Source: Aliiglaciecola sp. LCG003
GTDB lineage: Bacteria > Pseudomonadota > Gammaproteobacteria > Enterobacterales > Alteromonadaceae
Direction of reading: 5' to 3'
Assembly (NCBI RefSeq): GCF_030316135.1
Contig: NZ_CP128185.1
Coordinates: 3,596,001 to 3,660,000, forward strand
Length of the DNA: 64,000 nucleotides
Shown here piece after piece: positions 1 to 64,000 of the stretch; position 1 is the stretch's first letter; each line of letters begins with the position of its first letter. The notes beneath the pieces were generated by a model. The model was not told the origin of the DNA. It worked only from the letters and a program-made list of their open reading frames with translations, and did not search any database. Position numbers and translations under genes: made by a program.

Positions 1-1
1 T

Positions 2-1039
2 ATGGGTAGCGAAGTATCTGGTCAGTTTCCATGGGCAGGCTCGATACGTATGGCTGCGGTACATAATCGCGCTCTGAGTCCCAGTCAAATTGCGCAAAAC
101 TTTGACGCAGGCATCGGACAAAAGTTTTTCCTACTATTTAACGTATCCCAGCACAGCAACATCGCTCAAAGTTATGTGGTGATGGAAGTCAGTCAATTTG
201 ACAGTTACAGTTACCTCTTCGCAGAACCCTTTTTCATTAGCCTTGATAGTAGCGCCGAGATCCAAACTGTTGCGATCGACGGCGTCCGAATCGGTCTGAA
301 CGGTAAAGAAGTGGCATCCGGGCAAGTATTCCAAAATCTACAGGCTAGTATCAATCCATCTGACTATGTAAATGGCCAAGGGCAGCACTTGTCTCGTTTA
401 GGTACAACTGTCGCAATTGAAAAAGGTCCGCAACTTGATGAGTTTTTTCTAACCTTCGAACAATTGGGTGATGCCAGCAATATTGTTGTCGAAGCCGAGC
501 CTCCGGCGCAAAGCCTGCCAACCGACCTGCCCGCGCAGGCCGATATTGGGGTACGTAATTTTGCCGAAATCAATGCTACTCTGGCTACAATCACCACAGT
601 TCCTACTAGCAACAGTGAAGTCAAAGCTGCGTTTGAAACCCTTAAACAGCAACTCCCAACCGTTACCGATCCAACTAGTTTTCTGGCGTCCAATCAAATG
701 GCTATCACTCAGATGGCAATAAAATATTGCGACCAATTGGTTGAGAATAACAATTTGCGCGCAAGTTACTTCAGCGGATTCGATTTTAATCAAGCCGCCG
801 ACCAAGCCTTTACAGCGCAAAATCGAGAGCTGATTGTGACACCGCTACTCGATCGTGTGATTGGACAAGATCTTGCGAGCCAGCCAGAACGCAGTGACGT
901 GGCTCAAGAGCTAAATAACTTGATTGATACTCTGACAGATTGTTCAGGTAATAAAGTCTGTGATGCAACTTATACCCGCACAGTGGTGAAAGCCACTTGC
1001 GCTGCAACCATCGGCAGTGCAGCCATGCTTGTACAATAA
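2..1039 (+). CDS. LamG/concanavalin-like domain protein, C-terminal part (5' end outside window)
   Basis: The reading frame is open to the left edge, so this is the C-terminal 345 residues of a longer protein and the Met at position 2 is probably internal. The first ~40 residues (AAVHNRALSPSQIAQNFDAG) look like the closing strands of a LamG/concanavalin-like jelly-roll domain. The rest is not a family I can name; it ends in a Cys-containing tail (CSGNKVC, then KATCAATIGSAAMLVQ). It is followed after 19 bases by a Tat-exported DUF1501-like gene on the same strand, so the two are probably cotranscribed and may act together outside the cytoplasm. The function is unknown. The coding call is firm; the LamG assignment rests on a fragment. 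Confidence 0.7.
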   Translation: MGSEVSGQFPWAGSIRMAAVHNRALSPSQIAQNFDAGIGQKFFLLFNVSQHSNIAQSYVVMEVSQFDSYSYLFAEPFFISLDSSAEIQTVAIDGVRIGLNGKEVASGQVFQNLQASINPSDYVNGQGQHLSRLGTTVAIEKGPQLDEFFLTFEQLGDASNIVVEAEPPAQSLPTDLPAQADIGVRNFAEINATLATITTVPTSNSEVKAAFETLKQQLPTVTDPTSFLASNQMAITQMAIKYCDQLVENNNLRASYFSGFDFNQAADQAFTAQNRELIVTPLLDRVIGQDLASQPERSDVAQELNNLIDTLTDCSGNKVCDATYTRTVVKATCAATIGSAAMLVQ

Positions 1040-1058
1040 CAGCAATAAAGGTTTGAAC

Positions 1059-2657
1059 ATGAACAACAAAAAATTTAACAATTTATCCGCCGATGCACCT
1101 TTATTGCACGATGACCATGCAAAGCCAGTATCACGGAGAGAGTTCATCGCTCAAGGATTTACTGCCGGATTAGGCACAGTGATGGCAGGCTCAGTATTTA
1201 GCCTGTTTGGCAATCCTCGCAATGCCAATGCAGCGTTATCTGGCGATCTTGAAGCCCTTAAAGCTAACTGTGGTATCGCAACCCAAGGTGCGGGAAAAAT
1301 TCCGTTTATCTGCTTTGATTTGGCGGGCGGAGCAAATATTTCAGGTTCAAATGTGCTGGTCGGTGGTCGTGGCGGCCAATTGGATTTTTTAAGTACCGGT
1401 GGCTATAGCAAACTGGGATTACCCGGCGACATGGTGCCTTCAATAATGAATCCCGCCACAGGTTTAAGTGACTTTATCAATACTGAGTTGGGTTTGGCCT
1501 TTCATTCTGACAGCGCCTTTCTTAGGGGCATACTGGAAAAAGTCAGCCCGACAAATCGTGCGAATATCAATGGTGCGGTGATCCCCGCCCGCTCAGAGAA
1601 TGACACGGGCAATAATCCGCATAATCCGATGTATGGCATCAATAAAGTAGGCGCGGATGGTTCGCTGCTTACTTTGGTGGGCTCGCGCAATTCAGATTCT
1701 GGCGGCAACAGTATGTCACCCGCAGCGATGATAGACTCTGCCAAGCGTCCAACCAAAATTGATCGTCCTTCGGATGTGACAGGTTTAGTTGACACTGGCG
1801 ATCTCGTAGGCTTGTTAAGTCAGCAAGACTCGGTCGCGGTGATGGAGTCGATCCAACGGATAAGCGACATGAAGTTGGGTAAGGTCAATACCCAAATCAC
1901 CACAGATGAAGTGATCAAAGATTTGGTTCGGTGTGGCTATGTCAAAAGTGCAGATATTACCGATAGATTTGGTGACCCATCCTCACTCAATCCGGAGCTG
2001 GATGGGGATATTGTTGGTGATGCCGGTATATTTAGCCAAGCAGAATTTGATAGTGATGGCGAATTTAGAAAAGCAGCTGCGGTAATGAAATTAGTCATTA
2101 ATGGTTTTGCCGGAGCAGGCACCATCACCATGGGCGGCTTTGATTACCACACAGGCAACCGTATGGTGGGCGAAGTACGCGACTTGCGCGCGGGTCGCTG
2201 TATGGGAGCCTGTATTGAATATGCGGCTAAATTGGGTGTACCACTGATGATGTATGTTTGCAGTGACGGTTCAGTTGCGAGCAACGGTATGATTGATGAT
2301 TCAGTCGATGGTCGTGGCAAGGGAGTGTGGACTGGAGACAATTCTTCCACGGCCGCGTCATTCTTTTTGGTCTATAACCCAAATGGTACGCCTCAATTAC
2401 TCGGTGCGAGTGCAGAACAACAAGCGCAACATCAGCAAATAGGCTACATGCGCCGCGATGCTTCGGTCGAGACCGCAGCGACGCCTGCGGCAAACAACGT
2501 CAACTTACTGGTTGAAACCGTGATCCTCAATTACATGGCGTTACACGGGGAACAAGGTGGCTTTTCCGCAGCTTTCCCGCAACATGGTTTAGGTAACTCA
2601 AGCTTAATGGATAGCCTTACCGCGTTTGAACCCATAGTCAATGGCGTGATGAGCTAA
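1059..2657 (+). CDS. Tat-exported DUF1501-like protein
   Basis: The protein has 532 residues. I chose the ATG at 1059 rather than 1017 because AAAGG lies just upstream and a twin-arginine signal (SRREF, residues 25-29, then a Gly/Ala/Val-rich segment) then sits near the N-terminus. The body has features of the DUF1501 / alkaline-phosphatase-like superfamily: an early FDLAGGAN segment, a central GGFDYHTGNRM segment like the FDTH motif, and VCSDGS where the family has TSDFGR. The canonical Arg and the late DHG motif are not obvious, so catalysis cannot be assumed. Export through Tat suggests that it folds, possibly with a cofactor, before transport. The LamG gene upstream is the likely partner. 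No substrate can be named. Confidence 0.7.
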   Translation: MNNKKFNNLSADAPLLHDDHAKPVSRREFIAQGFTAGLGTVMAGSVFSLFGNPRNANAALSGDLEALKANCGIATQGAGKIPFICFDLAGGANISGSNVLVGGRGGQLDFLSTGGYSKLGLPGDMVPSIMNPATGLSDFINTELGLAFHSDSAFLRGILEKVSPTNRANINGAVIPARSENDTGNNPHNPMYGINKVGADGSLLTLVGSRNSDSGGNSMSPAAMIDSAKRPTKIDRPSDVTGLVDTGDLVGLLSQQDSVAVMESIQRISDMKLGKVNTQITTDEVIKDLVRCGYVKSADITDRFGDPSSLNPELDGDIVGDAGIFSQAEFDSDGEFRKAAAVMKLVINGFAGAGTITMGGFDYHTGNRMVGEVRDLRAGRCMGACIEYAAKLGVPLMMYVCSDGSVASNGMIDDSVDGRGKGVWTGDNSSTAASFFLVYNPNGTPQLLGASAEQQAQHQQIGYMRRDASVETAATPAANNVNLLVETVILNYMALHGEQGGFSAAFPQHGLGNSSLMDSLTAFEPIVNGVMS

Positions 2658-3030
2658 CAGCCAAAAACTCTCTAATGTTACTAGAGTAAATATACGCCTA
2701 GCTCGGGTATTTTTACTCTGCTGTGGAGCTAATCATTTCATCAACTGCCAATTAACCCTCGCTTTCGACTATTCATCGCGTTCGCACCTTTAGCGTTAAA
2801 CTTTTTATTTGCATTAAGGTCATTTTAATTAGGTACTGTATTTAACAGTATCAGGGCAATCTGTGTTAGCCATAGCGGTTATAGTTAGGGCATTAATAGC
2901 CAATGACATATCCAACACACACCAGCACAATTGTATTTATTTATATCGTGTAACAACATTTGCACACGCCGATATGACCCAATGTTTAACTAGGATCATT
3001 ACTCAAGTTGGCAAAACGGAGTAATCACAC
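2658..3030. other. Intergenic region with a hairpin
   Basis: This 373-base stretch has no convincing gene. A stem-loop at 2683-2719 pairs AGAGTAAATATAC with GTATTTTTACTCT with one mismatch and may end the upstream transcript, although it is A+T-rich and lacks a clean T-run. The remainder should hold the promoter of the CBS gene; I could not pick out convincing -35 and -10 boxes. A GGAG ribosome-binding site lies about 10 bases before the ATG at 3031. Confidence 0.4.
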
Positions 3031-3627
3031 ATGAGCGAATTTAAAACCATTCCCACCATTGCATTAGGCTTGTCCAAAACATTCTGCATCGACAGACAGG
3101 ACGCCAATACGGAGACATTAACCCTGCATAGCCCTGCACTCTTTGTTATGACAGACTTTTCCAGACCCAACCCCAATATTCTGGATGACGACTCCACGAT
3201 TGATGAGGCCTTGCATGTTATGCAAAAAAGTCACGTTAAATCTAAGTTAGTGGTGGACAAGAAAATGAATATTTTGGGCATTATTAATATGGCAGATTTA
3301 CTCAGCCGAAAAGTGCTTAAAACTGCCAACGAACGTGGTGTCACACGTGGCGATATGACAGTTAAAGAGGTGATGGTGCCGGTTAGCGAACTGCACGGCG
3401 TTAGCTATGAAAAAATTGCCAAAAGCAGCATTGGAGATGCACTGGCAACCATGCGTCAACTTGGCGAGCTGCACCTACTGGTCTTTGATATTGAGCAAAA
3501 TCTACGGGGCGTGATTTCTGCAATCGATATCAGTCATGGATTAAATATAGCTATGGATGTTGGCCCCATCGCTCATAACTTTAAAGACGTTTTTAATGTG
3601 ATCCATAACCATAGAGAATTGAGCTAG
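3031..3627 (+). CDS. CBS-domain protein
   Basis: This 198-residue soluble protein has no signal peptide or membrane segment. After an N-terminal part of ~45 residues there is a CBS pair: the first repeat covers about residues 45-95 (DDSTIDEALHVMQKSHVKSK, then ILGIINMADLL) and the second about 110-175 (SSIGDALATMRQLGELHLLV, then LRGVISAIDIS). CBS pairs commonly bind adenosyl nucleotides and control a partner. Here there is no fused effector domain, so the partner is unknown. The gene stands alone between two intergenic regions and converges on a TonB receptor gene, with a long palindrome between them. Confidence 0.8.
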   Translation: MSEFKTIPTIALGLSKTFCIDRQDANTETLTLHSPALFVMTDFSRPNPNILDDDSTIDEALHVMQKSHVKSKLVVDKKMNILGIINMADLLSRKVLKTANERGVTRGDMTVKEVMVPVSELHGVSYEKIAKSSIGDALATMRQLGELHLLVFDIEQNLRGVISAIDISHGLNIAMDVGPIAHNFKDVFNVIHNHRELS

Positions 3628-3700
3628 GCAAAGATTAACGAAGAGCAGAACTGCGTGTTGATTGGCTGATCGACCATTGGCTGATTTACTCTCGCCGTGG

Positions 3701-3748
3701 AGCTTAACAATCTGAACTCGGAAAACATTTTCCGAGTTCAGATTAAGC
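3701..3748. terminator. Long bidirectional hairpin between convergent genes
   Basis: A perfect 14-base inverted repeat (CTGAACTCGGAAAA at 3712-3725 and its complement at 3728-3741) is extended by outer arms AGCTTAA and TTAAGCT, with a 3-base bulge on the left. It lies between the 3' ends of the CBS gene (+) and the TonB receptor gene (-), so a bidirectional terminator is likely. Neither side has a strong T-run, so termination may be imperfect or the hairpin may protect mRNA ends. Confidence 0.6.
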
Positions 3749-3762
3749 TAAACTTGAGAAAG

Positions 3763-6471
3763 TTAGAAATCCCAACTCAGGCTGGCACTAAATGACGTAC
3801 CTACGGTTTCGTTTAGTAATTGCAGGCCTTCTTGGGTGATCTCTTTTTCTTCACCAAGTATATTCTGGATCTTAAACTTAACCGTGGTATTAAAATCCGG
3901 ATAATAGGTATAGACCAAGTCCAAAGAATGAAATGGCTGCTCTTGTGCATCTTCGTTACCACTTACTCCTGGGACAATAATTCGTTCACCGAAAGAGTTA
4001 TATACTAAAGATGCCGAATGCTCACCGTCCAACGAATCCCAGCCCAACTGCATGTTAACAACCCACTCAGAATGGCCGACTAAACGTCGCACATCGTTGG
4101 TGATTGGCGTAGTCACAGAGGATGCGTTCAATGCATCACGAAGCTGAATATTGTACAAAGAATTGTCGTCATCACGACCGATCTTCACTTCAGAGTCTGA
4201 CAAAGTAATGTTACCTGACATAAAGAAGTTAGATAAATCGCTGGATATGAAGGTCAAATCCTGCAAAAATTCAAATTCAACACCATATAGCTCGCCGGTT
4301 TCAGCATTGGCCGTTAGCAGCTGTGGTACACCTTCACCACCACTTAATTCAATCATTTCGATAGGATTAGCCATATCTTTGTAGAACAAAGCTACCGATA
4401 AGTTGTTGCCCGTTGGTTTGTACCATTCCCACCTTAGATCCAAATTGTCTAATTCGGCCTGTTGCAACAAAGGCGAACCACGGACCAAGAACTCGGTTAA
4501 AGGATCGATAAAGAAGCTGGCGCTAATATCACGTAAGTCAGGGCGGATGACGGTTTGGCTGACATTTACCCGGAACTGCATTTCTTCATCCATGATGTAA
4601 GTTAATGCTAAAGAAGGAAACAAATCATCTTCGTTATAAACCGACTCGAGAATTTCTTCCCGCTCAATGGCAAAAATATCACTATGTGGCCGATACGGAA
4701 TGGACACCTGTTGGAATCTTTCCCATCTCACACCACCAGATACGCGGAACGAATTGGAGATAAAGGCATCAGCCATAAAGTAATACGCTTCAAGCTTACT
4801 GGCGGCGGAGTATTTATCGCCGTTGCCAGTATTGTCTTGAAACAAACCACGGCCAGTTGAGCTCAAATAAAAATCAGAGTTGGCGATGTTTTCGGGAGTG
4901 AAGATCTGATCTAAACGTTGACCCTGTTTGAAGGTATCATTTATGCCAAAATGACGAATACCGATATCAATATTTTCCGCATCACGGGTTTTTTCATAGT
5001 AGTCACTACCGAATTTCAACTCAACTTCATAACCATCACCGAAAATAGGGACTGCCGCATTGAATCCCCAAGTATCAGAGGTATCTTGCAAGGTCTGATA
5101 TTGCCGAACCAAGTTAGTTGCAGCGAGATCCTGGAGACCTTCAAATTGAACTTCACCGGCTTGATTGAAGTTTTTCTCAAAAGTCACTTCCAGAATATCA
5201 GGTGCATCACGAGATGCACGACTAGTACCCGCATACCAATCAAAATAAGAATTCCACCAATTAGGTAAATTGTGAGTCCCCTTGAGCTGACTTGAAACCA
5301 TTTCACGTTCTTCGAAGATAATGTCTAAGCGACTGAGCTCAGTCACCCCTTCTTCTGACTCGTTAGCATCGAAATAATCACGGTAACGCACTCGATCTCG
5401 CATATCGTGCAAGATCATATTTACCAACTCAATTTTGTTGTTCGAGTCGTATTCATAACCGACATTGAACATGCCACTCCAGCGCACGCTTTGCTCAGTA
5501 GAGGGGCCATTTAATGCCTTGGTAAAACAGCGAGCGCCACTGTTGTCACAGCCTCCGCCAATATCAGAGCCGTTTTTTTCATTGGTAACGGCCCATTCGT
5601 TACTATAAGAGACAGTAGCAAGGAAGCCCAAAACGCTGCCGTTGTCTAAGTCATAGACATTCCCTAGAGTCGCCCCAACGTTGAAATCAGGATCAATACT
5701 TTTAGGATCAGGGCCGATATCCCAGTTTAATGAAGACAATAGCGCTTGGGTGTCAGCCAATGTGGTGGACGAAGAGCCCTCTATCCCAGCCGAACCTGAT
5801 GCTGCTAATGCATTTGCAAAGGCATCGGGAAGTGCCCGCGTGCCGTCATCGCGACCGGTCCAGTCATCACCACCACCAGCGTAAAAATAGCCATCGTTGC
5901 TGTCTTCAGTGTTGTAGCCTAAACCACCACTCACACTAAATACAAAATCCGTGGGTATTGATTTTGTCCGAATGTTGACGTTTCCACCACCAAAATGCCC
6001 AGGCATATTGGGCGAGAAGGATTTTTGCACATTCAGACTTTCAATAATGTCTGATGGGAATAAATCCAACGGCACCACTGAGCGGGTCGGATCAGGGCTG
6101 GGAACCGTCATACCGTTTAACTGAGTACTCGAATAACGCTCACCCAAACCACGCACATAAATGAACTTACCATCTACCAAAGTCAGACCGGTAACTCGAC
6201 GAAGCGCAGAGGCTGCATCACCGTCACCGGTACGAGAAATTTGTTCTGCACCCAAAATATCAGCTACGAAAGCCTGATTTTGGCGTTCTTGTAATACCGC
6301 AGATGCCGTACCTTTTAAACGGGTTCCCGTTGCAACGACCTCTTCAATTGCAGCGTCTTCTTCGCTACTTTGGGCCAACACGTCTGAAGCCAAAGTGCCG
6401 CAACAAAGCACAGACACAACTGCCAAACTTACGCGGCTTCTTCTGAGCATTGAGTCTAATTTAGTTTTCAT
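3763..6471 (-). CDS. TonB-dependent outer-membrane receptor
   Basis: The 902-residue product has a signal peptide cleaved at about residue 33 (DVLAQ), a TonB-box-like segment (IEEVVATGTR), a plug domain (IYVRGLGERYSSTQLNG; FGGGNVNIRTKS) and a long beta-barrel ending in an aromatic residue (SLSWDF), as expected for an outer-membrane protein. It would import a ligand with energy from TonB-ExbBD. The gene lies immediately downstream of the three-module lipoprotein gene, separated by a terminator-like hairpin at 6513-6546. The start is supported by AGGAA about 9 bases upstream. Context with phoBR and a pstS-like gene suggests a phosphorus-containing ligand; this is inference, since sequence alone does not reveal the substrate. 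Confidence 0.9.
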   Translation of the reverse strand: MKTKLDSMLRRSRVSLAVVSVLCCGTLASDVLAQSSEEDAAIEEVVATGTRLKGTASAVLQERQNQAFVADILGAEQISRTGDGDAASALRRVTGLTLVDGKFIYVRGLGERYSSTQLNGMTVPSPDPTRSVVPLDLFPSDIIESLNVQKSFSPNMPGHFGGGNVNIRTKSIPTDFVFSVSGGLGYNTEDSNDGYFYAGGGDDWTGRDDGTRALPDAFANALAASGSAGIEGSSSTTLADTQALLSSLNWDIGPDPKSIDPDFNVGATLGNVYDLDNGSVLGFLATVSYSNEWAVTNEKNGSDIGGGCDNSGARCFTKALNGPSTEQSVRWSGMFNVGYEYDSNNKIELVNMILHDMRDRVRYRDYFDANESEEGVTELSRLDIIFEEREMVSSQLKGTHNLPNWWNSYFDWYAGTSRASRDAPDILEVTFEKNFNQAGEVQFEGLQDLAATNLVRQYQTLQDTSDTWGFNAAVPIFGDGYEVELKFGSDYYEKTRDAENIDIGIRHFGINDTFKQGQRLDQIFTPENIANSDFYLSSTGRGLFQDNTGNGDKYSAASKLEAYYFMADAFISNSFRVSGGVRWERFQQVSIPYRPHSDIFAIEREEILESVYNEDDLFPSLALTYIMDEEMQFRVNVSQTVIRPDLRDISASFFIDPLTEFLVRGSPLLQQAELDNLDLRWEWYKPTGNNLSVALFYKDMANPIEMIELSGGEGVPQLLTANAETGELYGVEFEFLQDLTFISSDLSNFFMSGNITLSDSEVKIGRDDDNSLYNIQLRDALNASSVTTPITNDVRRLVGHSEWVVNMQLGWDSLDGEHSASLVYNSFGERIIVPGVSGNEDAQEQPFHSLDLVYTYYPDFNTTVKFKIQNILGEEKEITQEGLQLLNETVGTSFSASLSWDF

Positions 6472-6512
6472 TTACTGACATTCCTATAAAGCTGGAAAAG
6501 ATTCTTAACATG

Positions 6513-6546
6513 AAAAAGCTAAGACGATTATTCGTCTTAGCTTTTT
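6513..6546. terminator. Hairpin between lipoprotein and TonB receptor genes
   Basis: AAAAAGCTAAGACG at 6513-6526 pairs perfectly with its complement at 6533-6546 around the loop ATTATT, giving a classic intrinsic terminator shape with T-runs on both strands. On the minus strand it ends the lipoprotein transcript only ~40 bases before the receptor start, which leaves little room for a separate promoter. It could therefore reduce, rather than abolish, receptor expression. Confidence 0.75.
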
Positions 6547-6561
6547 TTAAAACATTCAGAA

Positions 6562-9500
6562 TCAATCTTCTAAACCAACTGTTACCCACCCTAGTGTCCA
6601 ATCTACTTGACCATCAAATGCACCAATGTAGTCGGTGCTATCAAAGAAGTTATCAAGGGATGAACTATCAAAGCCATTTCCTAATAAACCTGACCCTGCG
6701 GCTGGGGTGAAACCGTTAGCATCAAGGCCTAACATATCAGCAGTGCTCACTGTATTCCCCGTTTGACCGTTGAACCAGGCGTTAGTGTCTCCGTCACCAA
6801 TAGTGTCTGAACCAAAGTTTTGGGTGGCATCACAAGCGACGGTTGAGTGAGTTATACTTAACTCACCAGCCACTGCGTTGGCTATGGCTTCAGCACCGTT
6901 AACCCGCAAGCAGTTTGAATAATCTGATGATGTACTATACACCAATAGATTCTTAATCACGCCCGCTGTACCGTTACGCAATCTCACACCATTAGTACCC
7001 GCTGCGCCAATAATTGTCACATTGGATACTGTTGGTTTAGTCAGAATAATCCAGTCTGGATTATCTTCATTATTGTCAGCTTCGATTGCATTATCACCAC
7101 CAGCAACATCTTGCTTAACCAAAACATACTGTGCTTTACCTGTCCAACCGAACGACCAATCCATAGAGTCATCACCGATTGAGGTAAGCACCAGGTGACT
7201 AACATTTACTGTACCACCGAAGAACTCAACACCGTCATCGAGGTTTTCATGTACATGGATATAATCAACGTCTGTTCCAGAGCCCACACCCGCTAGACTA
7301 ATACCATTTAGTTCATCACCGGCTGCCAATGCCTTACCAGCATGCTTAACTACCACATATTTTAGCGTACCAGAATTATCTTCTGGGTTGTTGCCGCCGT
7401 ATTGGCCCGCATCACCTTCAGCTGGCACACCACAATTGGTGAGCTCAGTTTCAGAGGTTTGGGTGTCATCGCCGGTGTTACACAGGTTAGTCGGTGCATT
7501 ACCCAATACAACTAGTCCGCCCCACTGACCGATTGAGGTTTCCTGACCTGAAAGATCTTGAACAGAAGTCATAGTAATTGGCAATGTAGCCGTGCCTGCA
7601 GCTTCAATTTTCGAGCCGCGACGTACTACTAAGAAGTCATTACCATCTTCACCGAAAATAGTCGTTCCGCGCTGTACGTACAAGGTTGCGCTATTGGCGT
7701 TATCTTCACCCACTGCAGTTCGGCCTTTAATTAACCAATGGGCATCATTGGTTAAGGTTACATCAGCAGTAAATGTTGTATTAGTCGCCAATTGATAAAC
7801 TGGCTTGTCAGTAATTTCAGGGAAACTAGCTGACACATCAGTTGCTAAACTCTGCTCGAAGGCGTTTTGCACATTTGCAGGGAATTCTTCATTCACTGCA
7901 ACTGTCCAACCTTCCATCCAGTTATTTTCACCGTCAAAAGCTCCGATATAATCGGTTTTGACGAAGAATGGATTGTCGCCAGATAAGTCAACGCCGCTAC
8001 CAAGCAAAGGTGAACTTGATTTTGGTGTAAAACCATCGGTAGAAAGAAGCAGTGCTGATGATGCGACGACTGAGTTACCAGTTTGACCTTCGAACCAGGC
8101 TTGAGTATCGCCAGCACCAATAGTGTCACTGCCAAAATCACCGGTTTCAGAACAAGCTACTACAGAATTTTGCACGCTTAGCTCGCCCGATACTGCATTA
8201 GCGATAGCTTCAGCACCATTAACTCGTACACAGTTTTTATAGCTATCTGGGCCAGTTACCACCAAGTTTCTTATAACACCAGCCGTACCATTACGCAGGC
8301 GCACACCATTGGTTCCGTCAGCCCCAACGATAGTCACGTTGGCAACTGTTGGTTTGGTTAATGGTGTCCAATCAGGATTATCTTCGTTGTTATCCGCCTC
8401 AATGGCGTTATCTCCGCCCGCAGCACTTTGCTGAATATAAACATTCTGCGCATTACCGGTCCAACCAAATGACCAATCGAGTGAATCATCACCGATATCC
8501 GTCAAGACCACATTACGCACACTTACCGTTCCACCGAAGAATTCAATTCCATCATCTAGATTTTGATGAACTTGGATAAATTCAACCTTAGTACCTGAAC
8601 CGATACCAGCAAAACTAATCCCGTTAAGTTCATCACCAGCAGCCAGTGCTTTACCCGCATGCTTCACTACTAGGTATTTTAATGTACCTGAATTATCTTC
8701 TGGGTTGTTACCGCCATATTGGCCCGCATCACCTTCAGCCGGTACACCACAACTAGCCAGCTCAGCGTCTGATGTTGCAGTGTCATCGCCGGTATTACAC
8801 AGGTTAGTAGGGGCATTACCTAACATAACCACACCACCCCACTGGCCAATGCTGGTTTCCTGACCCAATACATCTTGGATAGACGTCATTGTGATTGGAG
8901 CGCTGGCAGTACCAACCGCTTCAATTTTAGAGCCGCGGCGCACCACTAAGAAGTCGTTACCATCTTCACCGATGATGGTAGTCCCTTGTTCAATATATAG
9001 CGTTGCGTTGGCCGCATTGTCATTACCCACTGCGGTGCGACCTTTAATGATCCAGTGGGCATTATTTGTCAAAGTCACGTCAGAAACAAATGTCTGACCA
9101 TCAGCAAGTTTGTAAACTGGCTTATCATCAAGCTCAGGATAGCTTGTCGATACATCAGTGGCTAAACCCTGCTCGAAAGCGTTTTGAATATCAGTTGGGA
9201 AACCGCCATTGATGGCCACTGTCCAGCCGTCTAACCAGTTGGCTTCCGTTGGGTCAAATGCACCTACCACTTCATCACCCATAACTAGAGGAGATGAGGC
9301 GGTTGGGAAATATCCGTTGGCTTCAAGTAACAACTCGCCAGTAGTTAAGGTTTGATTGCCAGTTTGACCTTCGAACCAAGCTTGGGTGTCGCCATCACCG
9401 ATAGTATCACTACCAAAGTTATTGGCAGGTGAAGTACAAGCGACAACAGAGTTGGTTAAGGTTAATTCCCCTGACACTGCATTAGCGATAGCTTCAGCGC

Positions 9501-10638
9501 CATTTACTCGTAGGCAGTTTTCATAAGTCGCTGGACCGGTTACCAAGATATTAGACAATACACCAGCTGTACCATTGCGCAGACGCACACCATTGGTGCC
9601 ATCAGCACCGACAATAGTCACGTTAGACACTGTAGGTTTGGTTAATGGCGACCAATCAGGATTATCTTCGTTATTATCAGCTTCGATTGCGTTATCACCA
9701 CCCGCAGCACTTTGTTGGATATAAATTTTAGTTGCACTACCGGTCCAACCAAAAGACCAATCAAGAGAGTCATCACCGATGTCAGTCAATACGATGTGAC
9801 TGACGCTTACGGTTCCACCGAAAAATTCGATACCGTCATCAAGGTTTTGGTGAACTTGGATATGATCGACAACAGTACCTGAGCCAATACCAGCAAATGA
9901 AATACCATTTAGCTCATCCCCAGAGGCCAAGGCCTTACCTGCATGTTTAACCACGATATATTGTAAGGTTCCTGAATTGTCTTCTGGGTCATTACCGCCA
10001 TATTGACCGGCATCACCTTCAGCAGGTACACCGCAACTGGCAAGCTCATCGGCAGATGTTTCGGTATCATCACCGGTGTTACACAAGTTGGTCGGTGCAT
10101 TACCGAGCAATACCAAACCACCCCATTGACCGATAGTGGTTTCCGCACCTTCTAAATCCTGCTGCGAGGTCATTGTTATAGGTTGAGCTGCGGTCCCTTT
10201 AGCATCAATTTGTGAACCTCTGCGAACCACTAAGTAATCATCACCGGTTTCACCGAAAATAGTGGTTCCTGCTTGGACATGAAGAATGGCGCTATCAGCG
10301 TTGTCGTTACCCACGGCAACACGGCCATTTAACACCCAGTGAGCATCATTGGTGATTTTCACTTCACTAGTGATGGATGAAAGACGGTAAATAGGCTTGT
10401 CGGTTATGCTTGGAAAGTCGCTAGATGCATCTACCGCATATCCAGCTTCCACTGCACTTTGCACACTTGGCAAATAAACATCTGTGGTCGGTGGTGGTGG
10501 AGGCGTTACAGGAGGTGGAGGTGGGTTGGTTATACTGTTATCTACATCACCTTCATTAATATTAATGTCACCGCCACAACCGGCGAGAACTAAAGCCGCC
10601 GCAATAGCGCTAGCTCTAAAGATGTTTTTAAGTTCCAT
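6562..10638 (-). CDS. Outer-membrane lipoprotein with three tandem ~430-residue modules
   Basis: The 1358-residue product has a lipoprotein signal peptide (VLAGC, lipidated Cys21), a Pro-rich linker (about residues 38-52) and three tandem homologous modules at about residues 58-482, 483-921 and 922-1358. Each module repeats the same blocks: AHW..(K/N)GR.AVG, FLVVRRGS, IGQWGG, NAPTNLCNTGDDT, CGVPAEGDAGQYGG, HAGKAL, NLDDG.EFFGGTV, GDDS(L/M)DWSFGWTG and GVRLRNGTAG. The short repeating strands suggest a right-handed beta-helix, but I have not modelled it. Proteins with these blocks occur beside TonB receptors, as here, and are often only hypothetical. A GGAGA ribosome-binding site precedes the ATG, and a PhoB-box-like site lies ~100 bases upstream. 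Likely role: surface ligand-binding partner of the downstream receptor (inference). Confidence 0.85.
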   Translation of the reverse strand: MELKNIFRASAIAAALVLAGCGGDININEGDVDNSITNPPPPPVTPPPPPTTDVYLPSVQSAVEAGYAVDASSDFPSITDKPIYRLSSITSEVKITNDAHWVLNGRVAVGNDNADSAILHVQAGTTIFGETGDDYLVVRRGSQIDAKGTAAQPITMTSQQDLEGAETTIGQWGGLVLLGNAPTNLCNTGDDTETSADELASCGVPAEGDAGQYGGNDPEDNSGTLQYIVVKHAGKALASGDELNGISFAGIGSGTVVDHIQVHQNLDDGIEFFGGTVSVSHIVLTDIGDDSLDWSFGWTGSATKIYIQQSAAGGDNAIEADNNEDNPDWSPLTKPTVSNVTIVGADGTNGVRLRNGTAGVLSNILVTGPATYENCLRVNGAEAIANAVSGELTLTNSVVACTSPANNFGSDTIGDGDTQAWFEGQTGNQTLTTGELLLEANGYFPTASSPLVMGDEVVGAFDPTEANWLDGWTVAINGGFPTDIQNAFEQGLATDVSTSYPELDDKPVYKLADGQTFVSDVTLTNNAHWIIKGRTAVGNDNAANATLYIEQGTTIIGEDGNDFLVVRRGSKIEAVGTASAPITMTSIQDVLGQETSIGQWGGVVMLGNAPTNLCNTGDDTATSDAELASCGVPAEGDAGQYGGNNPEDNSGTLKYLVVKHAGKALAAGDELNGISFAGIGSGTKVEFIQVHQNLDDGIEFFGGTVSVRNVVLTDIGDDSLDWSFGWTGNAQNVYIQQSAAGGDNAIEADNNEDNPDWTPLTKPTVANVTIVGADGTNGVRLRNGTAGVIRNLVVTGPDSYKNCVRVNGAEAIANAVSGELSVQNSVVACSETGDFGSDTIGAGDTQAWFEGQTGNSVVASSALLLSTDGFTPKSSSPLLGSGVDLSGDNPFFVKTDYIGAFDGENNWMEGWTVAVNEEFPANVQNAFEQSLATDVSASFPEITDKPVYQLATNTTFTADVTLTNDAHWLIKGRTAVGEDNANSATLYVQRGTTIFGEDGNDFLVVRRGSKIEAAGTATLPITMTSVQDLSGQETSIGQWGGLVVLGNAPTNLCNTGDDTQTSETELTNCGVPAEGDAGQYGGNNPEDNSGTLKYVVVKHAGKALAAGDELNGISLAGVGSGTDVDYIHVHENLDDGVEFFGGTVNVSHLVLTSIGDDSMDWSFGWTGKAQYVLVKQDVAGGDNAIEADNNEDNPDWIILTKPTVSNVTIIGAAGTNGVRLRNGTAGVIKNLLVYSTSSDYSNCLRVNGAEAIANAVAGELSITHSTVACDATQNFGSDTIGDGDTNAWFNGQTGNTVSTADMLGLDANGFTPAAGSGLLGNGFDSSSLDNFFDSTDYIGAFDGQVDWTLGWVTVGLED
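6565..7875 (-). repeat. Module 3 of the lipoprotein gene
   Basis: This is the third tandem repeat, about 437 residues, starting at NVQNAFEQSLATDVSASFP and running to the C-terminus of the protein. Confidence 0.8.
7876..9192 (-). repeat. Module 2 of the lipoprotein gene
   Basis: This is the second tandem repeat, about 439 residues, starting at DIQNAFEQGLATDVSTSYP. By eye its N-terminal part is closer to module 3 than to module 1, as with FEQ(G/S)LATDVS and FLVVRRGSKIEA. Confidence 0.8.
9193..10467 (-). repeat. Module 1 of the lipoprotein gene
   Basis: This is the first of three tandem in-frame repeats, about 425 residues, starting near SVQSAVEAGYAVDASSDFP. It is the most divergent at its start but shares the NLCNTGDDT, CGVPAEGDAGQYGG and FFGGTV blocks with the other two. 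Confidence 0.8.
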
Positions 10639-10735
10639 TGATGCTCTCCAAATGCGAGTTTTGTGTGCTCCAGGTTTTTGGTAGGTAAGACCTGGTAGCT
10701 AAAATTATGAACCGCGAGAAGAGTATCCAACATCA

Positions 10736-10753
10736 GTGACAGTTTTGTTACAT
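10736..10753 (-). promoter_or_regulatory. Candidate PhoB box upstream of the lipoprotein gene
   Basis: On the minus strand this reads ATGTAAC AAAA CTGTCAC. It has the 7+4+7 layout of the enterobacterial Pho box (CTGTCAT-N4-CTGTCAC), with the second half matching fully. About 8-10 bases further on is GATACT/TACTCT, a possible -10, which is the spacing seen at PhoB-activated promoters where the box replaces the -35. The site was found by eye. Confidence 0.6.
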
Positions 10754-10870
10754 TGCAGTTCTGTAACAAAAGTTTCATAAAAACAGTAAAAGCTTGACCG
10801 CACTAGCTAGATTACATATATCATGACTGCAATCAGCCATCACAGATATTTGCAACGGCAAGCAGATTAA

Positions 10871-11692
10871 TTATTGGTAACTATCTTCTCTAAACCATTT
10901 AGTGATAACTACTTTTTCACCCTGGGTAATCGGATGAGCATGATGCATAGTATCGGGATTAGGTGTTCCATCAGGATACAAATTATTCCAAACCAAGGCG
11001 GTGCCTGTCCTCGGTTTGAATGACCGGCCGATATTAACGAATTCTGTTTCCCCTCCTTCACATTCACCATTTAGATAAATCATGAATGTCCAAGTACGTT
11101 GTCCACCATCTTTTGAATAGGTTTTAAAATCCTCAGAGCCAGGTACAAAATAATCATAATGAGCTTTAAATTGCTGCCCTACGGCATAATGTTGGGCCTG
11201 AATCACCTCTCGTTCACCGACGCCTAGGCCCAAGGCATCAACGATCTTTTTGTCTATCTCAAAGGCCAAGGGATCTTTGGTGAAGGGTAAATCACAGGTG
11301 GAGGAAGTCCGAAATCCCTGATAAATCTGTTCTGCGCGTTTTGGAATCTCGGAGGGACGCATCTTAGATTTGGTTAACGCAATAAGGGCGTCACACTCCT
11401 GCTTATTGAGAAAGTTATCGATTTTAATCATCTGTAAGCGATCATCATCAATCACTTCAGCCTGATAACTTTCTAATTGAGTCAATAGTTTCGGCTTCGA
11501 TACCCGCGCAAAAAAAGCCTCATCTTTGTTGCATTGGATCCCCTCAGGTAAATTTCCACCCAACGCCTTTTTTGAGGCTTCAAAGGTAAAGCCATTTTGT
11601 AACAGTATTTTGAGTATTTCTACCCCATCGCTCCCTTGCAGTAGACTTTGTAACACCCATTGCTTCCAATTTTGCGGTAAACTCGCCATCAA
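10871..11692 (-). CDS. 2-oxoglutarate/Fe(II)-dependent oxygenase, prolyl 4-hydroxylase type
   Basis: The 273-residue cytosolic protein carries the 2OG-Fe(II) dioxygenase signature in its second half. H178 and D180 (AHYDYF) and distal H250 (MHHAHPI) are the probable iron ligands, and K260 (TQGEK) is the probable 2-oxoglutarate contact. WTFMIYLN and GGETEF match the P4H catalytic core. The N-terminal ~90 residues are not recognised. These enzymes hydroxylate proteins or small molecules; the substrate here is unknown. The gene starts 16 bases after the pstS-like gene and is the last gene of the phoB-phoR-pstS transcript. The start ATGATG follows an AGGA site; either ATG could be used. Confidence 0.85.
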   Translation of the reverse strand: MMASLPQNWKQWVLQSLLQGSDGVEILKILLQNGFTFEASKKALGGNLPEGIQCNKDEAFFARVSKPKLLTQLESYQAEVIDDDRLQMIKIDNFLNKQECDALIALTKSKMRPSEIPKRAEQIYQGFRTSSTCDLPFTKDPLAFEIDKKIVDALGLGVGEREVIQAQHYAVGQQFKAHYDYFVPGSEDFKTYSKDGGQRTWTFMIYLNGECEGGETEFVNIGRSFKPRTGTALVWNNLYPDGTPNPDTMHHAHPITQGEKVVITKWFREDSYQ

Positions 11693-11708
11693 TTATGTCC
11701 TGACAATT

Positions 11709-12713
11709 TTAATTTAGAAGGGCTTTCAATTGCCTTTGTATAGTTTCATTTGGCATACCTACATATCCTTCTTGCTGCACTATTTGCTGTCCTTTATCAG
11801 ACAACACAAAGCGTAAAAACTCCTGTTCAAGTAATGGTAAAGGATCTGTGGGATGTTTGTTAACCACTAAATATAAAAAACGGGTAAACGGATAGTCGCC
11901 ATTGGCAATTGTTTGGCTACTGGCAGGAATAAAGGCTCCGGTTTGATCCGCTATGGCTAGCGCTTTAACCGCGGTGGTTTTGTGTCCATAGGCGGCATAA
12001 CCAATAGCACCATTTGAAAAGGCGACAGATTGCACCACAGAGGCTGAACCCGGTAGTTCGTTGACGGTTGCCTTGAAATCACCGTCACATAACGCGATAT
12101 GCTTAAACAAACCGTAAGTACCGGATACTGAATTACGCCCAAAAATTTTGATCGGTTTACTACCATAAGACCCGCTAACACCAACATCATTCCAGATGTG
12201 AGCATGTTTGCTTGCACCACAAAATCGGGTAGCCGAAAAAATACTGTCAACCTGAACCTTAGTTAAACCCTCAAGTGGATTATTAGTATCGACAAATAAT
12301 GCAATCGCATCTATACCTACCTTAACCGCGTAAGGCTTATAGCCATGGCGACGGCTAAAATAACTTATCTCGCTGGTTTTCATTTCCCGACTCATCGGGC
12401 CTATGTTGGCCGTTCCCTCAGTCAGTGCAGGCGGGGCAGTTGATGAGCCTGATGCTTGAATTTGAAATTTAACCTGAGGATATAATCGTCTAAATTCCAC
12501 CGACCAACTGGTCATCAGATTAGCCAAGGTATCAGAACCCACTGACGTTATAGAGCCTGCTACACCCGGTTGTTTTTGGTAGCGACTGAAAATTTCTGTG
12601 CGATTTACAGAGCTATCATTGGGCCCTTCGAATGTCTGCGCACAGACTAAATTATCCAATGGGGAGACCAAAACTAGTGCACACAGCCAGCATTGAATTA
12701 ACCGAATGTTCAC
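11709..12713 (-). CDS. pstS: Phosphate-binding PstS-like periplasmic protein
   Basis: The 334-residue product has a signal peptide (cleavage near residue 25, VCAQ) and a substrate-binding fold. GSITSVGSDTLANLM and IQASGSSTAPPAL resemble the phosphate-contacting loops of PstS (the GSGSST-type segment), and GRNSVSGTY matches the later RxxGSGT-type loop. No pstC, pstA or pstB gene is nearby, so it either serves a transporter encoded elsewhere or acts as a sensor or scavenging protein with phoR. Its ATG overlaps the phoR stop by four bases (ATGA), which indicates translational coupling. The PstS family call is firm; exclusive specificity for phosphate is not proven by sequence. Confidence 0.85.
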   Translation of the reverse strand: MNIRLIQCWLCALVLVSPLDNLVCAQTFEGPNDSSVNRTEIFSRYQKQPGVAGSITSVGSDTLANLMTSWSVEFRRLYPQVKFQIQASGSSTAPPALTEGTANIGPMSREMKTSEISYFSRRHGYKPYAVKVGIDAIALFVDTNNPLEGLTKVQVDSIFSATRFCGASKHAHIWNDVGVSGSYGSKPIKIFGRNSVSGTYGLFKHIALCDGDFKATVNELPGSASVVQSVAFSNGAIGYAAYGHKTTAVKALAIADQTGAFIPASSQTIANGDYPFTRFLYLVVNKHPTDPLPLLEQEFLRFVLSDKGQQIVQQEGYVGMPNETIQRQLKALLN

Positions 12714-14038
12714 GGCATTTTTTCCGTTACTTTATGTTTATCCTCGGCGATGAGTTCACCAGAAAATGTAAAGGAAAACTCACTGCCTTGCCCGGCTTCA
12801 CTGCGAATTTCTAATTTCGAATTATGATGGGTAAGCACATGTTTAACGATAGATAGGCCCAAACCTGAGCCTCCAGTTTTACGCGAACGCGCCTTATCTA
12901 CACGATAAAATCGCTCGGTGAGCCGGTTAATATGTTTCTCTGCAATACCGTCTCCATTGTCAATAACGCTAAAGCGGGCTTGCCCGTCTTTGAACTCCCA
13001 ACAAACTTTAATCAATCCACCCGGTGGGGTGTAGTGAATGGCATTGAAAATCAGGTTTGAAAATGCACTGCGCAATTCAGTTTCGATGCCATATACCAGC
13101 AAGCTAGGATGAATGTCGAAACTAATCTGGTGATGTTTATCTTTGTTCAGCGTATTTGCCTCGACTTGAATAGCCCCTAACATTTGTGGCACATTGACGG
13201 GCTTTTCGAAAACCCGCTCTGAACTCGCTTCGATTCGCGACAACACTAATAACTCTTCAACTAGATTTTGCATTCGCTCTGACTGTGAGCGCATTTCCTT
13301 GAAGGCTTTTTTCAGAAAAGCGGGAGGAACATGTTCAACCGTTGGTAACATTTCCAGATAGCCATTTAATACGGTAAGCGGAGTACGTAATTCATGGGAT
13401 ACGTTGGCGACAAAATCTTTGCGCATTTGCTCAAGTTGAGTCAGGCGAGTGACGTCACGGGCGATGAGCAATAGATGTTTCTCACCATAGGGCATAACCC
13501 GGTACTCAAATATTTTTTGTACGTTTGAAGGAGATGGAACCTCAATGGGAAAGTCGTATTTACCGTTGTGGAAAAACTCAATAAATTTTGGATGGCGAAT
13601 AAGGTTATCAACCCGTCGACCAGAATCTTGTGGCCAGCGCAAGCCCAATTCTATTCTTGCCAATCGATTACACCACACGATACAGGCATTGGAATCAACC
13701 ACAACGGTGGCATCAGGCAGGGCTTCCGAACCTTCCCTAAAGCGTTTTACCAAACGGGTGAGTTCTTTACGCTTGCGACGATTGCGTCGCTGAATGTAAT
13801 ACACACCCTCGTATATATGCTCCCAAAAGCCTGCTGCTCTGGGTGGAGTCATCTTTTTACTGTGCCAGACCCAGCGATTAAAACGGTACAGATGCCAAGA
13901 ATAAAAGGCTAACAGCCAAGTCGAGCCGATTGCAATGCTGACTGCAAGGGCGTCGAAATACAAGCCCAAAACCACTACGCAAAGGTAAAAAGCAAGGACC
14001 CTAAAAAGACTTTTTAGCCATGAAAAAGGATAATACAT
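12710..14038 (-). CDS. phoR: Phosphate regulon sensor histidine kinase PhoR
   Basis: The 442-residue product has two N-terminal membrane segments (about residues 5-45), a PAS-like domain (DATVVVDSNACIVWCNRLA) and a histidine-kinase core: H-box DFVANVSHELRTPLTVLNGY, N-box NLIFNAIHY and G-boxes GDGIAEKHINRLTERFYR and GGSGLGLSIVKH. This is the PhoR order: short membrane anchor, charged linker, PAS, kinase. I placed the start at MYYPFSWL (14038) because an upstream start at 14119 would add 27 unconserved residues and overlap the phoB end. phoB ends 49 bases before this start and the pstS-like gene overlaps its stop, so the three form one operon. Confidence 0.93.
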   Translation of the reverse strand: MYYPFSWLKSLFRVLAFYLCVVVLGLYFDALAVSIAIGSTWLLAFYSWHLYRFNRWVWHSKKMTPPRAAGFWEHIYEGVYYIQRRNRRKRKELTRLVKRFREGSEALPDATVVVDSNACIVWCNRLARIELGLRWPQDSGRRVDNLIRHPKFIEFFHNGKYDFPIEVPSPSNVQKIFEYRVMPYGEKHLLLIARDVTRLTQLEQMRKDFVANVSHELRTPLTVLNGYLEMLPTVEHVPPAFLKKAFKEMRSQSERMQNLVEELLVLSRIEASSERVFEKPVNVPQMLGAIQVEANTLNKDKHHQISFDIHPSLLVYGIETELRSAFSNLIFNAIHYTPPGGLIKVCWEFKDGQARFSVIDNGDGIAEKHINRLTERFYRVDKARSRKTGGSGLGLSIVKHVLTHHNSKLEIRSEAGQGSEFSFTFSGELIAEDKHKVTEKMP

Positions 14039-14087
14039 GGCACTAGTTCGGCATAGTGAGTTGAAAGATGAACATTGTGCTGTTTTA

Positions 14088-14777
14088 TTACACCTTTGTA
14101 GAGAAACGATAGCCCGCACCGCGTACGGTTTGGATCATATCATCATGGCTAAATTTCGAGATCGCTTTTCTGAGACGACGAATATGCACATCCACAGTGC
14201 GATCTTCCACGTAAACATTGGTTCCCCAAACATTGTCTAACAGTTGCTCGCGACTGTACACACGTTCAACGTGTGTCATAAAAAAATGTAATAATTTGAA
14301 TTCTGTCGGCCCCATTTCTAAGGGTTCCTCATTTGCGCTGACCCTATGAGATACAGGATCTAGCACCAAACCATTAAATGAGATGGGTTCTTCAGCAGAG
14401 GTTGGAGTCACCCGTCGCATCACCGCTTTGATCCGAGCAACCAACTCTTTGGGTGAGAATGGCTTAGTAATGTAATCATCTGCGCCTGAGTCAAGACCCC
14501 GCACCTTATCTTCTTCCTCTCCCCGCGCCGTTAGCATTATGATCGGAATGTCTCGGGTAAATTCATGTTGTTTTAATTTTTTAGCCAATTGCACCCCGCT
14601 TCCACCGGGAAGCATCCAGTCCAAAAGAATTAAATCAGGATAAGGCTCTTTAACCATATCCAAAGCAACTTGGTAATCCTCAGCTTGCAGAGTCTCGAAA
14701 CCTGATTGCTCTAATACGAATTCGAGCATTTCTCTGATTGGCGCTTCGTCCTCAACCAGTAAAATTCTTCTAGGCAT
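14088..14777 (-). CDS. phoB: Phosphate regulon response regulator PhoB
   Basis: The 229-residue protein has a receiver domain (acidic D10; phospho-acceptor D53 in [10 protein letters not shown] in [10 protein letters not shown]) and an OmpR/PhoB-type winged-helix domain ([20 protein letters not shown]). Length and motifs fit PhoB. I chose the Met of [11 protein letters not shown] at 14777, preceded by AGGA with 8-base spacing, over an upstream ATG at 14795. The gene opens the phoB-phoR-pstS-2OG oxygenase operon. A PhoB-box-like site 47 bases upstream suggests autoregulation. Confidence 0.95.
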
Positions 14778-14823
14778 TGATTTATTCCTGCTCATTATAA
14801 AGGCGCCATTATTAGTTTGAGTT

Positions 14824-14841
14824 GTGACACTTTTATTAAAC
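14824..14841 (-). promoter_or_regulatory. Candidate PhoB box of the phoB operon
   Basis: On the minus strand this reads GTTTAAT AAAA GTGTCAC. The second half matches CTGTCAC in 6 of 7 positions and the first half matches more weakly. TAATAA follows after 9 bases as a good -10. This arrangement is expected for an autoregulated phoB promoter. Confidence 0.6.
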
Positions 14842-15081
14842 TTATCACAAATTTGTCAAAATTGACCAATAGCACGAATTAACCAGTGGATCACCCACTG
14901 ATTGGCGCTTCACGATGAGCCCGGCAAAATAGCCTTAAATAGTCGGTTGAAAGCGCAGATAATTTGATTATTTGAGCTTTTGTTCTGGTCTCATTTTATT
15001 CAGTGGCTTGTTTATTAGCCTGAATACGCATATTCTTAATTTTCATGGGAATAGCGTTTTTTTTCGCGTATAGGTATGTGA

Positions 15082-16815
15082 ATGGCTAAAGTCAAAACAG
15101 GATTGTCGAAGAAGTTACTGACTAGGGTATTGTCAGTGTACTTCATTCTAACTTTAGTGGTTACTGTGGGGCAGATCCTAACCGAGTATTTGAACGCCAA
15201 AAATCACATTCAAAGTGAACTGCAGACATTGAAAAACACCTTTAGTGTGAGCCTAACCCGCGCCATTTGGGAATTGAACAACCCCCAAGCGGTCTCTATA
15301 GCGGATGGATTAATGGCCTTACCGATTATCGAAGGTGTGCAAATTCGAGATGAAAATGGTGAATATATCGCCAACAAAGGCAGAACCTCACCGCAAGCGG
15401 ATGAAATAATCACGACCGGCATAATGCGTGATCATGCTGGCGGTACTTTCGGCTATTCTTTTCCACTGATATTTGAGTTTTCCGGACGCACCTCTCATGT
15501 TGGAGATGTCACTTTATACTCCAGTGCAGGGATTATTTTCGGGCGTATAGAAGTGGGAGTATTTTTTCTCATTGGCAACGCCATCATCAAAACCGCATTT
15601 TTGGTATTCCTATTTCTCAACGCTTTTAGACAAATGCTCACCGACCCATTAGAGGAGCTTACCCAGCAAATCAGTGAATTCGATGTGGACCGACCCGAGT
15701 CGTCAAAATTACATTTGCATATAGAAGATGAAAACGAATTGAAGCTGTTGCAAGTTTCATACAATGAACTAATCGACGACCTCATCGACTACAAACAAAA
15801 ACTCCGAGTTGCCCGTAATGAACTAACCCAAGCAAATCAAAGATTGGACGATCAAAATATTTTGCTGGAACAAGAAGTTGCCAAGAAAACAGCCTCCTTG
15901 AGCAAGATTATGCTTGATTTAGAGCAACAAAAAGATGAGCTCATTGTTAATCAGCGTGAGTTACGTCAAGAAAATGAAAACCGTCAATACATCGAAGATG
16001 AGTTGCGTAAACGCAATAATGAGCTGGCCGATTCGATGGAAACATTGAATATGGCAAAAGATCAATTAGTCGAATCAGAGCGAATGGCTTCCTTGGGTGG
16101 TTTGGTTGCAGGTATTGCCCATGATGTGAATACCCCTTTGGGTGTAGGTGTCACTGCTGCGAGCTTTTTACAAGAGCGGATTAAAGTATTACAAAGTGCT
16201 TATGAAGATAAAACGCTAACTGGCAAAACAATGAGCGCTTTTTTGTCAGAAGCACAGCAAACCACCGATTTACTTTTAAGCAACCTAAACCGCGCTTCGG
16301 ATCTTATCTCCAGCTTCAAACAAGTTGCCGTGGACCAGACCAGCGAAGCCATCAGAGATGTTGACCTTAAAGTCTATATAAACGAAGTTATCCAGTCTTT
16401 AGCCCCAAGTTTCAAAAAAACCAAACACACCATTAATGTGGAATGCCCAGACGATTTGGTAGTTAAATGTGCCCCAGGTGTAATTGCACAAATTTTTACC
16501 AATATGATCATGAATTCGTTGATCCATGGTTTTGATGAGAATCCTGCTGGCACTATAAGTATCAATGTATCTCATTCAGAGAACGAAGTATTTATTCAAT
16601 ATCAAGACGACGGAAAAGGCTTATCTGATGATAATCTAGCGCGACATTTTGATGCTTTTTTTACCACCAAGCGAGGGACAGGCGGCAGTGGTTTAGGCAC
16701 CCACATTATGTATAACTTGGTCACCCAAGCCCTAAAGGGGACAATAGTCGCAACCAGCATTGAAGGCCAAGGGCTTAAATACGAAATTACTTTTCCGCAA
16801 AATATCAATATCTAA
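15082..16815 (+). CDS. Membrane sensor histidine kinase, orphan
   Basis: The 577-residue product has one membrane segment at about residues 15-35, a periplasmic region of ~120 residues, a second membrane segment near 158-178, a HAMP-like stretch and a long coiled coil (about 225-330). The kinase core follows, with H347 in the H-box (GIAHDVNTPLG) and an ATPase domain (NMIMNSLIHG; DDGKGLSDDNL; GGSGLGTHIM). No response-regulator gene is adjacent. The gene is divergent from phoB across a 0.3 kb gap, which could be chance. The signal is unknown. Confidence 0.88.
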   Translation: MAKVKTGLSKKLLTRVLSVYFILTLVVTVGQILTEYLNAKNHIQSELQTLKNTFSVSLTRAIWELNNPQAVSIADGLMALPIIEGVQIRDENGEYIANKGRTSPQADEIITTGIMRDHAGGTFGYSFPLIFEFSGRTSHVGDVTLYSSAGIIFGRIEVGVFFLIGNAIIKTAFLVFLFLNAFRQMLTDPLEELTQQISEFDVDRPESSKLHLHIEDENELKLLQVSYNELIDDLIDYKQKLRVARNELTQANQRLDDQNILLEQEVAKKTASLSKIMLDLEQQKDELIVNQRELRQENENRQYIEDELRKRNNELADSMETLNMAKDQLVESERMASLGGLVAGIAHDVNTPLGVGVTAASFLQERIKVLQSAYEDKTLTGKTMSAFLSEAQQTTDLLLSNLNRASDLISSFKQVAVDQTSEAIRDVDLKVYINEVIQSLAPSFKKTKHTINVECPDDLVVKCAPGVIAQIFTNMIMNSLIHGFDENPAGTISINVSHSENEVFIQYQDDGKGLSDDNLARHFDAFFTTKRGTGGSGLGTHIMYNLVTQALKGTIVATSIEGQGLKYEITFPQNINI

Positions 16816-16976
16816 GCGGTTATTTACTATCTTAGAATCTGAGCTTTTTAATATTTCTCCCATTTTAGCCGGTCATTTGTGGCCGCTATTTTTGGGATTG
16901 ATGCATTTTTTCAGCTCTAAATTGTGCTACCCTGCCCATCTTATTTTGATTATCAGATGTTATCTAAGAATTCTTT

Positions 16977-17876
16977 ATGTGGTTTAAAAATCTTAAATTA
17001 TTTTCCATCACTCAATCACTCGATTGGAACGAAACAGACCTAGAAAAGCAACTAGGTGCATTTGCCTTTCGTCCGTGCAGCAGCCAAGAATTATCCAGCA
17101 TGGGCTTTGCCTCACCATTGCAACAAGGTGACAGTTTAATCCATAGTGCCCAAGGCCGTATTTGGATTTGCTTAAAGAAACAAGAGCGCTTGTTACCGGC
17201 AGTGGTAGTCAACGCTGAACTGGCAGAAAAAGTGGCTCAAATAGAAGCAGAGACCGGTTCGCCAGTGGGCAAAAAGGCCCAACAAGACTTAAAGCAGGAA
17301 ATTATTCATAGACTGCTTCCTCAGGCATTTACTAAGAATAGCTTTACCCACGGATTCGTTTCTTTACAAGATAATCTTGTAGTGGTTGATGCGTCAGCAG
17401 ATGGCAAAGCTGAAGCCTTTTTGGCAATGTTACGCAAAGCGATGACCTCGTTACCTGTAGTACCTTTGGCTCGGAAAAGCATCCAAGCTGACCTGACTAG
17501 CTGGGTTAAAGATGGCTCATCCCCGGCGGCAATTCAACTATTAGAAGAAGCTGAATTTCGAGGTCAGGGTGAACAAGATAGTATCGTACGGGTCAAAAAC
17601 CAAGATCTTGGCGAAGACGAAATCATTCAACATATAGATGCTGGAAAATTTGTTCATAAGCTAGCCGTTGAGTGGGATGAAAGTCTCAGCGCAATGATTG
17701 AGGAAGACTTGTCAATTAAGCGCCTCAAGTTTACCGATGTAGTCAAAGAGCAAAACGACGATATCGCTAAGGAAGATAAGCTGGCACGTTTAGATGCAGA
17801 TTTTGCCTTGATGTCAGGTGAAATTGTGCGTTTTGCTCAGTGGTTGAAAACCACATTTGAGTTAGATCAAGACTAG
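16977..17876 (+). CDS. rdgC: Recombination-associated protein RdgC
   Basis: The 299-residue protein starts MWFKNLKLFSITQ and contains GFASPL, FSPC-like FRPCSSQE and the conserved C-terminal LKFTDVVKEQ region. This matches RdgC in sequence and length (~300). RdgC is a ring-shaped, nucleoid-associated DNA-binding protein that limits RecA-mediated recombination. The gene stands alone and ends in a strong terminator. Confidence 0.95.
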   Translation: MWFKNLKLFSITQSLDWNETDLEKQLGAFAFRPCSSQELSSMGFASPLQQGDSLIHSAQGRIWICLKKQERLLPAVVVNAELAEKVAQIEAETGSPVGKKAQQDLKQEIIHRLLPQAFTKNSFTHGFVSLQDNLVVVDASADGKAEAFLAMLRKAMTSLPVVPLARKSIQADLTSWVKDGSSPAAIQLLEEAEFRGQGEQDSIVRVKNQDLGEDEIIQHIDAGKFVHKLAVEWDESLSAMIEEDLSIKRLKFTDVVKEQNDDIAKEDKLARLDADFALMSGEIVRFAQWLKTTFELDQD

Positions 17877-17901
17877 CGCCAGTGTAGATTTGTGAGTAAC
17901 T

Positions 17902-17931
17902 AAAAAAGCCGAGTTATCACTCGGCTTTTTT
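17902..17931. terminator. Bidirectional intrinsic terminator after rdgC
   Basis: GCCGAGT (17908-17914) and ACTCGGC (17919-17925) are flanked by six A and six T. It serves rdgC (+) and the convergent HDOD gene (-). Confidence 0.9.
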
Positions 17932-17952
17932 AATCTGTTCGTGAAGGGCTAG

Positions 17953-18786
17953 TTAAGCGAAAACTGACTTAGCGCTATCGCGCATTTCCAAGAACTCTTC
18001 ACTGTCATAGACACTTAAATCCTCAATAATTTTCTTGTCTATGCAAATTTGCAAAACCTTCTCTTTTTGGCTTTCAAAAGATCCACTCAAAACGGCTCCT
18101 AAACGCACGAAGTCAATAAATGTGACACCTTCTGGCACAAAATTCATATCACGCCACTTTTCAGCCACTTCAGCAAAATCATTTTCAAACCCCCACTGAC
18201 GCATAATTTTACCGCCGATATGCCCTGACAGTTTAACAATAGCGGTATTCAAAAAGGTCGGATTCGCGAATACCTCTTCATGTCGTTCAGCCTCAGTTAA
18301 AATTGGTAGCACACCAATATTATGCACCAAAGCGGCTAATGTCATAGTGTCCAAACTCAGATGACGCTGCTTAGTTTTGGTGTATACCTGCAATGCTGCC
18401 ATCGCATATGAGACAACATCAATAGTATTGTCCCAAATTTTTATTATGTATTCTTTTACCAATTCATTCTTCGACACAAACAATTGTTCCATTGCCAATG
18501 CGGTAGAAATGTTCTTGATTTGACTCAAGCCTATTCGTGTGACGGCCTGAGAAACAGAGGTCACTTTTACTGTTCTGCCGAGATAAGCACTATTGGATAT
18601 TTTGATAATTCGCGCACTTAAGGATGGGTCCTGCGCAATAATATCGCCCATTGCATGCAAGTTTACATTTGGATCATCAGCCGCCCGTCTGACCTTCAAG
18701 GCTATGGCGGGAAGGGTGGGCAAAACAATTGTATCGTTTTTAATTTTTTCGACCAAAATGGTTAATAGTGCGTTCTCAGTGGACAT
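17953..18786 (-). CDS. HDOD-domain protein
   Basis: The 277-residue protein is an HDOD domain, the HD-related domain lacking phosphodiesterase residues. Typical segments are LPTLPAIALKVRRAADDPN, IIAQDPSLSARIIKISNSA, VTSVSQAVTRIGLSQIKN and LAALVHNIGVLPIL. Such proteins act as signalling or scaffold factors, often linked to c-di-GMP or stress responses; the specific role here is unknown. I chose the start MSTENALL (18786), preceded by TAGGTAGGA, instead of an ATG 14 codons upstream. The gene has no obvious operon partner. Confidence 0.85.
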   Translation of the reverse strand: MSTENALLTILVEKIKNDTIVLPTLPAIALKVRRAADDPNVNLHAMGDIIAQDPSLSARIIKISNSAYLGRTVKVTSVSQAVTRIGLSQIKNISTALAMEQLFVSKNELVKEYIIKIWDNTIDVVSYAMAALQVYTKTKQRHLSLDTMTLAALVHNIGVLPILTEAERHEEVFANPTFLNTAIVKLSGHIGGKIMRQWGFENDFAEVAEKWRDMNFVPEGVTFIDFVRLGAVLSGSFESQKEKVLQICIDKKIIEDLSVYDSEEFLEMRDSAKSVFA

Positions 18787-19048
18787 ATTCCTACCTATTG
18801 TTTTCGGCGATGGCTGATTCAGCGGCAATCCAATCGCTCTTTATTCAACACTTTGAGTGTTCAAAATCTTCTATTATGATGTATCTTAACGGTTACCACG
18901 TCAATCACATGGCTTTTGGCTTATTGAAGTTGCTTATAATACTTTGCAACAAACCAAAATAGAATGCGACTTTAGGCTACGTAACGCAATTTAAATTTGC
19001 AATTCAATTATTTATGCAATTAACAAAAAAAACAAATAAGGATAAAAA

Positions 19049-20734
19049 ATGTTTCGCAAAAAAACTCTTTCTGTAATTCTAGCAGCGGTGTTACTTTCTG
19101 CTTGCAGCCCCTCTGCAGAAACTGATCCGGCCCCGAAAGTAGAGCGAAAAACGTCCTCAGAATCCCAGCCTCCGACTCTGTTGAAAGACGCCGAACAACG
19201 GTTAGATATCTATTTTCCGGTCGCCCTTACCGCTGATCTTTCTGCATATTCTGCGGCTCAGAAAGAAATGCTAGGCTTGCTGATTGATGCATCAAAGATT
19301 ATGGACGACTTATTTTGGGCGCAAGCCTATGGAGAAAACAAAAACGAGTTTTTAGCCTCCATTGCTGATCCGAAAGTCAGACAGTTCAGCGCTATCAATT
19401 ATGGCCCTTGGGATAGGCTAAATGGAGACAAAGCCTTTTTAAGCGGCATTGCAGATAAGCCACTAGGCGCGCAATTTTATCCTGAGGATATGTCCAAGCA
19501 GGAATATGAAAAGAGCAAGCTCGCTAGTCATGACGGATTGTATTCAATGGTCTCTCGGGACATGGAGGGTAATCTAGTTGAGATCCCTTATTCAGAATAC
19601 TTTGCTGAAGAGCTCGATCAAGTCGCCAAATTGCTGCTAAAGGCAGCGACCTTAGCTGAAAATAAAGCGTTCTCAAATTATCTAAGCATGCGTGCTCAGG
19701 CCCTAACCTCCGATAATTATCAACCATCAGATTTTGCCTGGATGGAAATGAAAGATAACCCAATTGAGCTGGTCATCGGTCCGATTGAAACCTATGAAGA
19801 TCAGTTGTTTGGCTATCGCGCTGCTTTTGAGTCATACGTATTGTTAAAAGATCTCAGTTGGAGTGAAAAATTAGCGAAATACGCTGCCTTCTTGCCAGAG
19901 CTGCAACAAGGACTGCCAGTTCCTGCCCAGTATAAAGCTGAAATGCCCGGTAGCAATGCGGATCTCAATGCTTACGACGTGATTTATTATGCTGGACATT
20001 CAAATGCTGGCAGTAAAACCATTGCTATCAATCTCCCTAATGATGAAGAAGTTCAATTGCAAAAGGGCACTCGTAGACTACAGTTGAAAAATGCCATGCA
20101 AGCTAAGTTTGAGCATATTTTAATGCCAATTTCCGAGCTTCTTATGGTACCGGAACAGCGTAAGCACATTACCTTTAACGCATTTTTTGCTAACACGATG
20201 TTCCATGAAGTTGCCCATGGCTTAGGGATCAAGAACACCTTGGAAGGTTCAAGTACAGTGCGCGGGGCACTGAAGGAACATGCTTCGGCTTTAGAAGAAG
20301 GTAAAGCCGATATTTTAGGCCTCTATATGGTTGAACAGTTGCTGAGTAAAGGCGCCATTAGCGAGGGACAACTGGAAGATTATTATGTTACCTTTATGGC
20401 AGGGATATTTCGCTCAGTTAGATTTGGTGCCTCTAGTGCTCACGGTAAAGCGAACATGATAAGGTTTAACTTCTTCAAGCAAAATGGCGCTTTTAGTCGA
20501 AACGAAAGCGGCCTCTACAGTGTAAACATGGATAAAATGAGTGATGCTATAGCCGCACTTTCTCAGTTGATATTAACCTTGCAAGGCGACGGTGATTATG
20601 ACGGCGTAGCCCAATTGGTCAAGCAACAAGGAGTAATTAGTACAACTTTAGCTGATGATTTACAACGTTTAGCCGATGCTAGCATCCCTGTAGACATTAC
20701 CTTTGAACAAGGTAAAGAAGTACTGGGCTTATAA
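19049..20734 (+). CDS. Lipoprotein zinc peptidase of the dipeptidyl-peptidase III (M49) type
   Basis: The 561-residue product has a lipoprotein signal (LLSACSPS). The zinc site is H386-E387-V-A-H390, followed 26 residues later by E416-E417-G-K-A-D421. This pair of motifs and the spacing fit family M49, whose second motif is EExxAD. Most M49 enzymes have the hexapeptide HExxGH; here the first motif is a five-residue HExxH, so this is a divergent subtype. Expected action is release of dipeptides or short peptides from N-termini at the cell envelope. The start is supported by AAGGA. A hairpin at 20743-20776 follows the gene. Confidence 0.8.
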   Translation: MFRKKTLSVILAAVLLSACSPSAETDPAPKVERKTSSESQPPTLLKDAEQRLDIYFPVALTADLSAYSAAQKEMLGLLIDASKIMDDLFWAQAYGENKNEFLASIADPKVRQFSAINYGPWDRLNGDKAFLSGIADKPLGAQFYPEDMSKQEYEKSKLASHDGLYSMVSRDMEGNLVEIPYSEYFAEELDQVAKLLLKAATLAENKAFSNYLSMRAQALTSDNYQPSDFAWMEMKDNPIELVIGPIETYEDQLFGYRAAFESYVLLKDLSWSEKLAKYAAFLPELQQGLPVPAQYKAEMPGSNADLNAYDVIYYAGHSNAGSKTIAINLPNDEEVQLQKGTRRLQLKNAMQAKFEHILMPISELLMVPEQRKHITFNAFFANTMFHEVAHGLGIKNTLEGSSTVRGALKEHASALEEGKADILGLYMVEQLLSKGAISEGQLEDYYVTFMAGIFRSVRFGASSAHGKANMIRFNFFKQNGAFSRNESGLYSVNMDKMSDAIAALSQLILTLQGDGDYDGVAQLVKQQGVISTTLADDLQRLADASIPVDITFEQGKEVLGL

Positions 20735-20742
20735 GGCGGTAC

Positions 20743-20776
20743 GGCCTTGTATGCTTAGCATCAATCATACAAGGCC
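20743..20776 (+). terminator. Hairpin after the M49-like peptidase gene
   Basis: GGCCTTGTATG and its perfect complement CATACAAGGCC enclose a 12-base loop. There is no clear T-run, so it may be a weak terminator or an mRNA-stabilising hairpin. Confidence 0.5.
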
Positions 20777-20841
20777 TGCTTATTACCACTTAATCATAAC
20801 GCATACACCGACGAGAATGTAACATTAATACATCACTAGAA

Positions 20842-22782
20842 TTGCAAAAAAAAGGTGAACGCGACGCCGCAGAACTACTCTACACCAATTGTTATTCTGG
20901 CTTGGTTATAAGCCTGCTTTCATCTTGTTTAATGGTCTTTGGTTTCAAAGACGCAAACATTTTTGAAATGAAGTTGTATTGGTGGATCGGGATGGCAGCT
21001 CTGCTTGTATTACGCTTTGCCGATGCGCTAGTGTGGCAGAAGACTAAACGTGGCACTATTTATGATGGGCAAAAGTATGTGCTTCGCTTTGCCTCGGGAA
21101 CCATCTTAACCGCGTTGATGTGGTGCTTCTATTGTTTAATGGTGTTTCCGCATATTGAAACCATTGAACTGGCATTTAATATCATAATAGTAGCGGCTAT
21201 GGCTGGCGGTGCGGCCACCATACTAGGTGCACACAAACCTACTGCGATTTTATATTCAGCAATTTTATTGGTCCCATTTTCACTAGCCCTATTAACGTCT
21301 GACGTACATCATCAGTATATTTTGGGACTGCTTGGTCTTGCCTTTTCAGCTGTGATGGTTATTACCGCCAAAAAGTCCGGCGAGTTTAATCAAGTGGCCA
21401 TTCGGCTTAAAAATGAAAATGCGATTTTGGTTGAGCATATGGAAGAAGAGGTTGAGGAGCGGACCAATCAAATTTATCAACTTTCCAATATTGATCCGCT
21501 CACTGGCCTTTTCAACCGCACAGCTTTTCTATCTCAACTTGATAAGCACATAGAATATGACAAGAAAAGTGGCGGGACCTTTGCGTTATTATTTATCGAT
21601 TTAGATGGCTTTAAAAAGATCAATGACAGCATTGGCCATGAAGCCGGCGACAGAGTGCTACAACAGACGGCTCAGCGCCTAAAGAATAGTTGTCCAGACG
21701 AGCAATTGCTATGTCGCTGGGGGGGAGACGAATTTCTAGTCGGACTAGATCAAGCAGATGCTAACAGCGCGTTGGAATTAGCTCAACAACTAATTGCTAA
21801 AATATCCAATCCCTATGTGTTTGAAAGCAATCGTTTAAACCTAGGCGCGACAGTCGGCATCGCAATGTATCCAGAGCACACTGTCAGTGGCATAAAACTC
21901 ATACAGTTAGCTGACACTGCCATGTATTTCCAGAAAAAGAATTCTCCTTGTACTGCAGGCTTATTTTCAGAGCGGCTAGGAAAGCAATTAGCCAGAGAAC
22001 AACGTCTCAAAGATGCCCTTAGTGAAGCCATTGAAGAAGATCAGTTGAGAATAGTCTATCAACCTATAATTGACGCCAAAACCCATACTACAGTCGCATT
22101 TGAAGCGCTGTTGAGATGGAACCTAAATAATGAGAATATCCCGCCTGACGAGTTCATCACTATAGCAGAGCAATACGGTTTAATTCGTAAAATAGGAAAT
22201 TGGGTGTTACAACAGGCCTGTAGTACAGCGGTATCTTGGCAACAGCATGCAACTATTGCGGTAAGCGTTAATGTCAGTGTGATTCAATTGCAGGACAATG
22301 AATTCATCGATTTCGTAGATTCGGTATTAGCTCAAACTGAGCTGGCTCCAGAGTGCCTGCACATAGAAATCACAGAATCGGTTTTCGCCGCTGACAAGGA
22401 AGCCTTGTTGGAGAAAATCACCGCTTTGAAACAGCGAAATATTCATATATCCATTGATGATTTTGGTACCGAATATTCTTCGTTATCGGTTATCCAAGAA
22501 TTATCAGCCGATATCGTCAAAATTGATCGGGCCTTTGTTCACAGCCTCGATACCAATGGCTTACCCATTGTGAAAGCCGTGCTCAACATAGCCGAAGCTT
22601 TTGGTTATGAAGTGATAGCCGAGGGAGTGGAGACCGTTCAACAAGCGAACATTTTACGCGATTTAGGGGTTGATTATTTACAGGGGTTTTATTTTTGCAA
22701 ACCATTAGAATTACGCGCATTAAGCAATTTCGTCAAATCTAAGCCCCTGCCATTCACCAAGCCCCAAAAATCAGCATCCTAA
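20842..22782 (+). CDS. Membrane GGDEF-EAL c-di-GMP protein
   Basis: The 646-residue product has an N-terminal membrane region of about six segments (roughly residues 12-175), a short coiled coil, a GGDEF domain with intact WGGDEF and an EAL domain with EALLRW, NVS, IEITES, DDFGTEYSS, KIDRAFV and AEGVET. Both catalytic motifs are intact, so it could make and degrade c-di-GMP. The RxxD inhibitory site that normally precedes GGDEF by five residues is absent. The start is the TTG at 20842; no in-frame ATG precedes it and the ribosome-binding site is poor, so this end is uncertain. It converges on hinT with 7 bases between the stops. Confidence 0.9.
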   Translation: MQKKGERDAAELLYTNCYSGLVISLLSSCLMVFGFKDANIFEMKLYWWIGMAALLVLRFADALVWQKTKRGTIYDGQKYVLRFASGTILTALMWCFYCLMVFPHIETIELAFNIIIVAAMAGGAATILGAHKPTAILYSAILLVPFSLALLTSDVHHQYILGLLGLAFSAVMVITAKKSGEFNQVAIRLKNENAILVEHMEEEVEERTNQIYQLSNIDPLTGLFNRTAFLSQLDKHIEYDKKSGGTFALLFIDLDGFKKINDSIGHEAGDRVLQQTAQRLKNSCPDEQLLCRWGGDEFLVGLDQADANSALELAQQLIAKISNPYVFESNRLNLGATVGIAMYPEHTVSGIKLIQLADTAMYFQKKNSPCTAGLFSERLGKQLAREQRLKDALSEAIEEDQLRIVYQPIIDAKTHTTVAFEALLRWNLNNENIPPDEFITIAEQYGLIRKIGNWVLQQACSTAVSWQQHATIAVSVNVSVIQLQDNEFIDFVDSVLAQTELAPECLHIEITESVFAADKEALLEKITALKQRNIHISIDDFGTEYSSLSVIQELSADIVKIDRAFVHSLDTNGLPIVKAVLNIAEAFGYEVIAEGVETVQQANILRDLGVDYLQGFYFCKPLELRALSNFVKSKPLPFTKPQKSAS

Positions 22783-22789
22783 TCTAATA

Positions 22790-23161
22790 TTACGGGAGCT
22801 GCTGCTTCATGGTATTTTGATATGGCGGCCACCCCATAGGTTTACCGGCCAAAACGTGCAAATGAATATGATAAACGGTCTGGCCGCCATCTGGATTACA
22901 ATTCATCACAGTCCGATAACCGCTTTCAGCTACACCCAATTGCTTTGCGATACTCGCAGCCGCTAAATAAAGCTGTCCTATCAAGGCCGCATCTTCGGGT
23001 TCAATATCGTTAATTGTGGCGATTTGTTTTTTGGGAATAACTAGAAAATGAGTGGGTGCCTGAGGATTGATATCCTTAAACGCCAGCACTTGATCATCTT
23101 CAAATATAATCTCCGCAGGGATTTCGCGATTAATAATTTTGTCGAATATTGTCTCAGCCAT
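22790..23161 (-). CDS. hinT: HIT-family purine nucleoside phosphoramidase HinT
   Basis: The 123-residue protein has the histidine triad HIHLHVLAG near the C-terminus and the N-terminal [19 protein letters not shown] of the HinT/Hint1 branch. It hydrolyses adenosine phosphoramidates and acyl- or aminoacyl-adenylates in the cytoplasm. The length is normal. Confidence 0.93.
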
Positions 23162-23223
23162 GTTATTGCTTCCTACTCTACATTTTTCGGTTGAACACTA
23201 AGTTTCTCAATTTGCTTAGCGGA

Positions 23224-24024
23224 TCAGATAAACACAAATCCGAGTAACACTGCACCTAAAATTAGACGATAAATTACAAAAGGTAACATGCCTATTTTGG
23301 AGATCCAGGACAAGAATAAATAAATACAAGCATAGGCACTAACAAAGGATAATACCGTCCCGTAAAACAACGCTTGCCAATCCACCGCTGCGTCTTGCTT
23401 AACCAAATCAAGTGTAGCAAGCAAACCTGCCCCAAGGATCACAGGAATCGATAGCAGAAACGAAAATCTTGCACTGCTCTGACGGTCCAAGCCTAGCATT
23501 AGCGCCGCCGTCATAGTAATACCAGAGCGTGAGGTACCAGGAATCAACGCCAAAGCCTGGGCAAGCCCTATTATTAACGCGCTTTTCCAATTTAACTGAT
23601 AGATGTTTTTATGTAATTTTCCTGTCACGTCCGCATACCACAATACAAGACCAAAAATGATAGTGGTAATAGCTATAACCAGTGCTTCACGGGCATAATG
23701 TTCGATGAAGTCCTTGGCCAAGAAACCGACCACCACGGCTGGGATAGTGGCTAGGATCACCCACCAAGCTAATTTACTATCGTCACTTTGCTTACGGCTA
23801 AAGCCGGTTTGTAGCCACGCTAATAACATCCGTGATATATCTTCTCGAAAGTAAATCATCACCGCTAACAAGCTCCCAACGTGAACAGCCACATCGAAGG
23901 CTAAACCTTGCTCCGTCCAACCGAGCAACTCCGATGGCAAAATTAAGTGCGCAGAACTTGAAATCGGTAGAAATTCAGTAATGCCTTGGATAATTGCTAA
24001 AACAATAATTTCAAACAGTGTCAT
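23224..24024 (-). CDS. uppP: Undecaprenyl-diphosphatase UppP (BacA)
   Basis: The 266-residue integral membrane protein recycles undecaprenyl pyrophosphate for peptidoglycan and other envelope polymers. The BacA signatures are present: [15 protein letters not shown] near the N-terminus and [17 protein letters not shown] in the middle, with about eight hydrophobic segments. I placed the start at MTLFEIIV (24024), whose ATG overlaps the folK stop as ATGA, rather than the ATG six codons upstream inside folK. Translational coupling with folK is likely. Confidence 0.95.
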
Positions 24025-24524
24025 GACTCTGTGGGGCTCCAATTAAAATCGATCTTCCATAGTTTTTGTTGGGATTGGTCGTAGGCTTGCCACAATGAAC
24101 CAATTGTTTTCCCGGCAGTGGGATGGGTAAAATCGGCAGCAATCTCGCTTAAGGGTAGTAACACAAATGCATTATATTCAATCTCGCCTCTTGGCACTAT
24201 AACCTGATCATTAGTCACTAGGTCATCATACAAGAGCAAGTCTAAATCTAAGGTTCGAGGAGCAAACTTTTTCTCGCCCCGTAGCCGACCATTGCGATCT
24301 TCGATTTTTTTTAACTGCTGGCATACTTGCGAAATAGACATTTCTGTTTGCGCACCCACTACAAGATTATAAAAGTGACTACCACTAAAGCCTACCGCCT
24401 CACTTTCGTAAACACTGGATAATGAAAGTGCGCCAAATGCCTGATATAAACCTTGCAAGCCAGCCCGAGTATATTTATCACGTTCGACGTTACTACCAAC
24501 GCTAATATAGATTTGATGTCGCAT
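24021..24524 (-). CDS. folK: HPPK, folate pyrophosphokinase FolK
   Basis: This 167-residue 2-amino-4-hydroxy-6-hydroxymethyldihydropteridine pyrophosphokinase shows YISVGSN near the start, [10 protein letters not shown], the ATP/metal motif [15 protein letters not shown] and PHPR-like [16 protein letters not shown]. It transfers pyrophosphate from ATP to the pterin in folate synthesis. It follows folB by 4 bases and overlaps uppP, so the three are one operon. Confidence 0.95.
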
Positions 24525-24528
24525 CTAA

Positions 24529-24882
24529 CTAGTGCGCAGTTCGATTAAGTTCAACGGTTACCGCAGTTGCGTTAGCCAATATTTTGGGTTTAGTGACTGA
24601 CAATCGAATTTTGTAAACGCCGTTATAAGTAAATAAGTGGTTAATAATATGACCTGCTAGTGATTCTAACAATTCAAAACTGCTGTTGTTTGCAAGCTCT
24701 TCAATCGCCAGTGCTAATGCAGCATAGTCTAGAGTATCCGCCACTTTGTCACTCAGTGCGGCTTTAGACAGATCCATGCCTATTTCCACATCAATCAACA
24801 AAGATTGTTTAGTTTTGCGTTCCCATTCGTAAACGCCAATAAGTGACTTGACCTGCAAGCCTTGTATGATAATTTTGTCCAT
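24529..24882 (-). CDS. folB: Dihydroneopterin aldolase FolB
   Basis: The 117-residue protein starts MDKIIIQGLQVKSLIGVYEWERKTKQ, typical of FolB, with the conserved E in IGVYEWER and the later DTLDYAALALAIEE and FELLESLA segments. It makes 6-hydroxymethyldihydropterin, the substrate of FolK encoded next. It is the first gene of folB-folK-uppP and is divergent from plsY. Confidence 0.95.
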   Translation of the reverse strand: MDKIIIQGLQVKSLIGVYEWERKTKQSLLIDVEIGMDLSKAALSDKVADTLDYAALALAIEELANNSSFELLESLAGHIINHLFTYNGVYKIRLSVTKPKILANATAVTVELNRTAH

Positions 24883-25003
24883 GACAGATCCGCGCAGTTA
24901 TTTAAGTAAAAGACTATTAAGTGACAGCACATCTAACTACAATGCCCCTCACCCCACAAGATTCGATTGGGTGGCAGTTTAACTGTTTAAGAAGGCCAAG
25001 TAC

Positions 25004-25618
25004 ATGACAGCACTGACAATATTGATGCTTGCATCAGCTTACCTGGCAGGCTCAGTCTCAAGCGCTATAGTAGTCAGTAAAATTTTTTATTTACCTAATC
25101 CCAGAACACATGGTTCAGGTAACCCCGGTACTACTAATGTTTTACGATTAGGGGGAAGGCTGCCTGCAGTATTAGTGTTACTTTTTGATGTACTCAAGGG
25201 AACTGTGCCAGTTTGGCTGAGTTACTATTTGGGATTCACACCAATCATGTTGGGCTGTGTAGCTATCATGGCGTGTTTGGGTCACATCTTCCCACTTTTT
25301 TTTAGTTTTAAAGGTGGCAAAGCGGTGGCTACCGCTTTTGGCGCCATGTTGCCGATTGGAGTGGAGTTGGCTGGTGCGTTGATAGCCTGTTGGGCATTGA
25401 TTGTCTTCGCTACAGGATATTCATCATTAGCCGCCATAGTCGCGGTCGCGCTATCACCGCTTCTGACCTACTTTATTAAACCCGAATACACAGTGCCGGT
25501 GTCCATGCTTGCCTTGTTGATAGTAGCACGACACAAAGACAATATAGTCCGCCTTTTTCAGGGGCTTGAAAGTAAAATATGGGAAAAAGGCCGGGCAACG
25601 GGACTGCATAAAAAATGA
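25004..25618 (+). CDS. plsY: Glycerol-3-phosphate acyltransferase PlsY
   Basis: The 204-residue inner-membrane protein carries the three PlsY motifs: GSVSSA near residue 17, [12 protein letters not shown] near 38 and [18 protein letters not shown] near 97. It acylates glycerol-3-phosphate from acyl-phosphate, the first step of phospholipid synthesis. It is divergent from folB and convergent with tsaD, with 22 bases between the stops. Confidence 0.95.
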
Positions 25619-25640
25619 GCAGCCAGTCAACTATTATAAT

Positions 25641-26654
25641 TTAAATAGCCGGCAAACTATCTAGTGGCCAGCGGGGCTTAGCTTTACTCTCTAAAGGTTC
25701 AGTCTGTCCTGCTTTTAGTCGTTGCAAGCCGGCATAGGCAATCATAGCGCCATTGTCAGTACAAAACTCTAAGCGGGGATAGTAGACTTTCCCATTGATT
25801 TTACTCATCATGTCTTCTAGTTGACTACGTAGCTGTGTGTTAGCACTCACTCCACCTGCAACTACTAATCTTTTTAAGCCTGTATATTTTAAAGCCCGAC
25901 GACATTTAATCGCTAAAGTATCTACAACGGCCTCTTGAAACGCACAGGCAATATTCGCTCGAGTTTGCTCATCCTCTGGTTCTTTACGTATGGTATTGGA
26001 TGCTGCAGTTTTAAGACCACTAAAACTAAAATTTAAACCAGGCTTGTCTGTCATTGGACGAGGGAAAGTATAGGTTCCGGATATACCTTTTTCAGCTAAT
26101 TTGGCCAGTAAGGGACCACCAGGATATTCTAGGCCCATCATTTTAGCTGTTTTATCGAATGCTTCACCAGCAGCGTCATCCACTGACTCACCCAACACTT
26201 CATATTGGCCTATACCGGATACTTTCACCATCATGGTATGTCCGCCTGAAACTAATAAGGCGATAAACGGAAATTCAGGTTTTGGATCATCTAACATCGG
26301 CGCGAGCAGATGACCTTCCATATGATGCACACCTATCGCAGGGACGTTCCAAGCAAAGGCTAAGCTGCGTCCCACAGATGCACCTACTAAGAGCGCGCCA
26401 ACTAAACCTGGGCCCTTTGTATAGGCAATGCCATCAATATCCTCGGCTTTACAATTCGCTTCAACCAGCGCGGCTTTAATTAATGGGACTATTTTACGAA
26501 CATGATCTCGAGAGGCCAATTCGGGTACCACACCTCCGTAGTCGGCGTGCAATTTTACTTGGCTGTATAGTTGGTGTGATAACAAGCCCAAATCGTCATC
26601 AATGATGGCGATGCCAGTTTCATCACAAGAGGTTTCAATTCCTAGAATTCGCAT
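25641..26654 (-). CDS. tsaD: tRNA t6A threonylcarbamoyltransferase TsaD
   Basis: The 337-residue protein has the metal-binding HHMEGH motif and the ASKHA ATPase segments [18 protein letters not shown] and [13 protein letters not shown]. With TsaB, TsaC and TsaE it forms N6-threonylcarbamoyladenosine at tRNA position 37. It is divergent from rpsU, the usual gammaproteobacterial arrangement next to the macromolecular-synthesis operon. Confidence 0.96.
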
Positions 26655-26753
26655 AGTACCAATTAAAAAAGTCTTAAATTAGACCGGAAGTTTACCTATC
26701 TCATCGCAAGTATGCTACTTTTGTCGCTTCTGAAGCGCCCGAATCAACGGTTA

Positions 26754-26834
26754 TTGACCACTGAATCGGTCTTTTTATTAAATAATCCTGAATCTTCACT
26801 TTACATTGTTTGCGGAAATGATTAAAATTCCGCA
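26754..26834 (+). promoter_or_regulatory. Candidate rpsU promoter and leader hairpin
   Basis: TTGACC (26754-26759) and TATTAA (26776-26781) with a 16-base spacer form a plausible sigma-70 promoter. A leader hairpin follows (TGCGGAA at 26811-26817, TTCCGCA at 26828-26834) and is trailed by CCATTTTT, so it could act as an attenuator. The start site is not known. Confidence 0.4.
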
Positions 26835-26902
26835 CCATTTTTGACCGCACTGGCTAATTTAAGAGCTGGTAAACAAGATTAAATATTTGAGGTGAGAGTT
26901 TA

Positions 26903-27118
26903 ATGCCAATCGTTAAAGTAAGAGAGAACGAACCATTTGACGTAGCGCTGCGTCGTTTTAAGCGTTCATGTGAAAAAGCAGGTGTTCTTTCAGAAGTTCG
27001 TCGTCGCGAATTTTTTGAAAAGCCAACTTGGGAACGTAAACGTAAGAAAGCAGCTGCTAAAAAGCGTCATTTGAAAAAGTTAGCTCGCGAAAACGCACGT
27101 CGTATCAAGTTATACTAA
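26903..27118 (+). CDS. rpsU: 30S ribosomal protein S21
   Basis: The 71-residue basic protein ([21 protein letters not shown] start, Lys/Arg-rich C-terminus) is S21 in sequence and length. It opens the rpsU-yqeY-dnaG-rpoD macromolecular-synthesis operon, with a strong GGTGAG ribosome-binding site. A hairpin of GCTTGATA and TATCAAGC lies just downstream at about 27132-27156 and may be a processing or attenuation site. Confidence 0.98.
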
Positions 27119-27198
27119 TTCTCGCTTGATTTGCTTGATAGCCTTAGGTTATCAAGCAATGGCCCGTCTAAGTTTGCATATATATTTCTGAGTTTCTG

Positions 27199-27645
27199 AT
27201 GACCCTCAAAGATCAATTGACCAGCGCAATGAAAGAATCAATGCGTGCTAAAGACAAGTTACGTCTGGGCACGATAAGAATGGCTCTTGCTGCTGTAAAA
27301 CAACGGGAAATAGACGAGCGAATCGAGTTGACTGATGCCGATGTCATTGCGCTCATCACTAAGATGGTGAAACAACGCAATGACGCTGCAAGTCAGTATG
27401 AGCAAGCTAATCGTCAAGATCTCGCTGATACCGAAAACGCAGAAATAGTAATTTTGCAGACTTTTTTGCCTCAACCGTTAACTGAAGAAGAGCTTAATGA
27501 TCTCATTCAGCAGGCGATGCTTGAAACTCAAGCAGCAAGTATGCAAGACATGGGTAAAGTCATGGCTTGGTTAAAACCTAAGGTTCAAGGCAGAGCAGAC
27601 ATGGGTAAACTAAGCGGTCAAATAAAAGCCAACTTAGCCCCTTGA
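27199..27645 (+). CDS. yqeY: GatB/YqeY domain protein
   Basis: This 148-residue stand-alone YqeY-type protein has the helical domain shared with the tail of GatB and GatE (LRLGTIRMALAAVKQREID; MGKVMAWLKPKVQGRADMGKLSGQIK). Its role is unproven; a link to tRNA-dependent amidation is often suggested. It lies between rpsU and dnaG, a placement common outside the enterics. The ribosome-binding site is weak, so coupling to rpsU is possible. Confidence 0.9.
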   Translation: MTLKDQLTSAMKESMRAKDKLRLGTIRMALAAVKQREIDERIELTDADVIALITKMVKQRNDAASQYEQANRQDLADTENAEIVILQTFLPQPLTEEELNDLIQQAMLETQAASMQDMGKVMAWLKPKVQGRADMGKLSGQIKANLAP

Positions 27646-27672
27646 TTGACGTCAAAAAGCATTAGAAAATCG

Positions 27673-27698
27673 AGCCGCGATTTGCAAAAATTGCGGCT
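27673..27698 (+). terminator. Hairpin between yqeY and dnaG
   Basis: AGCCGCGATTT and AAATTGCGGCT pair over 11 positions with one G-U around the loop GCAA, followed by TTGTTTG. E. coli has a known partial terminator between rpsU and dnaG that lowers primase expression; this hairpin may do the same. Confidence 0.55.
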
Positions 27699-27771
27699 TG
27701 TTTGTTTCTGGTGCTAGCGATAAAGTACCTAATGCACCTCCCAAAACCTAATTAGAGTTTGACTAATATTC

Positions 27772-29556
27772 ATGGCTGGACGTATACCAAAAGATTTCAT
27801 TGATGATCTCATCGCTCGCACTGACATAGTCGAGTTGGTAGACAGCCGTGTTAAACTCAAAAAAGCAGGCCGCAATTATCAGGCATGCTGCCCATTTCAC
27901 AATGAAAAAAGCCCATCCTTCACCGTTAGTCAAGATAAACAGTTTTACCATTGTTTTGGTTGCGGTGCCCACGGCAATGCTATTTCGTTTGTGATTGAAT
28001 ACGACCGTTTGGAGTTTCCTGAAGCGGTAGAGGAACTAGCTCGCTTTCATGGCTTAGAAGTGCCTCGGGAACAAGGAACCAAGCCAGGCCCTACGCCACA
28101 GCAGAAAGCCCAAATCGCTGATGATTATGAACTCATGGAACAAGCCAGCCGCTTTTTTCAACATCAGCTAAAGCATCATCCACAAAAAACAAAGGCCGTG
28201 GACTATCTCAAACAACGTGGTTTGAGTGGTGAAGTAGTCAAGGCTTTTGGGATTGGTTACGCCCCACCGGAGTGGGATGGTATCTATAAGGCCTTCGGGA
28301 CAACACCGGAGAAGCAGCAACAGTTACTTGATCTGAAATTAATTACTGAGAATGACAATCGCCGCCGTTACGACTTTTTTCGTGATCGCATCATGTTTCC
28401 TATTCGCGACAAACGCGGCAGAGTCATAGGTTTCGGTGGACGAGTCTTGGAGGAAGGAGGCCCTAAATATCTCAACTCTCCTGAAACTCGAATTTTCCAT
28501 AAAGGCCATGAATTGTATGGCTTTTTCCAAGCTAAACAAGCCAACCGAAAACTTGAACGTTTAATGATTGTTGAAGGCTATATGGACGTAGTCGCACTAG
28601 CCCAGTTTGATATTGATTATGCGGTAGCCTCTTTGGGTACGGCCACTACACCAGAACACATTCAGATGCTATTTCGTGCCGCACCTGAGATTATTTGCTG
28701 TTATGACGGTGACCGTGCAGGTCGTGAAGCCGCATGGCGGGCGCTAGAAAATGCCCTCCCCCATCTTAAAGACAGCGTACAATTAAAATTTTTATTTTTA
28801 CCTGACGGTGAAGATCCCGATACCTTAGTCAGAAAAGCTGGAAAGCAAGAATTTGAGCGCCTACTAAGTGAAGAGTCTGTGCCTCTATCACAATTCTTTT
28901 TTGAAAATTTAATACAGCAGCATAATGTCGGTAGCAGCGAAGGAAAAGCAGCATTGACCCAAGCTGCGCAAGGATATATACGCCAAATAAATGCGGAAAA
29001 CTTAGTCGTATTACTTGAAGAAGAATTACGTAAAAAAGTTAAAGGTAACAGTTATAAAGCTGATATTTTACAGGATTTAAAACACGCCAATGAGCGCGGT
29101 AAATCGCCGAAACTTGATTATAAAACACCTGCGACCACCAGTGTTTCACCTGTTAGGAAGCTACTTCGATTGCTGCTGTTGCATCCAAATTTGGCCTCAC
29201 AACATGCGGAAATACAACCCCAAGCCCTAAATCCAGAATTTATTAAAGGCTTACCAGTATTAATTAAGATGCAATCTTTTTGTGTGGCCAACCCACAAAG
29301 CAATACTGGTCATGTACTGGAACATTTTCGCGGTGACCCTGAAGCACGCTTTTTGAATCAACTTTTACAAGTCGATCATGATGCCGATGATAAACGTCCT
29401 GAAAAGCAATATATTGATAGTTTCAATCGTTTAATTGAGCAACAACTCAAAGCTAGATATCAACAACTTACCGCGATTGGCAGTGCTATGACTGCTGAAG
29501 AAAAGCAAGAATTTAAGCTACTGACGCAAACGAAAGCGACTTACAGTGCTGAATAA
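27772..29556 (+). CDS. dnaG: DNA primase DnaG
   Basis: The 594-residue primase has an N-terminal zinc ribbon (CCPFHNEKSPSF and YHCFGCGAHG, about residues 40-66), an RNA-polymerase core with TOPRIM motifs (MIVEGYMDVV near 263-272; CYDGDRAGR near 308) and a C-terminal DnaB-binding region. It synthesises RNA primers at the replication fork. It lies third in the macromolecular-synthesis operon. Confidence 0.97.
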   Translation: MAGRIPKDFIDDLIARTDIVELVDSRVKLKKAGRNYQACCPFHNEKSPSFTVSQDKQFYHCFGCGAHGNAISFVIEYDRLEFPEAVEELARFHGLEVPREQGTKPGPTPQQKAQIADDYELMEQASRFFQHQLKHHPQKTKAVDYLKQRGLSGEVVKAFGIGYAPPEWDGIYKAFGTTPEKQQQLLDLKLITENDNRRRYDFFRDRIMFPIRDKRGRVIGFGGRVLEEGGPKYLNSPETRIFHKGHELYGFFQAKQANRKLERLMIVEGYMDVVALAQFDIDYAVASLGTATTPEHIQMLFRAAPEIICCYDGDRAGREAAWRALENALPHLKDSVQLKFLFLPDGEDPDTLVRKAGKQEFERLLSEESVPLSQFFFENLIQQHNVGSSEGKAALTQAAQGYIRQINAENLVVLLEEELRKKVKGNSYKADILQDLKHANERGKSPKLDYKTPATTSVSPVRKLLRLLLLHPNLASQHAEIQPQALNPEFIKGLPVLIKMQSFCVANPQSNTGHVLEHFRGDPEARFLNQLLQVDHDADDKRPEKQYIDSFNRLIEQQLKARYQQLTAIGSAMTAEEKQEFKLLTQTKATYSAE

Positions 29557-29676
29557 AAAACATTCAATTGACACTTGAATCCAAACTAATCACCCACACC
29601 TAGTAGAAACAAACGAAATAAGCATACTAAATACCGACTAAATCGTTCGAATTACTGGCCTGAAGCGTATATTTTC

Positions 29677-29685
29677 TGCTATACT
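29677..29685 (+). promoter_or_regulatory. Candidate extended -10 promoter before rpoD
   Basis: TGCTATACT is an extended -10 (TG-N-TATACT) about 108 bases before the rpoD start, in a 236-base gap after dnaG. No good -35 is visible. It would allow rpoD to be transcribed separately from dnaG. Confidence 0.4.
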
Positions 29686-29792
29686 GGCTAATTCGCAAAC
29701 GCCTCGGTGCACGCAGATTTATCCGGTGTTGAGCTCTTTAGAGTTTGGCTTTCAGATAAACTTTTTAACTGATTTTGAGAAACGTAGGTTAT

Positions 29793-31622
29793 ATGGCGCA
29801 AAGCAAGCAGTCTCAGATAAAACTCCTTATCGTAAAAGGGAAAGAGCAAGGTTACTTAACTTTTGCTGAAGTAAACGATCATCTCCCGCAGGACATTGTC
29901 GATTCGGATCAAATCGAAGATATTATTCGCATGATCAACGACATGGGGATTCAAGTATTTGAATCTGCACCTGACGCAGATGAATTGTTAATGCAAGAAA
30001 CTACTGCTGATGAGGAAGTCGCGGAAGCTGCGGCTCAAGCACTAGCCACGGTTGAAAGCGAAATCGGTCGCACCACTGACCCTGTGCGCATGTATATGCG
30101 TGAGATGGGCACGGTTGAGCTATTAACTCGTGAAGGTGAAATTGAAATCGCTAAGCGTATTGAAGATGGTATTAACCAGGTTCAATGCTCCGTTGCAGAA
30201 TACCCAGAAGCCATTACATATTTACTCGACCAATGGGATTTATTTGAAGCCGAAGAGATTCGCTTGAGTGATATCATCATCGGTTTTGTTGATCCTAATG
30301 AAACAGACGTCGCTCCAACGGCAACCCATGTTGGATCTGAGCTATCTGAAGAAGAGCTTGATGATGAAGATGGCGACGAAGACGATGAGGACGAGGAAGA
30401 AGAAGATACGGGTCCTGATCCTGAACTCGCCCGTGAAAAGTTCAATGCTTTAAGAGAACAGTACAACAAAGCGCGCGATGTTATCGCAGCTAAAGGTCGT
30501 TCTCATAAAGACGCTAGAAAGCAAATTAACGAACTAAGCGAAGTATTCAAAGAATTTCGCTTAATTCCTAAACAATTTGATCGCATGGTTAAAAACATGC
30601 GCGGCATGATGGACCGTGTTCGTGTTCAAGAACGTATAGTGATGAAACACTGCGTTGTGAATGCAAAAATGCCGAAAAAAGACTTTATTAAAGCCTTTGC
30701 GGGTAATGAAACAACCACTGATTGGTTAGTGGCCGTGTTGGCAAGTGGTGCTCCTTATGTAGAAGCAATGCTCGAAGTCCGCGAAGAATTAGAGCGTGCA
30801 ATTAGCAAGATGAATCAAGTCGAGGACGAGACTGGATTAATCATCGCTGATATTAAAGACATCAACAGACGTATGTCTATTGGTGAAGCAAAAGCGCGTC
30901 GCGCCAAGAAGGAAATGGTTGAAGCCAACTTACGCTTGGTAATATCTATCGCTAAGAAATACACTAACCGAGGCCTACAATTCCTTGATCTTATTCAGGA
31001 AGGTAACATCGGCTTGATGAAAGCAGTAGATAAGTTTGAATATCGTCGCGGTTATAAGTTTTCAACTTATGCTACATGGTGGATCCGTCAGGCAATCACT
31101 CGTTCAATTGCGGATCAGGCTAGAACTATTCGTATTCCAGTACACATGATTGAAACAATCAATAAGCTGAACCGAATTTCTCGTCAAATGCTTCAAGAGA
31201 TGGGGCGTGAGCCTACTCCTGAAGAGTTATCCGAACGCATGATAATGCCAGAAGATAAAATTCGTAAAGTGCTTAAAATTGCCAAAGAACCTATCTCAAT
31301 GGAAACCCCCATCGGCGATGATGAAGATTCACATTTAGGTGACTTTATTGAAGATAGTACCATAGTGCAGCCGCTTGATTCTGCTACTGGTGGAAGTTTG
31401 AAAGACGCGACACAAGAAGTGTTAGCAGGCTTAACTGCCCGTGAAGCTAAGGTGTTACGGATGCGATTTGGTATCGATATGAATACTGACCATACATTGG
31501 AAGAAGTGGGTAAGCAGTTTGATGTTACCCGTGAACGTATTCGTCAAATTGAAGCCAAAGCCTTGCGTAAATTGCGTCATCCAAGCCGCTCTGAACAATT
31601 GCGCAGTTTCTTAGACGAATAA
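29793..31622 (+). CDS. rpoD: RNA polymerase primary sigma factor RpoD (sigma-70)
   Basis: The 609-residue protein carries region 1.1, region 1.2 ([17 protein letters not shown]), a highly acidic insert (about residues 187-210), region 2 ([33 protein letters not shown]) and region 4 ([19 protein letters not shown], then [19 protein letters not shown]). I chose MAQSKQSQ (29793) as the start, six codons inside the longest frame, because it matches the family N-terminus. It is the last gene of the operon. Confidence 0.98.
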
Positions 31623-31661
31623 TAATATAACGTTAATATTCAGCTAAGTTGCTACAGCATT

Positions 31662-31690
31662 AAAAAGGCCACTGATAAGTGGCCTTTTTT
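31662..31690. terminator. Bidirectional terminator after rpoD
   Basis: AAAAAGGCCACT and AGTGGCCTTTTT form a perfect stem around GATA. It ends rpoD (+) and the convergent hydrolase gene (-). Confidence 0.92.
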
Positions 31691-31701
31691 ATGTCTGGTA
31701 C

Positions 31702-32343
31702 TTAATTAATTACGGCAAGCTGGCTTTGAAGATGGCTTATTTTATCTATGATGATGGAGCAGACTTTGTGACTACTGGGCAAAAAGGTATGAATAACTGG
31801 CAAGCTAATTATCTCTTCTATACCGCTGTGGGTGACTTCCCCTATTGCCACCACTCCGTCATTCTCTTCGTCCTGAAAATAACGTTTTGTCAAAGCTACA
31901 TCTTTTGTACCAACGATAGCCGTGGTAGGCGTATTGGGCATCTCAATAGACCCCAATCTCTTTTTCGAGGCTAGCAATTGTCCGCTATCTCCAGCCAGCA
32001 ATTTATAGCTCAAATCATTCTGGCTCTTACGGGCCAATCGGGCTGGAAAGACCGGTGAACCTAATAGAAACAGATGTTGCGGGGGGTTGTCCATATCACC
32101 CAGCTTTTGCAATGCCGCTCGCAATATCACGCCACCAAGGGAATGCCCAACGAGTACGTACTGCCCTCGCTCGGACAGATCGGTAATTTTGTTTTGAACG
32201 CGCTTAACAATTGAATTAAAGCATTCAACCCCGGCAAAGTAACTGACTACATCAACACTATGCCCATGGCGTCTTAGACGCCATAAAAGTGGGGTACCAG
32301 AGATTGGCGAGCGGCCCATGCCATGTACAAATAGGATCTGCAT
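31702..32343 (-). CDS. Small alpha/beta-hydrolase (lipase-like)
   Basis: The 213-residue protein begins with a core beta strand and oxyanion-type motif (MQILFVHGMGRSP) and has the nucleophile elbow VGHSLGG at about residues 64-70. HTFLPSSHK near residue 185 may supply the catalytic His. There is no signal peptide. The fold resembles small esterases and lipases; the substrate is unknown. The gene is monocistronic and converges on rpoD. Confidence 0.75.
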   Translation of the reverse strand: MQILFVHGMGRSPISGTPLLWRLRRHGHSVDVVSYFAGVECFNSIVKRVQNKITDLSERGQYVLVGHSLGGVILRAALQKLGDMDNPPQHLFLLGSPVFPARLARKSQNDLSYKLLAGDSGQLLASKKRLGSIEMPNTPTTAIVGTKDVALTKRYFQDEENDGVVAIGEVTHSGIEEIISLPVIHTFLPSSHKVCSIIIDKISHLQSQLAVIN

Positions 32344-32521
32344 TACGTCTTAAACCTCTTACCCAGCCAATTCACTGCCCTGTAACCTAACACTCATAAT
32401 AGCTATAACTATAGAAAATAAGTATTACCCTAGATTCACAAATAAGCAAAATACAACCGTACTATAGAGCAAATAACCCAAGCCTTAGGTTATTAAAGCC
32501 TGTAACTACTCACAAATGATG

Positions 32522-35500
32522 CTATTGAATCTCACCTTTTTTATAAGGTATCTCTTCGTCCAGCTCTTCCAGTTTATGGGTCAACTGTTCTGGCGAACCG
32601 GTATGTCTTGCTAACCAGAAATAAGCTATCGGAACCACATACAAGGTCATCAACGCAGACAGTAATACTCCAGAAAAGATTACAATCCCTATCACCGCAC
32701 GACTCTCAGAGCCTGGTCCAGTAGCCAATACCAAGGGCAGCGCACTGAATACTGTGGTAAATCCGGTCATTACAATGGGCCGCAGTCGCTGTGTGGCGGC
32801 TCGTTTTAGCGCCAGTTCAAACTCCATTCCCGCATCTCTGAGTTGATTAGCAAACTCAACAATTAAAATGCCATTTTTGGCCGCCAAACCTATCAACATC
32901 ACCAACCCAATTTGACTGTAAATATTCAAGCTAGCACCGGCAATATAAAGACCGATAAAGGCCCCTAATAAAGCCAAAGGCACCGTCAGCATGATAACCA
33001 AAGGATGCACCCAACTTTCAAATTGCGCCGCGAGTACCAGATAGGTAATAGCCAGAGCTAAAATAAAGATGAAAATAATCGAGTTACCCGACTCTTGATA
33101 GAGTTGCGATTCGCCCTTATAGTCAATGGATACGCTATCTGGTAATTCGGTTTTGACGATATCTTCTAGATAGGCCAACGCCTCACCTACAGTGTAATCA
33201 TCTGCCAAATTGGCACTGATGGTGATACTACGCATTCGATTGTAGCGATTAAGCTGAGCCGATGTAGCGCGCTCTTCAAAGGTTAGCAAGTTGTCCATAG
33301 GGATCAGCTCGTTACTGCGAGCGGAGCGAACATAAAGATTATCGATACTTTGCGGGCTGCGATAATCGTCTTCCCAGCCTTCCATAATGACGTCATATTC
33401 TTGGCCACGATCCAGATAAGTGGAAACACGGCGTTGACCCAACATGGTTTCCAAAGTTTGGCCTATTTCAGAGATGGATACTCCTAGGTCGGCTGCTCTT
33501 TGACGATCAATATGCACGGACAACTGCGGCAATGTTTCTTTATAATCAGAATCTAAGCGCAGTAACTTAGGATTTTCGGCAGCTTTTTCAAGCACAATAT
33601 CACGCCATTTAACTAAATCTTCGTAGGTATTTCCTTGCAATACAAATTGTACGGGGCGACCTAAGCCTCCACCACCTAAACTGCTTCGCATGATTGCAAA
33701 TGCTCTCACATCCGGGATCTGGGCAAGTTTCTCGCTGACTTCATCCATTAGCTCAAAGGTGGGTCGGGTGCGGTCCTTCCAAGGCCCCATCCCGACAATA
33801 GCAATACCTGCACTACCGCCGAACCCCGGTGTTCTTACCAACACTCGGTTGACTTCTCCGGTGTCCAAATAGGGCAACAAAATATCTTCAACTTTCTTGA
33901 GGTTCGCAGCGTTGCTCTCAAAGCTTGCACCTTCAGCGCTTTGCATCGAAATAAAGAAATTACCGCGGTCTTCTTTAGGAACGAATTCGCTAGGAATGTT
34001 TTGACTCAGTTGCACCAGCGCAGCCACGCTGACAATCAACATGATTGCGACTAAGAATGGCTGGTGTAGGGTAGAATTTAGACTAGTGAAATATTTTAAT
34101 TCTATATTCTTAAAGCTCTTATCCATCCATTTGCCAAAGCCTGAGCTACGTGAACGATTGCTCAACAGTTTGGAAGACAGCATAGGTGACAAGGTTAGTG
34201 CGGTAAAGCTCGAGAATGCTACTGCTGCGGCAATTGCCAGGGCAAACTCAGTAAACAAACGACCGATATTCCCTTCTAGAAATACCAAGGGAACGAACAC
34301 GGAAATTAATACCAGCGTAGTCGCAATTACCGCAAAACCAACTTCCCGCGCACCACGATAGGACGCCAATAATGGCGGTTCGCCCATCTCTATCCGACGG
34401 TAAATATTTTCGATCACTACTATGGCATCATCTACCACCAAACCTATCGCCAACACCAAAGCAAGCAAGGTCAACAAGTTAATCGAGAATCCAAGTGCAT
34501 ACATCACTATGAAAGCGGCCACCAGCGATACTGGCACCGTCACCGCCGGGATAATGGTTGCGCGAATATTACCAAGGAAGATATAGATGACTAACACGAC
34601 TAATGCCATGGCAATAGCCAAGGTGTTATAAACTTCATTAATCGACTCTTCAATGAATACTGACGAGTCATAGCTTGGAACGATGAAAATGTTTTCCGGC
34701 AAGGATTCTGATATTTGACGCATGGCTTCTTTTGCTTCGCGCGCAACTTCAAGAGTATTGGCTTTGGATTGTTTAATGATCCCCAAACCAATCATATTAA
34801 TGCCATCACCGCGAAATTGAGTTTCATCATCTTCGGAGGCTAACTCAACCTTCGCCACTTCGCCGAGTTTAACTAAGTAACCGTCTGCACCGGCCTTAAT
34901 GGTTAGATCGGCAAAATCATCGGGGGTCAAGAAGCTGCGCGCCACACGGACTTCGAAATTTCGATCCAGAGATTCAACTTGTCCAGCGGGTAATTCGACA
35001 TTCTCAGAGCGGATTACACGCTCAATATCTGCCACCGTAATGTCGCGGGCGGCCATGGCATTGCGATCAAGCCACACCTTCATTGCGTAAGTTCTGCCGC
35101 CGCCTAATTGCACTCTGGCAATCCCATTGACCACAGATAAGCGGTCGACTAAAAAGCGGTCAGCATAATCCGTCAGCTCTAGAACCGATAAATTATCACT
35201 GCGCAGGTTATACCAAACAATGACGTTTTCATCGGAATCGGATTTGGATACTTCAGGAGGATCTGCTTGGTCCGGCAAATTGTTTAATGCTCGGCTTACA
35301 CGCTCGCGCACGTCATTCGACGCAGCATCTATGTCTCTGGATAAGTTAAACTCTATGCTTATTGAGGAACGACCATTGCGGCTTGTCGATGTAATGTTCT
35401 TGATACCCTCAATACCCGATATCCGGTCTTCTAATAATTGAGTAATACGAGTTTCGACAATATTGGCCGACGCGCCTGGGTAACTTGTATTGATAGATAC

Positions 35501-35632
35501 GATCGGCTGATCAATGTCTGGATATTCACGCAATGACAGCATAGTGATAGCGACGACACCAAAAATTATCAGTAGTAGATTGACTACCGAGGCGAAAACC
35601 GGTCGCTTAACCGAAATATCAGATAACAACAT
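32522..35632 (-). CDS. RND multidrug efflux pump, inner-membrane subunit
   Basis: The 1036-residue HAE1-type RND transporter starts MLLSDISVKRPVFASVVNLLL. It has the paired Asp in TM4 (LVVDDAIVVIEN), the TM10 Lys (GLAAKNGILIVEF) and two large periplasmic loops. It exports hydrophobic compounds with proton influx. The adaptor gene lies 12 bases upstream on the same strand; no outer-membrane channel gene is adjacent, so a TolC encoded elsewhere is presumably used. Drug specificity cannot be read from sequence. Confidence 0.93.
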   Translation of the reverse strand: MLLSDISVKRPVFASVVNLLLIIFGVVAITMLSLREYPDIDQPIVSINTSYPGASANIVETRITQLLEDRISGIEGIKNITSTSRNGRSSISIEFNLSRDIDAASNDVRERVSRALNNLPDQADPPEVSKSDSDENVIVWYNLRSDNLSVLELTDYADRFLVDRLSVVNGIARVQLGGGRTYAMKVWLDRNAMAARDITVADIERVIRSENVELPAGQVESLDRNFEVRVARSFLTPDDFADLTIKAGADGYLVKLGEVAKVELASEDDETQFRGDGINMIGLGIIKQSKANTLEVAREAKEAMRQISESLPENIFIVPSYDSSVFIEESINEVYNTLAIAMALVVLVIYIFLGNIRATIIPAVTVPVSLVAAFIVMYALGFSINLLTLLALVLAIGLVVDDAIVVIENIYRRIEMGEPPLLASYRGAREVGFAVIATTLVLISVFVPLVFLEGNIGRLFTEFALAIAAAVAFSSFTALTLSPMLSSKLLSNRSRSSGFGKWMDKSFKNIELKYFTSLNSTLHQPFLVAIMLIVSVAALVQLSQNIPSEFVPKEDRGNFFISMQSAEGASFESNAANLKKVEDILLPYLDTGEVNRVLVRTPGFGGSAGIAIVGMGPWKDRTRPTFELMDEVSEKLAQIPDVRAFAIMRSSLGGGGLGRPVQFVLQGNTYEDLVKWRDIVLEKAAENPKLLRLDSDYKETLPQLSVHIDRQRAADLGVSISEIGQTLETMLGQRRVSTYLDRGQEYDVIMEGWEDDYRSPQSIDNLYVRSARSNELIPMDNLLTFEERATSAQLNRYNRMRSITISANLADDYTVGEALAYLEDIVKTELPDSVSIDYKGESQLYQESGNSIIFIFILALAITYLVLAAQFESWVHPLVIMLTVPLALLGAFIGLYIAGASLNIYSQIGLVMLIGLAAKNGILIVEFANQLRDAGMEFELALKRAATQRLRPIVMTGFTTVFSALPLVLATGPGSESRAVIGIVIFSGVLLSALMTLYVVPIAYFWLARHTGSPEQLTHKLEELDEEIPYKKGEIQ

Positions 35633-35644
35633 AATAGGCTCCGC

Positions 35645-36712
35645 TTACAGTTGGGCTTTACTAAGAATGGATACTGTTGAGCCGTTTCTAAGCCTCAATG
35701 CCCCTTCAGTGACTATTTGTTCACCTGCTTGCAATCCAGAAACAATTTGCACTATTCCCGGCCGCCTTAGCCCTGTTATCACTTCTTTTTGAACTGCTTT
35801 ACCATCCTCGATGACAAACACAAATTTTTTGTCCTCATTTGGAATAATGGTTTTTTCGGGCACCACTAAAGATTTCACCACCTGTTTTTGCAAGGTAATT
35901 TGCAGCAACATACCTGGACGTAGCTGCCTGTCAGGGTTATCGATTATTGCTCTTACCTTGATAGAGCGAGTATTCGCATCTACCCGTGAATCCACACTGC
36001 TAATTGCACCATTGAAGGTTTTGCCTGGGTAGGCGACTGAACCCGCTGTCACAATTTGACCAACTGAAAGGGAAGGTAGATGGCTTTCGGAGATACTAAA
36101 ATCTACTTTTATTTTGCGCAAATCATCCAAGGTTGTGATCACATCACTCGGAGTCAAGTAAGCACCGACGCTAACCTGACGAATACCAAGCTTGCCTGAG
36201 AATGGAGCGCGCAATTCAAGTTCTTCCAATCGCGCATTAGCGACTTCCAACTGAGCCCGTAAGGTTTTAACTTTGGCTTGTTGTTCATCGAGTAATTGTT
36301 CTGAGGCTACACTATTGCGTGCCAAGTTTGTCACTCGTTTTAGCTGCCTTTTAGCTTCTTGCAACGAAATATCCAATTCATTTACCCGAGCGCGCTCTTC
36401 TCGATTATTCATCGAAAGTAATAGTTGCCCTTTTTCTACTTCATCACCATCATCAAAATTAATCTGTTGAATGACATCGGACTGCTGAGAAGTTAAGGTA
36501 ATAGCTTCATTGGCTTTTGCAGTGCCTAATCCTTCAACTGTCACCGGAAAGTCGATACTCTTAACCGTAAATACAACCACTGGCGTTGCATTATTGCGAC
36601 CCTGTCCACCATCCGAAGCTTGCTGCTGCTGGGGGAGATTTAAATAAATCAAAAGCCCGATTAGTGCGAGAGTCGCAATCAGCAGTGGTGAAAGCAATTT
36701 TTTAATCGTCAT
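35645..36712 (-). CDS. RND efflux periplasmic adaptor (membrane-fusion protein)
   Basis: The 355-residue protein has an N-terminal membrane anchor (LLSPLLIATLALIGLLIYL), a barrel-sandwich hybrid domain (VIQQINFDDGDEVEKGQLLL; LRAPFSGKLGIRQVSVGAYL), an alpha-helical hairpin (about residues 115-165) and beta-barrel and membrane-proximal domains. It links the RND pump encoded next to an outer-membrane channel. It is divergent from the Nudix gene across 113 bases, with no regulator gene next to the pair. Confidence 0.93.
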   Translation of the reverse strand: MTIKKLLSPLLIATLALIGLLIYLNLPQQQQASDGGQGRNNATPVVVFTVKSIDFPVTVEGLGTAKANEAITLTSQQSDVIQQINFDDGDEVEKGQLLLSMNNREERARVNELDISLQEAKRQLKRVTNLARNSVASEQLLDEQQAKVKTLRAQLEVANARLEELELRAPFSGKLGIRQVSVGAYLTPSDVITTLDDLRKIKVDFSISESHLPSLSVGQIVTAGSVAYPGKTFNGAISSVDSRVDANTRSIKVRAIIDNPDRQLRPGMLLQITLQKQVVKSLVVPEKTIIPNEDKKFVFVIEDGKAVQKEVITGLRRPGIVQIVSGLQAGEQIVTEGALRLRNGSTVSILSKAQL

Positions 36713-36825
36713 TCAAGGGTTCCCTGTTACAAATTTGATGGCTGATGTGATTAGAATAAGGTTTAAAGTCAAATTTTTCATAGTACACTGACTCTAATCT
36801 TAATCACTTTATTGTACGCGAGCCG

Positions 36826-37359
36826 GTGTCAAAAAGATTAGTCGTTTACCTAGCAATATCGACCATTGGTCTTACTTCTTGTGGTGAGTCTCCCCCCAGT
36901 GCGCCTGCTTGTCGAGTAAAAGACCAACAAATACCGATTCAACCGGCAAATGCGGCCTGTATAATCCGGCTCGACGGCAAACTGCTGACGGTAACCCATA
37001 GATTGAGCGGGAAATACGATGTACCAGGCGGCACATCCGACGGCAGCGAATCGGCCCAATGTACCGCCCATAGAGAGACCTGGGAAGAAACTGGCTTTAA
37101 TGTAGAAGTAGTCAAATGGTTGGGTGAAAACGAAAACCACCTACACTACTTCGCCTGCACCCTAGCGGGTAATTTTGACGGTAGTATTACTCAGTTCCCC
37201 TTACCTGCATGGTCTCACACTGAGATACAAAACATTCAATTGATTGATCCGTACGCTATTACAGATAGACAATGGCGCTTCAGTGAGCGTCTCAACTCCT
37301 TACGTGCGATGTTTAATCAAGTGGAGGACTCAAAAAACGCGGTTAAACCCCATCGCTAA
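36826..37359 (+). CDS. Nudix hydrolase with a lipoprotein signal
   Basis: The 177-residue product has a canonical Nudix box, G-x5-E-x7-RETWEETGF, around residues 66-89, so a diphosphate-hydrolysing fold is firm. The N-terminus (LVVYLAISTIGLTSCGES) is a lipoprotein signal with lipobox LTSC, which would place the enzyme in the envelope. That is unusual because Nudix substrates are mostly cytosolic nucleotides. The start is the GTG at 36826 and has no strong ribosome-binding site; a shorter start would remove the signal, but no good in-frame ATG follows closely. Confidence 0.75.
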   Translation: MSKRLVVYLAISTIGLTSCGESPPSAPACRVKDQQIPIQPANAACIIRLDGKLLTVTHRLSGKYDVPGGTSDGSESAQCTAHRETWEETGFNVEVVKWLGENENHLHYFACTLAGNFDGSITQFPLPAWSHTEIQNIQLIDPYAITDRQWRFSERLNSLRAMFNQVEDSKNAVKPHR

Positions 37360-37427
37360 GTGGATATTTAGCACAGTTATGCAAAGATATTTGTGCAAAT
37401 AATTAAAATATTGTCTGTCTGTATGTA

Positions 37428-37444
37428 TACTGGTCTGAACAGTT
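37428..37444 (+). promoter_or_regulatory. Candidate FadR operator before the acyl-CoA dehydrogenase gene
   Basis: TACTGGTCTGAACAGTT matches the FadR consensus AACTGGTCNGACCWGTT at 14 of 16 defined positions. It overlaps a possible -10 (TATACT, 37426-37431), so a bound repressor would block transcription. The site was found by eye. Confidence 0.55.
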
Positions 37445-37466
37445 ACTAGAAACAGCGGGACACCTT

Positions 37467-39230
37467 ATGCCTCAATATCAAGCTCCACTTACCGACATGC
37501 AATTCCTTCTGCATGACTGGCTGAAATTAGATCAACACTATCTCAATCTTGGTTTGCAAGACTTTGACCAAGAGCTCGTCAACGAAGTTTTGAGTCAAGG
37601 CGCTAAATTTGCCGAGCAAGTATTGGCTCCATTAAACCGGGAAGGAGACGAGCAAAGCTGCAAACTTGAAAATGGCAAAGTCACTACCCCTGACGGATTC
37701 GCTGCTGCCTACCAAGAGTATGTTGCCAATGGTTGGAACGCGATGCTTGGTAGTGCTGAATATGATGGTCAAGATCTACCCTATTCAATGGCTATTCCCG
37801 TTCACGAGATGATCAATGCCGCGAATATCAGTTGGCGACTCATCACTATGCTGACAGAAAGCGCAGTACTGGCAATCAATAAACACGGTAGCCAAAGTTT
37901 AAAAGACACTTATTTAGCCAAACTAATCTCCGGTGAATGGACGGGTACTATGTGTCTAACCGAGCCGCATGCCGGTACAGACTTAAGCCTGCTTTCCACT
38001 AAAGCAGCACCACTAGATAACGGTGCCTACTCTATCACCGGCAGTAAAATCTTTATCTCCGGTGGCGATCAGGATTGGACAGATAATATTTTGCATTTGG
38101 TATTAGCCCGCCTGCCTGATGCCCCCGAAGGCGTTAGAGGAATAAGTTTGTTTCTCGTACCCAAAATATTAGTGGATGAAAACGGACAACTCACCGATAG
38201 CAATAGCCTTTCGGTCGGAAGTCTCGAGAAAAAAATGGGCATAAAAGCCTGCCCGACCTGTGTGATGAACTTCGATCAAGCACAAGGGTATTTAGTCGGC
38301 GCGCCGCACAAAGGTTTAGCCTGTATGTTTACCATGATGAACGATGCGCGTTTCCAAGTGGGTTTACAAGGTCTTGGCATTGCTGAGGCAGCTTTTCAAG
38401 GTGCATTGTCCTACGCGCGAGAGCGATTACAATCTCGTGCCCCACAAGGTATCCAAAACCCTGAAGGTAAAGCCGACCCCATTATCGCTCAACCTGATGT
38501 GCGCAAAATGTTGCTCACGCAAAAATCACTGACCGAGGGAAGCCGCGCATTGGCTTTGCTATATGCGACCCAAATGGATATTGAGAAGAACTCTCAAGAC
38601 GATGAAACAAGACAAGATGCCGCCGCGGTACTGGCCTTTCTGACGCCTATAGCAAAAGGTTTTATGACTGATATGGGCCAAGAAGTCAGTCAACTTGGTG
38701 TTCAAGTTTACGGTGGCCATGGTTTTATTCGCGAATGGGGCATGGAGCAATTAATGCGAGACAGTCGCATTACCCAATTATACGAAGGTACAAATGGTAT
38801 TCAAGCCGCAGACCTAGTTGGTCGCAAGCTATCCAGAGATAACGGCAAGATGTTAGCGGCTACTAAGTCTGTTTTCGATAATTTAATCAGCGACATTCAA
38901 GACGCTACGGCCAAGCAACAGGCTCAAGAACTATTAGCTGAATGGCATCAACTTTCTGAGCAAATCAAATCGCAGCCAGCGGTCGATTTAGCCGGAGCGG
39001 CCTATGATTACATGAATTATAGTGCGTATTGCTTGCTTGGAGTTTTGTGGTTCAGTATGGCTGACAGTGCTCAACGCAGTGACAATAAGAGCATCGCTAG
39101 TGGTAAGTCGGCTACCAAGAACTTTTATATTAAACGTATGCTACCCAGAAAAGAAACCTTCAAATGCAATCTGCTAAACGATGCTAGCGACTTAGTAGAT
39201 GTTGCCGATAGCGACTTTGATTATCAGTAG
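37467..39230 (+). CDS. Acyl-CoA dehydrogenase, long (C-terminally extended) type
   Basis: This 587-residue FAD enzyme of fatty-acid beta-oxidation has FAD/substrate motifs CLTEPHAGTDLS, ITGSKIFISGGD and DARFQVGLQGLGIAEAA. The C-terminal YEGTNGIQAADLVGRKL contains the catalytic-type Glu of the family. The ~130-residue C-terminal extension is that of the long bacterial acyl-CoA dehydrogenases. Chain-length preference is not known. The FadR-like operator upstream supports a role in fatty-acid degradation. It has its own terminator. Confidence 0.93.
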   Translation: MPQYQAPLTDMQFLLHDWLKLDQHYLNLGLQDFDQELVNEVLSQGAKFAEQVLAPLNREGDEQSCKLENGKVTTPDGFAAAYQEYVANGWNAMLGSAEYDGQDLPYSMAIPVHEMINAANISWRLITMLTESAVLAINKHGSQSLKDTYLAKLISGEWTGTMCLTEPHAGTDLSLLSTKAAPLDNGAYSITGSKIFISGGDQDWTDNILHLVLARLPDAPEGVRGISLFLVPKILVDENGQLTDSNSLSVGSLEKKMGIKACPTCVMNFDQAQGYLVGAPHKGLACMFTMMNDARFQVGLQGLGIAEAAFQGALSYARERLQSRAPQGIQNPEGKADPIIAQPDVRKMLLTQKSLTEGSRALALLYATQMDIEKNSQDDETRQDAAAVLAFLTPIAKGFMTDMGQEVSQLGVQVYGGHGFIREWGMEQLMRDSRITQLYEGTNGIQAADLVGRKLSRDNGKMLAATKSVFDNLISDIQDATAKQQAQELLAEWHQLSEQIKSQPAVDLAGAAYDYMNYSAYCLLGVLWFSMADSAQRSDNKSIASGKSATKNFYIKRMLPRKETFKCNLLNDASDLVDVADSDFDYQ

Positions 39231-39292
39231 AGAATTGTAATTTAACTGCGCGTTATAAGCAGACTTTTATAAACACGCTTTGTAAAAGATAT

Positions 39293-39327
39293 AAAAAAAC
39301 CGGTGAAGGTAACCTCACCGGTTTTTT
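39293..39327. terminator. Bidirectional terminator between acyl-CoA dehydrogenase and nuclease genes
   Basis: An ACCGGTGA/TCACCGGT stem is flanked by A- and T-runs, lying between convergent 3' ends. Confidence 0.9.
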
Positions 39328-39346
39328 ATTGATTGGCTAGGATCAT

Positions 39347-42300
39347 TTATCCACGAGTTGAACAGGCTCTACGAGTACAGAATGCGCGTAGCGCTGAAAC
39401 ATCTCTAGCGTTTAGCATTCCATCATTGTTGTAGTCATGTTGCTCAAGGGTAGCTTGACCATTGCGGATCATAACCATTAAGGCTCTAAGGTCCGCTGAA
39501 TCCACATCGTTATCACCATCTAAGTCACCAACCATTTGAGCGGCTGCTAAGTCAAAGCTGATCATCACTGGATCATGATCTGATACTCTAAATGCATCTG
39601 GCGCATAAAAATCATTCAATTGCGCTGCAGATTTATTTTCTACATTGTAATCAAGCACTCTAGGCTCATCAGAGTTGATATGCCACTCAATGGCATCAAC
39701 TGTCTGCTCAAGCAGTGCGCTATTTGCCAATGCGTGATCCAAGTAACCAAACTCGCCTTGATAGGTGTAAGAATAGGCGTCAGCACCTTGGAAGGTTTCA
39801 ATTAAGTTAACGAAACCATCAGTTTCAAGAGCTGCAATTGGATCTTCTTTAGCGTAAGCATTCAAATCACCAATGATTAACACATTTTCTTGGTCAGCAA
39901 ATGCTGGATTGGTTGATAACCAAGCAGTCAACGTTTGCGACTGACTAACGCGGCGTTCGTTATAGCACGACTGACCGTCATTTTGGTCCGCGTTGCCATT
40001 TGATGCGCCACCACAGCCTTTCGACTTAAAGTGATTAACGACTACCGTAATTTCTGCGCCATTATCAATGGCAAATGTTTGCGCCACGGGTGGACGATTG
40101 AAAATACCATCGAAGTTAAGTTGAACATCACCCACAAGAGATACCACAGTTGGCTTATAAAGAAGTCCAACCGCTATGGCATCTGTCCCAATTGGGCCAG
40201 TATGAGCAACAAAGGCGTACGTACCTTGACCCGCTTGAGCATTCAAACGATCGGTTAATTCAGCAATCATACTGGTTGCATCAAAACCGTCGTTTTCGAT
40301 TTCCATCAAACCCACAATGTCAGCGTCCATTGCCGCAATAGCGGTTACCGTTTTTGCAACTTGGCGTTCATACTCAAGCAACGAATCGGCACCACGAGAG
40401 GTTGGGAAACCTGAGCCTTGGCCGTCACCGTTGAACAAGTTCAACACATTTAAACTCGCAACAGTTAGGTTACCGCGGTTGATATCCGGTTGTGCTTCTC
40501 GTGCATTACTTTGCACTATCGTTGGGTATTGCGTTGGAATAACACGATAATTACCAAAGCTATAATCCATAATTCCGACCAAGCTACTCACAGTGTCACC
40601 AGTGCGCAACGAGTTGCTGGCCGATAGACCGCTGGTAGGATAGATAACATTTTCTGGGTTGGTGCCATTGACTCCATCATCCAAAATAACCCTATTTAAT
40701 GCATTTTCTTCCGCTAAAGCCAAAGCTTGTGGCGAAAGTGGAGCATAGACATTAGTCGGGATAAAGATTCGTCCAGAAGACAGTGTCACTTCACCGTACT
40801 GACCAAGACTATAATTGTCACTTACGGTTAATGAGGCTTCGTTTGTAACTAACATACCTTCAAGTGACTCAAGCTGGTCCGCGCTTGATAATGGCAAGCT
40901 AAAGGTTGTTGCAACAACACTGCCCACACCACAATCAAGAGGCGCTTGGCCTACTTCAATTTGCGTTTTACCAAATGCTTCAGATACGCTGCCCACGACT
41001 CGAACCACAGAGCCTGCAGCAGGTAACTCACTGTCACCGGTGAAGTAGACAAATAAACCTTCAGAAGTCAAAGGATCAGCATCTTGGTCAGCTTGTTCTT
41101 CTTGTATAAAGAAACCATTTAGTGCTGCAAAGCTTGCTGTGACAACCGCTTCAACAACATGTTGCTCAGACAACAAAGGGGAAGCTTCGCCAGACCCTTG
41201 AATCTCATGGATAAAGGTAGCCGCATCGGTACATACACCCAGCTCCAGATCCAGATCACCCGGGTCACCGCCATTGTCGCCGCCACCTAGGCTGTGAGAG
41301 CCGATAAAGCTAAAGGTATTATTTGGATGTCCATCCCATTCGTTAGCAGGATCGAAGGCATCATCAACAATAGTATCGCCAGCGGTAATCGAGGCCATTC
41401 TGACTAAAGTATGATCTTTAGTGGTAACGTCACCCGTACCCCACGCAGCACCAGGATCAGTACCGACTTGACCGAGGGAGTCGATAACCTCATCGCCTTT
41501 GAACAACACATAGGCATCATCGCCATTATGGCTAATAGTGCCGGAAAGCAGATCAGCTTGTGCGAGTATCGCTGGGTCAGCATCAGGATTAGCCGCAACA
41601 TATACATCTTGTCCTGCAAGGGTGCCAGTTAATGCTAAGAATGCTGGAGAAGTAGAACCATTAGAGTAACGGGCAAGGCGGTAACCTTCCGCAGCCAAGT
41701 CAACACTCATGCCTGAAGGGTTATAAATTTCAATTGCTTTATTAAAGCTTGAACCTTCGATGTACTCAGAGATAAATAACTCACGAGGTAGAACCGTATG
41801 CTGGCCCAAATCATCGGAATTATTATTACCGGTGCCTGTCCATTGAACTGACGGATCAAAGTCGTCATCAGCGATCACATCGCCAGAATATACATCCGGG
41901 TTTCTAATTAAAGTATTATTAGCAGTGCGGTTTGGATCCACACCCCAAGCTGTACCCGGATCTTCTCCTACTTTACCAAAGGAGTCGATAATCACGCCAT
42001 CGGCAGTTAAGGTATAAGCATCATCACCGTTATGGCTAATCCCGCCAGAGATCTGGTCAGATTTGGCCAATATATCAGCATTAGCTCTACCCTCTGCGAT
42101 AACATAAGTACCGTTGGCTGGAATGACACCCTCTAGATTGATAGCAGCACCTGAGGTTGAACCATTTGAGAAACGATTTAACTGGTAGTTGCCAGCGGCC
42201 AAATCAATTGCATTTGCAGTAGGGTTGTAAAGTTCAATGGCTTTATTGTAGCTGCTACCTTCAATATACTCAGAGATAAAAATCGCCCCGGTGGTAACAG

Positions 42301-43768
42301 GGGGATCTTGCGGATCAACTGGGTCCTCTGGGTCAATAGGATCTTCTGGATCGACTGGATCTTCAGGATCTACCTGATCACAGGTCTGAGCATCAAACAA
42401 AATATCAGCCCATTCTGGATGATCCACAAAGGGATTACGGTTACCTTGATACTCATAGATAGTATCATTGCGCAAACGCTCTGCTTCATTGACAGGATCG
42501 CCATTGTGCCAAGCTATCAATGTACATAAGCGACCCAGTTTCGCTTCACCCACTGAAGTGAGACGGTCAACCAATTGAAGGTCAGGAGTCGAATCATTGC
42601 CAAAGCCTTGATAACGGGTATCCATATAAAAAGCCATCCGTGCAACATCACCTTTTACAAGGTCACGAGGCTCGAAAGAATCATCATCATAGCGATTTTC
42701 AGACGCTTCTGGTAAAGGATTTTCACTGTTGTCAAAATCTAGATTACCGCGAGAAGAGTTAACTGAAATATCAGTAGGACGTAAATGATGAATATCAGAG
42801 TAAGCTTCTAAACTGCTACTGCTGAAACCGTGACTTTTAGGCCAAGTGTGCTCGCGATTCCAATTATCAGGGTTGGTACTTTGAGAGCCACTACCATTAG
42901 ATAACTTGGGAATAGAAATTCCTCTGTAAAGTAGAATCACATTGTCAGTATTATTTGGATCTTCATCTGTTTCGGTCAGTGCAGTCCATACTTCTGAATA
43001 AGTCAGTACTTTATGATCTTGGGTGATAACGGCATTGATCGTGTCTTTAATCACATTGGCCGGGCTAGAATTATCTAGTTCTGTTAGCACAGCAGCATAA
43101 TATTCGCTATCAACAAATACAGCAGCATCTTTAATTTTTTGCAAGTCAGGACAATTAAAGCATACGCCTTCTAAGCTTCCATCATCATCGTCGCTACCGC
43201 CAGTGGTAACTAAGACGTCATCCAAGCGATAATATTCACCGCCTGCATTATTTTTCATGGTCACTGTAATGACTAACTCAGAGCCCAGAGCAACGTCTTG
43301 AATAATAGTGGCAGAAGCCCAGACATCATCAATCAGTGTATGGGAATCACTGCCTGAGGCATTCCAGTTGGTGATTAAGGTTGGCGCACCGCCATCTATT
43401 GAATAAGCGACGTCAAAATAATCGGTGTTTTCGTGAGAGCCCGTTCCTGCAGCCAGCAAACTAAAAGACACATTGGTTTTATCTGCAATATTGATGGGCT
43501 CAGAAATCCAAACTGCATCGCCATCAAGATCGCGACCAACCATAGCACCGTTTTCAACGCGAAAATAATCTGTATCCGCGGTCAAGGATGCGCTAGATAC
43601 ATCAATTGTCCACTTGGTAATACCCGCCATATCTATTGTGGTGTTGGTGGCACCTTTGAGATTATAAGCTGGATTGTTGAAGTCTTCCGCCCATATGGTT
43701 TCTCCATATGCTAGGGTTGCCATCGAAGCACAACAAAGTGCTGCAATAGCAGTGAGTTTGGTTTTCAT
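39347..43768 (-). CDS. Giant secreted double nuclease: endonuclease I + ExeM/NucH-type EEP nuclease
   Basis: The 1473-residue product starts at MKTKLTAIAALCC (43768). AGGAG lies 7 bases upstream, and a longer frame starting at 43873 would begin inside the PhoB box. Approximate order by residue: signal peptide to 21; jelly-roll-like N-domain 25-190; endonuclease I domain 203-459 (NREHTWPKSHGF; DIHHLRPTD); acidic Pro linker of DPEDPVDPEDP repeats 461-485; two lamin-tail domains near 494 and 659 (FISEYIEGSS.NKAIE); OB-fold region 838-1010; endonuclease/exonuclease/phosphatase domain 1089-1402 (GLMEIEND; VNHFKSKGC; IGDLNAY; SDHDPVM); and a tail of two dockerin-like EF-hand repeats (DLDGDNDVDSADL; YNNDGMLNARDV). 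Two unrelated nuclease folds in one chain suggest breakdown of extracellular DNA. Confidence 0.9.
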   Translation of the reverse strand: MKTKLTAIAALCCASMATLAYGETIWAEDFNNPAYNLKGATNTTIDMAGITKWTIDVSSASLTADTDYFRVENGAMVGRDLDGDAVWISEPINIADKTNVSFSLLAAGTGSHENTDYFDVAYSIDGGAPTLITNWNASGSDSHTLIDDVWASATIIQDVALGSELVITVTMKNNAGGEYYRLDDVLVTTGGSDDDDGSLEGVCFNCPDLQKIKDAAVFVDSEYYAAVLTELDNSSPANVIKDTINAVITQDHKVLTYSEVWTALTETDEDPNNTDNVILLYRGISIPKLSNGSGSQSTNPDNWNREHTWPKSHGFSSSSLEAYSDIHHLRPTDISVNSSRGNLDFDNSENPLPEASENRYDDDSFEPRDLVKGDVARMAFYMDTRYQGFGNDSTPDLQLVDRLTSVGEAKLGRLCTLIAWHNGDPVNEAERLRNDTIYEYQGNRNPFVDHPEWADILFDAQTCDQVDPEDPVDPEDPIDPEDPVDPQDPPVTTGAIFISEYIEGSSYNKAIELYNPTANAIDLAAGNYQLNRFSNGSTSGAAINLEGVIPANGTYVIAEGRANADILAKSDQISGGISHNGDDAYTLTADGVIIDSFGKVGEDPGTAWGVDPNRTANNTLIRNPDVYSGDVIADDDFDPSVQWTGTGNNNSDDLGQHTVLPRELFISEYIEGSSFNKAIEIYNPSGMSVDLAAEGYRLARYSNGSTSPAFLALTGTLAGQDVYVAANPDADPAILAQADLLSGTISHNGDDAYVLFKGDEVIDSLGQVGTDPGAAWGTGDVTTKDHTLVRMASITAGDTIVDDAFDPANEWDGHPNNTFSFIGSHSLGGGDNGGDPGDLDLELGVCTDAATFIHEIQGSGEASPLLSEQHVVEAVVTASFAALNGFFIQEEQADQDADPLTSEGLFVYFTGDSELPAAGSVVRVVGSVSEAFGKTQIEVGQAPLDCGVGSVVATTFSLPLSSADQLESLEGMLVTNEASLTVSDNYSLGQYGEVTLSSGRIFIPTNVYAPLSPQALALAEENALNRVILDDGVNGTNPENVIYPTSGLSASNSLRTGDTVSSLVGIMDYSFGNYRVIPTQYPTIVQSNAREAQPDINRGNLTVASLNVLNLFNGDGQGSGFPTSRGADSLLEYERQVAKTVTAIAAMDADIVGLMEIENDGFDATSMIAELTDRLNAQAGQGTYAFVAHTGPIGTDAIAVGLLYKPTVVSLVGDVQLNFDGIFNRPPVAQTFAIDNGAEITVVVNHFKSKGCGGASNGNADQNDGQSCYNERRVSQSQTLTAWLSTNPAFADQENVLIIGDLNAYAKEDPIAALETDGFVNLIETFQGADAYSYTYQGEFGYLDHALANSALLEQTVDAIEWHINSDEPRVLDYNVENKSAAQLNDFYAPDAFRVSDHDPVMISFDLAAAQMVGDLDGDNDVDSADLRALMVMIRNGQATLEQHDYNNDGMLNARDVSALRAFCTRRACSTRG

Positions 43769-43855
43769 GAGATCTCCTAAATCGTGAGTACTGCAAATGC
43801 CATTTCCTGGCTTTATATTTATTATTTTAGCGTGGCCGGATGCTACGTAACTTGT

Positions 43856-43873
43856 ATGACAAATACATGACAA
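43856..43873 (-). promoter_or_regulatory. Candidate PhoB box of the nuclease gene
   Basis: On the minus strand this reads TTGTCAT GTAT TTGTCAT, two identical 7-mers at 11-base spacing, each 6 of 7 to CTGTCAT. TAGCAT follows after 10 bases as a possible -10. It is the clearest PhoB box in the window and places the nuclease under phosphate control. Confidence 0.7.
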
Positions 43874-43975
43874 CTACCGTCCTTTTTGCACTTCGATAGT
43901 CTCAGAAATAGTACAGTAATTCAACGAATTAAACGCCTACAGAGGAAGGCTGGGGAATTATATTTCACATCATTT

Positions 43976-43999
43976 AATATGAAACCATCGTTTCATATT
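43976..43999. promoter_or_regulatory. Perfect palindrome resembling a PsrA/TetR-type operator
   Basis: Arms AATATGAAAC and GTTTCATATT are separated by CATC. The core GAAAC-N4-GTTTC fits the PsrA-type consensus. It lies about 100 bases upstream of the nuclease PhoB box and downstream of the DUF3016 terminator. Its role is uncertain; without a T-run it is unlikely to be a terminator. Confidence 0.4.
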
Positions 44000-44043
44000 G
44001 ATTTATAACAATTATTTATTTTGGTAATGTTGAACAAATGGTC

Positions 44044-44075
44044 AAAAAAAAACCGCCAGGCAAAAGTGGCGGTTT
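44044..44075 (-). terminator. Terminator of the DUF3016 gene
   Basis: AAACCGCCA and TGGCGGTTT enclose an 8-base loop; on the minus strand the stem is followed by a T-run. Confidence 0.85.
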
Positions 44076-44092
44076 ATGACAGCAAATTAGCT

Positions 44093-44623
44093 TTAATTTT
44101 TTTCTAACAGTTTAGAAAATTCAGTTTTAAACCAATCCTGGAGCATATTTTTTTCATACCTTAAATTTTCATTTTTAAAGAAGGCATTATGTCTATCCAT
44201 AAAACTCATGTCTTTGAGTTTTACCTCGGCTGATTCTTGCAGGACTAAACCTTGGGCGTCTTTTAAAACATATGAAAAGTCCATGCGCGGAATATCGATG
44301 GATTTGACTACTCGCACATCATTACTAGAATGTCCGAATCCAGCGAAAGAAGCAGGCCATACTTCACCAGCCAAATCAAGATTAGTTACCTTGTAACTCA
44401 ACCCATAACCGTCGGGCAGATCTTCAGCCAATTCAATCAGGTATTCCTCCAATTGCTCTAACGTTTGTTCACGAAATTTAGTCCGACTCTGCATGGTTGG
44501 CTTTACGTCTCGATATTCAGTTGGGTTCTCCCAAATGATTTCGACTTCAGCTTTTGCATAGCTTGCGCTGGCAAATAAACTAAGCGTGGCTCCTGTTAAT
44601 AGTAACGAAATTGAAGTCTTCAT
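44093..44623 (-). CDS. DUF3016 family secreted protein
   Basis: The 176-residue product has a signal peptide (residues 1-23, ASASYAKA) and the DUF3016 body: EIIWENPTEYRDVKP near the N-terminus and VTNLDLAGEVWP in the middle. The family is of unknown function and occurs in Shewanella, Alteromonas and relatives, with a periplasmic location predicted. The gene is monocistronic with its own terminator. Confidence 0.85.
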   Translation of the reverse strand: MKTSISLLLTGATLSLFASASYAKAEVEIIWENPTEYRDVKPTMQSRTKFREQTLEQLEEYLIELAEDLPDGYGLSYKVTNLDLAGEVWPASFAGFGHSSNDVRVVKSIDIPRMDFSYVLKDAQGLVLQESAEVKLKDMSFMDRHNAFFKNENLRYEKNMLQDWFKTEFSKLLEKN

Positions 44624-44874
44624 AATGGTCCCTCTTTATTTAACAGTGTCTGCCATGGTTACCGACAAAGCATGTTTTGTTAGTGGATATCAATAATTGT
44701 AGCCTAGTTAGCTGAATTGAACATGAATGTAAATTTACCTATCTAACTGAATAGACAGTAACTACCGCGTAATTGTTCCATTGATAGCAAGGAAATGCGG
44801 AGAAAAGATTGACTGCTGGGAAGTGACAAGCCTGTCGATGTCTTTTGGCCTGTATTGTTATACCAATCCATTTG

Positions 44875-45246
44875 CTAGGACGCTTTGTTCACCGTTAGCA
44901 ATTTTGAATTATCAATAGTGTGGCACACCATCTCTAAATTAGCGCCATTGACATAGGGATTGATTTCTCTTTGTGCACAGTATCGAGTATGGAAATTTTC
45001 AAGACTTCCGGAGCTAGAGGTAATCTGCTCAATATAGTCTTTTTGAAACTCGCGCATTTGCTGGGTGTAAGGCATGAGTGAAGAGCGTAAACCCGCCAAC
45101 TGAGTTTCTTCTATCTGCAATGATATCTCAGTCATAAAATCAGATAGATTATTCTGAATATCAGCTAAAAAATACTGCACAAACGAAGACCTTAGCAACA
45201 TGACTAATAATATTATCTCCGAGAAAATGAAAAAGTACCTTAACAT
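44875..45246 (-). CDS. Hypothetical protein with one membrane segment
   Basis: I do not recognise this 123-residue protein. It has one N-terminal hydrophobic segment (about residues 3-20) followed by a helical, probably coiled stretch (about 30-80) and a tail with two Cys (RYCAQRE and MVCHTID). The topology suggests an inner-membrane anchor with a periplasmic domain. The frame is open over its whole length, but the ribosome-binding site is not strong and there is no operon partner, so the call is moderate. Confidence 0.5.
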   Translation of the reverse strand: MLRYFFIFSEIILLVMLLRSSFVQYFLADIQNNLSDFMTEISLQIEETQLAGLRSSLMPYTQQMREFQKDYIEQITSSSGSLENFHTRYCAQREINPYVNGANLEMVCHTIDNSKLLTVNKAS

Positions 45247-45389
45247 ACACTGACTTTACTGCTTATCATGGACGCAGAATAGATCATCACAGCCAAGTAG
45301 CATAGCAAATGCTATTATTGCTGATCATACCTAAGTGATTGGGGTAATACCTGAGTAGCCAGTGGCTATCGAAATAATTCCATCTAAGT

Positions 45390-45430
45390 TTGATCCAGAT
45401 TAACAACTACTGGGCAATATATGCGATAAT
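45390..45430 (+). promoter_or_regulatory. Candidate FNR-type promoter of ccoG
   Basis: TTGATCCAGATTAA (45390-45403) matches the FNR consensus TTGAT-N4-ATCAA at 9 of 10 positions. GATAAT at 45425-45430 is a possible -10, which puts the FNR site at about -41 from the predicted start, the class II position. Oxygen control would suit a cbb3-oxidase assembly gene. Confidence 0.5.
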
Positions 45431-45509
45431 TATTGCTGTCAAAGCCAATCGGCTACAAGACATAGTCTACCCATAATGGTTTCCATCGCTGTAATATAAG
45501 GGCACATGA

Positions 45510-46940
45510 ATGAGTGAGCGCATTCCGATTAAAGACATCTCACCGGTTAAAGTCCACAAACCCGATCCCAGCCAACATGAAAATGCCTATACCCCTAGAA
45601 GTAGAATCTATGTTCGTGCGGTTGAAGGAACCCTCGAAACGTTCAGGCGATTCTTTGGATTGATTTTTTTAGGCACCTTCGCCATTTTACCCTGGCTTCA
45701 ATATAACGGTAATCAAGCCATATTATTGGATATCGGAGCGCAACGATTCAATATTTTCGGCTTAACTTTGTGGCCACAAGACCTTACCTTATTGGCTTGG
45801 ATTTTGATCATCAGTGCGTTTGCGTTATTTTTCATCACAACCTTCGCTGGACGCGTATGGTGTGGGTTCATGTGTCCGCAAACTACATGGACCTTTATTT
45901 ATATCTGGTTTGAAGAAAAGATTGAAGGCGCAAGAAACAAGCGTATCAAGCTTGATCAGCGCAAAATGGATTTTGATAAATTTTGGCGTAAAACCCTCAA
46001 ACACAGTTCTTGGATTCTGGTTGCCTTGCTTACTGCGTTATCTTTTGTCGGATATTTTACGCCCATAGATCAATTATTCATTGATTTTTTCAGCTTCAAT
46101 GCGGGATTTTGGTCCGGCTTATCAGTGATATTCTTTACCCTTTGCACTTATGGAAATGCGGGATGGATGCGCGAGATTATGTGTACCCACATTTGTCCAT
46201 ATGCTCGATTCCAGTCAGCGATGTTCGACAAAGACACTTACACTGTCGCCTACGATGCTTCTAGAGGTGAAAAAAGAGGACCTCGTTCCAGAAAAACGTC
46301 TCATGAAGCCATCCAGCAACAAGGATTGGGAGATTGCATAGATTGCAACCTTTGTGTGCAAGTTTGTCCAACCGGTATAGATATTCGCAATGGACTGCAA
46401 TATGAGTGTATCAACTGTGGAGCCTGTGTAGATGCCTGTAACGGCGTGATGGATAAGATGAATTATCCGAAAGGTTTAATTAGCTTTACCTCCGAGCACG
46501 AGCTTGCGGGAGGGACAACTAAGATAGTGCGCCCGAAACTAGTAGGTTATGCGGTTGTACTCGTGATCATGGTGTCGCTATTAGTATATGAAATCATGAG
46601 CAGAGTGCCACTAGAAGTCGATATTATTCGAGATCGTAACTCATTGTATAGAGAAACCAACGATGGTCTTATTGAAAACGTATACTCACTTAAAGTACTC
46701 AACAAATCGCAAACAGAACGTGTCTACCAAATAGAAGTACTGGGACTAAAGGGGCATAGGTATATGGGCAACAATCAAGTAAAAGTGCAAGGAGGCGAAG
46801 TGCTTAACTTAGCTGTTAGCGTCGCGATAGACCCCTATGCACTAAAAGAAACAGTGACAGAATTCAGGTTTAAAGTCTTTTCCATTGACGGCGATGAACC
46901 TGTAGAAGTCAGTGAGCCAAGTAAGTTTATTTATCAATGA
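45510..46940 (+). CDS. ccoG: Cytochrome c oxidase (cbb3) accessory protein CcoG/FixG
   Basis: The 476-residue polyferredoxin-like membrane protein has about five membrane segments and the CGFMCPQTTW and CTHICPYAR motifs. A dicluster ferredoxin region (CIDCNLCVQVCPTGIDIRNG; CINCGACVDACNGVMDKM) covers about residues 273-320, and an Ig-like C-terminal domain lies in the periplasm. CcoG is a cupric reductase for copper insertion into cbb3 oxidases. The ccoNOQP and ccoHIS genes are not in the window. srkA overlaps its 3' end by 4 bases. Confidence 0.93.
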   Translation: MSERIPIKDISPVKVHKPDPSQHENAYTPRSRIYVRAVEGTLETFRRFFGLIFLGTFAILPWLQYNGNQAILLDIGAQRFNIFGLTLWPQDLTLLAWILIISAFALFFITTFAGRVWCGFMCPQTTWTFIYIWFEEKIEGARNKRIKLDQRKMDFDKFWRKTLKHSSWILVALLTALSFVGYFTPIDQLFIDFFSFNAGFWSGLSVIFFTLCTYGNAGWMREIMCTHICPYARFQSAMFDKDTYTVAYDASRGEKRGPRSRKTSHEAIQQQGLGDCIDCNLCVQVCPTGIDIRNGLQYECINCGACVDACNGVMDKMNYPKGLISFTSEHELAGGTTKIVRPKLVGYAVVLVIMVSLLVYEIMSRVPLEVDIIRDRNSLYRETNDGLIENVYSLKVLNKSQTERVYQIEVLGLKGHRYMGNNQVKVQGGEVLNLAVSVAIDPYALKETVTEFRFKVFSIDGDEPVEVSEPSKFIYQ

Positions 46941-47920
46941 GTATCACTGACGACGCTAAATTTAATTTTGAACAGTTGGGCCCTGACCTGATCCTTGATG
47001 CCATTGAATCAAAGGGAATTTTGGTTGAATCCGGTCTTCTAGCCCTCAACAGCTATGAAAATAGGGTTTACCAATTTATTGCACAGGACAATAAGCGCTA
47101 TGTGACCAAGTTCTATCGGCCACAGCGCTGGTCCACAGAGCAGATTCAAGAAGAGCATGATTTCTCCCAAGAGCTACATGACCACGAAATTCCAGTCGTC
47201 GCGCCTATACGAATTGAGCAACAATCCCTTCATCAGTATCAAGGTTACCAGTTTGCGATATTTCCTTCTGTGGGTGGGCGTCAATTCGAAGTCGACAACC
47301 TAGACCAAGTAGAATGGATGGGGCGCTTCATTGGCCGTATTCACCAGGTTGGTCAAGGTAAGCCTTTTACTTATCGCCCTTCATTTTCAATCCAAGAGCA
47401 TTTAATTGATGCCACAGAGACGTTGCACAACACCCAATTGATACCACAGAGTTTGCACACTGCTTTCTTCACAATATTGGAACAAGTGGTAAGTTTGACT
47501 AGCCAACTCTATAAGCCAGAGAAAATGATTCGCTTGCATGGAGATTGCCACCCCGGCAACATTTTATGGCGTGATGGCCCGACCTTTGTCGACTTAGACG
47601 ATTGTAGAATGGGACCTGCCATTCAAGATCTGTGGATGATGTTATCTGGTGACCAAAACCAACAGCGCATTCAACTCGATACATTAATTGAAGCCTATGA
47701 CGAATTCTATCACTTCGACACCCGTCAACTTGGCCAAATAGAACCTCTGCGTGCGATGCGGATGGTCCACTATATGGCTTGGCTGTCCCGCAGATGGCAA
47801 GATCCTGCATTCCCTCAAGCATTCCCTTGGTTTGCGGAAGCTAAATATTGGGAACAACAAATCCTTGCTCTCAAAGAGCAGTATTCCGCTTTGCAGGAGC
47901 CGAGTATTACGCTTTTTTAA
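46937..47920 (+). CDS. srkA: Stress response kinase SrkA (YihE/RdoA)
   Basis: This 327-residue protein kinase of the aminoglycoside-phosphotransferase fold has a catalytic loop HGDCHPGNILW and a metal motif FVDLDDCRMGP. In E. coli SrkA (YihE) phosphorylates proteins and protects against stress-induced death, and its gene lies just before dsbA. Here the ATG overlaps the ccoG stop and the dsbA-like genes are 5 kb away, after a block of btuB, small phosphate-binding-like and porin genes. Confidence 0.9.
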   Translation: MSITDDAKFNFEQLGPDLILDAIESKGILVESGLLALNSYENRVYQFIAQDNKRYVTKFYRPQRWSTEQIQEEHDFSQELHDHEIPVVAPIRIEQQSLHQYQGYQFAIFPSVGGRQFEVDNLDQVEWMGRFIGRIHQVGQGKPFTYRPSFSIQEHLIDATETLHNTQLIPQSLHTAFFTILEQVVSLTSQLYKPEKMIRLHGDCHPGNILWRDGPTFVDLDDCRMGPAIQDLWMMLSGDQNQQRIQLDTLIEAYDEFYHFDTRQLGQIEPLRAMRMVHYMAWLSRRWQDPAFPQAFPWFAEAKYWEQQILALKEQYSALQEPSITLF

Positions 47921-47980
47921 TTCCATTAAACATAGTTCTTTATTCTTTTTATATCATCAAGCTATAATAAAACGAGACCA

Positions 47981-48172
47981 AGGTGCTGCCTCCTTTTATA
48001 GGGGCAGTTAAACGGGAAGACAGTGAGATGAAAATTAATTTACATCAAAGCTGACGCTGCCCCCGCAACGGTAAACAAGTCAAACATTAACCATATACCA
48101 CTGTTTTTTTTTAACGGGAAGGTGTTAATGCCGTCATATTACTATGACACTTGTGAGCCCGGATACCGGCCT
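47981..48172 (+). promoter_or_regulatory. Cobalamin (adenosylcobalamin-class) riboswitch
   Basis: The B12-box core GCTGCCCCCGCAACGGT is at 48056-48072. Other conserved elements are TTAAACGGGAA near the start, GGGAAGGTG at about 48116 and GAGCCCGGATACCGGCC at about 48155-48171, in the usual order and spacing. It lies directly before btuB. A further hairpin (TGTACTC / GAGTACA, 48215-48233) just before the ribosome-binding site may belong to the expression platform, suggesting translational control. Confidence 0.93.
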
Positions 48173-48249
48173 TGGACGTCGAATGATCCCTACAGCAGTG
48201 GATCCCCATTTACCTGTACTCGGGCGGAGTACAAACCAAGGTTAACAAT

Positions 48250-50115
48250 ATGCAAAAAACTCCTATAGCTATAGCACTAAGTACATTATCGATTCTTGTT
48301 TCTAGCAACGCACTATCTCGTGATTTAAGTTCTGCACCGGATGAAAGCATTGAAAAGATGTCAGTGGTATCTAGTCGTTTCGCACAACCTGAATATCGCC
48401 TTGCCACCAGCATAACAGTGTTGGATGAAATCGATTTACGCAGTCAAAGTACCCTCAGCGTCGCAGACATTTTACGCAACACCCCCAGTATTAATGTTTC
48501 TAACGCTGGCGGGCTAGGTAAAACAACCACTTTGAGGATCCGTGGCGAAGAAAGTTTTAGAACCAAATTGTATATCGATGGTGTGGAGCTAACGGACCCT
48601 TCAGCACCGCAGGTTTCGCCAATTTTCGATGATGTATTGGCACAACAACTGTCTCGGATCGAAATATTGCGCGGGGCGCAAGGTTTAGCTTATGGCGCCG
48701 ATGCTGGCGGAATTGTTACCATGTATACCAAAGAGCCTGCGAATGGTCTTTCAGCCAACGCGACGTTTAGCGGGTCTCGTTACAATACCAAAGGACTTTC
48801 TGCAAACCTCTCCCTTGGTAATGAGCAAGGCGGTGTATTGCTAGCGGTATCGAATTTATCCAGTTCAGGCTTCAACGCTCAAACCACAGATCTATCCGGC
48901 GAGAAAGATAGCTACGACAACGATACAACTTATATCAAGGGCCACTATAACATTGCTGAAAACTGGCAGGCTAAAATGGTTATCCGCCAAGTCGATGCAA
49001 AAAATGAATATGATGGATGTTTTGACAACACCACCTTTGCAGCGAGTAACGACTGCCTGACAGACTCAGAACAAACCACTATGCGGGGCTCGTTGGCGTA
49101 CAAAGATGAAAAGAGTAGTCATGAAGTCGCTTTTAACACCACTGATATTGAAAGACGCTTCATCAACAATGGCGAATTTGGTTTTATCAATAGCGGTTCA
49201 GTTAATAAATTCGAGTATATTGGAAGTTACGCTTGGCAAAGCCAGCGCTTTGTATTTGGCGCAGAAAATAAACAAGAAAACTTAGACGGTGAAAACTTAT
49301 CCCGTCATCAAAAGAGTATTTTTGCCGAATGGCTAGGTGAGTTTGACCAAAGTACTTTTTTCAATCTTGGCATTCGCCACGACGACAATGACACCTTTGG
49401 CGGTTTTGATAGTGTACGAATTGGCGCTGTTAAACATGTTGAATTGGGTAGTTTAGATTTAAAATTAAAGACCAGCTATGGTGCAGGCTTTAGAGCACCG
49501 AGTCTGTATGAGCAAAATTACAATGATGGCCCTTTCGCTTATGGGGATGCTGCAGGCTTGCAACTCGAAGAAGAGAATAGCAAAGGTTTAGACGTGGGTT
49601 TTGAACTAACCACTCCCCAAGGCAATATGATAGAAGTTGTTTACTTTGACCAACAGGTTGAGAATGAAATAATTTTTGATTCAATTGGCTTCCAAGGCTA
49701 TTTACAAGTTGCAGGCCAAAGCAAATCCCGCGGTGTTGAAGCCAACTTTGAATATAATTTCCACAACGGTCTGACGTTTTCAAGTAACTATACCCACAAT
49801 AATGCAACCGATAGTAGGGGCGAATTACGCCTAAGACGTCCTCGCAATAAAGTTAATCTGGGGCTCAAAAAAGCTTTGCTTAACGATACGCTATTTGTTG
49901 AGCTAACTCATCGAAGCGTCAGCGGTGCTGAAGATATAGGTGGACAGGCGTTGGAAAGTTATAGTGTGACTAACCTGTCGGCATATTGGCATTTATCAGA
50001 AAACGTTTCATTTAAAGCAAGTCTAACGAATCTGCTCGATAATGAGTATCAAGAGGTGCTCAATTACAACTCCGCTGGTAGAGCATTATCTGTTTCCACC
50101 ACGATCAGCCTTTAA
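48250..50115 (+). CDS. btuB: BtuB-type TonB-dependent vitamin B12 receptor
   Basis: The 621-residue outer-membrane receptor has a signal peptide (cleavage near residue 23), a TonB-box-like MSVVSSRF, a plug with LRIRGEESFRTKLYIDGVEL and IEILRGAQGLAYGADAGG, and a beta-barrel ending in a strand with C-terminal SVSTTISL. BtuB identity rests on the length (~600), the plug sequence and the cobalamin riboswitch upstream. It imports corrinoids. btuCDF are not nearby. Confidence 0.88.
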   Translation: MQKTPIAIALSTLSILVSSNALSRDLSSAPDESIEKMSVVSSRFAQPEYRLATSITVLDEIDLRSQSTLSVADILRNTPSINVSNAGGLGKTTTLRIRGEESFRTKLYIDGVELTDPSAPQVSPIFDDVLAQQLSRIEILRGAQGLAYGADAGGIVTMYTKEPANGLSANATFSGSRYNTKGLSANLSLGNEQGGVLLAVSNLSSSGFNAQTTDLSGEKDSYDNDTTYIKGHYNIAENWQAKMVIRQVDAKNEYDGCFDNTTFAASNDCLTDSEQTTMRGSLAYKDEKSSHEVAFNTTDIERRFINNGEFGFINSGSVNKFEYIGSYAWQSQRFVFGAENKQENLDGENLSRHQKSIFAEWLGEFDQSTFFNLGIRHDDNDTFGGFDSVRIGAVKHVELGSLDLKLKTSYGAGFRAPSLYEQNYNDGPFAYGDAAGLQLEEENSKGLDVGFELTTPQGNMIEVVYFDQQVENEIIFDSIGFQGYLQVAGQSKSRGVEANFEYNFHNGLTFSSNYTHNNATDSRGELRLRRPRNKVNLGLKKALLNDTLFVELTHRSVSGAEDIGGQALESYSVTNLSAYWHLSENVSFKASLTNLLDNEYQEVLNYNSAGRALSVSTTISL

Positions 50116-50522
50116 AGCCTGCAAAGTACCTATGTGCACAGTGCTCATGGGTGCTACTTGATATATATATATTTACATGCCTTTCAGGACAAAATAAAAA
50201 CTAGAATATTTTTTATATTCGGCTAGATTTGTTTTTGTGGGCATTTTTAAAACCTTGTATTGATGGATTGGACCGCAGTACTAGAGGAAATGCCTAGTTA
50301 TATTGAGATTTAAAGCTTAAAATAGGTTTGCCAATCTGTAGTCCAACATCAATCTACTAATTTATTCAATGGTTCGGTTGCATACGGGAAGTATGGTATG
50401 AAATTTAATACTATTATCGAAATACTCATACCTCGACTAGCTTGGAAATAAGCAAGGGAATCTGTATGGTTCGTCCCGCTTCCAACCTGATTTGCTTTTT
50501 ACACTAGTTTTATGAGGGACTT
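50116..50522. other. Intergenic region without a gene
   Basis: This 407-base A+T-rich stretch includes an AT-dinucleotide run at about 50161-50172. I see no coding frame and no clear btuB terminator. A PhoB box was sought before the small phosphate-binding-like gene and not found. A possible imperfect repeat (GGAAGTATGGTATGA and later ATACTCATACC) is weak. Confidence 0.4.
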
Positions 50523-50945
50523 ATGATTCGCAATTGCTTTCTAAATATATCAACTGCAGTATTATTATTAACTGCCGCTGCTAGTGTTTGTGCAGAAGTG
50601 GTTGTCATAGTTCATCCAAGTAATGAAAACGCGTTAGACACTAAAGCAGTACAAAGAATATTCTTGGGCAAAGAAAAGAAATTTAGTAACGGAACTGCTG
50701 TCTATCCAATCAACCAAACAGAAGGCGCCATTCGCAGTGATTTTGACTCAAGTGTCCTCGGCCGCAGTTCGACTCAGGTTGCCGCTTACTGGTCAAAATT
50801 AGTTTTTACCGGTAAAGGGATCCCACCTAAAGAAGTATCAAGCGATGCTGATGTGGTGGCTGCCGTATCAGCCGACCCAGCATCTATCGGCTACGTCGAC
50901 AGCGCAGCTGTTACTGGCGACGTGAAATCAGTATCTTTCAATTAA
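50523..50945 (+). CDS. Short phosphate-binding-like (PBP-like) periplasmic protein, copy 1
   Basis: The 140-residue product has a signal peptide (cleavage near residue 24, CAEV) and about half the length of a normal PstS, so it resembles one lobe of the fold (VIVHPSN; VQRIFLGKEKKFSNG; FDSSVLGRSSTQVAAYWSKL; IGYVDSAAV). Such short proteins are often annotated as phosphate ABC transporter substrate-binding proteins but have no transporter next to them. A close paralogue follows after 0.2 kb and then a porin gene. Ligand and role are unknown. Confidence 0.8.
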   Translation: MIRNCFLNISTAVLLLTAAASVCAEVVVIVHPSNENALDTKAVQRIFLGKEKKFSNGTAVYPINQTEGAIRSDFDSSVLGRSSTQVAAYWSKLVFTGKGIPPKEVSSDADVVAAVSADPASIGYVDSAAVTGDVKSVSFN

Positions 50946-51156
50946 ATTGCGCAAATACTTCTGGCATTCAGATCGTTTTTAGGCATGTAAAGCGACAGAG
51001 GTATTCAAACAATATAATCAATAAGAACAACATGAGAGGGTCAATTGACCTAGCTAAGTTGTCCTTTGAAAACACTATTTACTGCATAGGTGTCACTAAT
51101 AACGCAATAACCAACCCGTAAATTACGCACTATCTATTTATTTGAGGAAATACCAT

Positions 51157-51585
51157 ATGTTGAAATCTTCTATCAAACGAACCGCTCTGGCGGGGGTGCT
51201 CACCACCCTATTCTCCAGCTTGTCTTTTGCTGCCGCTGTGGTAGTTGTGCATCCAGATAATAATGCCGCATTAAGCGTCAAAGATGTGCAACGAATTTTT
51301 TTAGGCAAAGAAAAGAAGTTTTCTGATGGCAAAGAAACCTTACCCATTAATCAGGCCGAAAGCTCAGCCATTCGCGCTGAATTTGATTCTGAATTATTGG
51401 GCAGAAGCTCTACTCAGGTAGCTGCGTATTGGTCAAAGTTAGTATTTACCGGTAAAGGTATTCCGCCGAAAGAAGTTAATGACGATGCCGCCGTTTTGGA
51501 CATTATAATGAACAACAAAAATGCTATTGGATATATCGATGAAAGCGCTGTAACAAACGGTGTCAAAGTCGTTCCGTTGAACTAA
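51157..51585 (+). CDS. Short phosphate-binding-like (PBP-like) periplasmic protein, copy 2
   Basis: The 142-residue product has a signal peptide (SLSFAAAVV) and the same blocks as copy 1: VQRIFLGKEKKFSDG, LGRSSTQVAAYWSKLVFTGK and IGYIDESAV. I used the ATG at 51157, preceded by GAGGAAA, instead of a TTG 5 codons upstream. It is close to copy 1 and is followed after 15 bases by a porin gene, probably in one transcript. Confidence 0.83.
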   Translation: MLKSSIKRTALAGVLTTLFSSLSFAAAVVVVHPDNNAALSVKDVQRIFLGKEKKFSDGKETLPINQAESSAIRAEFDSELLGRSSTQVAAYWSKLVFTGKGIPPKEVNDDAAVLDIIMNNKNAIGYIDESAVTNGVKVVPLN

Positions 51586-51600
51586 TTCTGGAGAATTATT

Positions 51601-52749
51601 GTGAAAAGAATTTTAACACTTACGACACTAGCCTGCGCCTTAACATTTTCAGCCAGTGCTGAAGTTCGCATCAATGGTTTTGCTAACATGGTTGGCGGTA
51701 TAACGAGCAGTGAAGATAGCTTATATGGTTATGATGACAGCTTTTCCTTCAGTGAAGAAAGCTTATTTGCTATTCAAGTTAGCGGAGACATCAATGACAA
51801 AATGACCGCTACCGGTCAGCTTGTAGCTAAAGGCGTTAATAATTACAAAGCAGAATTCGAATGGGCCTACATCAGCTATCAAGCTACTGAGAATTTAAGT
51901 ATCTCTGCGGGCCGCTTGAGATTACCTTTATTTAGATATTCAGCCTCTAAAGATGTGGGTTACTCCTATCATTGGGTTACCGCACCACGCGCAGTCTATG
52001 ATGTATCCTTCAACAATATTGAAGGTCTACGTTTTGACTACAGTACCTACTCGGGTGACTGGGAATACAATTTTCAGCTATCCACTGGCACGATTAACAG
52101 CGACATTACTGTACCCGATGGCACTGGTGGGGAGGAAGATGAAAAACTTGAAGCCAAAAACATCGTAGTGGTTACTGCTGAAGCGGGCTATGAGTGGTTT
52201 AAAATCCGCGCAGTAGCCGGGCGCGGTAGTACAACCTTTAATCTTAGTGTTCTTGAACCAACCTTTACTCAATTGGCCGCATTTTCGCCTTCAATTGTAG
52301 ATTCATTACGTTTACAAGACGATACCGCTCAATTTTTGGGGCTGGGTGTGGAAATTGACCAATTTGATTGGTTTATCAGTGCTGAAATCACCGAAGTGAA
52401 TATCAAAGATTCATTCTTACCAAAAGATACTGCATACTACGTAACTGCTGGGATCCGCACCGGAAAATTTACCCCTTCAATCACTTACGAAAGCTTAGAT
52501 GGCCGTGGTGAAATACGTTTCCTTGACCAAGTAGCGGCTTTACCTGCTGAATTGCAACCAACCTTTACTGCAGCGGTTACCGGTGTTCAGCAAAACTTTT
52601 TTGATGAATACAGTGTTATTACCCTAGGCCTTAGATATGACATGGACACTAACGTGGCCTTAAAAGCTGACATCAGCAAATATAGTGATGATGTCGATGA
52701 TACAGCCGATGCCACATTAATGCGTGTTGCGGTTAACTACGTCTTCTAG
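51601..52749 (+). CDS. Outer-membrane porin
   Basis: The 382-residue product has a signal peptide (residues 1-20, FSASAEV) and a beta-barrel pattern. It starts with VRINGFANMVGG and ends in a strand with a C-terminal Phe (MRVAVNYVF), like other gammaproteobacterial porins. The start is a GTG at 51601 with TGGAG upstream. The gene is probably cotranscribed with the short PBP-like gene before it, which may hint at a shared anionic ligand. Specificity is not known. A strong terminator follows. Confidence 0.88.
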   Translation: MKRILTLTTLACALTFSASAEVRINGFANMVGGITSSEDSLYGYDDSFSFSEESLFAIQVSGDINDKMTATGQLVAKGVNNYKAEFEWAYISYQATENLSISAGRLRLPLFRYSASKDVGYSYHWVTAPRAVYDVSFNNIEGLRFDYSTYSGDWEYNFQLSTGTINSDITVPDGTGGEEDEKLEAKNIVVVTAEAGYEWFKIRAVAGRGSTTFNLSVLEPTFTQLAAFSPSIVDSLRLQDDTAQFLGLGVEIDQFDWFISAEITEVNIKDSFLPKDTAYYVTAGIRTGKFTPSITYESLDGRGEIRFLDQVAALPAELQPTFTAAVTGVQQNFFDEYSVITLGLRYDMDTNVALKADISKYSDDVDDTADATLMRVAVNYVF

Positions 52750-52789
52750 TAATAAACAATTTGCTTTAAGCACAAGCTATTGGCTCTTT

Positions 52790-52825
52790 AGCCCACAAAG
52801 ATGCATAAACTTTGTGGGCTTTTTT
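52790..52825 (+). terminator. Terminator after the porin gene
   Basis: AGCCCACAAAG pairs perfectly with CTTTGTGGGCT around a 9-base loop, followed by T6. Confidence 0.92.
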
Positions 52826-52944
52826 ATTGATGCTCATTTTATACCGTCATTTATCTTCAATTTAGATTCATCTAGCAGATTTACTATACCTATTCGATTA
52901 ATAGCTATGTTAACCTTTGAAAAATTTTTTGGGGATTATCCAGT

Positions 52945-53628
52945 ATGAAAAAACGTTATGCATTTTTATCACTATTTCTGATCATGACTTTACAAGCGTG
53001 CGCCGAAGAGAAACCAGTAGAAGCAGAAACCGCTAAAGTCGAGAACGCTGTAGTAGTTAGCGATGCAAATCAATGGGTTGAAGGAGAGCACTACAAGGTG
53101 CTTAATGAAGAAGTAGCTGAGACTTCTGATGTTACTGAGTTCTTCTCTTTTTGGTGCCCGCATTGCTTTAATTTCGAACCTATAGCTGAAAAAATTAAAC
53201 AGCAACTCGAATCAACCGTCAGATTTAACAAAGTTCATGTCAATTTTATGCGTTTTACTGGTCCTGAGACACAAAATGCAGCAACCCAAGCGATGCTAGT
53301 GGGCCGCTTACTCAATAAAGAAGATGAGTTAAACCAAGCAATCTTTAGTTACATCCATTTACAACAACAACCCATAAATGGCTTAGCGGAACTTAAAACT
53401 ATTTTCCAAGCCAAAGGTGTAGAGCCAGCAGAATTTGATAAACTGATCGCCAGTGACGAATTGGCTAGCTTATTTGAGCAAAATTCACAAACCATCACCA
53501 CCTTTGGTCAGCATATTAGCGGTGTGCCAAACATTATTGTAAATGGCAAATATCAGGCTACTTTTACTAGCGATATGAATCGCGATGACATGGTTGAATT
53601 GGTGGTTTGGCTGTCCAAACAATCTTAA
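52945..53628 (+). CDS. DsbA-like thiol:disulfide oxidoreductase, lipoprotein
   Basis: The 227-residue product has a lipoprotein signal (LQAC, Cys19) and a thioredoxin-fold DsbA domain with the active site C71-P-H-C74 and cis-Pro loop SGVPNIIVNG. CPHC is the DsbA dipeptide. Lipidation would tether it to a membrane, unlike soluble DsbA. A second dsbA-type gene follows after 28 bases. A role beside the classical enzyme, or with a specific partner, is likely. Confidence 0.88.
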   Translation: MKKRYAFLSLFLIMTLQACAEEKPVEAETAKVENAVVVSDANQWVEGEHYKVLNEEVAETSDVTEFFSFWCPHCFNFEPIAEKIKQQLESTVRFNKVHVNFMRFTGPETQNAATQAMLVGRLLNKEDELNQAIFSYIHLQQQPINGLAELKTIFQAKGVEPAEFDKLIASDELASLFEQNSQTITTFGQHISGVPNIIVNGKYQATFTSDMNRDDMVELVVWLSKQS

Positions 53629-53656
53629 TAATACATATATAAGGAATTTGAAATCT

Positions 53657-54262
53657 ATGACTTTTAAAGCTTTGATCAAATGCACCGCAGCGCTGCTATG
53701 CCTCATCCCAGCACTGTCTTTTGCTCAATCGAACTGGGAAGAAGGTGAACATTACGAAATCATTAGCGATACCGCTAGCGAGACAAAAAACATCCGCGAA
53801 GTATTTTCGTTTTGGTGTCCTCACTGTTTCACCTTTGAAACTATCGTCACCGAATTAAAGAGCAAACTGCCCGATGATGTCACCTTTATAAAGGCGCATG
53901 CCAACATGGCCCCTGCTGCAAGTGATGCCACCCGAGCGATGTTATCTGCCAAGGCTATGGGTCAGGCGGATGTATTCAACGCCGCTTTGTTCAATGCTAT
54001 TCATAAACAACGTCGAAATGTGGCTGGAATGCAGGATATAAAAGATATATTCAGTCAAGCCGGTGGTGATGGCGAGAAATTAGAGAAGATGGCAACCAGC
54101 TTTGGTATCCGTAGCCAAGAGCGCAAGAATGACCAGCTCACAAAGGGTGTATCTAGTGTTCCTACTTTTATTGTGAATGATAAATATCAAGCTATTTTTG
54201 GCCGCGATATGACGCCAGATCAGTTTGTACAATTAGTATTGTGGCTAACCAAGCAAAAATAA
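53657..54262 (+). CDS. dsbA: Periplasmic thiol:disulfide interchange protein DsbA
   Basis: The 201-residue product has a cleaved signal peptide (ALSFAQS, about residue 23), active site C54-P-H-C57 and cis-Pro loop SSVPTFIVND. Its size and soluble form fit classical DsbA. I chose the ATG at 53657, preceded by AAGGAA; an earlier start at 53585 lies within the preceding gene. It is in tandem with the lipoprotein paralogue and ends in a strong terminator. Confidence 0.9.
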   Translation: MTFKALIKCTAALLCLIPALSFAQSNWEEGEHYEIISDTASETKNIREVFSFWCPHCFTFETIVTELKSKLPDDVTFIKAHANMAPAASDATRAMLSAKAMGQADVFNAALFNAIHKQRRNVAGMQDIKDIFSQAGGDGEKLEKMATSFGIRSQERKNDQLTKGVSSVPTFIVNDKYQAIFGRDMTPDQFVQLVLWLTKQK

Positions 54263-54289
54263 TCGTTTATTTTTGCCCAATTCATAAAC

Positions 54290-54318
54290 AAAAAGACGTC
54301 CTAAATGGACGTCTTTTT
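54290..54318. terminator. Bidirectional terminator between dsbA and SulP genes
   Basis: AAAAAGACGTCC and GGACGTCTTTTT form a perfect stem around TAAAT, between convergent genes. Confidence 0.92.
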
Positions 54319-54359
54319 TTATGCTAATAATATAGTTAGCGTAAGCTAAGTTAGAACCC

Positions 54360-55925
54360 TTAACCGAGCTTGTCTGAAGCAATGCGGTAGCGGGGATCTT
54401 CATTTACATTCATTTCAACATAGCCTTGAGCTTTAGTTAATAACTCACTGCATTCGGGACTAATATGTCTAATGTGCAAGGTTTTGCCCTGCTCTTTGTA
54501 TTTATCCGCTAAGCCGTCTATTGCATCTAGACCCGATGAATCCCAAATGCGCGACTCTTTAAAATCGATAACGACATCTTTTGGATCGTTCTGCGGGCTA
54601 AACAAATCTCTGAAATGCAAAACTGAACCGAAGAATAGTGGCCCATCCAGCTCGTATACTTTCCAGCCATCTTCATCAGTATGGGTTTTTGCTGCAATGT
54701 GAGTAGCATGTTTCCATGCAAAAACTAAAGCAGACACAATCACACCCACAACTACCGCAATGGCCAAATCCGCTACCACGGTAATGCCTGTAACTAAGAA
54801 CAATACAAATGCATCTTCTTTATTAACACCACGTACAATACGAAAAGAAGCCCACTCAAATGTACCAATTACCACAATAAACATGACGCCAACCAGTGCA
54901 GCTAATGGGATCATTTCAATCAAGGGTGCAGCAAATAAAATAAAGCCAAGCAACACAAGCGCAGCTGTTATGCCGGATAAGCGACCGCGACCGCCAGAAT
55001 TGATGTTGATCATACTTTGACCGATCATCGCACAACCGCCCATTCCGCCAAAGAAACCATTCACGGTGTTTGCTACGCCTTGGCCAACGCACTCTTTATT
55101 GCCATTGCCGCGAGTATCCGTCATCTCATCGATCAATGACAAAGTTAGTAAGGATTCAATCAAGCCGACTAAACATAGAATAACCGACGTAGGTAACACT
55201 ATGTATAAGGTTTCTAGTGTGAATGGCACCAGTGGGATAGCAAAACTCGGCAGCTCACCAGCAAGGGTGGCGCTGGCTTTTTGCTCTTCAGGTAGCATGT
55301 CACGGACGAAATCGATAACAGTGCGAGCCTCCAGATCCAAACCATGTACTAACAATGTCACAGTTACGATAGCCACCAGAGATGCGGGAATAGCAGTGGT
55401 CAGTTTGGGCAAAAAATAGATGATAGCCATGGTTAAAGCAACCAGACCCAACATCCAATACAGCATACTGCCTTGCATCCAAACTTGTTCACCCAAGATA
55501 TTACTGACTTTGAACTGACCAAGTTGCGCTAGAAAAATAACAATCGCCAGTCCATTTACAAACCCCAGCATCACTGGATAAGGCACTAAGCGGATAAACT
55601 TACCTAATTTAAATACCCCAGCGAGTATTTGCAGTATTCCCGCCACTATCACTGCCGCAAATAGGTACTGTACGCCACTGGTAGCAACCAGAGCGACCAT
55701 TACCACTGCCATGGCACCCGTGGCGCCGGAAATCATTCCAGGACGTCCACCTATAGCTGACGTAATCAGGCCCATCATAAATGCTGCGTAAAGACCCACC
55801 ATGGGTTCAACACCAGCCACAAATGCGAATGCGACCGCTTCGGGCACAAGTGCCAATGCTACGGTAATACCAGACAGCACATCATTTTTAACGTTACTGT
55901 CTCGCTTGGTGATCAGGTCAAACAT
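54360..55925 (-). CDS. SulP-family anion permease with STAS domain
   Basis: The 521-residue product has about 10-12 membrane segments and a C-terminal STAS domain (about residues 415-510; [20 protein letters not shown]). SLC26/SulP motifs include [18 protein letters not shown] near the start and the [20 protein letters not shown] region. It probably transports an inorganic anion such as sulfate or bicarbonate; the substrate cannot be determined. No carbonic anhydrase is fused or adjacent. Confidence 0.9.
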
Positions 55926-56057
55926 TACTACCTCAAATTTGCAGGATTATGAATTTTTAAGGTCGCCAGTTTAGCAGCTTACGATATGAATATCTTTTAA
56001 TAGAATGTTAAATAAGCAGAACCGAAGGGGAAATATTAAGCCGTGGGCAGCACAAAT

Positions 56058-56086
56058 AATAAAGGCCGGAAATACCGGCCTTTATT
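56058..56086 (-). terminator. Terminator of fklB
   Basis: AATAAAGGCCGG and CCGGCCTTTATT form a perfect 12-base stem around AAATA. Confidence 0.88.
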
Positions 56087-56112
56087 CTACTAATTTAGAG
56101 TCTATCGCTTGA

Positions 56113-56733
56113 TTAAGCTACGATATCCAGTAACTCAACATCAAATACTAACGTGCTGTATGGCCCAATTGCACCACCCGCGCCCTGCTCACCATATGCC
56201 AAGTCATGAGGTACGTATAGACGCCATTTAGATCCCACAGGCATCATTTGTAATGCTTCTGTCCATCCTTTGATAACTCCATTGACTGGAAACTCTGCAG
56301 GCTCGCCACGATCGTAAGAGCTATCAAACACGCTGCCGTCAAGCAAAGTACCATGATAATGAGTACGAACAGTAGCAGCGGCACTAGGCTTATCGCCTTC
56401 ACCAGTCGCTAGCACTTCGTACTGCAACCCAGAAGGAGTCACAGTGATTTCAGCACGTTTAGCATTTTCACTCAAAAACGCCACGCCTTCATCGATAGCG
56501 CCTTTGTGCTGTTCTGCTTTAGCAGCTTGCATACGCTGATGAATTTCATTAAATGCAGCACCAAGGGCTTCATTGTCGACTTGTGGTGCTTGTTTCGCAA
56601 AAGCATCCGCCAAGCCTGTTTTAACCGCTTCGATATCTAATCCGTCAAAAGGGTTAGCGGCCAATTGCTCACCCATCTGGTAACCAATTCCGTAACTTGC
56701 TTGACGCTCAATACTGTTAAATTTATCTGTCAC
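56113..56733 (-). CDS. fklB: FKBP-type peptidyl-prolyl isomerase FklB
   Basis: The 206-residue protein has an N-terminal dimerisation helical region (YGIGYQMGEQLAANPFDGLD) and a C-terminal FKBP domain (TPSGLQYEVLATGEG; VRTHYHGTLLDGSVFDSSYDRG; LAYGEQGAGGAIGPYSTLVFDVELLDI). Its length equals that of E. coli FklB, and no signal peptide is present. It catalyses cis/trans isomerisation of X-Pro bonds. The gene is monocistronic. Confidence 0.92.
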   Translation of the reverse strand: MTDKFNSIERQASYGIGYQMGEQLAANPFDGLDIEAVKTGLADAFAKQAPQVDNEALGAAFNEIHQRMQAAKAEQHKGAIDEGVAFLSENAKRAEITVTPSGLQYEVLATGEGDKPSAAATVRTHYHGTLLDGSVFDSSYDRGEPAEFPVNGVIKGWTEALQMMPVGSKWRLYVPHDLAYGEQGAGGAIGPYSTLVFDVELLDIVA

Positions 56734-57073
56734 TATGATTCCTAATTAGTTGTAGGATTAAATAGCTAATGTTATCACAAGCGACAAGGGGCTTTATACC
56801 CAAAATGGCCGAATATGGACATTTGAGCATCAAAAATATGCCGATTTTAATGCTGATTGATTCTAATTTATAAGCATAGACAAAAACATTTATCAAGCTA
56901 AACGGAACATTCATATGCAACCTAAGCATTTATCGATATATTTACCGATGAGTTAATTATTGACTAGTGTTGGAATAACGCATAACTAATGAGTTTGGAC
57001 AAACGTGCGCCTTATGGTTAAGGTTTCAGTAATATAGTCCTAACACGCGATTAAATACCCTAATGGAGGAAAT
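56734..57073 (+). promoter_or_regulatory. Intergenic region with candidate ppc promoter
   Basis: This 340-base gap holds TTGACT (56960-56965) and TAACTA (56983-56988) with a 17-base spacer, a good sigma-70 layout about 85 bases before the ppc start. No other gene was seen. The fklB promoter must lie on the other strand of the same gap. Confidence 0.45.
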
Positions 57074-59698
57074 GTGACAGAGAAACTTGCGATCCAATTG
57101 AAAGAGTCAGTGAGATTTTTGGGAACAACTCTGGGAGATACCATCCGAGCACAGCTGGGTGATGCATGGCTTGAGCGAATTGAATCTATTCGCATAGCAG
57201 GCAGAGAATCTCATCAAGGTACAAAGCAAGCTACTGAGCAGCTCAAAAGTTTATTCCAAGAGCTAGAAAACGATGACTTGCTGACCATTGGTCGCGCATT
57301 CTCACAATTTCTCAACTTAGCTAATATTGCCGAGCAAGAATTTAATAGCATCACCACTGAAGATGACCCTGTCAGTGTGCTGTTTAGTCATCTTGAATCG
57401 GCTGATATTGAACAGGACAAGTTTGCATCCGCCTTTGAGCAACTTAAAATTGATTTGGTCCTAACGGCGCACCCCACAGAGGTGACACGTCGCACCCTTA
57501 TTCATAAACACAGCGAGTTGGCGCGCTGTCTTCGCAAAATGCATCAAAGTTACTTGTCAGCACAAGAGCGTGAGGAGGTTGAAACCCGCATCGCTGATTT
57601 AATCAGCCAAGCGTGGCATACCGAGGAAATTCGTACCATCCGCCCTACTCCTGTGGATGAGGCTCGTTGGGGTTTTTCAGTAATTGAAAACTCCTTGTGG
57701 GACGCGGTTCCTGCCTTTATTCGCTCGCTGGACGCCAAGGTACAACAGCAATTTAATCTATCCTTACCGATTGATGCATCACCAGTGCAATTTAGTTCGT
57801 GGATGGGTGGGGATCGTGATGGTAATCCGAATGTGACATCAGAAGTGACCCAACAGGTATTACTACTGGCGCGCAAATGCGCTGCGAGACTATTTGCTAA
57901 GGATATCGACCGCTTGCAGGTTGAGTTGTCAATGTCTGACTGTGATCAGGCGTTTCGAGATAAAGTAGGTCAAGATGCCCGCGAACCCTACAGAGCCTTG
58001 TTAAGACCACTGCTAAATCGTTTGCGGGCCACCCAAGAAGGAATCGGCGAACATCTTGCTCATAAACCGGTGGATTCATCGTCATGGATAAGCTGTCAGG
58101 AAGATTTACTTGAACCCTTGCTCGATTGTTATCGTTCACTGCATGCCTGCGGTATGCAAAAGATTGCAGATGGCATGCTGTTGGATTCAATCCGTCGTGT
58201 GCACTGCTTTGGCGTACATTTGCTAAAGCTTGATATTCGTCAAGATTCTGAACGCCACGCTGACGTATTTGGCGAGCTAACTCGCTATTTCGGAATGGGT
58301 GATTACAGTAATTGGAATGAGCAAGATAAACAGGCTTTTTTGCTGCGTGAATTAGGCTCCAAAAGACCATTAATACCTTCTAATTGGCAACCGTCTGCAG
58401 ATGTGCAAGAAGTCTTGGATACCTGCAAAGTCATCTCACAAAATAGTCAGCAAGGTTTTGGCATTTATATCATTTCTATGGCGAGCCAACCGTCCGATGT
58501 ATTGGCCGTGCAACTGCTGTTGAAGGAATCCCAAGTCGATTGGCCTATGCCGGTCGCGCCGCTGTTTGAAACCCTAGACGACTTAAACAACGCACCAAAG
58601 GTGATGCGCGAACTCTTTAATATTGATTGGTATCGTGGATATATTCAAGGTACCCAATTTGTCATGATCGGTTATTCAGATTCGGCCAAAGATGCAGGGG
58701 CATTAGCCGCTGGTTGGGCACAATATGAGTCTCAAGAATCTTTGGTCCAATTAGCCGAAGAGTACAATACCAAATTGACTCTTTTTCATGGTCGCGGCGG
58801 CACCATTGGGCGAGGCGGACTGCCCGCTCACGCGGCGATTCATTCCCAACCACCTGGCTCACTCAGTGGCGGTTTCAGAGTCACCGAACAAGGTGAGACT
58901 ATTCGTTACAAATTTGGTATGGCTGAATTGGCTAAGAACAGCCTTGGGATCTATGCAAGTGCAATTCTTGAAGCCATATTATTTCCCCCCCCAAAACCTA
59001 AGCAAGATTGGCGCGATGCTATCACTTTGATGGCTGAAGCCGGCAGAGATAATTATCGTCAAACTGTGCGCCATGATGAAAATTTTGTGCCCTATTTTAG
59101 AGTCGCAACCCCTGAGCAAGAATTAGGTAAATTACCCTTAGGTAGTCGTCCTGCCAAGCGTAAACCCACTGGTGGGATCGAGAGTCTTCGTGCCATACCC
59201 TGGATTTTCGCTTGGGCGCAAACCCGTTTAGTCTTGCCCTCATGGTTGGGCGTGATGAAAGCCGTACAAAGTGCCCAGCAAGCCGGTCATCAAGAAGTAA
59301 TCGATGACATGTTACAAAACTGGCCATTCTTTCACTCCCGCTTGTCTATGCTCGACATGGTGTTTAACAAAGCAGATGCCCGTATCAGCGAAGAGTATGA
59401 TCATCGACTTGTTCCTGAGCAATTGCAGCACTTTGGTGAGTCGTTGCGTGAGGAGTTAGCCGACAGCATAGAATTACTCATGTCGCTGTTGAAGCAACAA
59501 AGTGTAATGGAGTCAGATCCAAAAGGTAAAGAATCCATGAGTATTCGCGCTGGATATTTGCAACCCCTGCACTTTCTGCAAATCGAACTGCTCAGCCGTA
59601 TTCGTAAATTATCTGATGAGCAACATGATGCAACTTTAGAACGGGCGATGATGGTTGCGATTACCGGAATTGCCGTAGGAATGCGTAATACAGGTTAA
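57074..59698 (+). CDS. ppc: Phosphoenolpyruvate carboxylase
   Basis: The 874-residue enzyme fixes bicarbonate on PEP to give oxaloacetate. Catalytic motifs are VLTAHPTEVTRRT (about residues 132-144), WMGGDRDGNPNVT (about 241-253) and FHGRGGTIGRGGLPAH near 573. The C-terminus MRNTG is the invariant PepC tail. The start is a GTG at 57074 with GGAGG upstream. The length is normal. Confidence 0.97.
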   Translation: MTEKLAIQLKESVRFLGTTLGDTIRAQLGDAWLERIESIRIAGRESHQGTKQATEQLKSLFQELENDDLLTIGRAFSQFLNLANIAEQEFNSITTEDDPVSVLFSHLESADIEQDKFASAFEQLKIDLVLTAHPTEVTRRTLIHKHSELARCLRKMHQSYLSAQEREEVETRIADLISQAWHTEEIRTIRPTPVDEARWGFSVIENSLWDAVPAFIRSLDAKVQQQFNLSLPIDASPVQFSSWMGGDRDGNPNVTSEVTQQVLLLARKCAARLFAKDIDRLQVELSMSDCDQAFRDKVGQDAREPYRALLRPLLNRLRATQEGIGEHLAHKPVDSSSWISCQEDLLEPLLDCYRSLHACGMQKIADGMLLDSIRRVHCFGVHLLKLDIRQDSERHADVFGELTRYFGMGDYSNWNEQDKQAFLLRELGSKRPLIPSNWQPSADVQEVLDTCKVISQNSQQGFGIYIISMASQPSDVLAVQLLLKESQVDWPMPVAPLFETLDDLNNAPKVMRELFNIDWYRGYIQGTQFVMIGYSDSAKDAGALAAGWAQYESQESLVQLAEEYNTKLTLFHGRGGTIGRGGLPAHAAIHSQPPGSLSGGFRVTEQGETIRYKFGMAELAKNSLGIYASAILEAILFPPPKPKQDWRDAITLMAEAGRDNYRQTVRHDENFVPYFRVATPEQELGKLPLGSRPAKRKPTGGIESLRAIPWIFAWAQTRLVLPSWLGVMKAVQSAQQAGHQEVIDDMLQNWPFFHSRLSMLDMVFNKADARISEEYDHRLVPEQLQHFGESLREELADSIELLMSLLKQQSVMESDPKGKESMSIRAGYLQPLHFLQIELLSRIRKLSDEQHDATLERAMMVAITGIAVGMRNTG

Positions 59699-59785
59699 AA
59701 AATAATGCTATAATGTTCACATGGGTCGACTAGGATTTGCTGGTCGGCCCACTCAAAATATTAACGTTTAGTAGGTTTAGTAGTA

Positions 59786-60205
59786 ATGAAATTCCCCGGT
59801 CATGGACAACTAAGTGCCATTTGTGAAAACAATATATTAGTTATCGAAGGCACAGGTCCGTGGAATATCGAAATGCTCAGTTCAACGGATGAAGAAGCTA
59901 CAAAAATGCTACAGGAGCTCTATTTGCAGCCCTGGGCAGTGTTAGCTATTATGCACGGCAACAGTACGTTTTTGCCCGATGCGGCCAAAAAACTGCAACA
60001 AATTATACGCCAAGAGAAAACCCATAATAGAGTTGCTACTGCTATTATTGTCACCTATACGGCTCACCCTTCATTCAGTAAGGCACATCTTGCCAGCATA
60101 TATCAGCTAGCGGGCGAGACCTTTGAATTTTTCACCAACAAAGAAGCCGCGATGGATTGGCTTACACGACAACTGTGCTCCCCCGAAAACAAAAAAACCA
60201 GCTGA
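59786..60205 (+). CDS. Hypothetical protein, 139 residues
   Basis: I do not recognise this family. The 139-residue soluble protein has alternating strands and helices (ILVIEGTGPWNIEML; WAVLAIMHGNSTFLPDA; RVATAIIVTYTA), which loosely recalls a SpoIIAA/STAS-like fold. It lies 87 bases after ppc on the same strand, so it may be cotranscribed. A stem (AAACCAGCTG / CAACTGGTTT, 60195-60225) overlaps its stop and may be the terminator. The frame looks genuinely coding. Confidence 0.75.
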   Translation: MKFPGHGQLSAICENNILVIEGTGPWNIEMLSSTDEEATKMLQELYLQPWAVLAIMHGNSTFLPDAAKKLQQIIRQEKTHNRVATAIIVTYTAHPSFSKAHLASIYQLAGETFEFFTNKEAAMDWLTRQLCSPENKKTS

Positions 60206-60251
60206 GTAAAAACTGCAACTGGTTTATTTTAAATTTATTGTTTAGCTAAGA

Positions 60252-61187
60252 TTAGCCATTTACAAACTTCACACCTAGTTCAATATCACCACGCAAGCCT
60301 TCAAGCATAGATTCTTTTGCTTTTTGCTCAAAATCACTTAGCTCTCCATAAGGTAGAATTTCTTCTACACCGTTAGGACCTAATCGAACAGGATGTGAGA
60401 AGAAAGCGGCATCAGCACTATTGGTTTCAACATAAGTGTACTCTACTACGTTGTCACCTTTCATTGCTGCGACTAAAGATAAACAGAATCGTGCTGCTGC
60501 CTGTCCCATAGAAAGCGTTGCAGACCCGCCGCCGGCTTTCGCTTCAACCACTTCAGTACCCGCGTTTTGAATACGGTGAGTAAGGCTTGCCACTTCTTCA
60601 TCACTGAAAGATACACCTTCAACCTGAGAAAGAAGAGGAAGAATCGTGGTGCCTGAGTGACCGCCGATAACCGGGACATGCACACTTGCTGTGTTCAAGC
60701 CTTTAAGTTCAGCAACAAATGTTTCCGCGCGGATCACATCAAGGGTAGTCACACCAAACAATTTGTTTTTATTGTAAACGCCTTTTGCCTTCAATGTTTC
60801 AGCAGCAATTGCAACTGTAGTATTAACTGGGTTGGTAATAATACAAGTACAAGCTTCAGGGCAATTATCTGCGATACCTTCAACCAGATTCTTAACAATG
60901 CCAGCATTGATATTGAATAAGTCAGAACGATCCATACCAGGCTTACGGGGAACGCCTGCAGGAATCAATACGATGTCAGAACCGTTTAACGCTTGCGCTA
61001 AGTCATCTTTGCCAAAACCTTCAACTTTAACGTCGGTAGGAATATGACTAAGGTCAACGGCAACGCCTGGAACGACAGGGGCAACATCATATAATGCTAA
61101 TTCAGATCCTGCTGGTAACTGGGTTTTTAATAATAGAGAAAGGGCCTGACCTATACCGCCTGCAGCACCTAATACCGTTACTTTCAT
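60252..61187 (-). CDS. mdh: Malate dehydrogenase
   Basis: This 311-residue NAD-dependent enzyme of the TCA cycle has the nucleotide-binding LGAAGGIGQ at the N-terminus, the substrate loop [12 protein letters not shown] and the catalytic His in VIGGHSGTT. It is the E. coli-type MDH of normal length. I started at [11 protein letters not shown] (61187), preceded by AGGAGA, because 12 extra residues in the longer frame are not family-like. It is divergent from argR, as in E. coli. Confidence 0.96.
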
Positions 61188-61432
61188 AGTTGTCTCCTGT
61201 GGGAACGTTAAGAATGACGGCAAACACTAATGCAAGCCATCAAAAAATACAATTTATACCTAATAAAAAGGCTATATATGGGCACTATACTCAGTATTCA
61301 ACATAATGATTAAGTCCTAATTAAATCAGCTTATAACAAGCTGGTTTAAAAACAGCGAAATCAATAAGGCACTTCGTGCTTTCGACACCCATAAGATTGT
61401 GTCAAACTATAGCAGCTAAATATGAGGGTGGC

Positions 61433-61897
61433 ATGTCAAATAATAAACAAGAAGAATTAATCAAAGCATTTAAAGATATTTTAAAAGCAGAAAGCTTTGG
61501 TTCCCAAGGGGGCATCGTAGACGCTCTCAAACAGCAAAACTTTGGTAGCATTAGTCAATCTAAAGTCTCTAGGATGCTCAGTAAATTTGGCGCTGTACGG
61601 ACTCGCAACGCACGTGGCGATATGGTTTATTGTTTGCCACCAGAGATGGGCATGCCAACCGCTAAAAGTCCCCTTAGGCAGTTGGTACTCGATGTGGTGC
61701 ACAATAATGTTATGGTTATTATCCGCACCAGTCCTGGCGCTGCTCAGTTGATTGCTAGATTGCTTGACTCATTGAGCCAAAAAGATGGGGTATTGGGCAC
61801 CATAGCAGGAGACGATACGATTTTCATTGCCCCTGCTGATGTTAGCAATATCGAAGATACCCTACAAAGAGTAGTAGCCTTGTTCGACAACGTATAA
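61433..61897 (+). CDS. argR: Arginine repressor ArgR
   Basis: The 154-residue protein has an N-terminal winged helix ([22 protein letters not shown]) and a C-terminal arginine-binding hexamer domain ([15 protein letters not shown]). I used the ATG at 61433 with AGGGTGG upstream, not the ATG 19 codons earlier. It represses arginine synthesis genes. Divergence from mdh is typical of gammaproteobacteria. Confidence 0.95.
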
Positions 61898-61926
61898 CTA
61901 TCACAAAATGAACCGCTGGAGTTAAT

Positions 61927-63102
61927 TCACTCCAGCACCTTAACGTCTGCCCACACAAGTCGATGATCCGAAGATGATTGTCGATCTTTAATCAAGTTGT
62001 AATCTGCACTGTTTGTACCCGGCCAGAATATCCCTGCATCCACCGCCTTCAACCCCGCTTTAGAAGGCAGCACATAATCTACCTGTAAACCCCATTGCGC
62101 AGTATGCAGGCTTGCAAACGGATTTTCAGGCCGCAGTAACTGACCGGACTGATTGACTGGCATAGAGTACTGCGCAACAGCAGAGTGCTGTAGTAAAGCT
62201 TTTATGCTTGAGCCAAATCTATCCCCTTCATGCTCAGAAGCATTTAAATCGCCTAACAGCACAAATCGACTACCCCTAAATCCACCTCGCTTACCTTGGT
62301 CATCGTAAATATACTCTGCACGCTTAGCAGCCGATAAATAATCGACCCAAAAACGGATCTCATCATGGTTACGTTTACCATTGCGATTTTCAGGCCCGTC
62401 AAAGACTGGCGGTGTGGGATGGCTGGCGAGTATGTGTAAAACTTGGCCATTGATATTAATCGGCACATCCCAGTGGGATTTCGAGGATAGACGCATTACT
62501 TGCTTTGCAGCTTCGCTATACCATGGCGTTCCATCAGCGGCCTTAATACTAGGCAGTAGACCCTCAGGCATATCTTTCCATAAGAAGTACAGGAAAGTTC
62601 TTACTTGCTTATCATCTATAGGGAATTTGCTTAGTAGTAGCATACCGTATTGACCAGGATATTGACCATAGCCAAAGGCATCTTGACCTGCTGACTCAAC
62701 CTTTGCATCATGATTTAAGTCTTGACCACTAGGTACACCGGTATTAACCGCTGCCGTATAATAATACCGATAGTCAATCGCTTGTGCCTCGCCTTGGGAG
62801 ACATTCAGGTAATTACGGATAAAGGCTAACACGCCCTTGTTAGCGTCAGGTATATAATCAAACTCGTTGAGCAGCAGTATATCCGGTCGCACCCGCTGAA
62901 TAATTTGCGCAATATTTTTAATCTGTTGATGCTTACCGCTAGCTAATTGCTTTGTCAGCGCTAGCGGGTCAAGGGTTTGTCCTGTTTCAACATAATTACC
63001 CGCCTCCATGCTGACATTAAAGGTAGCAACTCGGATTGTTTCAGCCTGGCTTGATGTCATAGTAATTAGTAGTCCCAAGCTAATCAGTAAATATTTTTTC
63101 AT
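61927..63102 (-). CDS. Secreted endonuclease/exonuclease/phosphatase (EEP) family protein
   Basis: The 391-residue product has a signal peptide (residues 1-20, SSQAETIRV) and the EEP fold: RVATFNVS, LLLNEFDYIPDANKG with the metal-binding Glu, LASHPTPPVFDGPENR, LLGDLNASEHEGDRFG and SSDHRLVWADV. Such enzymes cleave phosphodiester or phosphomonoester bonds; the substrate is not known. It follows the TonB receptor gene by 59 bases with a terminator hairpin between, so it is likely functionally linked to it. GGGAG supports the start. Confidence 0.85.
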   Translation of the reverse strand: MKKYLLISLGLLITMTSSQAETIRVATFNVSMEAGNYVETGQTLDPLALTKQLASGKHQQIKNIAQIIQRVRPDILLLNEFDYIPDANKGVLAFIRNYLNVSQGEAQAIDYRYYYTAAVNTGVPSGQDLNHDAKVESAGQDAFGYGQYPGQYGMLLLSKFPIDDKQVRTFLYFLWKDMPEGLLPSIKAADGTPWYSEAAKQVMRLSSKSHWDVPININGQVLHILASHPTPPVFDGPENRNGKRNHDEIRFWVDYLSAAKRAEYIYDDQGKRGGFRGSRFVLLGDLNASEHEGDRFGSSIKALLQHSAVAQYSMPVNQSGQLLRPENPFASLHTAQWGLQVDYVLPSKAGLKAVDAGIFWPGTNSADYNLIKDRQSSSDHRLVWADVKVLE

Positions 63103-63119
63103 GGTGATCTCCCATAAAA

Positions 63120-63144
63120 AAAGCCGGTCACTAGGACCGGCTTT
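63120..63144. terminator. Hairpin between TonB receptor and EEP genes
   Basis: AAAGCCGGTC pairs perfectly with GACCGGCTTT around ACTAG. On the minus strand a T7 run follows and leads straight into the GGGAG ribosome-binding site of the EEP gene. Confidence 0.8.
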
Positions 63145-63161
63145 GTCATTCTAATCAAACA

Positions 63162-64000
63162 TTAGAAGTTATATTTAACACCTAAACGTACTTCCCAAAG
63201 TGAACCTGTAGCAAATGCAGATTCATTGGCAACATTAGGGTTAACGTCTGAGTAGGTATAAGTACCGTCATCGTTCAGTTCAGCTTCAACAACAGATGCT
63301 GTGTTGAAAGGACCGCGACGTTGGATTCCCCAATCACTGTTTAACATATTCCCTAGGTTCTTGATAACTAGGAATGCGTTAGCATTGTGACCGTCGAAGA
63401 AACCAGGAAGGTCCTGATCGATTCTGAAATCGACACGTGTCGCCCAGCTAGATGTAGCTGAGTTTCTTGGTACGATTTGTCCTCGGTAACCTTCTAAACC
63501 AGCACTTGCTATAAAGGCATCAAAATCTTGCTGAACAGCAGCAGATTCAAAAGTCACTTTAGAGCCGTACTCATCCATAGTTGGTACATATAACAATGAA
63601 CGGTAATCCGCTAAGTCAGTACCAGCTTGGAAATTATCAAAGGAGTAAGAGAAGTTACGACCTGCTTTACGGTTAGCAAACATTGAGAAACGTGTTTTAT
63701 AGCCGTCAACAAACTCAGCTGAATAACGTAAGCTAAGTGTAAAGTTGTGCGGGATCTCGTAGTTTGAAGTACCAACACCAGGATCATTCTGATCAGATAC
63801 AGCAATATTGGTGAAGTTAGAGTAAGCAACAGAACTTGTCATAGGGTTGTAATCCTCTGACTCGTTGTATGCATAACCAAACTGAACGTCTAGACCGAAA
63901 TCATACTCTTTTTTCACAGCGAAAGAGATTGTAGTTGAACTACCATCTGCTTTTGCATTGGTAAGCATCAAGTCACTGTAACGAGAGTTACGAGTTACTT
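63162..64000 (-). CDS. TonB-dependent receptor, C-terminal part (5' end outside window)
   Basis: The frame is open to the right edge, so the receptor starts outside the window; about 279 codons are visible. The beta-barrel ends in an aromatic strand (LWEVRLGVKYNF). Segments such as NRKAGRNFSYSFDN and DQDLPGFFDGHNANAFLVIKNLGN resemble the large Oar/CarboxypepD-reg TonB receptors common in Alteromonadales. Its partner is probably the secreted EEP protein encoded next. The ligand is unknown. Confidence 0.88.
   Translation of the reverse strand, partial: VTRNSRYSDLMLTNAKADGSSTTISFAVKKEYDFGLDVQFGYAYNESEDYNPMTSSVAYSNFTNIAVSDQNDPGVGTSNYEIPHNFTLSLRYSAEFVDGYKTRFSMFANRKAGRNFSYSFDNFQAGTDLADYRSLLYVPTMDEYGSKVTFESAAVQQDFDAFIASAGLEGYRGQIVPRNSATSSWATRVDFRIDQDLPGFFDGHNANAFLVIKNLGNMLNSDWGIQRRGPFNTASVVEAELNDDGTYTYSDVNPNVANESAFATGSLWEVRLGVKYNF

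Follow-up and report, generated by a model that had tools for sequence, protein, structure and literature searches.

Six genes lie on the minus strand of the window (the whole stretch of 64,000 nucleotides from Aliiglaciecola sp. LCG003 that was analysed), at the positions given in the earlier note: phoB (14088-14795; 367 bits to the PhoB equivalog TIGR02154 against a cut-off of 296), the sensor kinase gene phoR (12710-14119; TIGR02966 and NF008235 above cut-off, and PF11808), a pstS-like phosphate-binding protein gene (11709-12713; TIGR02136, 230 bits against a cut-off of 207), a 2OG-Fe(II) oxygenase gene (10871-11692; PF13640), a lipoprotein gene (6562-10638; 1358 aa) and a TonB-dependent receptor (TBDT) gene (3763-6471; PF07715 and PF00593). 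Since the family matches of phoR start near residue 32, its true start may be internal. The overlap of phoR and pstS described in the earlier note exists, but its sequence is GTGA with a GTG start of the pstS-like gene, not ATGA. A search of the organism's own genome gives a full-length PF12849 match for the pstS-like gene only, and PstC and PstB matches over cut-off are found at ~3.44 Mb with a PstA-like frame between them. The oxygenase is an optional member of the locus, present by neighbour clusters in 8 of 100 loci. The lipoprotein gene starts 232 bp past the end of the oxygenase gene and has its own Pho box, and it is thus probably a separate transcription unit.

The lipoprotein and the receptor appear to form a pair. 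The receptor gene lies directly downstream of the lipoprotein gene in 98 of 100 family loci, and in a wider set of 72 loci whose lipoprotein ORF is complete, 61 have a receptor match within the stretch. The two proteins also diverge together (r=0.88, partial r 0.89, equalled in 0 of 2000 permutations), which bears out the pairing first noted from the window, whereas divergence of the lipoprotein barely follows that of the adjacent phoB/phoR (r=0.3); the lipoprotein and receptor look to have been swapped as one unit at the pho locus. The window receptor is modelled with a TBDT fold (pLDDT 84), also matches PF14905 and matches TIGR01782 (TonB-Xanth-Caul) under the cut-off. Between the two genes is an inverted repeat of 15 bp whose loop measures 4 nt and which ends in a T run (6513-6546, minus strand), and a stem at shuffle p<=0.05 is present in 57 of 91 lipoprotein-receptor gaps, the window gap included.

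The translated lipoprotein has an N-terminal LAGC lipobox followed by the three modules recognized in the earlier note, all of which could be aligned within the 1358 aa: module 1 (9229-10506, minus strand; about residues 45-470), module 2 (7924-9228, minus strand; residues 471-905) and module 3 (6565-7923, minus strand; residues 906-1358), with modules 1 and 3 showing 71-74% identity to module 2. The lipoprotein matches no Pfam or NCBIfam family at its cut-off, and the modules could not be assigned to any family by sequence searches of Pfam, NCBIfam, PHROGs and PDB; matches to beta-lactamase, DUF7210 and S-layer proteins were below cut-off or barely significant and were taken as chance. The structure prediction that had been proposed as a check gave, for module 2, a beta-helix (AlphaFold, pLDDT 94.1) that carries an Asp/Glu cluster invariant across ~295 module copies. 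A virus-structure search yielded two matches below 1e-3, generic beta-helices where named. The SusCD/PusCD and BtuBG-type importers share with the window pair the logic of a surface lipoprotein and a TBDT. SusD, however, has an alpha-helical TPR fold, and SusD homology of the lipoprotein was rejected in view of the modelled beta-helix and the lack of a SusD Pfam match.

The best PDB structural match of the module is the pectate lyase Pel9A (1ru4; E 2.4e-3), and the lipoprotein could accordingly be a surface enzyme with a pectate-lyase/polygalacturonase fold, or an activator of such an enzyme, acting on phosphorylated polymers or glycans, with the receptor importing the product. Besides the fold, the features that suggest such a role are the invariant acidic residues together with a His just ahead of the DDG motif (272 of 294 copies), and the spacing of D225/D226, D247 and D251, which is like that of Asp209, Asp233 and Asp237 through which Pel9A is described to bind Ca2+ in the available text of PMC10992409. 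However, the structural match is weak (TM 0.36), and no fully conserved basic residue that could correspond to Pel9A Lys273 was found downstream of the acidic cluster, where the sole basic column is an Arg in 257 of 295 copies; moreover, multivalent binding would account at least as well for the retention of this cluster in all tandem modules. Related proteins give results on both sides. The available text of PMC2996285 describes higher extracellular alkaline phosphatase activity upon overexpression of the Caulobacter crescentus lipoprotein ElpS, an effect not predicted by an uptake role, and that of PMC8115612 describes polygalacturonase-like models of the Flavobacterium lipoproteins FI, FII and FIII, with plant glycan binding or hydrolysis suggested; on the other hand ElpS, both refolded and immunoprecipitated, was negative in the phosphatase test (PMC2996285). 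An enzymatic role is on balance rather unlikely, and capture of a phosphorus-bearing ligand by the modules is preferred.

Pho boxes were scored over 18 positions against the E. coli consensus, on which the box test therefore leans, with 500 shuffles of each stretch. The Pho-box-like sites pointed out in the earlier note hold up: that before the lipoprotein gene, ATGTAACAAAACTGTCAC (10736-10753, minus strand), scores 15/18 and is matched by 1 of 500 shuffles, and that before phoB, GTTTAATAAAAGTGTCAC (14824-14841, minus strand), scores 14/18 and is matched by 10 of 500. The stretch upstream of the oxygenase has a weak site (13/18; 48 of 500 shuffles as good), and the receptor's own upstream stretch has no Pho box (best 11/18; 478 of 500 as good). 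Exact matches to TGTMAYAWWWNTGTMAY number four in the whole genome of 4.41 Mb, the lipoprotein site among them, and the reversed control pattern gives one match. Another of the four precedes a DUF3450/ExbB/TonB operon; the remaining two have no clear phosphate gene nearby and may be chance.

Of 147 genomes sampled from the same family, the Alteromonadaceae, 121 have relatives of the lipoprotein. Homologues of the pair that lack a connection with pho genes or Pho boxes had been named beforehand as one outcome that would overturn the phosphate reading; the connection was found in many genera: PhoR lies within 4 kb of the lipoprotein in 46 of the 121 genomes, and a box of at least 14/18 by the E. 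coli consensus precedes the lipoprotein in 24 of 26 PhoR-linked and 53 of 74 unlinked loci, as compared to 8 of 228 neighbouring control genes, a difference assessed by a Fisher test that ignores relatedness. At least one box-bearing unlinked locus occurs in 28 of 32 genera. This control set was cleaned of query-labelled genes and of upstream stretches overlapping lipoprotein, phoB or DUF3450 promoters; in the first, uncleaned set, which still held DUF3450 and phoB-divergent promoters, a score of at least 14 was reached by 65 of 348 genes. Five cleaned controls score at least 15, by eye one polyphosphate kinase-like and two possible porins among them, and some may be real Pho genes. From the sequences, PhoB control of the lipoprotein-receptor pair appears well supported.

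More distant loci are mixed. Two of them offer an independent link to phosphate: a Nitrosomonas MAG has the order lipoprotein-PhoX-(small ORF)-PstS-two permeases, and a Lysobacterales MAG the order lipoprotein-PhoR match-PstS-permease. Among 26 loci mostly outside the class, a box of at least 14 is found in eight, two of which are one sequence; boxes there are thus mostly weak, which counts against a PhoB-controlled importer. Named Shewanella loci have a box of at least 14 in one of seven, and the promoter boxes of Pseudoalteromonas donghaensis score 12 for the lipoprotein and 14 for DUF3450. Homologues also occur in five Bacteroidota plasmid records, at identities of 31-40% and in three cases over about half of the query. 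Around Bacteroidota homologues on plasmids no pho or pst genes are annotated, in gene tables that are incomplete; the family therefore need not be phosphate-specific everywhere. The pair might then import a nutrient unrelated to phosphorus, e.g. a glycan or metal complex, from which the cell simply benefits when phosphate is low, a reading to which the sub-threshold TIGR01782 match and the lyase-like fold also lend something. The recurrent linkage to phoBR, pst and PhoX and the presence of Pho boxes at two unlinked operons argue against it, and it is considered decidedly unlikely; a phosphorus-bearing ligand remains the preferred reading.

The DUF3450/ExbB/TonB operon, at 3.71 Mb of the Aliiglaciecola genome, encodes in one run DUF3450 (TtpB), a long MotA_ExbB protein (TtpC), ExbB and TonB. 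DUF3450 immediately follows the lipoprotein-receptor pair in 40 of 100 loci, and genomes that have the lipoprotein carry two or more DUF3450 copies in 112 of 121 cases, those that lack it in 8 of 26. Ten genomes were chosen by hand, and in every one of them a box scoring 14-17 precedes one of the DUF3450 paralogues and the other paralogue scores lower; the box is 92-94 bp before the start in seven of the ten. The Vibrio TonB2/TonB3 systems are described in the available texts of PMC6957404 and PMC10734418 as ttpB-ttpC-exbB-exbD-tonB-ttpD, and the TonB3 operon as having an outer-membrane receptor gene first, as not iron-regulated and, in 2023, as of unknown function (PMC10734418). In Alteromonas macleodii the types of genes and their arrangement agree with these systems, ExbD and TtpD included, and a Pho box scoring 15 precedes the DUF3450 gene. 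However, the module family was not found in any of 81 genomes of a family of the same order, presumed to be Vibrionaceae, and the receptor query found nothing beside 30 DUF3450 loci of that family within 1.5 kb flanks that may be too short, so that the link to TonB3 stays an analogy. On sequence grounds the pair appears to be an importer of the outer membrane that is under PhoB control and has a TonB motor to itself.

The suggestion in the earlier note that no system with this combination had been described did not survive a literature search, in that two systems apparently of the same kind are known. In C. crescentus, according to the available text of a 2010 report (PMC2996285), ElpS is a surface lipoprotein induced by low phosphate and encoded beside the TonB receptor Cc0171, with homologues reported in Shewanella and Bacteroides; as points against an importer, cc0171 is constitutive, unlike elpS, its deletion left ElpS production in place, and that text reports no uptake defect. 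Our literature search found no mechanism for ElpS. Compared by gene order and description, the window lipoprotein is like ElpS in its lipobox and in the receptor gene immediately downstream, and the order lipoprotein-TBDT-gspC was recovered in module-family members. ElpS differs in being ~50 kDa, which fits one module, and in being beside type II secretion (T2SS) genes, whereas the window has three modules, adjacency to phoBR-pstS and a TonB operon with a Pho box. In Flavobacterium johnsoniae, as given in the available text of PMC8115612, the lipoprotein FII (Fjoh_0546), which looks related, and the TBDT Fjoh_0545, listed with PF14905, are within the phoBR operon and strongly induced on phosphate depletion, and FI, FII and FIII are all induced by low phosphate. 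The PUSIII/PUSIV loci so described, which combine FI and FII with TBDTs, resemble the window in their phoBR, lipoprotein (IPR011050) and TBDT genes, the window pair also adjoining phoBR, and PF14905 is common to Fjoh_0545 and the window receptor; they differ in belonging to Bacteroidota, and tandem modules and a Pho-controlled TonB operon are unmentioned in that text.

A further and very unlikely possibility is that the receptor is there to display or release the lipoprotein and not to import a ligand, with the T2SS genes found after the pair in some Alphaproteobacteria involved. A TBDT is reported to act in this way for the protease PopC in Myxococcus (PMC6434023, available text), and the T2SS is required for release of ElpS (PMC2996285). 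In addition, GspC matches come after the receptor in 15 of 26 loci (of which two share one sequence, two were query sources and some have identities of 24-35%), and a Sphingomonas plasmid has a run of T2SS genes after the receptor. However, ElpS is surface-located without the T2SS and still produced after deletion of cc0171 (PMC2996285), and in two annotated Alteromonadales loci the pair adjoins a TonB energy operon and has no gsp gene as a neighbour.

Import is thus retained, and PhoB-controlled surface capture coupled to TonB-powered uptake of a phosphorus-bearing ligand is, as a whole, an explanation held with moderate confidence. Beyond the gene order, Pho boxes, pairing, co-divergence, predicted fold and invariant residues, which are read from the DNA itself, it would operate as follows. 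Upon phosphate starvation PhoB-P would activate phoB-phoR-pstS-oxygenase and the lipoprotein-receptor unit, together with the remote dedicated TonB operon (DUF3450/TtpB, TtpC-type ExbB, ExbB and TonB). The lipoprotein, presumably on the outer surface, would display between one and three beta-helix modules. In each of these the invariant Asp/Glu cluster probably coordinates a divalent cation and via the cation an anionic phosphorus-bearing ligand. The ligand would be handed to the co-evolving receptor and imported at the expense of the dedicated TonB complex, and phosphate freed in the periplasm would be taken up via PstS and the Pst transporter. The hairpin after the lipoprotein gene probably holds the receptor below the lipoprotein in abundance.

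Phosphorus limits growth in parts of the ocean, and the passage of bulky or scarce phosphorus compounds through the Gram-negative outer membrane is poorly known. The pair appears to be of a known kind and resembles proteins that are known and poorly understood, such as ElpS/Cc0171 and the Flavobacterium pair; the receptor, the lipoprotein that goes with it and the TonB energy complex appear to be tied to one signal. That the pair seems to be exchanged as a cassette at a pho locus that itself stays fixed points to shifting selection on receptor-ligand specificity. More tentatively, and with somewhat less than even confidence, the Alteromonadaceae and many other Pseudomonadota may share a PhoB-controlled importer with its own TonB3-like motor, in which a cation-bridged multivalent beta-helix array would capture the phosphorus ligand and a cassette-exchanged receptor would set the specificity.

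The minus strand of the window encodes phoB (14088..14795), phoR (12710..14119), a PstS-like protein (11709..12713), a 2OG-Fe(II) oxygenase (10871-11692), a 1358-residue lipoprotein (6562..10638) and a TonB-dependent receptor (3763..6471), which confirms the gene set read by the earlier note. Counted from the first listed start codons, phoB and phoR share 32 bp; phoR may in fact start later, as the PhoR families match it only from about residue 32 onward. The pstS-like gene does overlap phoR, as had been read, but by GTGA rather than ATGA; the oxygenase follows 16 bp after it. The lipoprotein starts 232 bp beyond the oxygenase with its own Pho box upstream, and the receptor follows after a further 90 bp. 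Downstream of the receptor lies a small CBS-domain protein on the opposite strand (3031-3627). The source genome is a single contig of 4.41 Mb in which the PstS-like protein is the sole full-length PF12849 match, a second match being partial; since PstC and PstB matches above cut-off, with a PstA-like frame between them, are found at ~3.44 Mb, it probably serves that transporter as binding protein. The oxygenase, located between pstS and the lipoprotein gene, has a relative in 8 of 100 loci.

Within the same family, the Alteromonadaceae, 121 of 147 sampled genomes have a lipoprotein match; a 60-module profile picks out 51 of 398 genomes sampled from across the phylum, and relatives account for at least 535 of the 592 pattern matches listed in a scan of named genomes. 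Titles of the best 80 of these at least 535 relatives, referred to here as wider loci, include Alteromonas, Pseudoalteromonas, Shewanella, Idiomarina, Rheinheimera, Nitrosomonas and Kordiimonas, as well as Caulobacterales, Myxococcota, Acidobacteria and Planctomycetota. Plasmid records with a match (n=21) add the Bacteroidota Hymenobacter, Aureibacter, Parabacteroides, Bacteroides and Phocaeicola. The module was not found in any of 81 genomes of a family guessed to be Vibrionaceae. Of 169 lipoproteins, 65 carry a single module, 87 carry two and 17 carry three. On Bacteroidota plasmids (L320 and L321) the pair has nearby a DNA/RNA endonuclease and a porin in Hymenobacter, and a phosphatidylinositol-phospholipase-type gene in Aureibacter; these neighbors might hint at phosphorus sources.

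Of the 121 family loci, 100 were compared: every one of the 74 without phoR linkage, and 26 of the 47 with it. In 98 of these 100 the receptor comes immediately after the lipoprotein on its strand (median gap 86 bp), the exceptions being L047, at a contig end, and L100; a looser receptor label gives 99. Among the best 80 of at least 535 relatives, 8 hold no complete lipoprotein ORF, and 61 of the other 72 have a receptor match in the stretch. In the 40 loci with all four genes, of 106 considered, lipoprotein and receptor protein distances correlate at r=0.88, versus 0.32 and 0.30 for the lipoprotein against phoB and phoR, and 0.56 and 0.51 for the receptor; the lipoprotein-receptor partial correlation of 0.89 was reached by none of 2000 permutations. 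Identity of the window to Aliiglaciecola lipolytica is high for phoB (95-96%), phoR (87%), pstS (74%) and the oxygenase (75-79%) but only 41-42% for the lipoprotein and 49% for the receptor, whereas the comparison with Alteromonas abrolhosensis and A. macleodii gives 84%, 67%, 62% and 46% for the same four genes and 75-76% and 70% for the pair. The simplest reading of these opposite patterns is that lipoprotein and receptor would have been swapped together at a fixed pho locus, as a matched pair would be. In Alteromonas marina (L174) the lipoprotein and receptor are of another type, 38% and 47% identical to those of the window, yet lie behind phoBR genes as similar as those of A. abrolhosensis, which may be another sign of cassette exchange.

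The gap between the lipoprotein and receptor genes contains a perfect inverted repeat of 15 bp around a 4-nt loop (6513-6546). In a survey of 91 such gaps of 25-400 nt, that of the window included, stems of 9 or more (G-U allowed) occur in 61, with differing sequences, and in 57 the stem is matched by at most 2 of 40 shuffles. Such a hairpin may terminate some of the transcripts or shield the mRNA upstream of it, and would thereby yield more lipoprotein than receptor.

PhoR (PF11808) is found in 144 of the 147 family genomes. With 143 of these (one weak match dropped) and one lipoprotein match per genome, PhoR lies within 20 kb of the lipoprotein in 47 of 121 genomes and within 4 kb in 46; it is further off on the same contig in 32 and on another contig in 42. 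Promoters were scored against the E. coli Pho-box consensus, with at least 14 of 18 positions as the criterion. Of the lipoprotein promoters, 53 of the 74 at unlinked loci and 24 of the 26 at linked ones reach this score; in the cleaned control set 8 of 228 genes do (65 of 348 in the uncleaned set), and among shuffled promoters 20 of 1000. Fisher's test on the box counts ignores relatedness. At least one unlinked locus scores 14 or more in 28 of 32 genera, and a majority of the unlinked loci do so in 23. Wider loci, again the best 80 of at least 535, reach 14 in 37 of 68 scored promoters, with no matched control; the count is 1 of 7 for named Shewanella loci and 8 of 26 for loci mostly outside the class, two of these 8 being one sequence. 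PhoB-type regulation of the lipoprotein is strongly supported within the family, and the association with pho genes and Pho boxes that the earlier note had drawn from one locus extends to its relatives. Gene context in two MAGs adds independent phosphate links: a Nitrosomonas row of lipoprotein, PhoX, one small ORF, PstS and two ABC permeases, and in Lysobacterales the lipoprotein together with a PhoR match, PstS and a permease that contains DUF3708, a phosphate-transporter domain. At L145, L192, L215 and L217, too, phoB or phoR matches are adjacent to the pair or close to it.

The pattern TGTMAYAWWWNTGTMAY has four matches in the whole genome, and its reversed control one. One site is the lipoprotein promoter and another precedes an operon of DUF3450 (a TtpB-type gene), two MotA/ExbB genes and TonB at 3.71 Mb (L133), which is not linked to the pair in this genome; the other two (L131, position 2918; L132, position 3568) have no obvious phosphate gene. 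In flanks of up to ~6.5 kb on each side of 100 loci, DUF3450 lies downstream behind the pair in 40 and elsewhere in the stretch in 4, and 35 of these 44 promoters score 14 or more. In A. macleodii BGP9 (L319) the whole locus including phoBR is on a 239 kb record labelled plasmid. This pBGP9 holds in a single run rdgC and a histidine kinase (both on the opposite strand), phoB, phoR, a phosphate-binding protein, the 2OG oxygenase, lipoprotein, TonB receptor, DUF3450, two ExbB-type genes, ExbD, TonB and TPR, with Pho-box matches of 15 ahead of phoB, the lipoprotein and DUF3450. In each of ten genomes, hand-picked for having no listed DUF3450 near the lipoprotein, two copies were compared: the first reaches 14-17 throughout, its box 92-94 bp before the start in seven (66, 118 and 273 in the others), and the second scores 11-12 in nine and 14 in one. 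Two or more DUF3450 copies are present in 112 of 121 genomes with the lipoprotein versus 8 of 26 without it, relatedness being ignored. Judged by gene kinds, the set at 3.71 Mb resembles the Vibrio ttpB-ttpC-exbB-exbD-tonB-ttpD operons; passages on the Vibrio TonB3 operon describe it as beginning with a receptor gene, not iron-regulated and of a function called unknown (PMC6957404, PMC10734418).

The earlier note knew of no system with this combination, but such systems have been described. According to passages of PMC2996285, phosphate-starved Caulobacter makes a surface lipoprotein, ElpS (Cc0170), encoded next to the TonB receptor Cc0171 and T2SS genes, ElpS preparations have no phosphatase activity, homologues are noted in Shewanella and Bacteroides, and a functional link to Cc0171 was already proposed. 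Passages of PMC8115612 report three strongly phosphate-responsive Flavobacterium johnsoniae lipoproteins, with 31-36% identity over 50-54% to the Caulobacter low-Pi lipoprotein, one of them with a TBDT in a phoBR operon; organic phosphorus compounds are predicted there as targets, and glycan binding or hydrolysis is also suggested. A 2024 Caulobacter study, as excerpted, places the T2SS and various TonB receptors within the PhoB regulon (PMC11208175). Behind the receptor, 15 of 26 checked loci have a GspC match, two of these being one sequence and two being the source of the queries, chosen for a Pfam T2SSC hit; a Sphingomonas plasmid likewise has T2SS genes behind the receptor. Tandem modules, co-exchange of the pair and a Pho-box-controlled TonB operon were not found in the open full-text literature searched, which mostly leaves out subscription journals; the P. 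tunicata passages of PMC2536512 hold nothing on the lipoprotein-receptor locus.

Structure prediction, suggested by the earlier note, gives for module 2 (lipoprotein residues 471-905) a confident model (AlphaFold2, 60 sequences; pLDDT 94.1, pTM 0.93) with the strand pattern of a parallel beta-helix. Foldseek returned no close PDB relative; the best matches are beta-helix enzymes, the first being pectate lyase Pel9A (E 2.4e-3, TM 0.36). Across ~295 module copies, with residues numbered as in module 2, N202, D225, D226, E229, D247, D248, D251 and D279 never vary, and E165 and E277 reach 99.7% conservation. In the assigned secondary structure several of these residues come just after the long strand of one rung after another, so they should stack on one face. 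Pel9A binds Ca2+ via Asp209, Asp233 and Asp237 and uses Lys273 as base, as stated in part of PMC10992409. The module shares a Pel9A-like acidic spacing but has no fully conserved basic residue after the cluster, which favors putative cation-dependent binding over lyase chemistry. As the acidic cluster is kept in the modules of tandem proteins, one, two or three modules plausibly correspond to one, two or three putative binding sites. The receptor is modelled as a canonical TBDT (pLDDT 84), with PhuR, PfeA and others as best PDB matches and FecA at TM 0.77 by target. Taken as a whole, the sequence evidence suggests that the lipoprotein and receptor likely import a phosphorus ligand.
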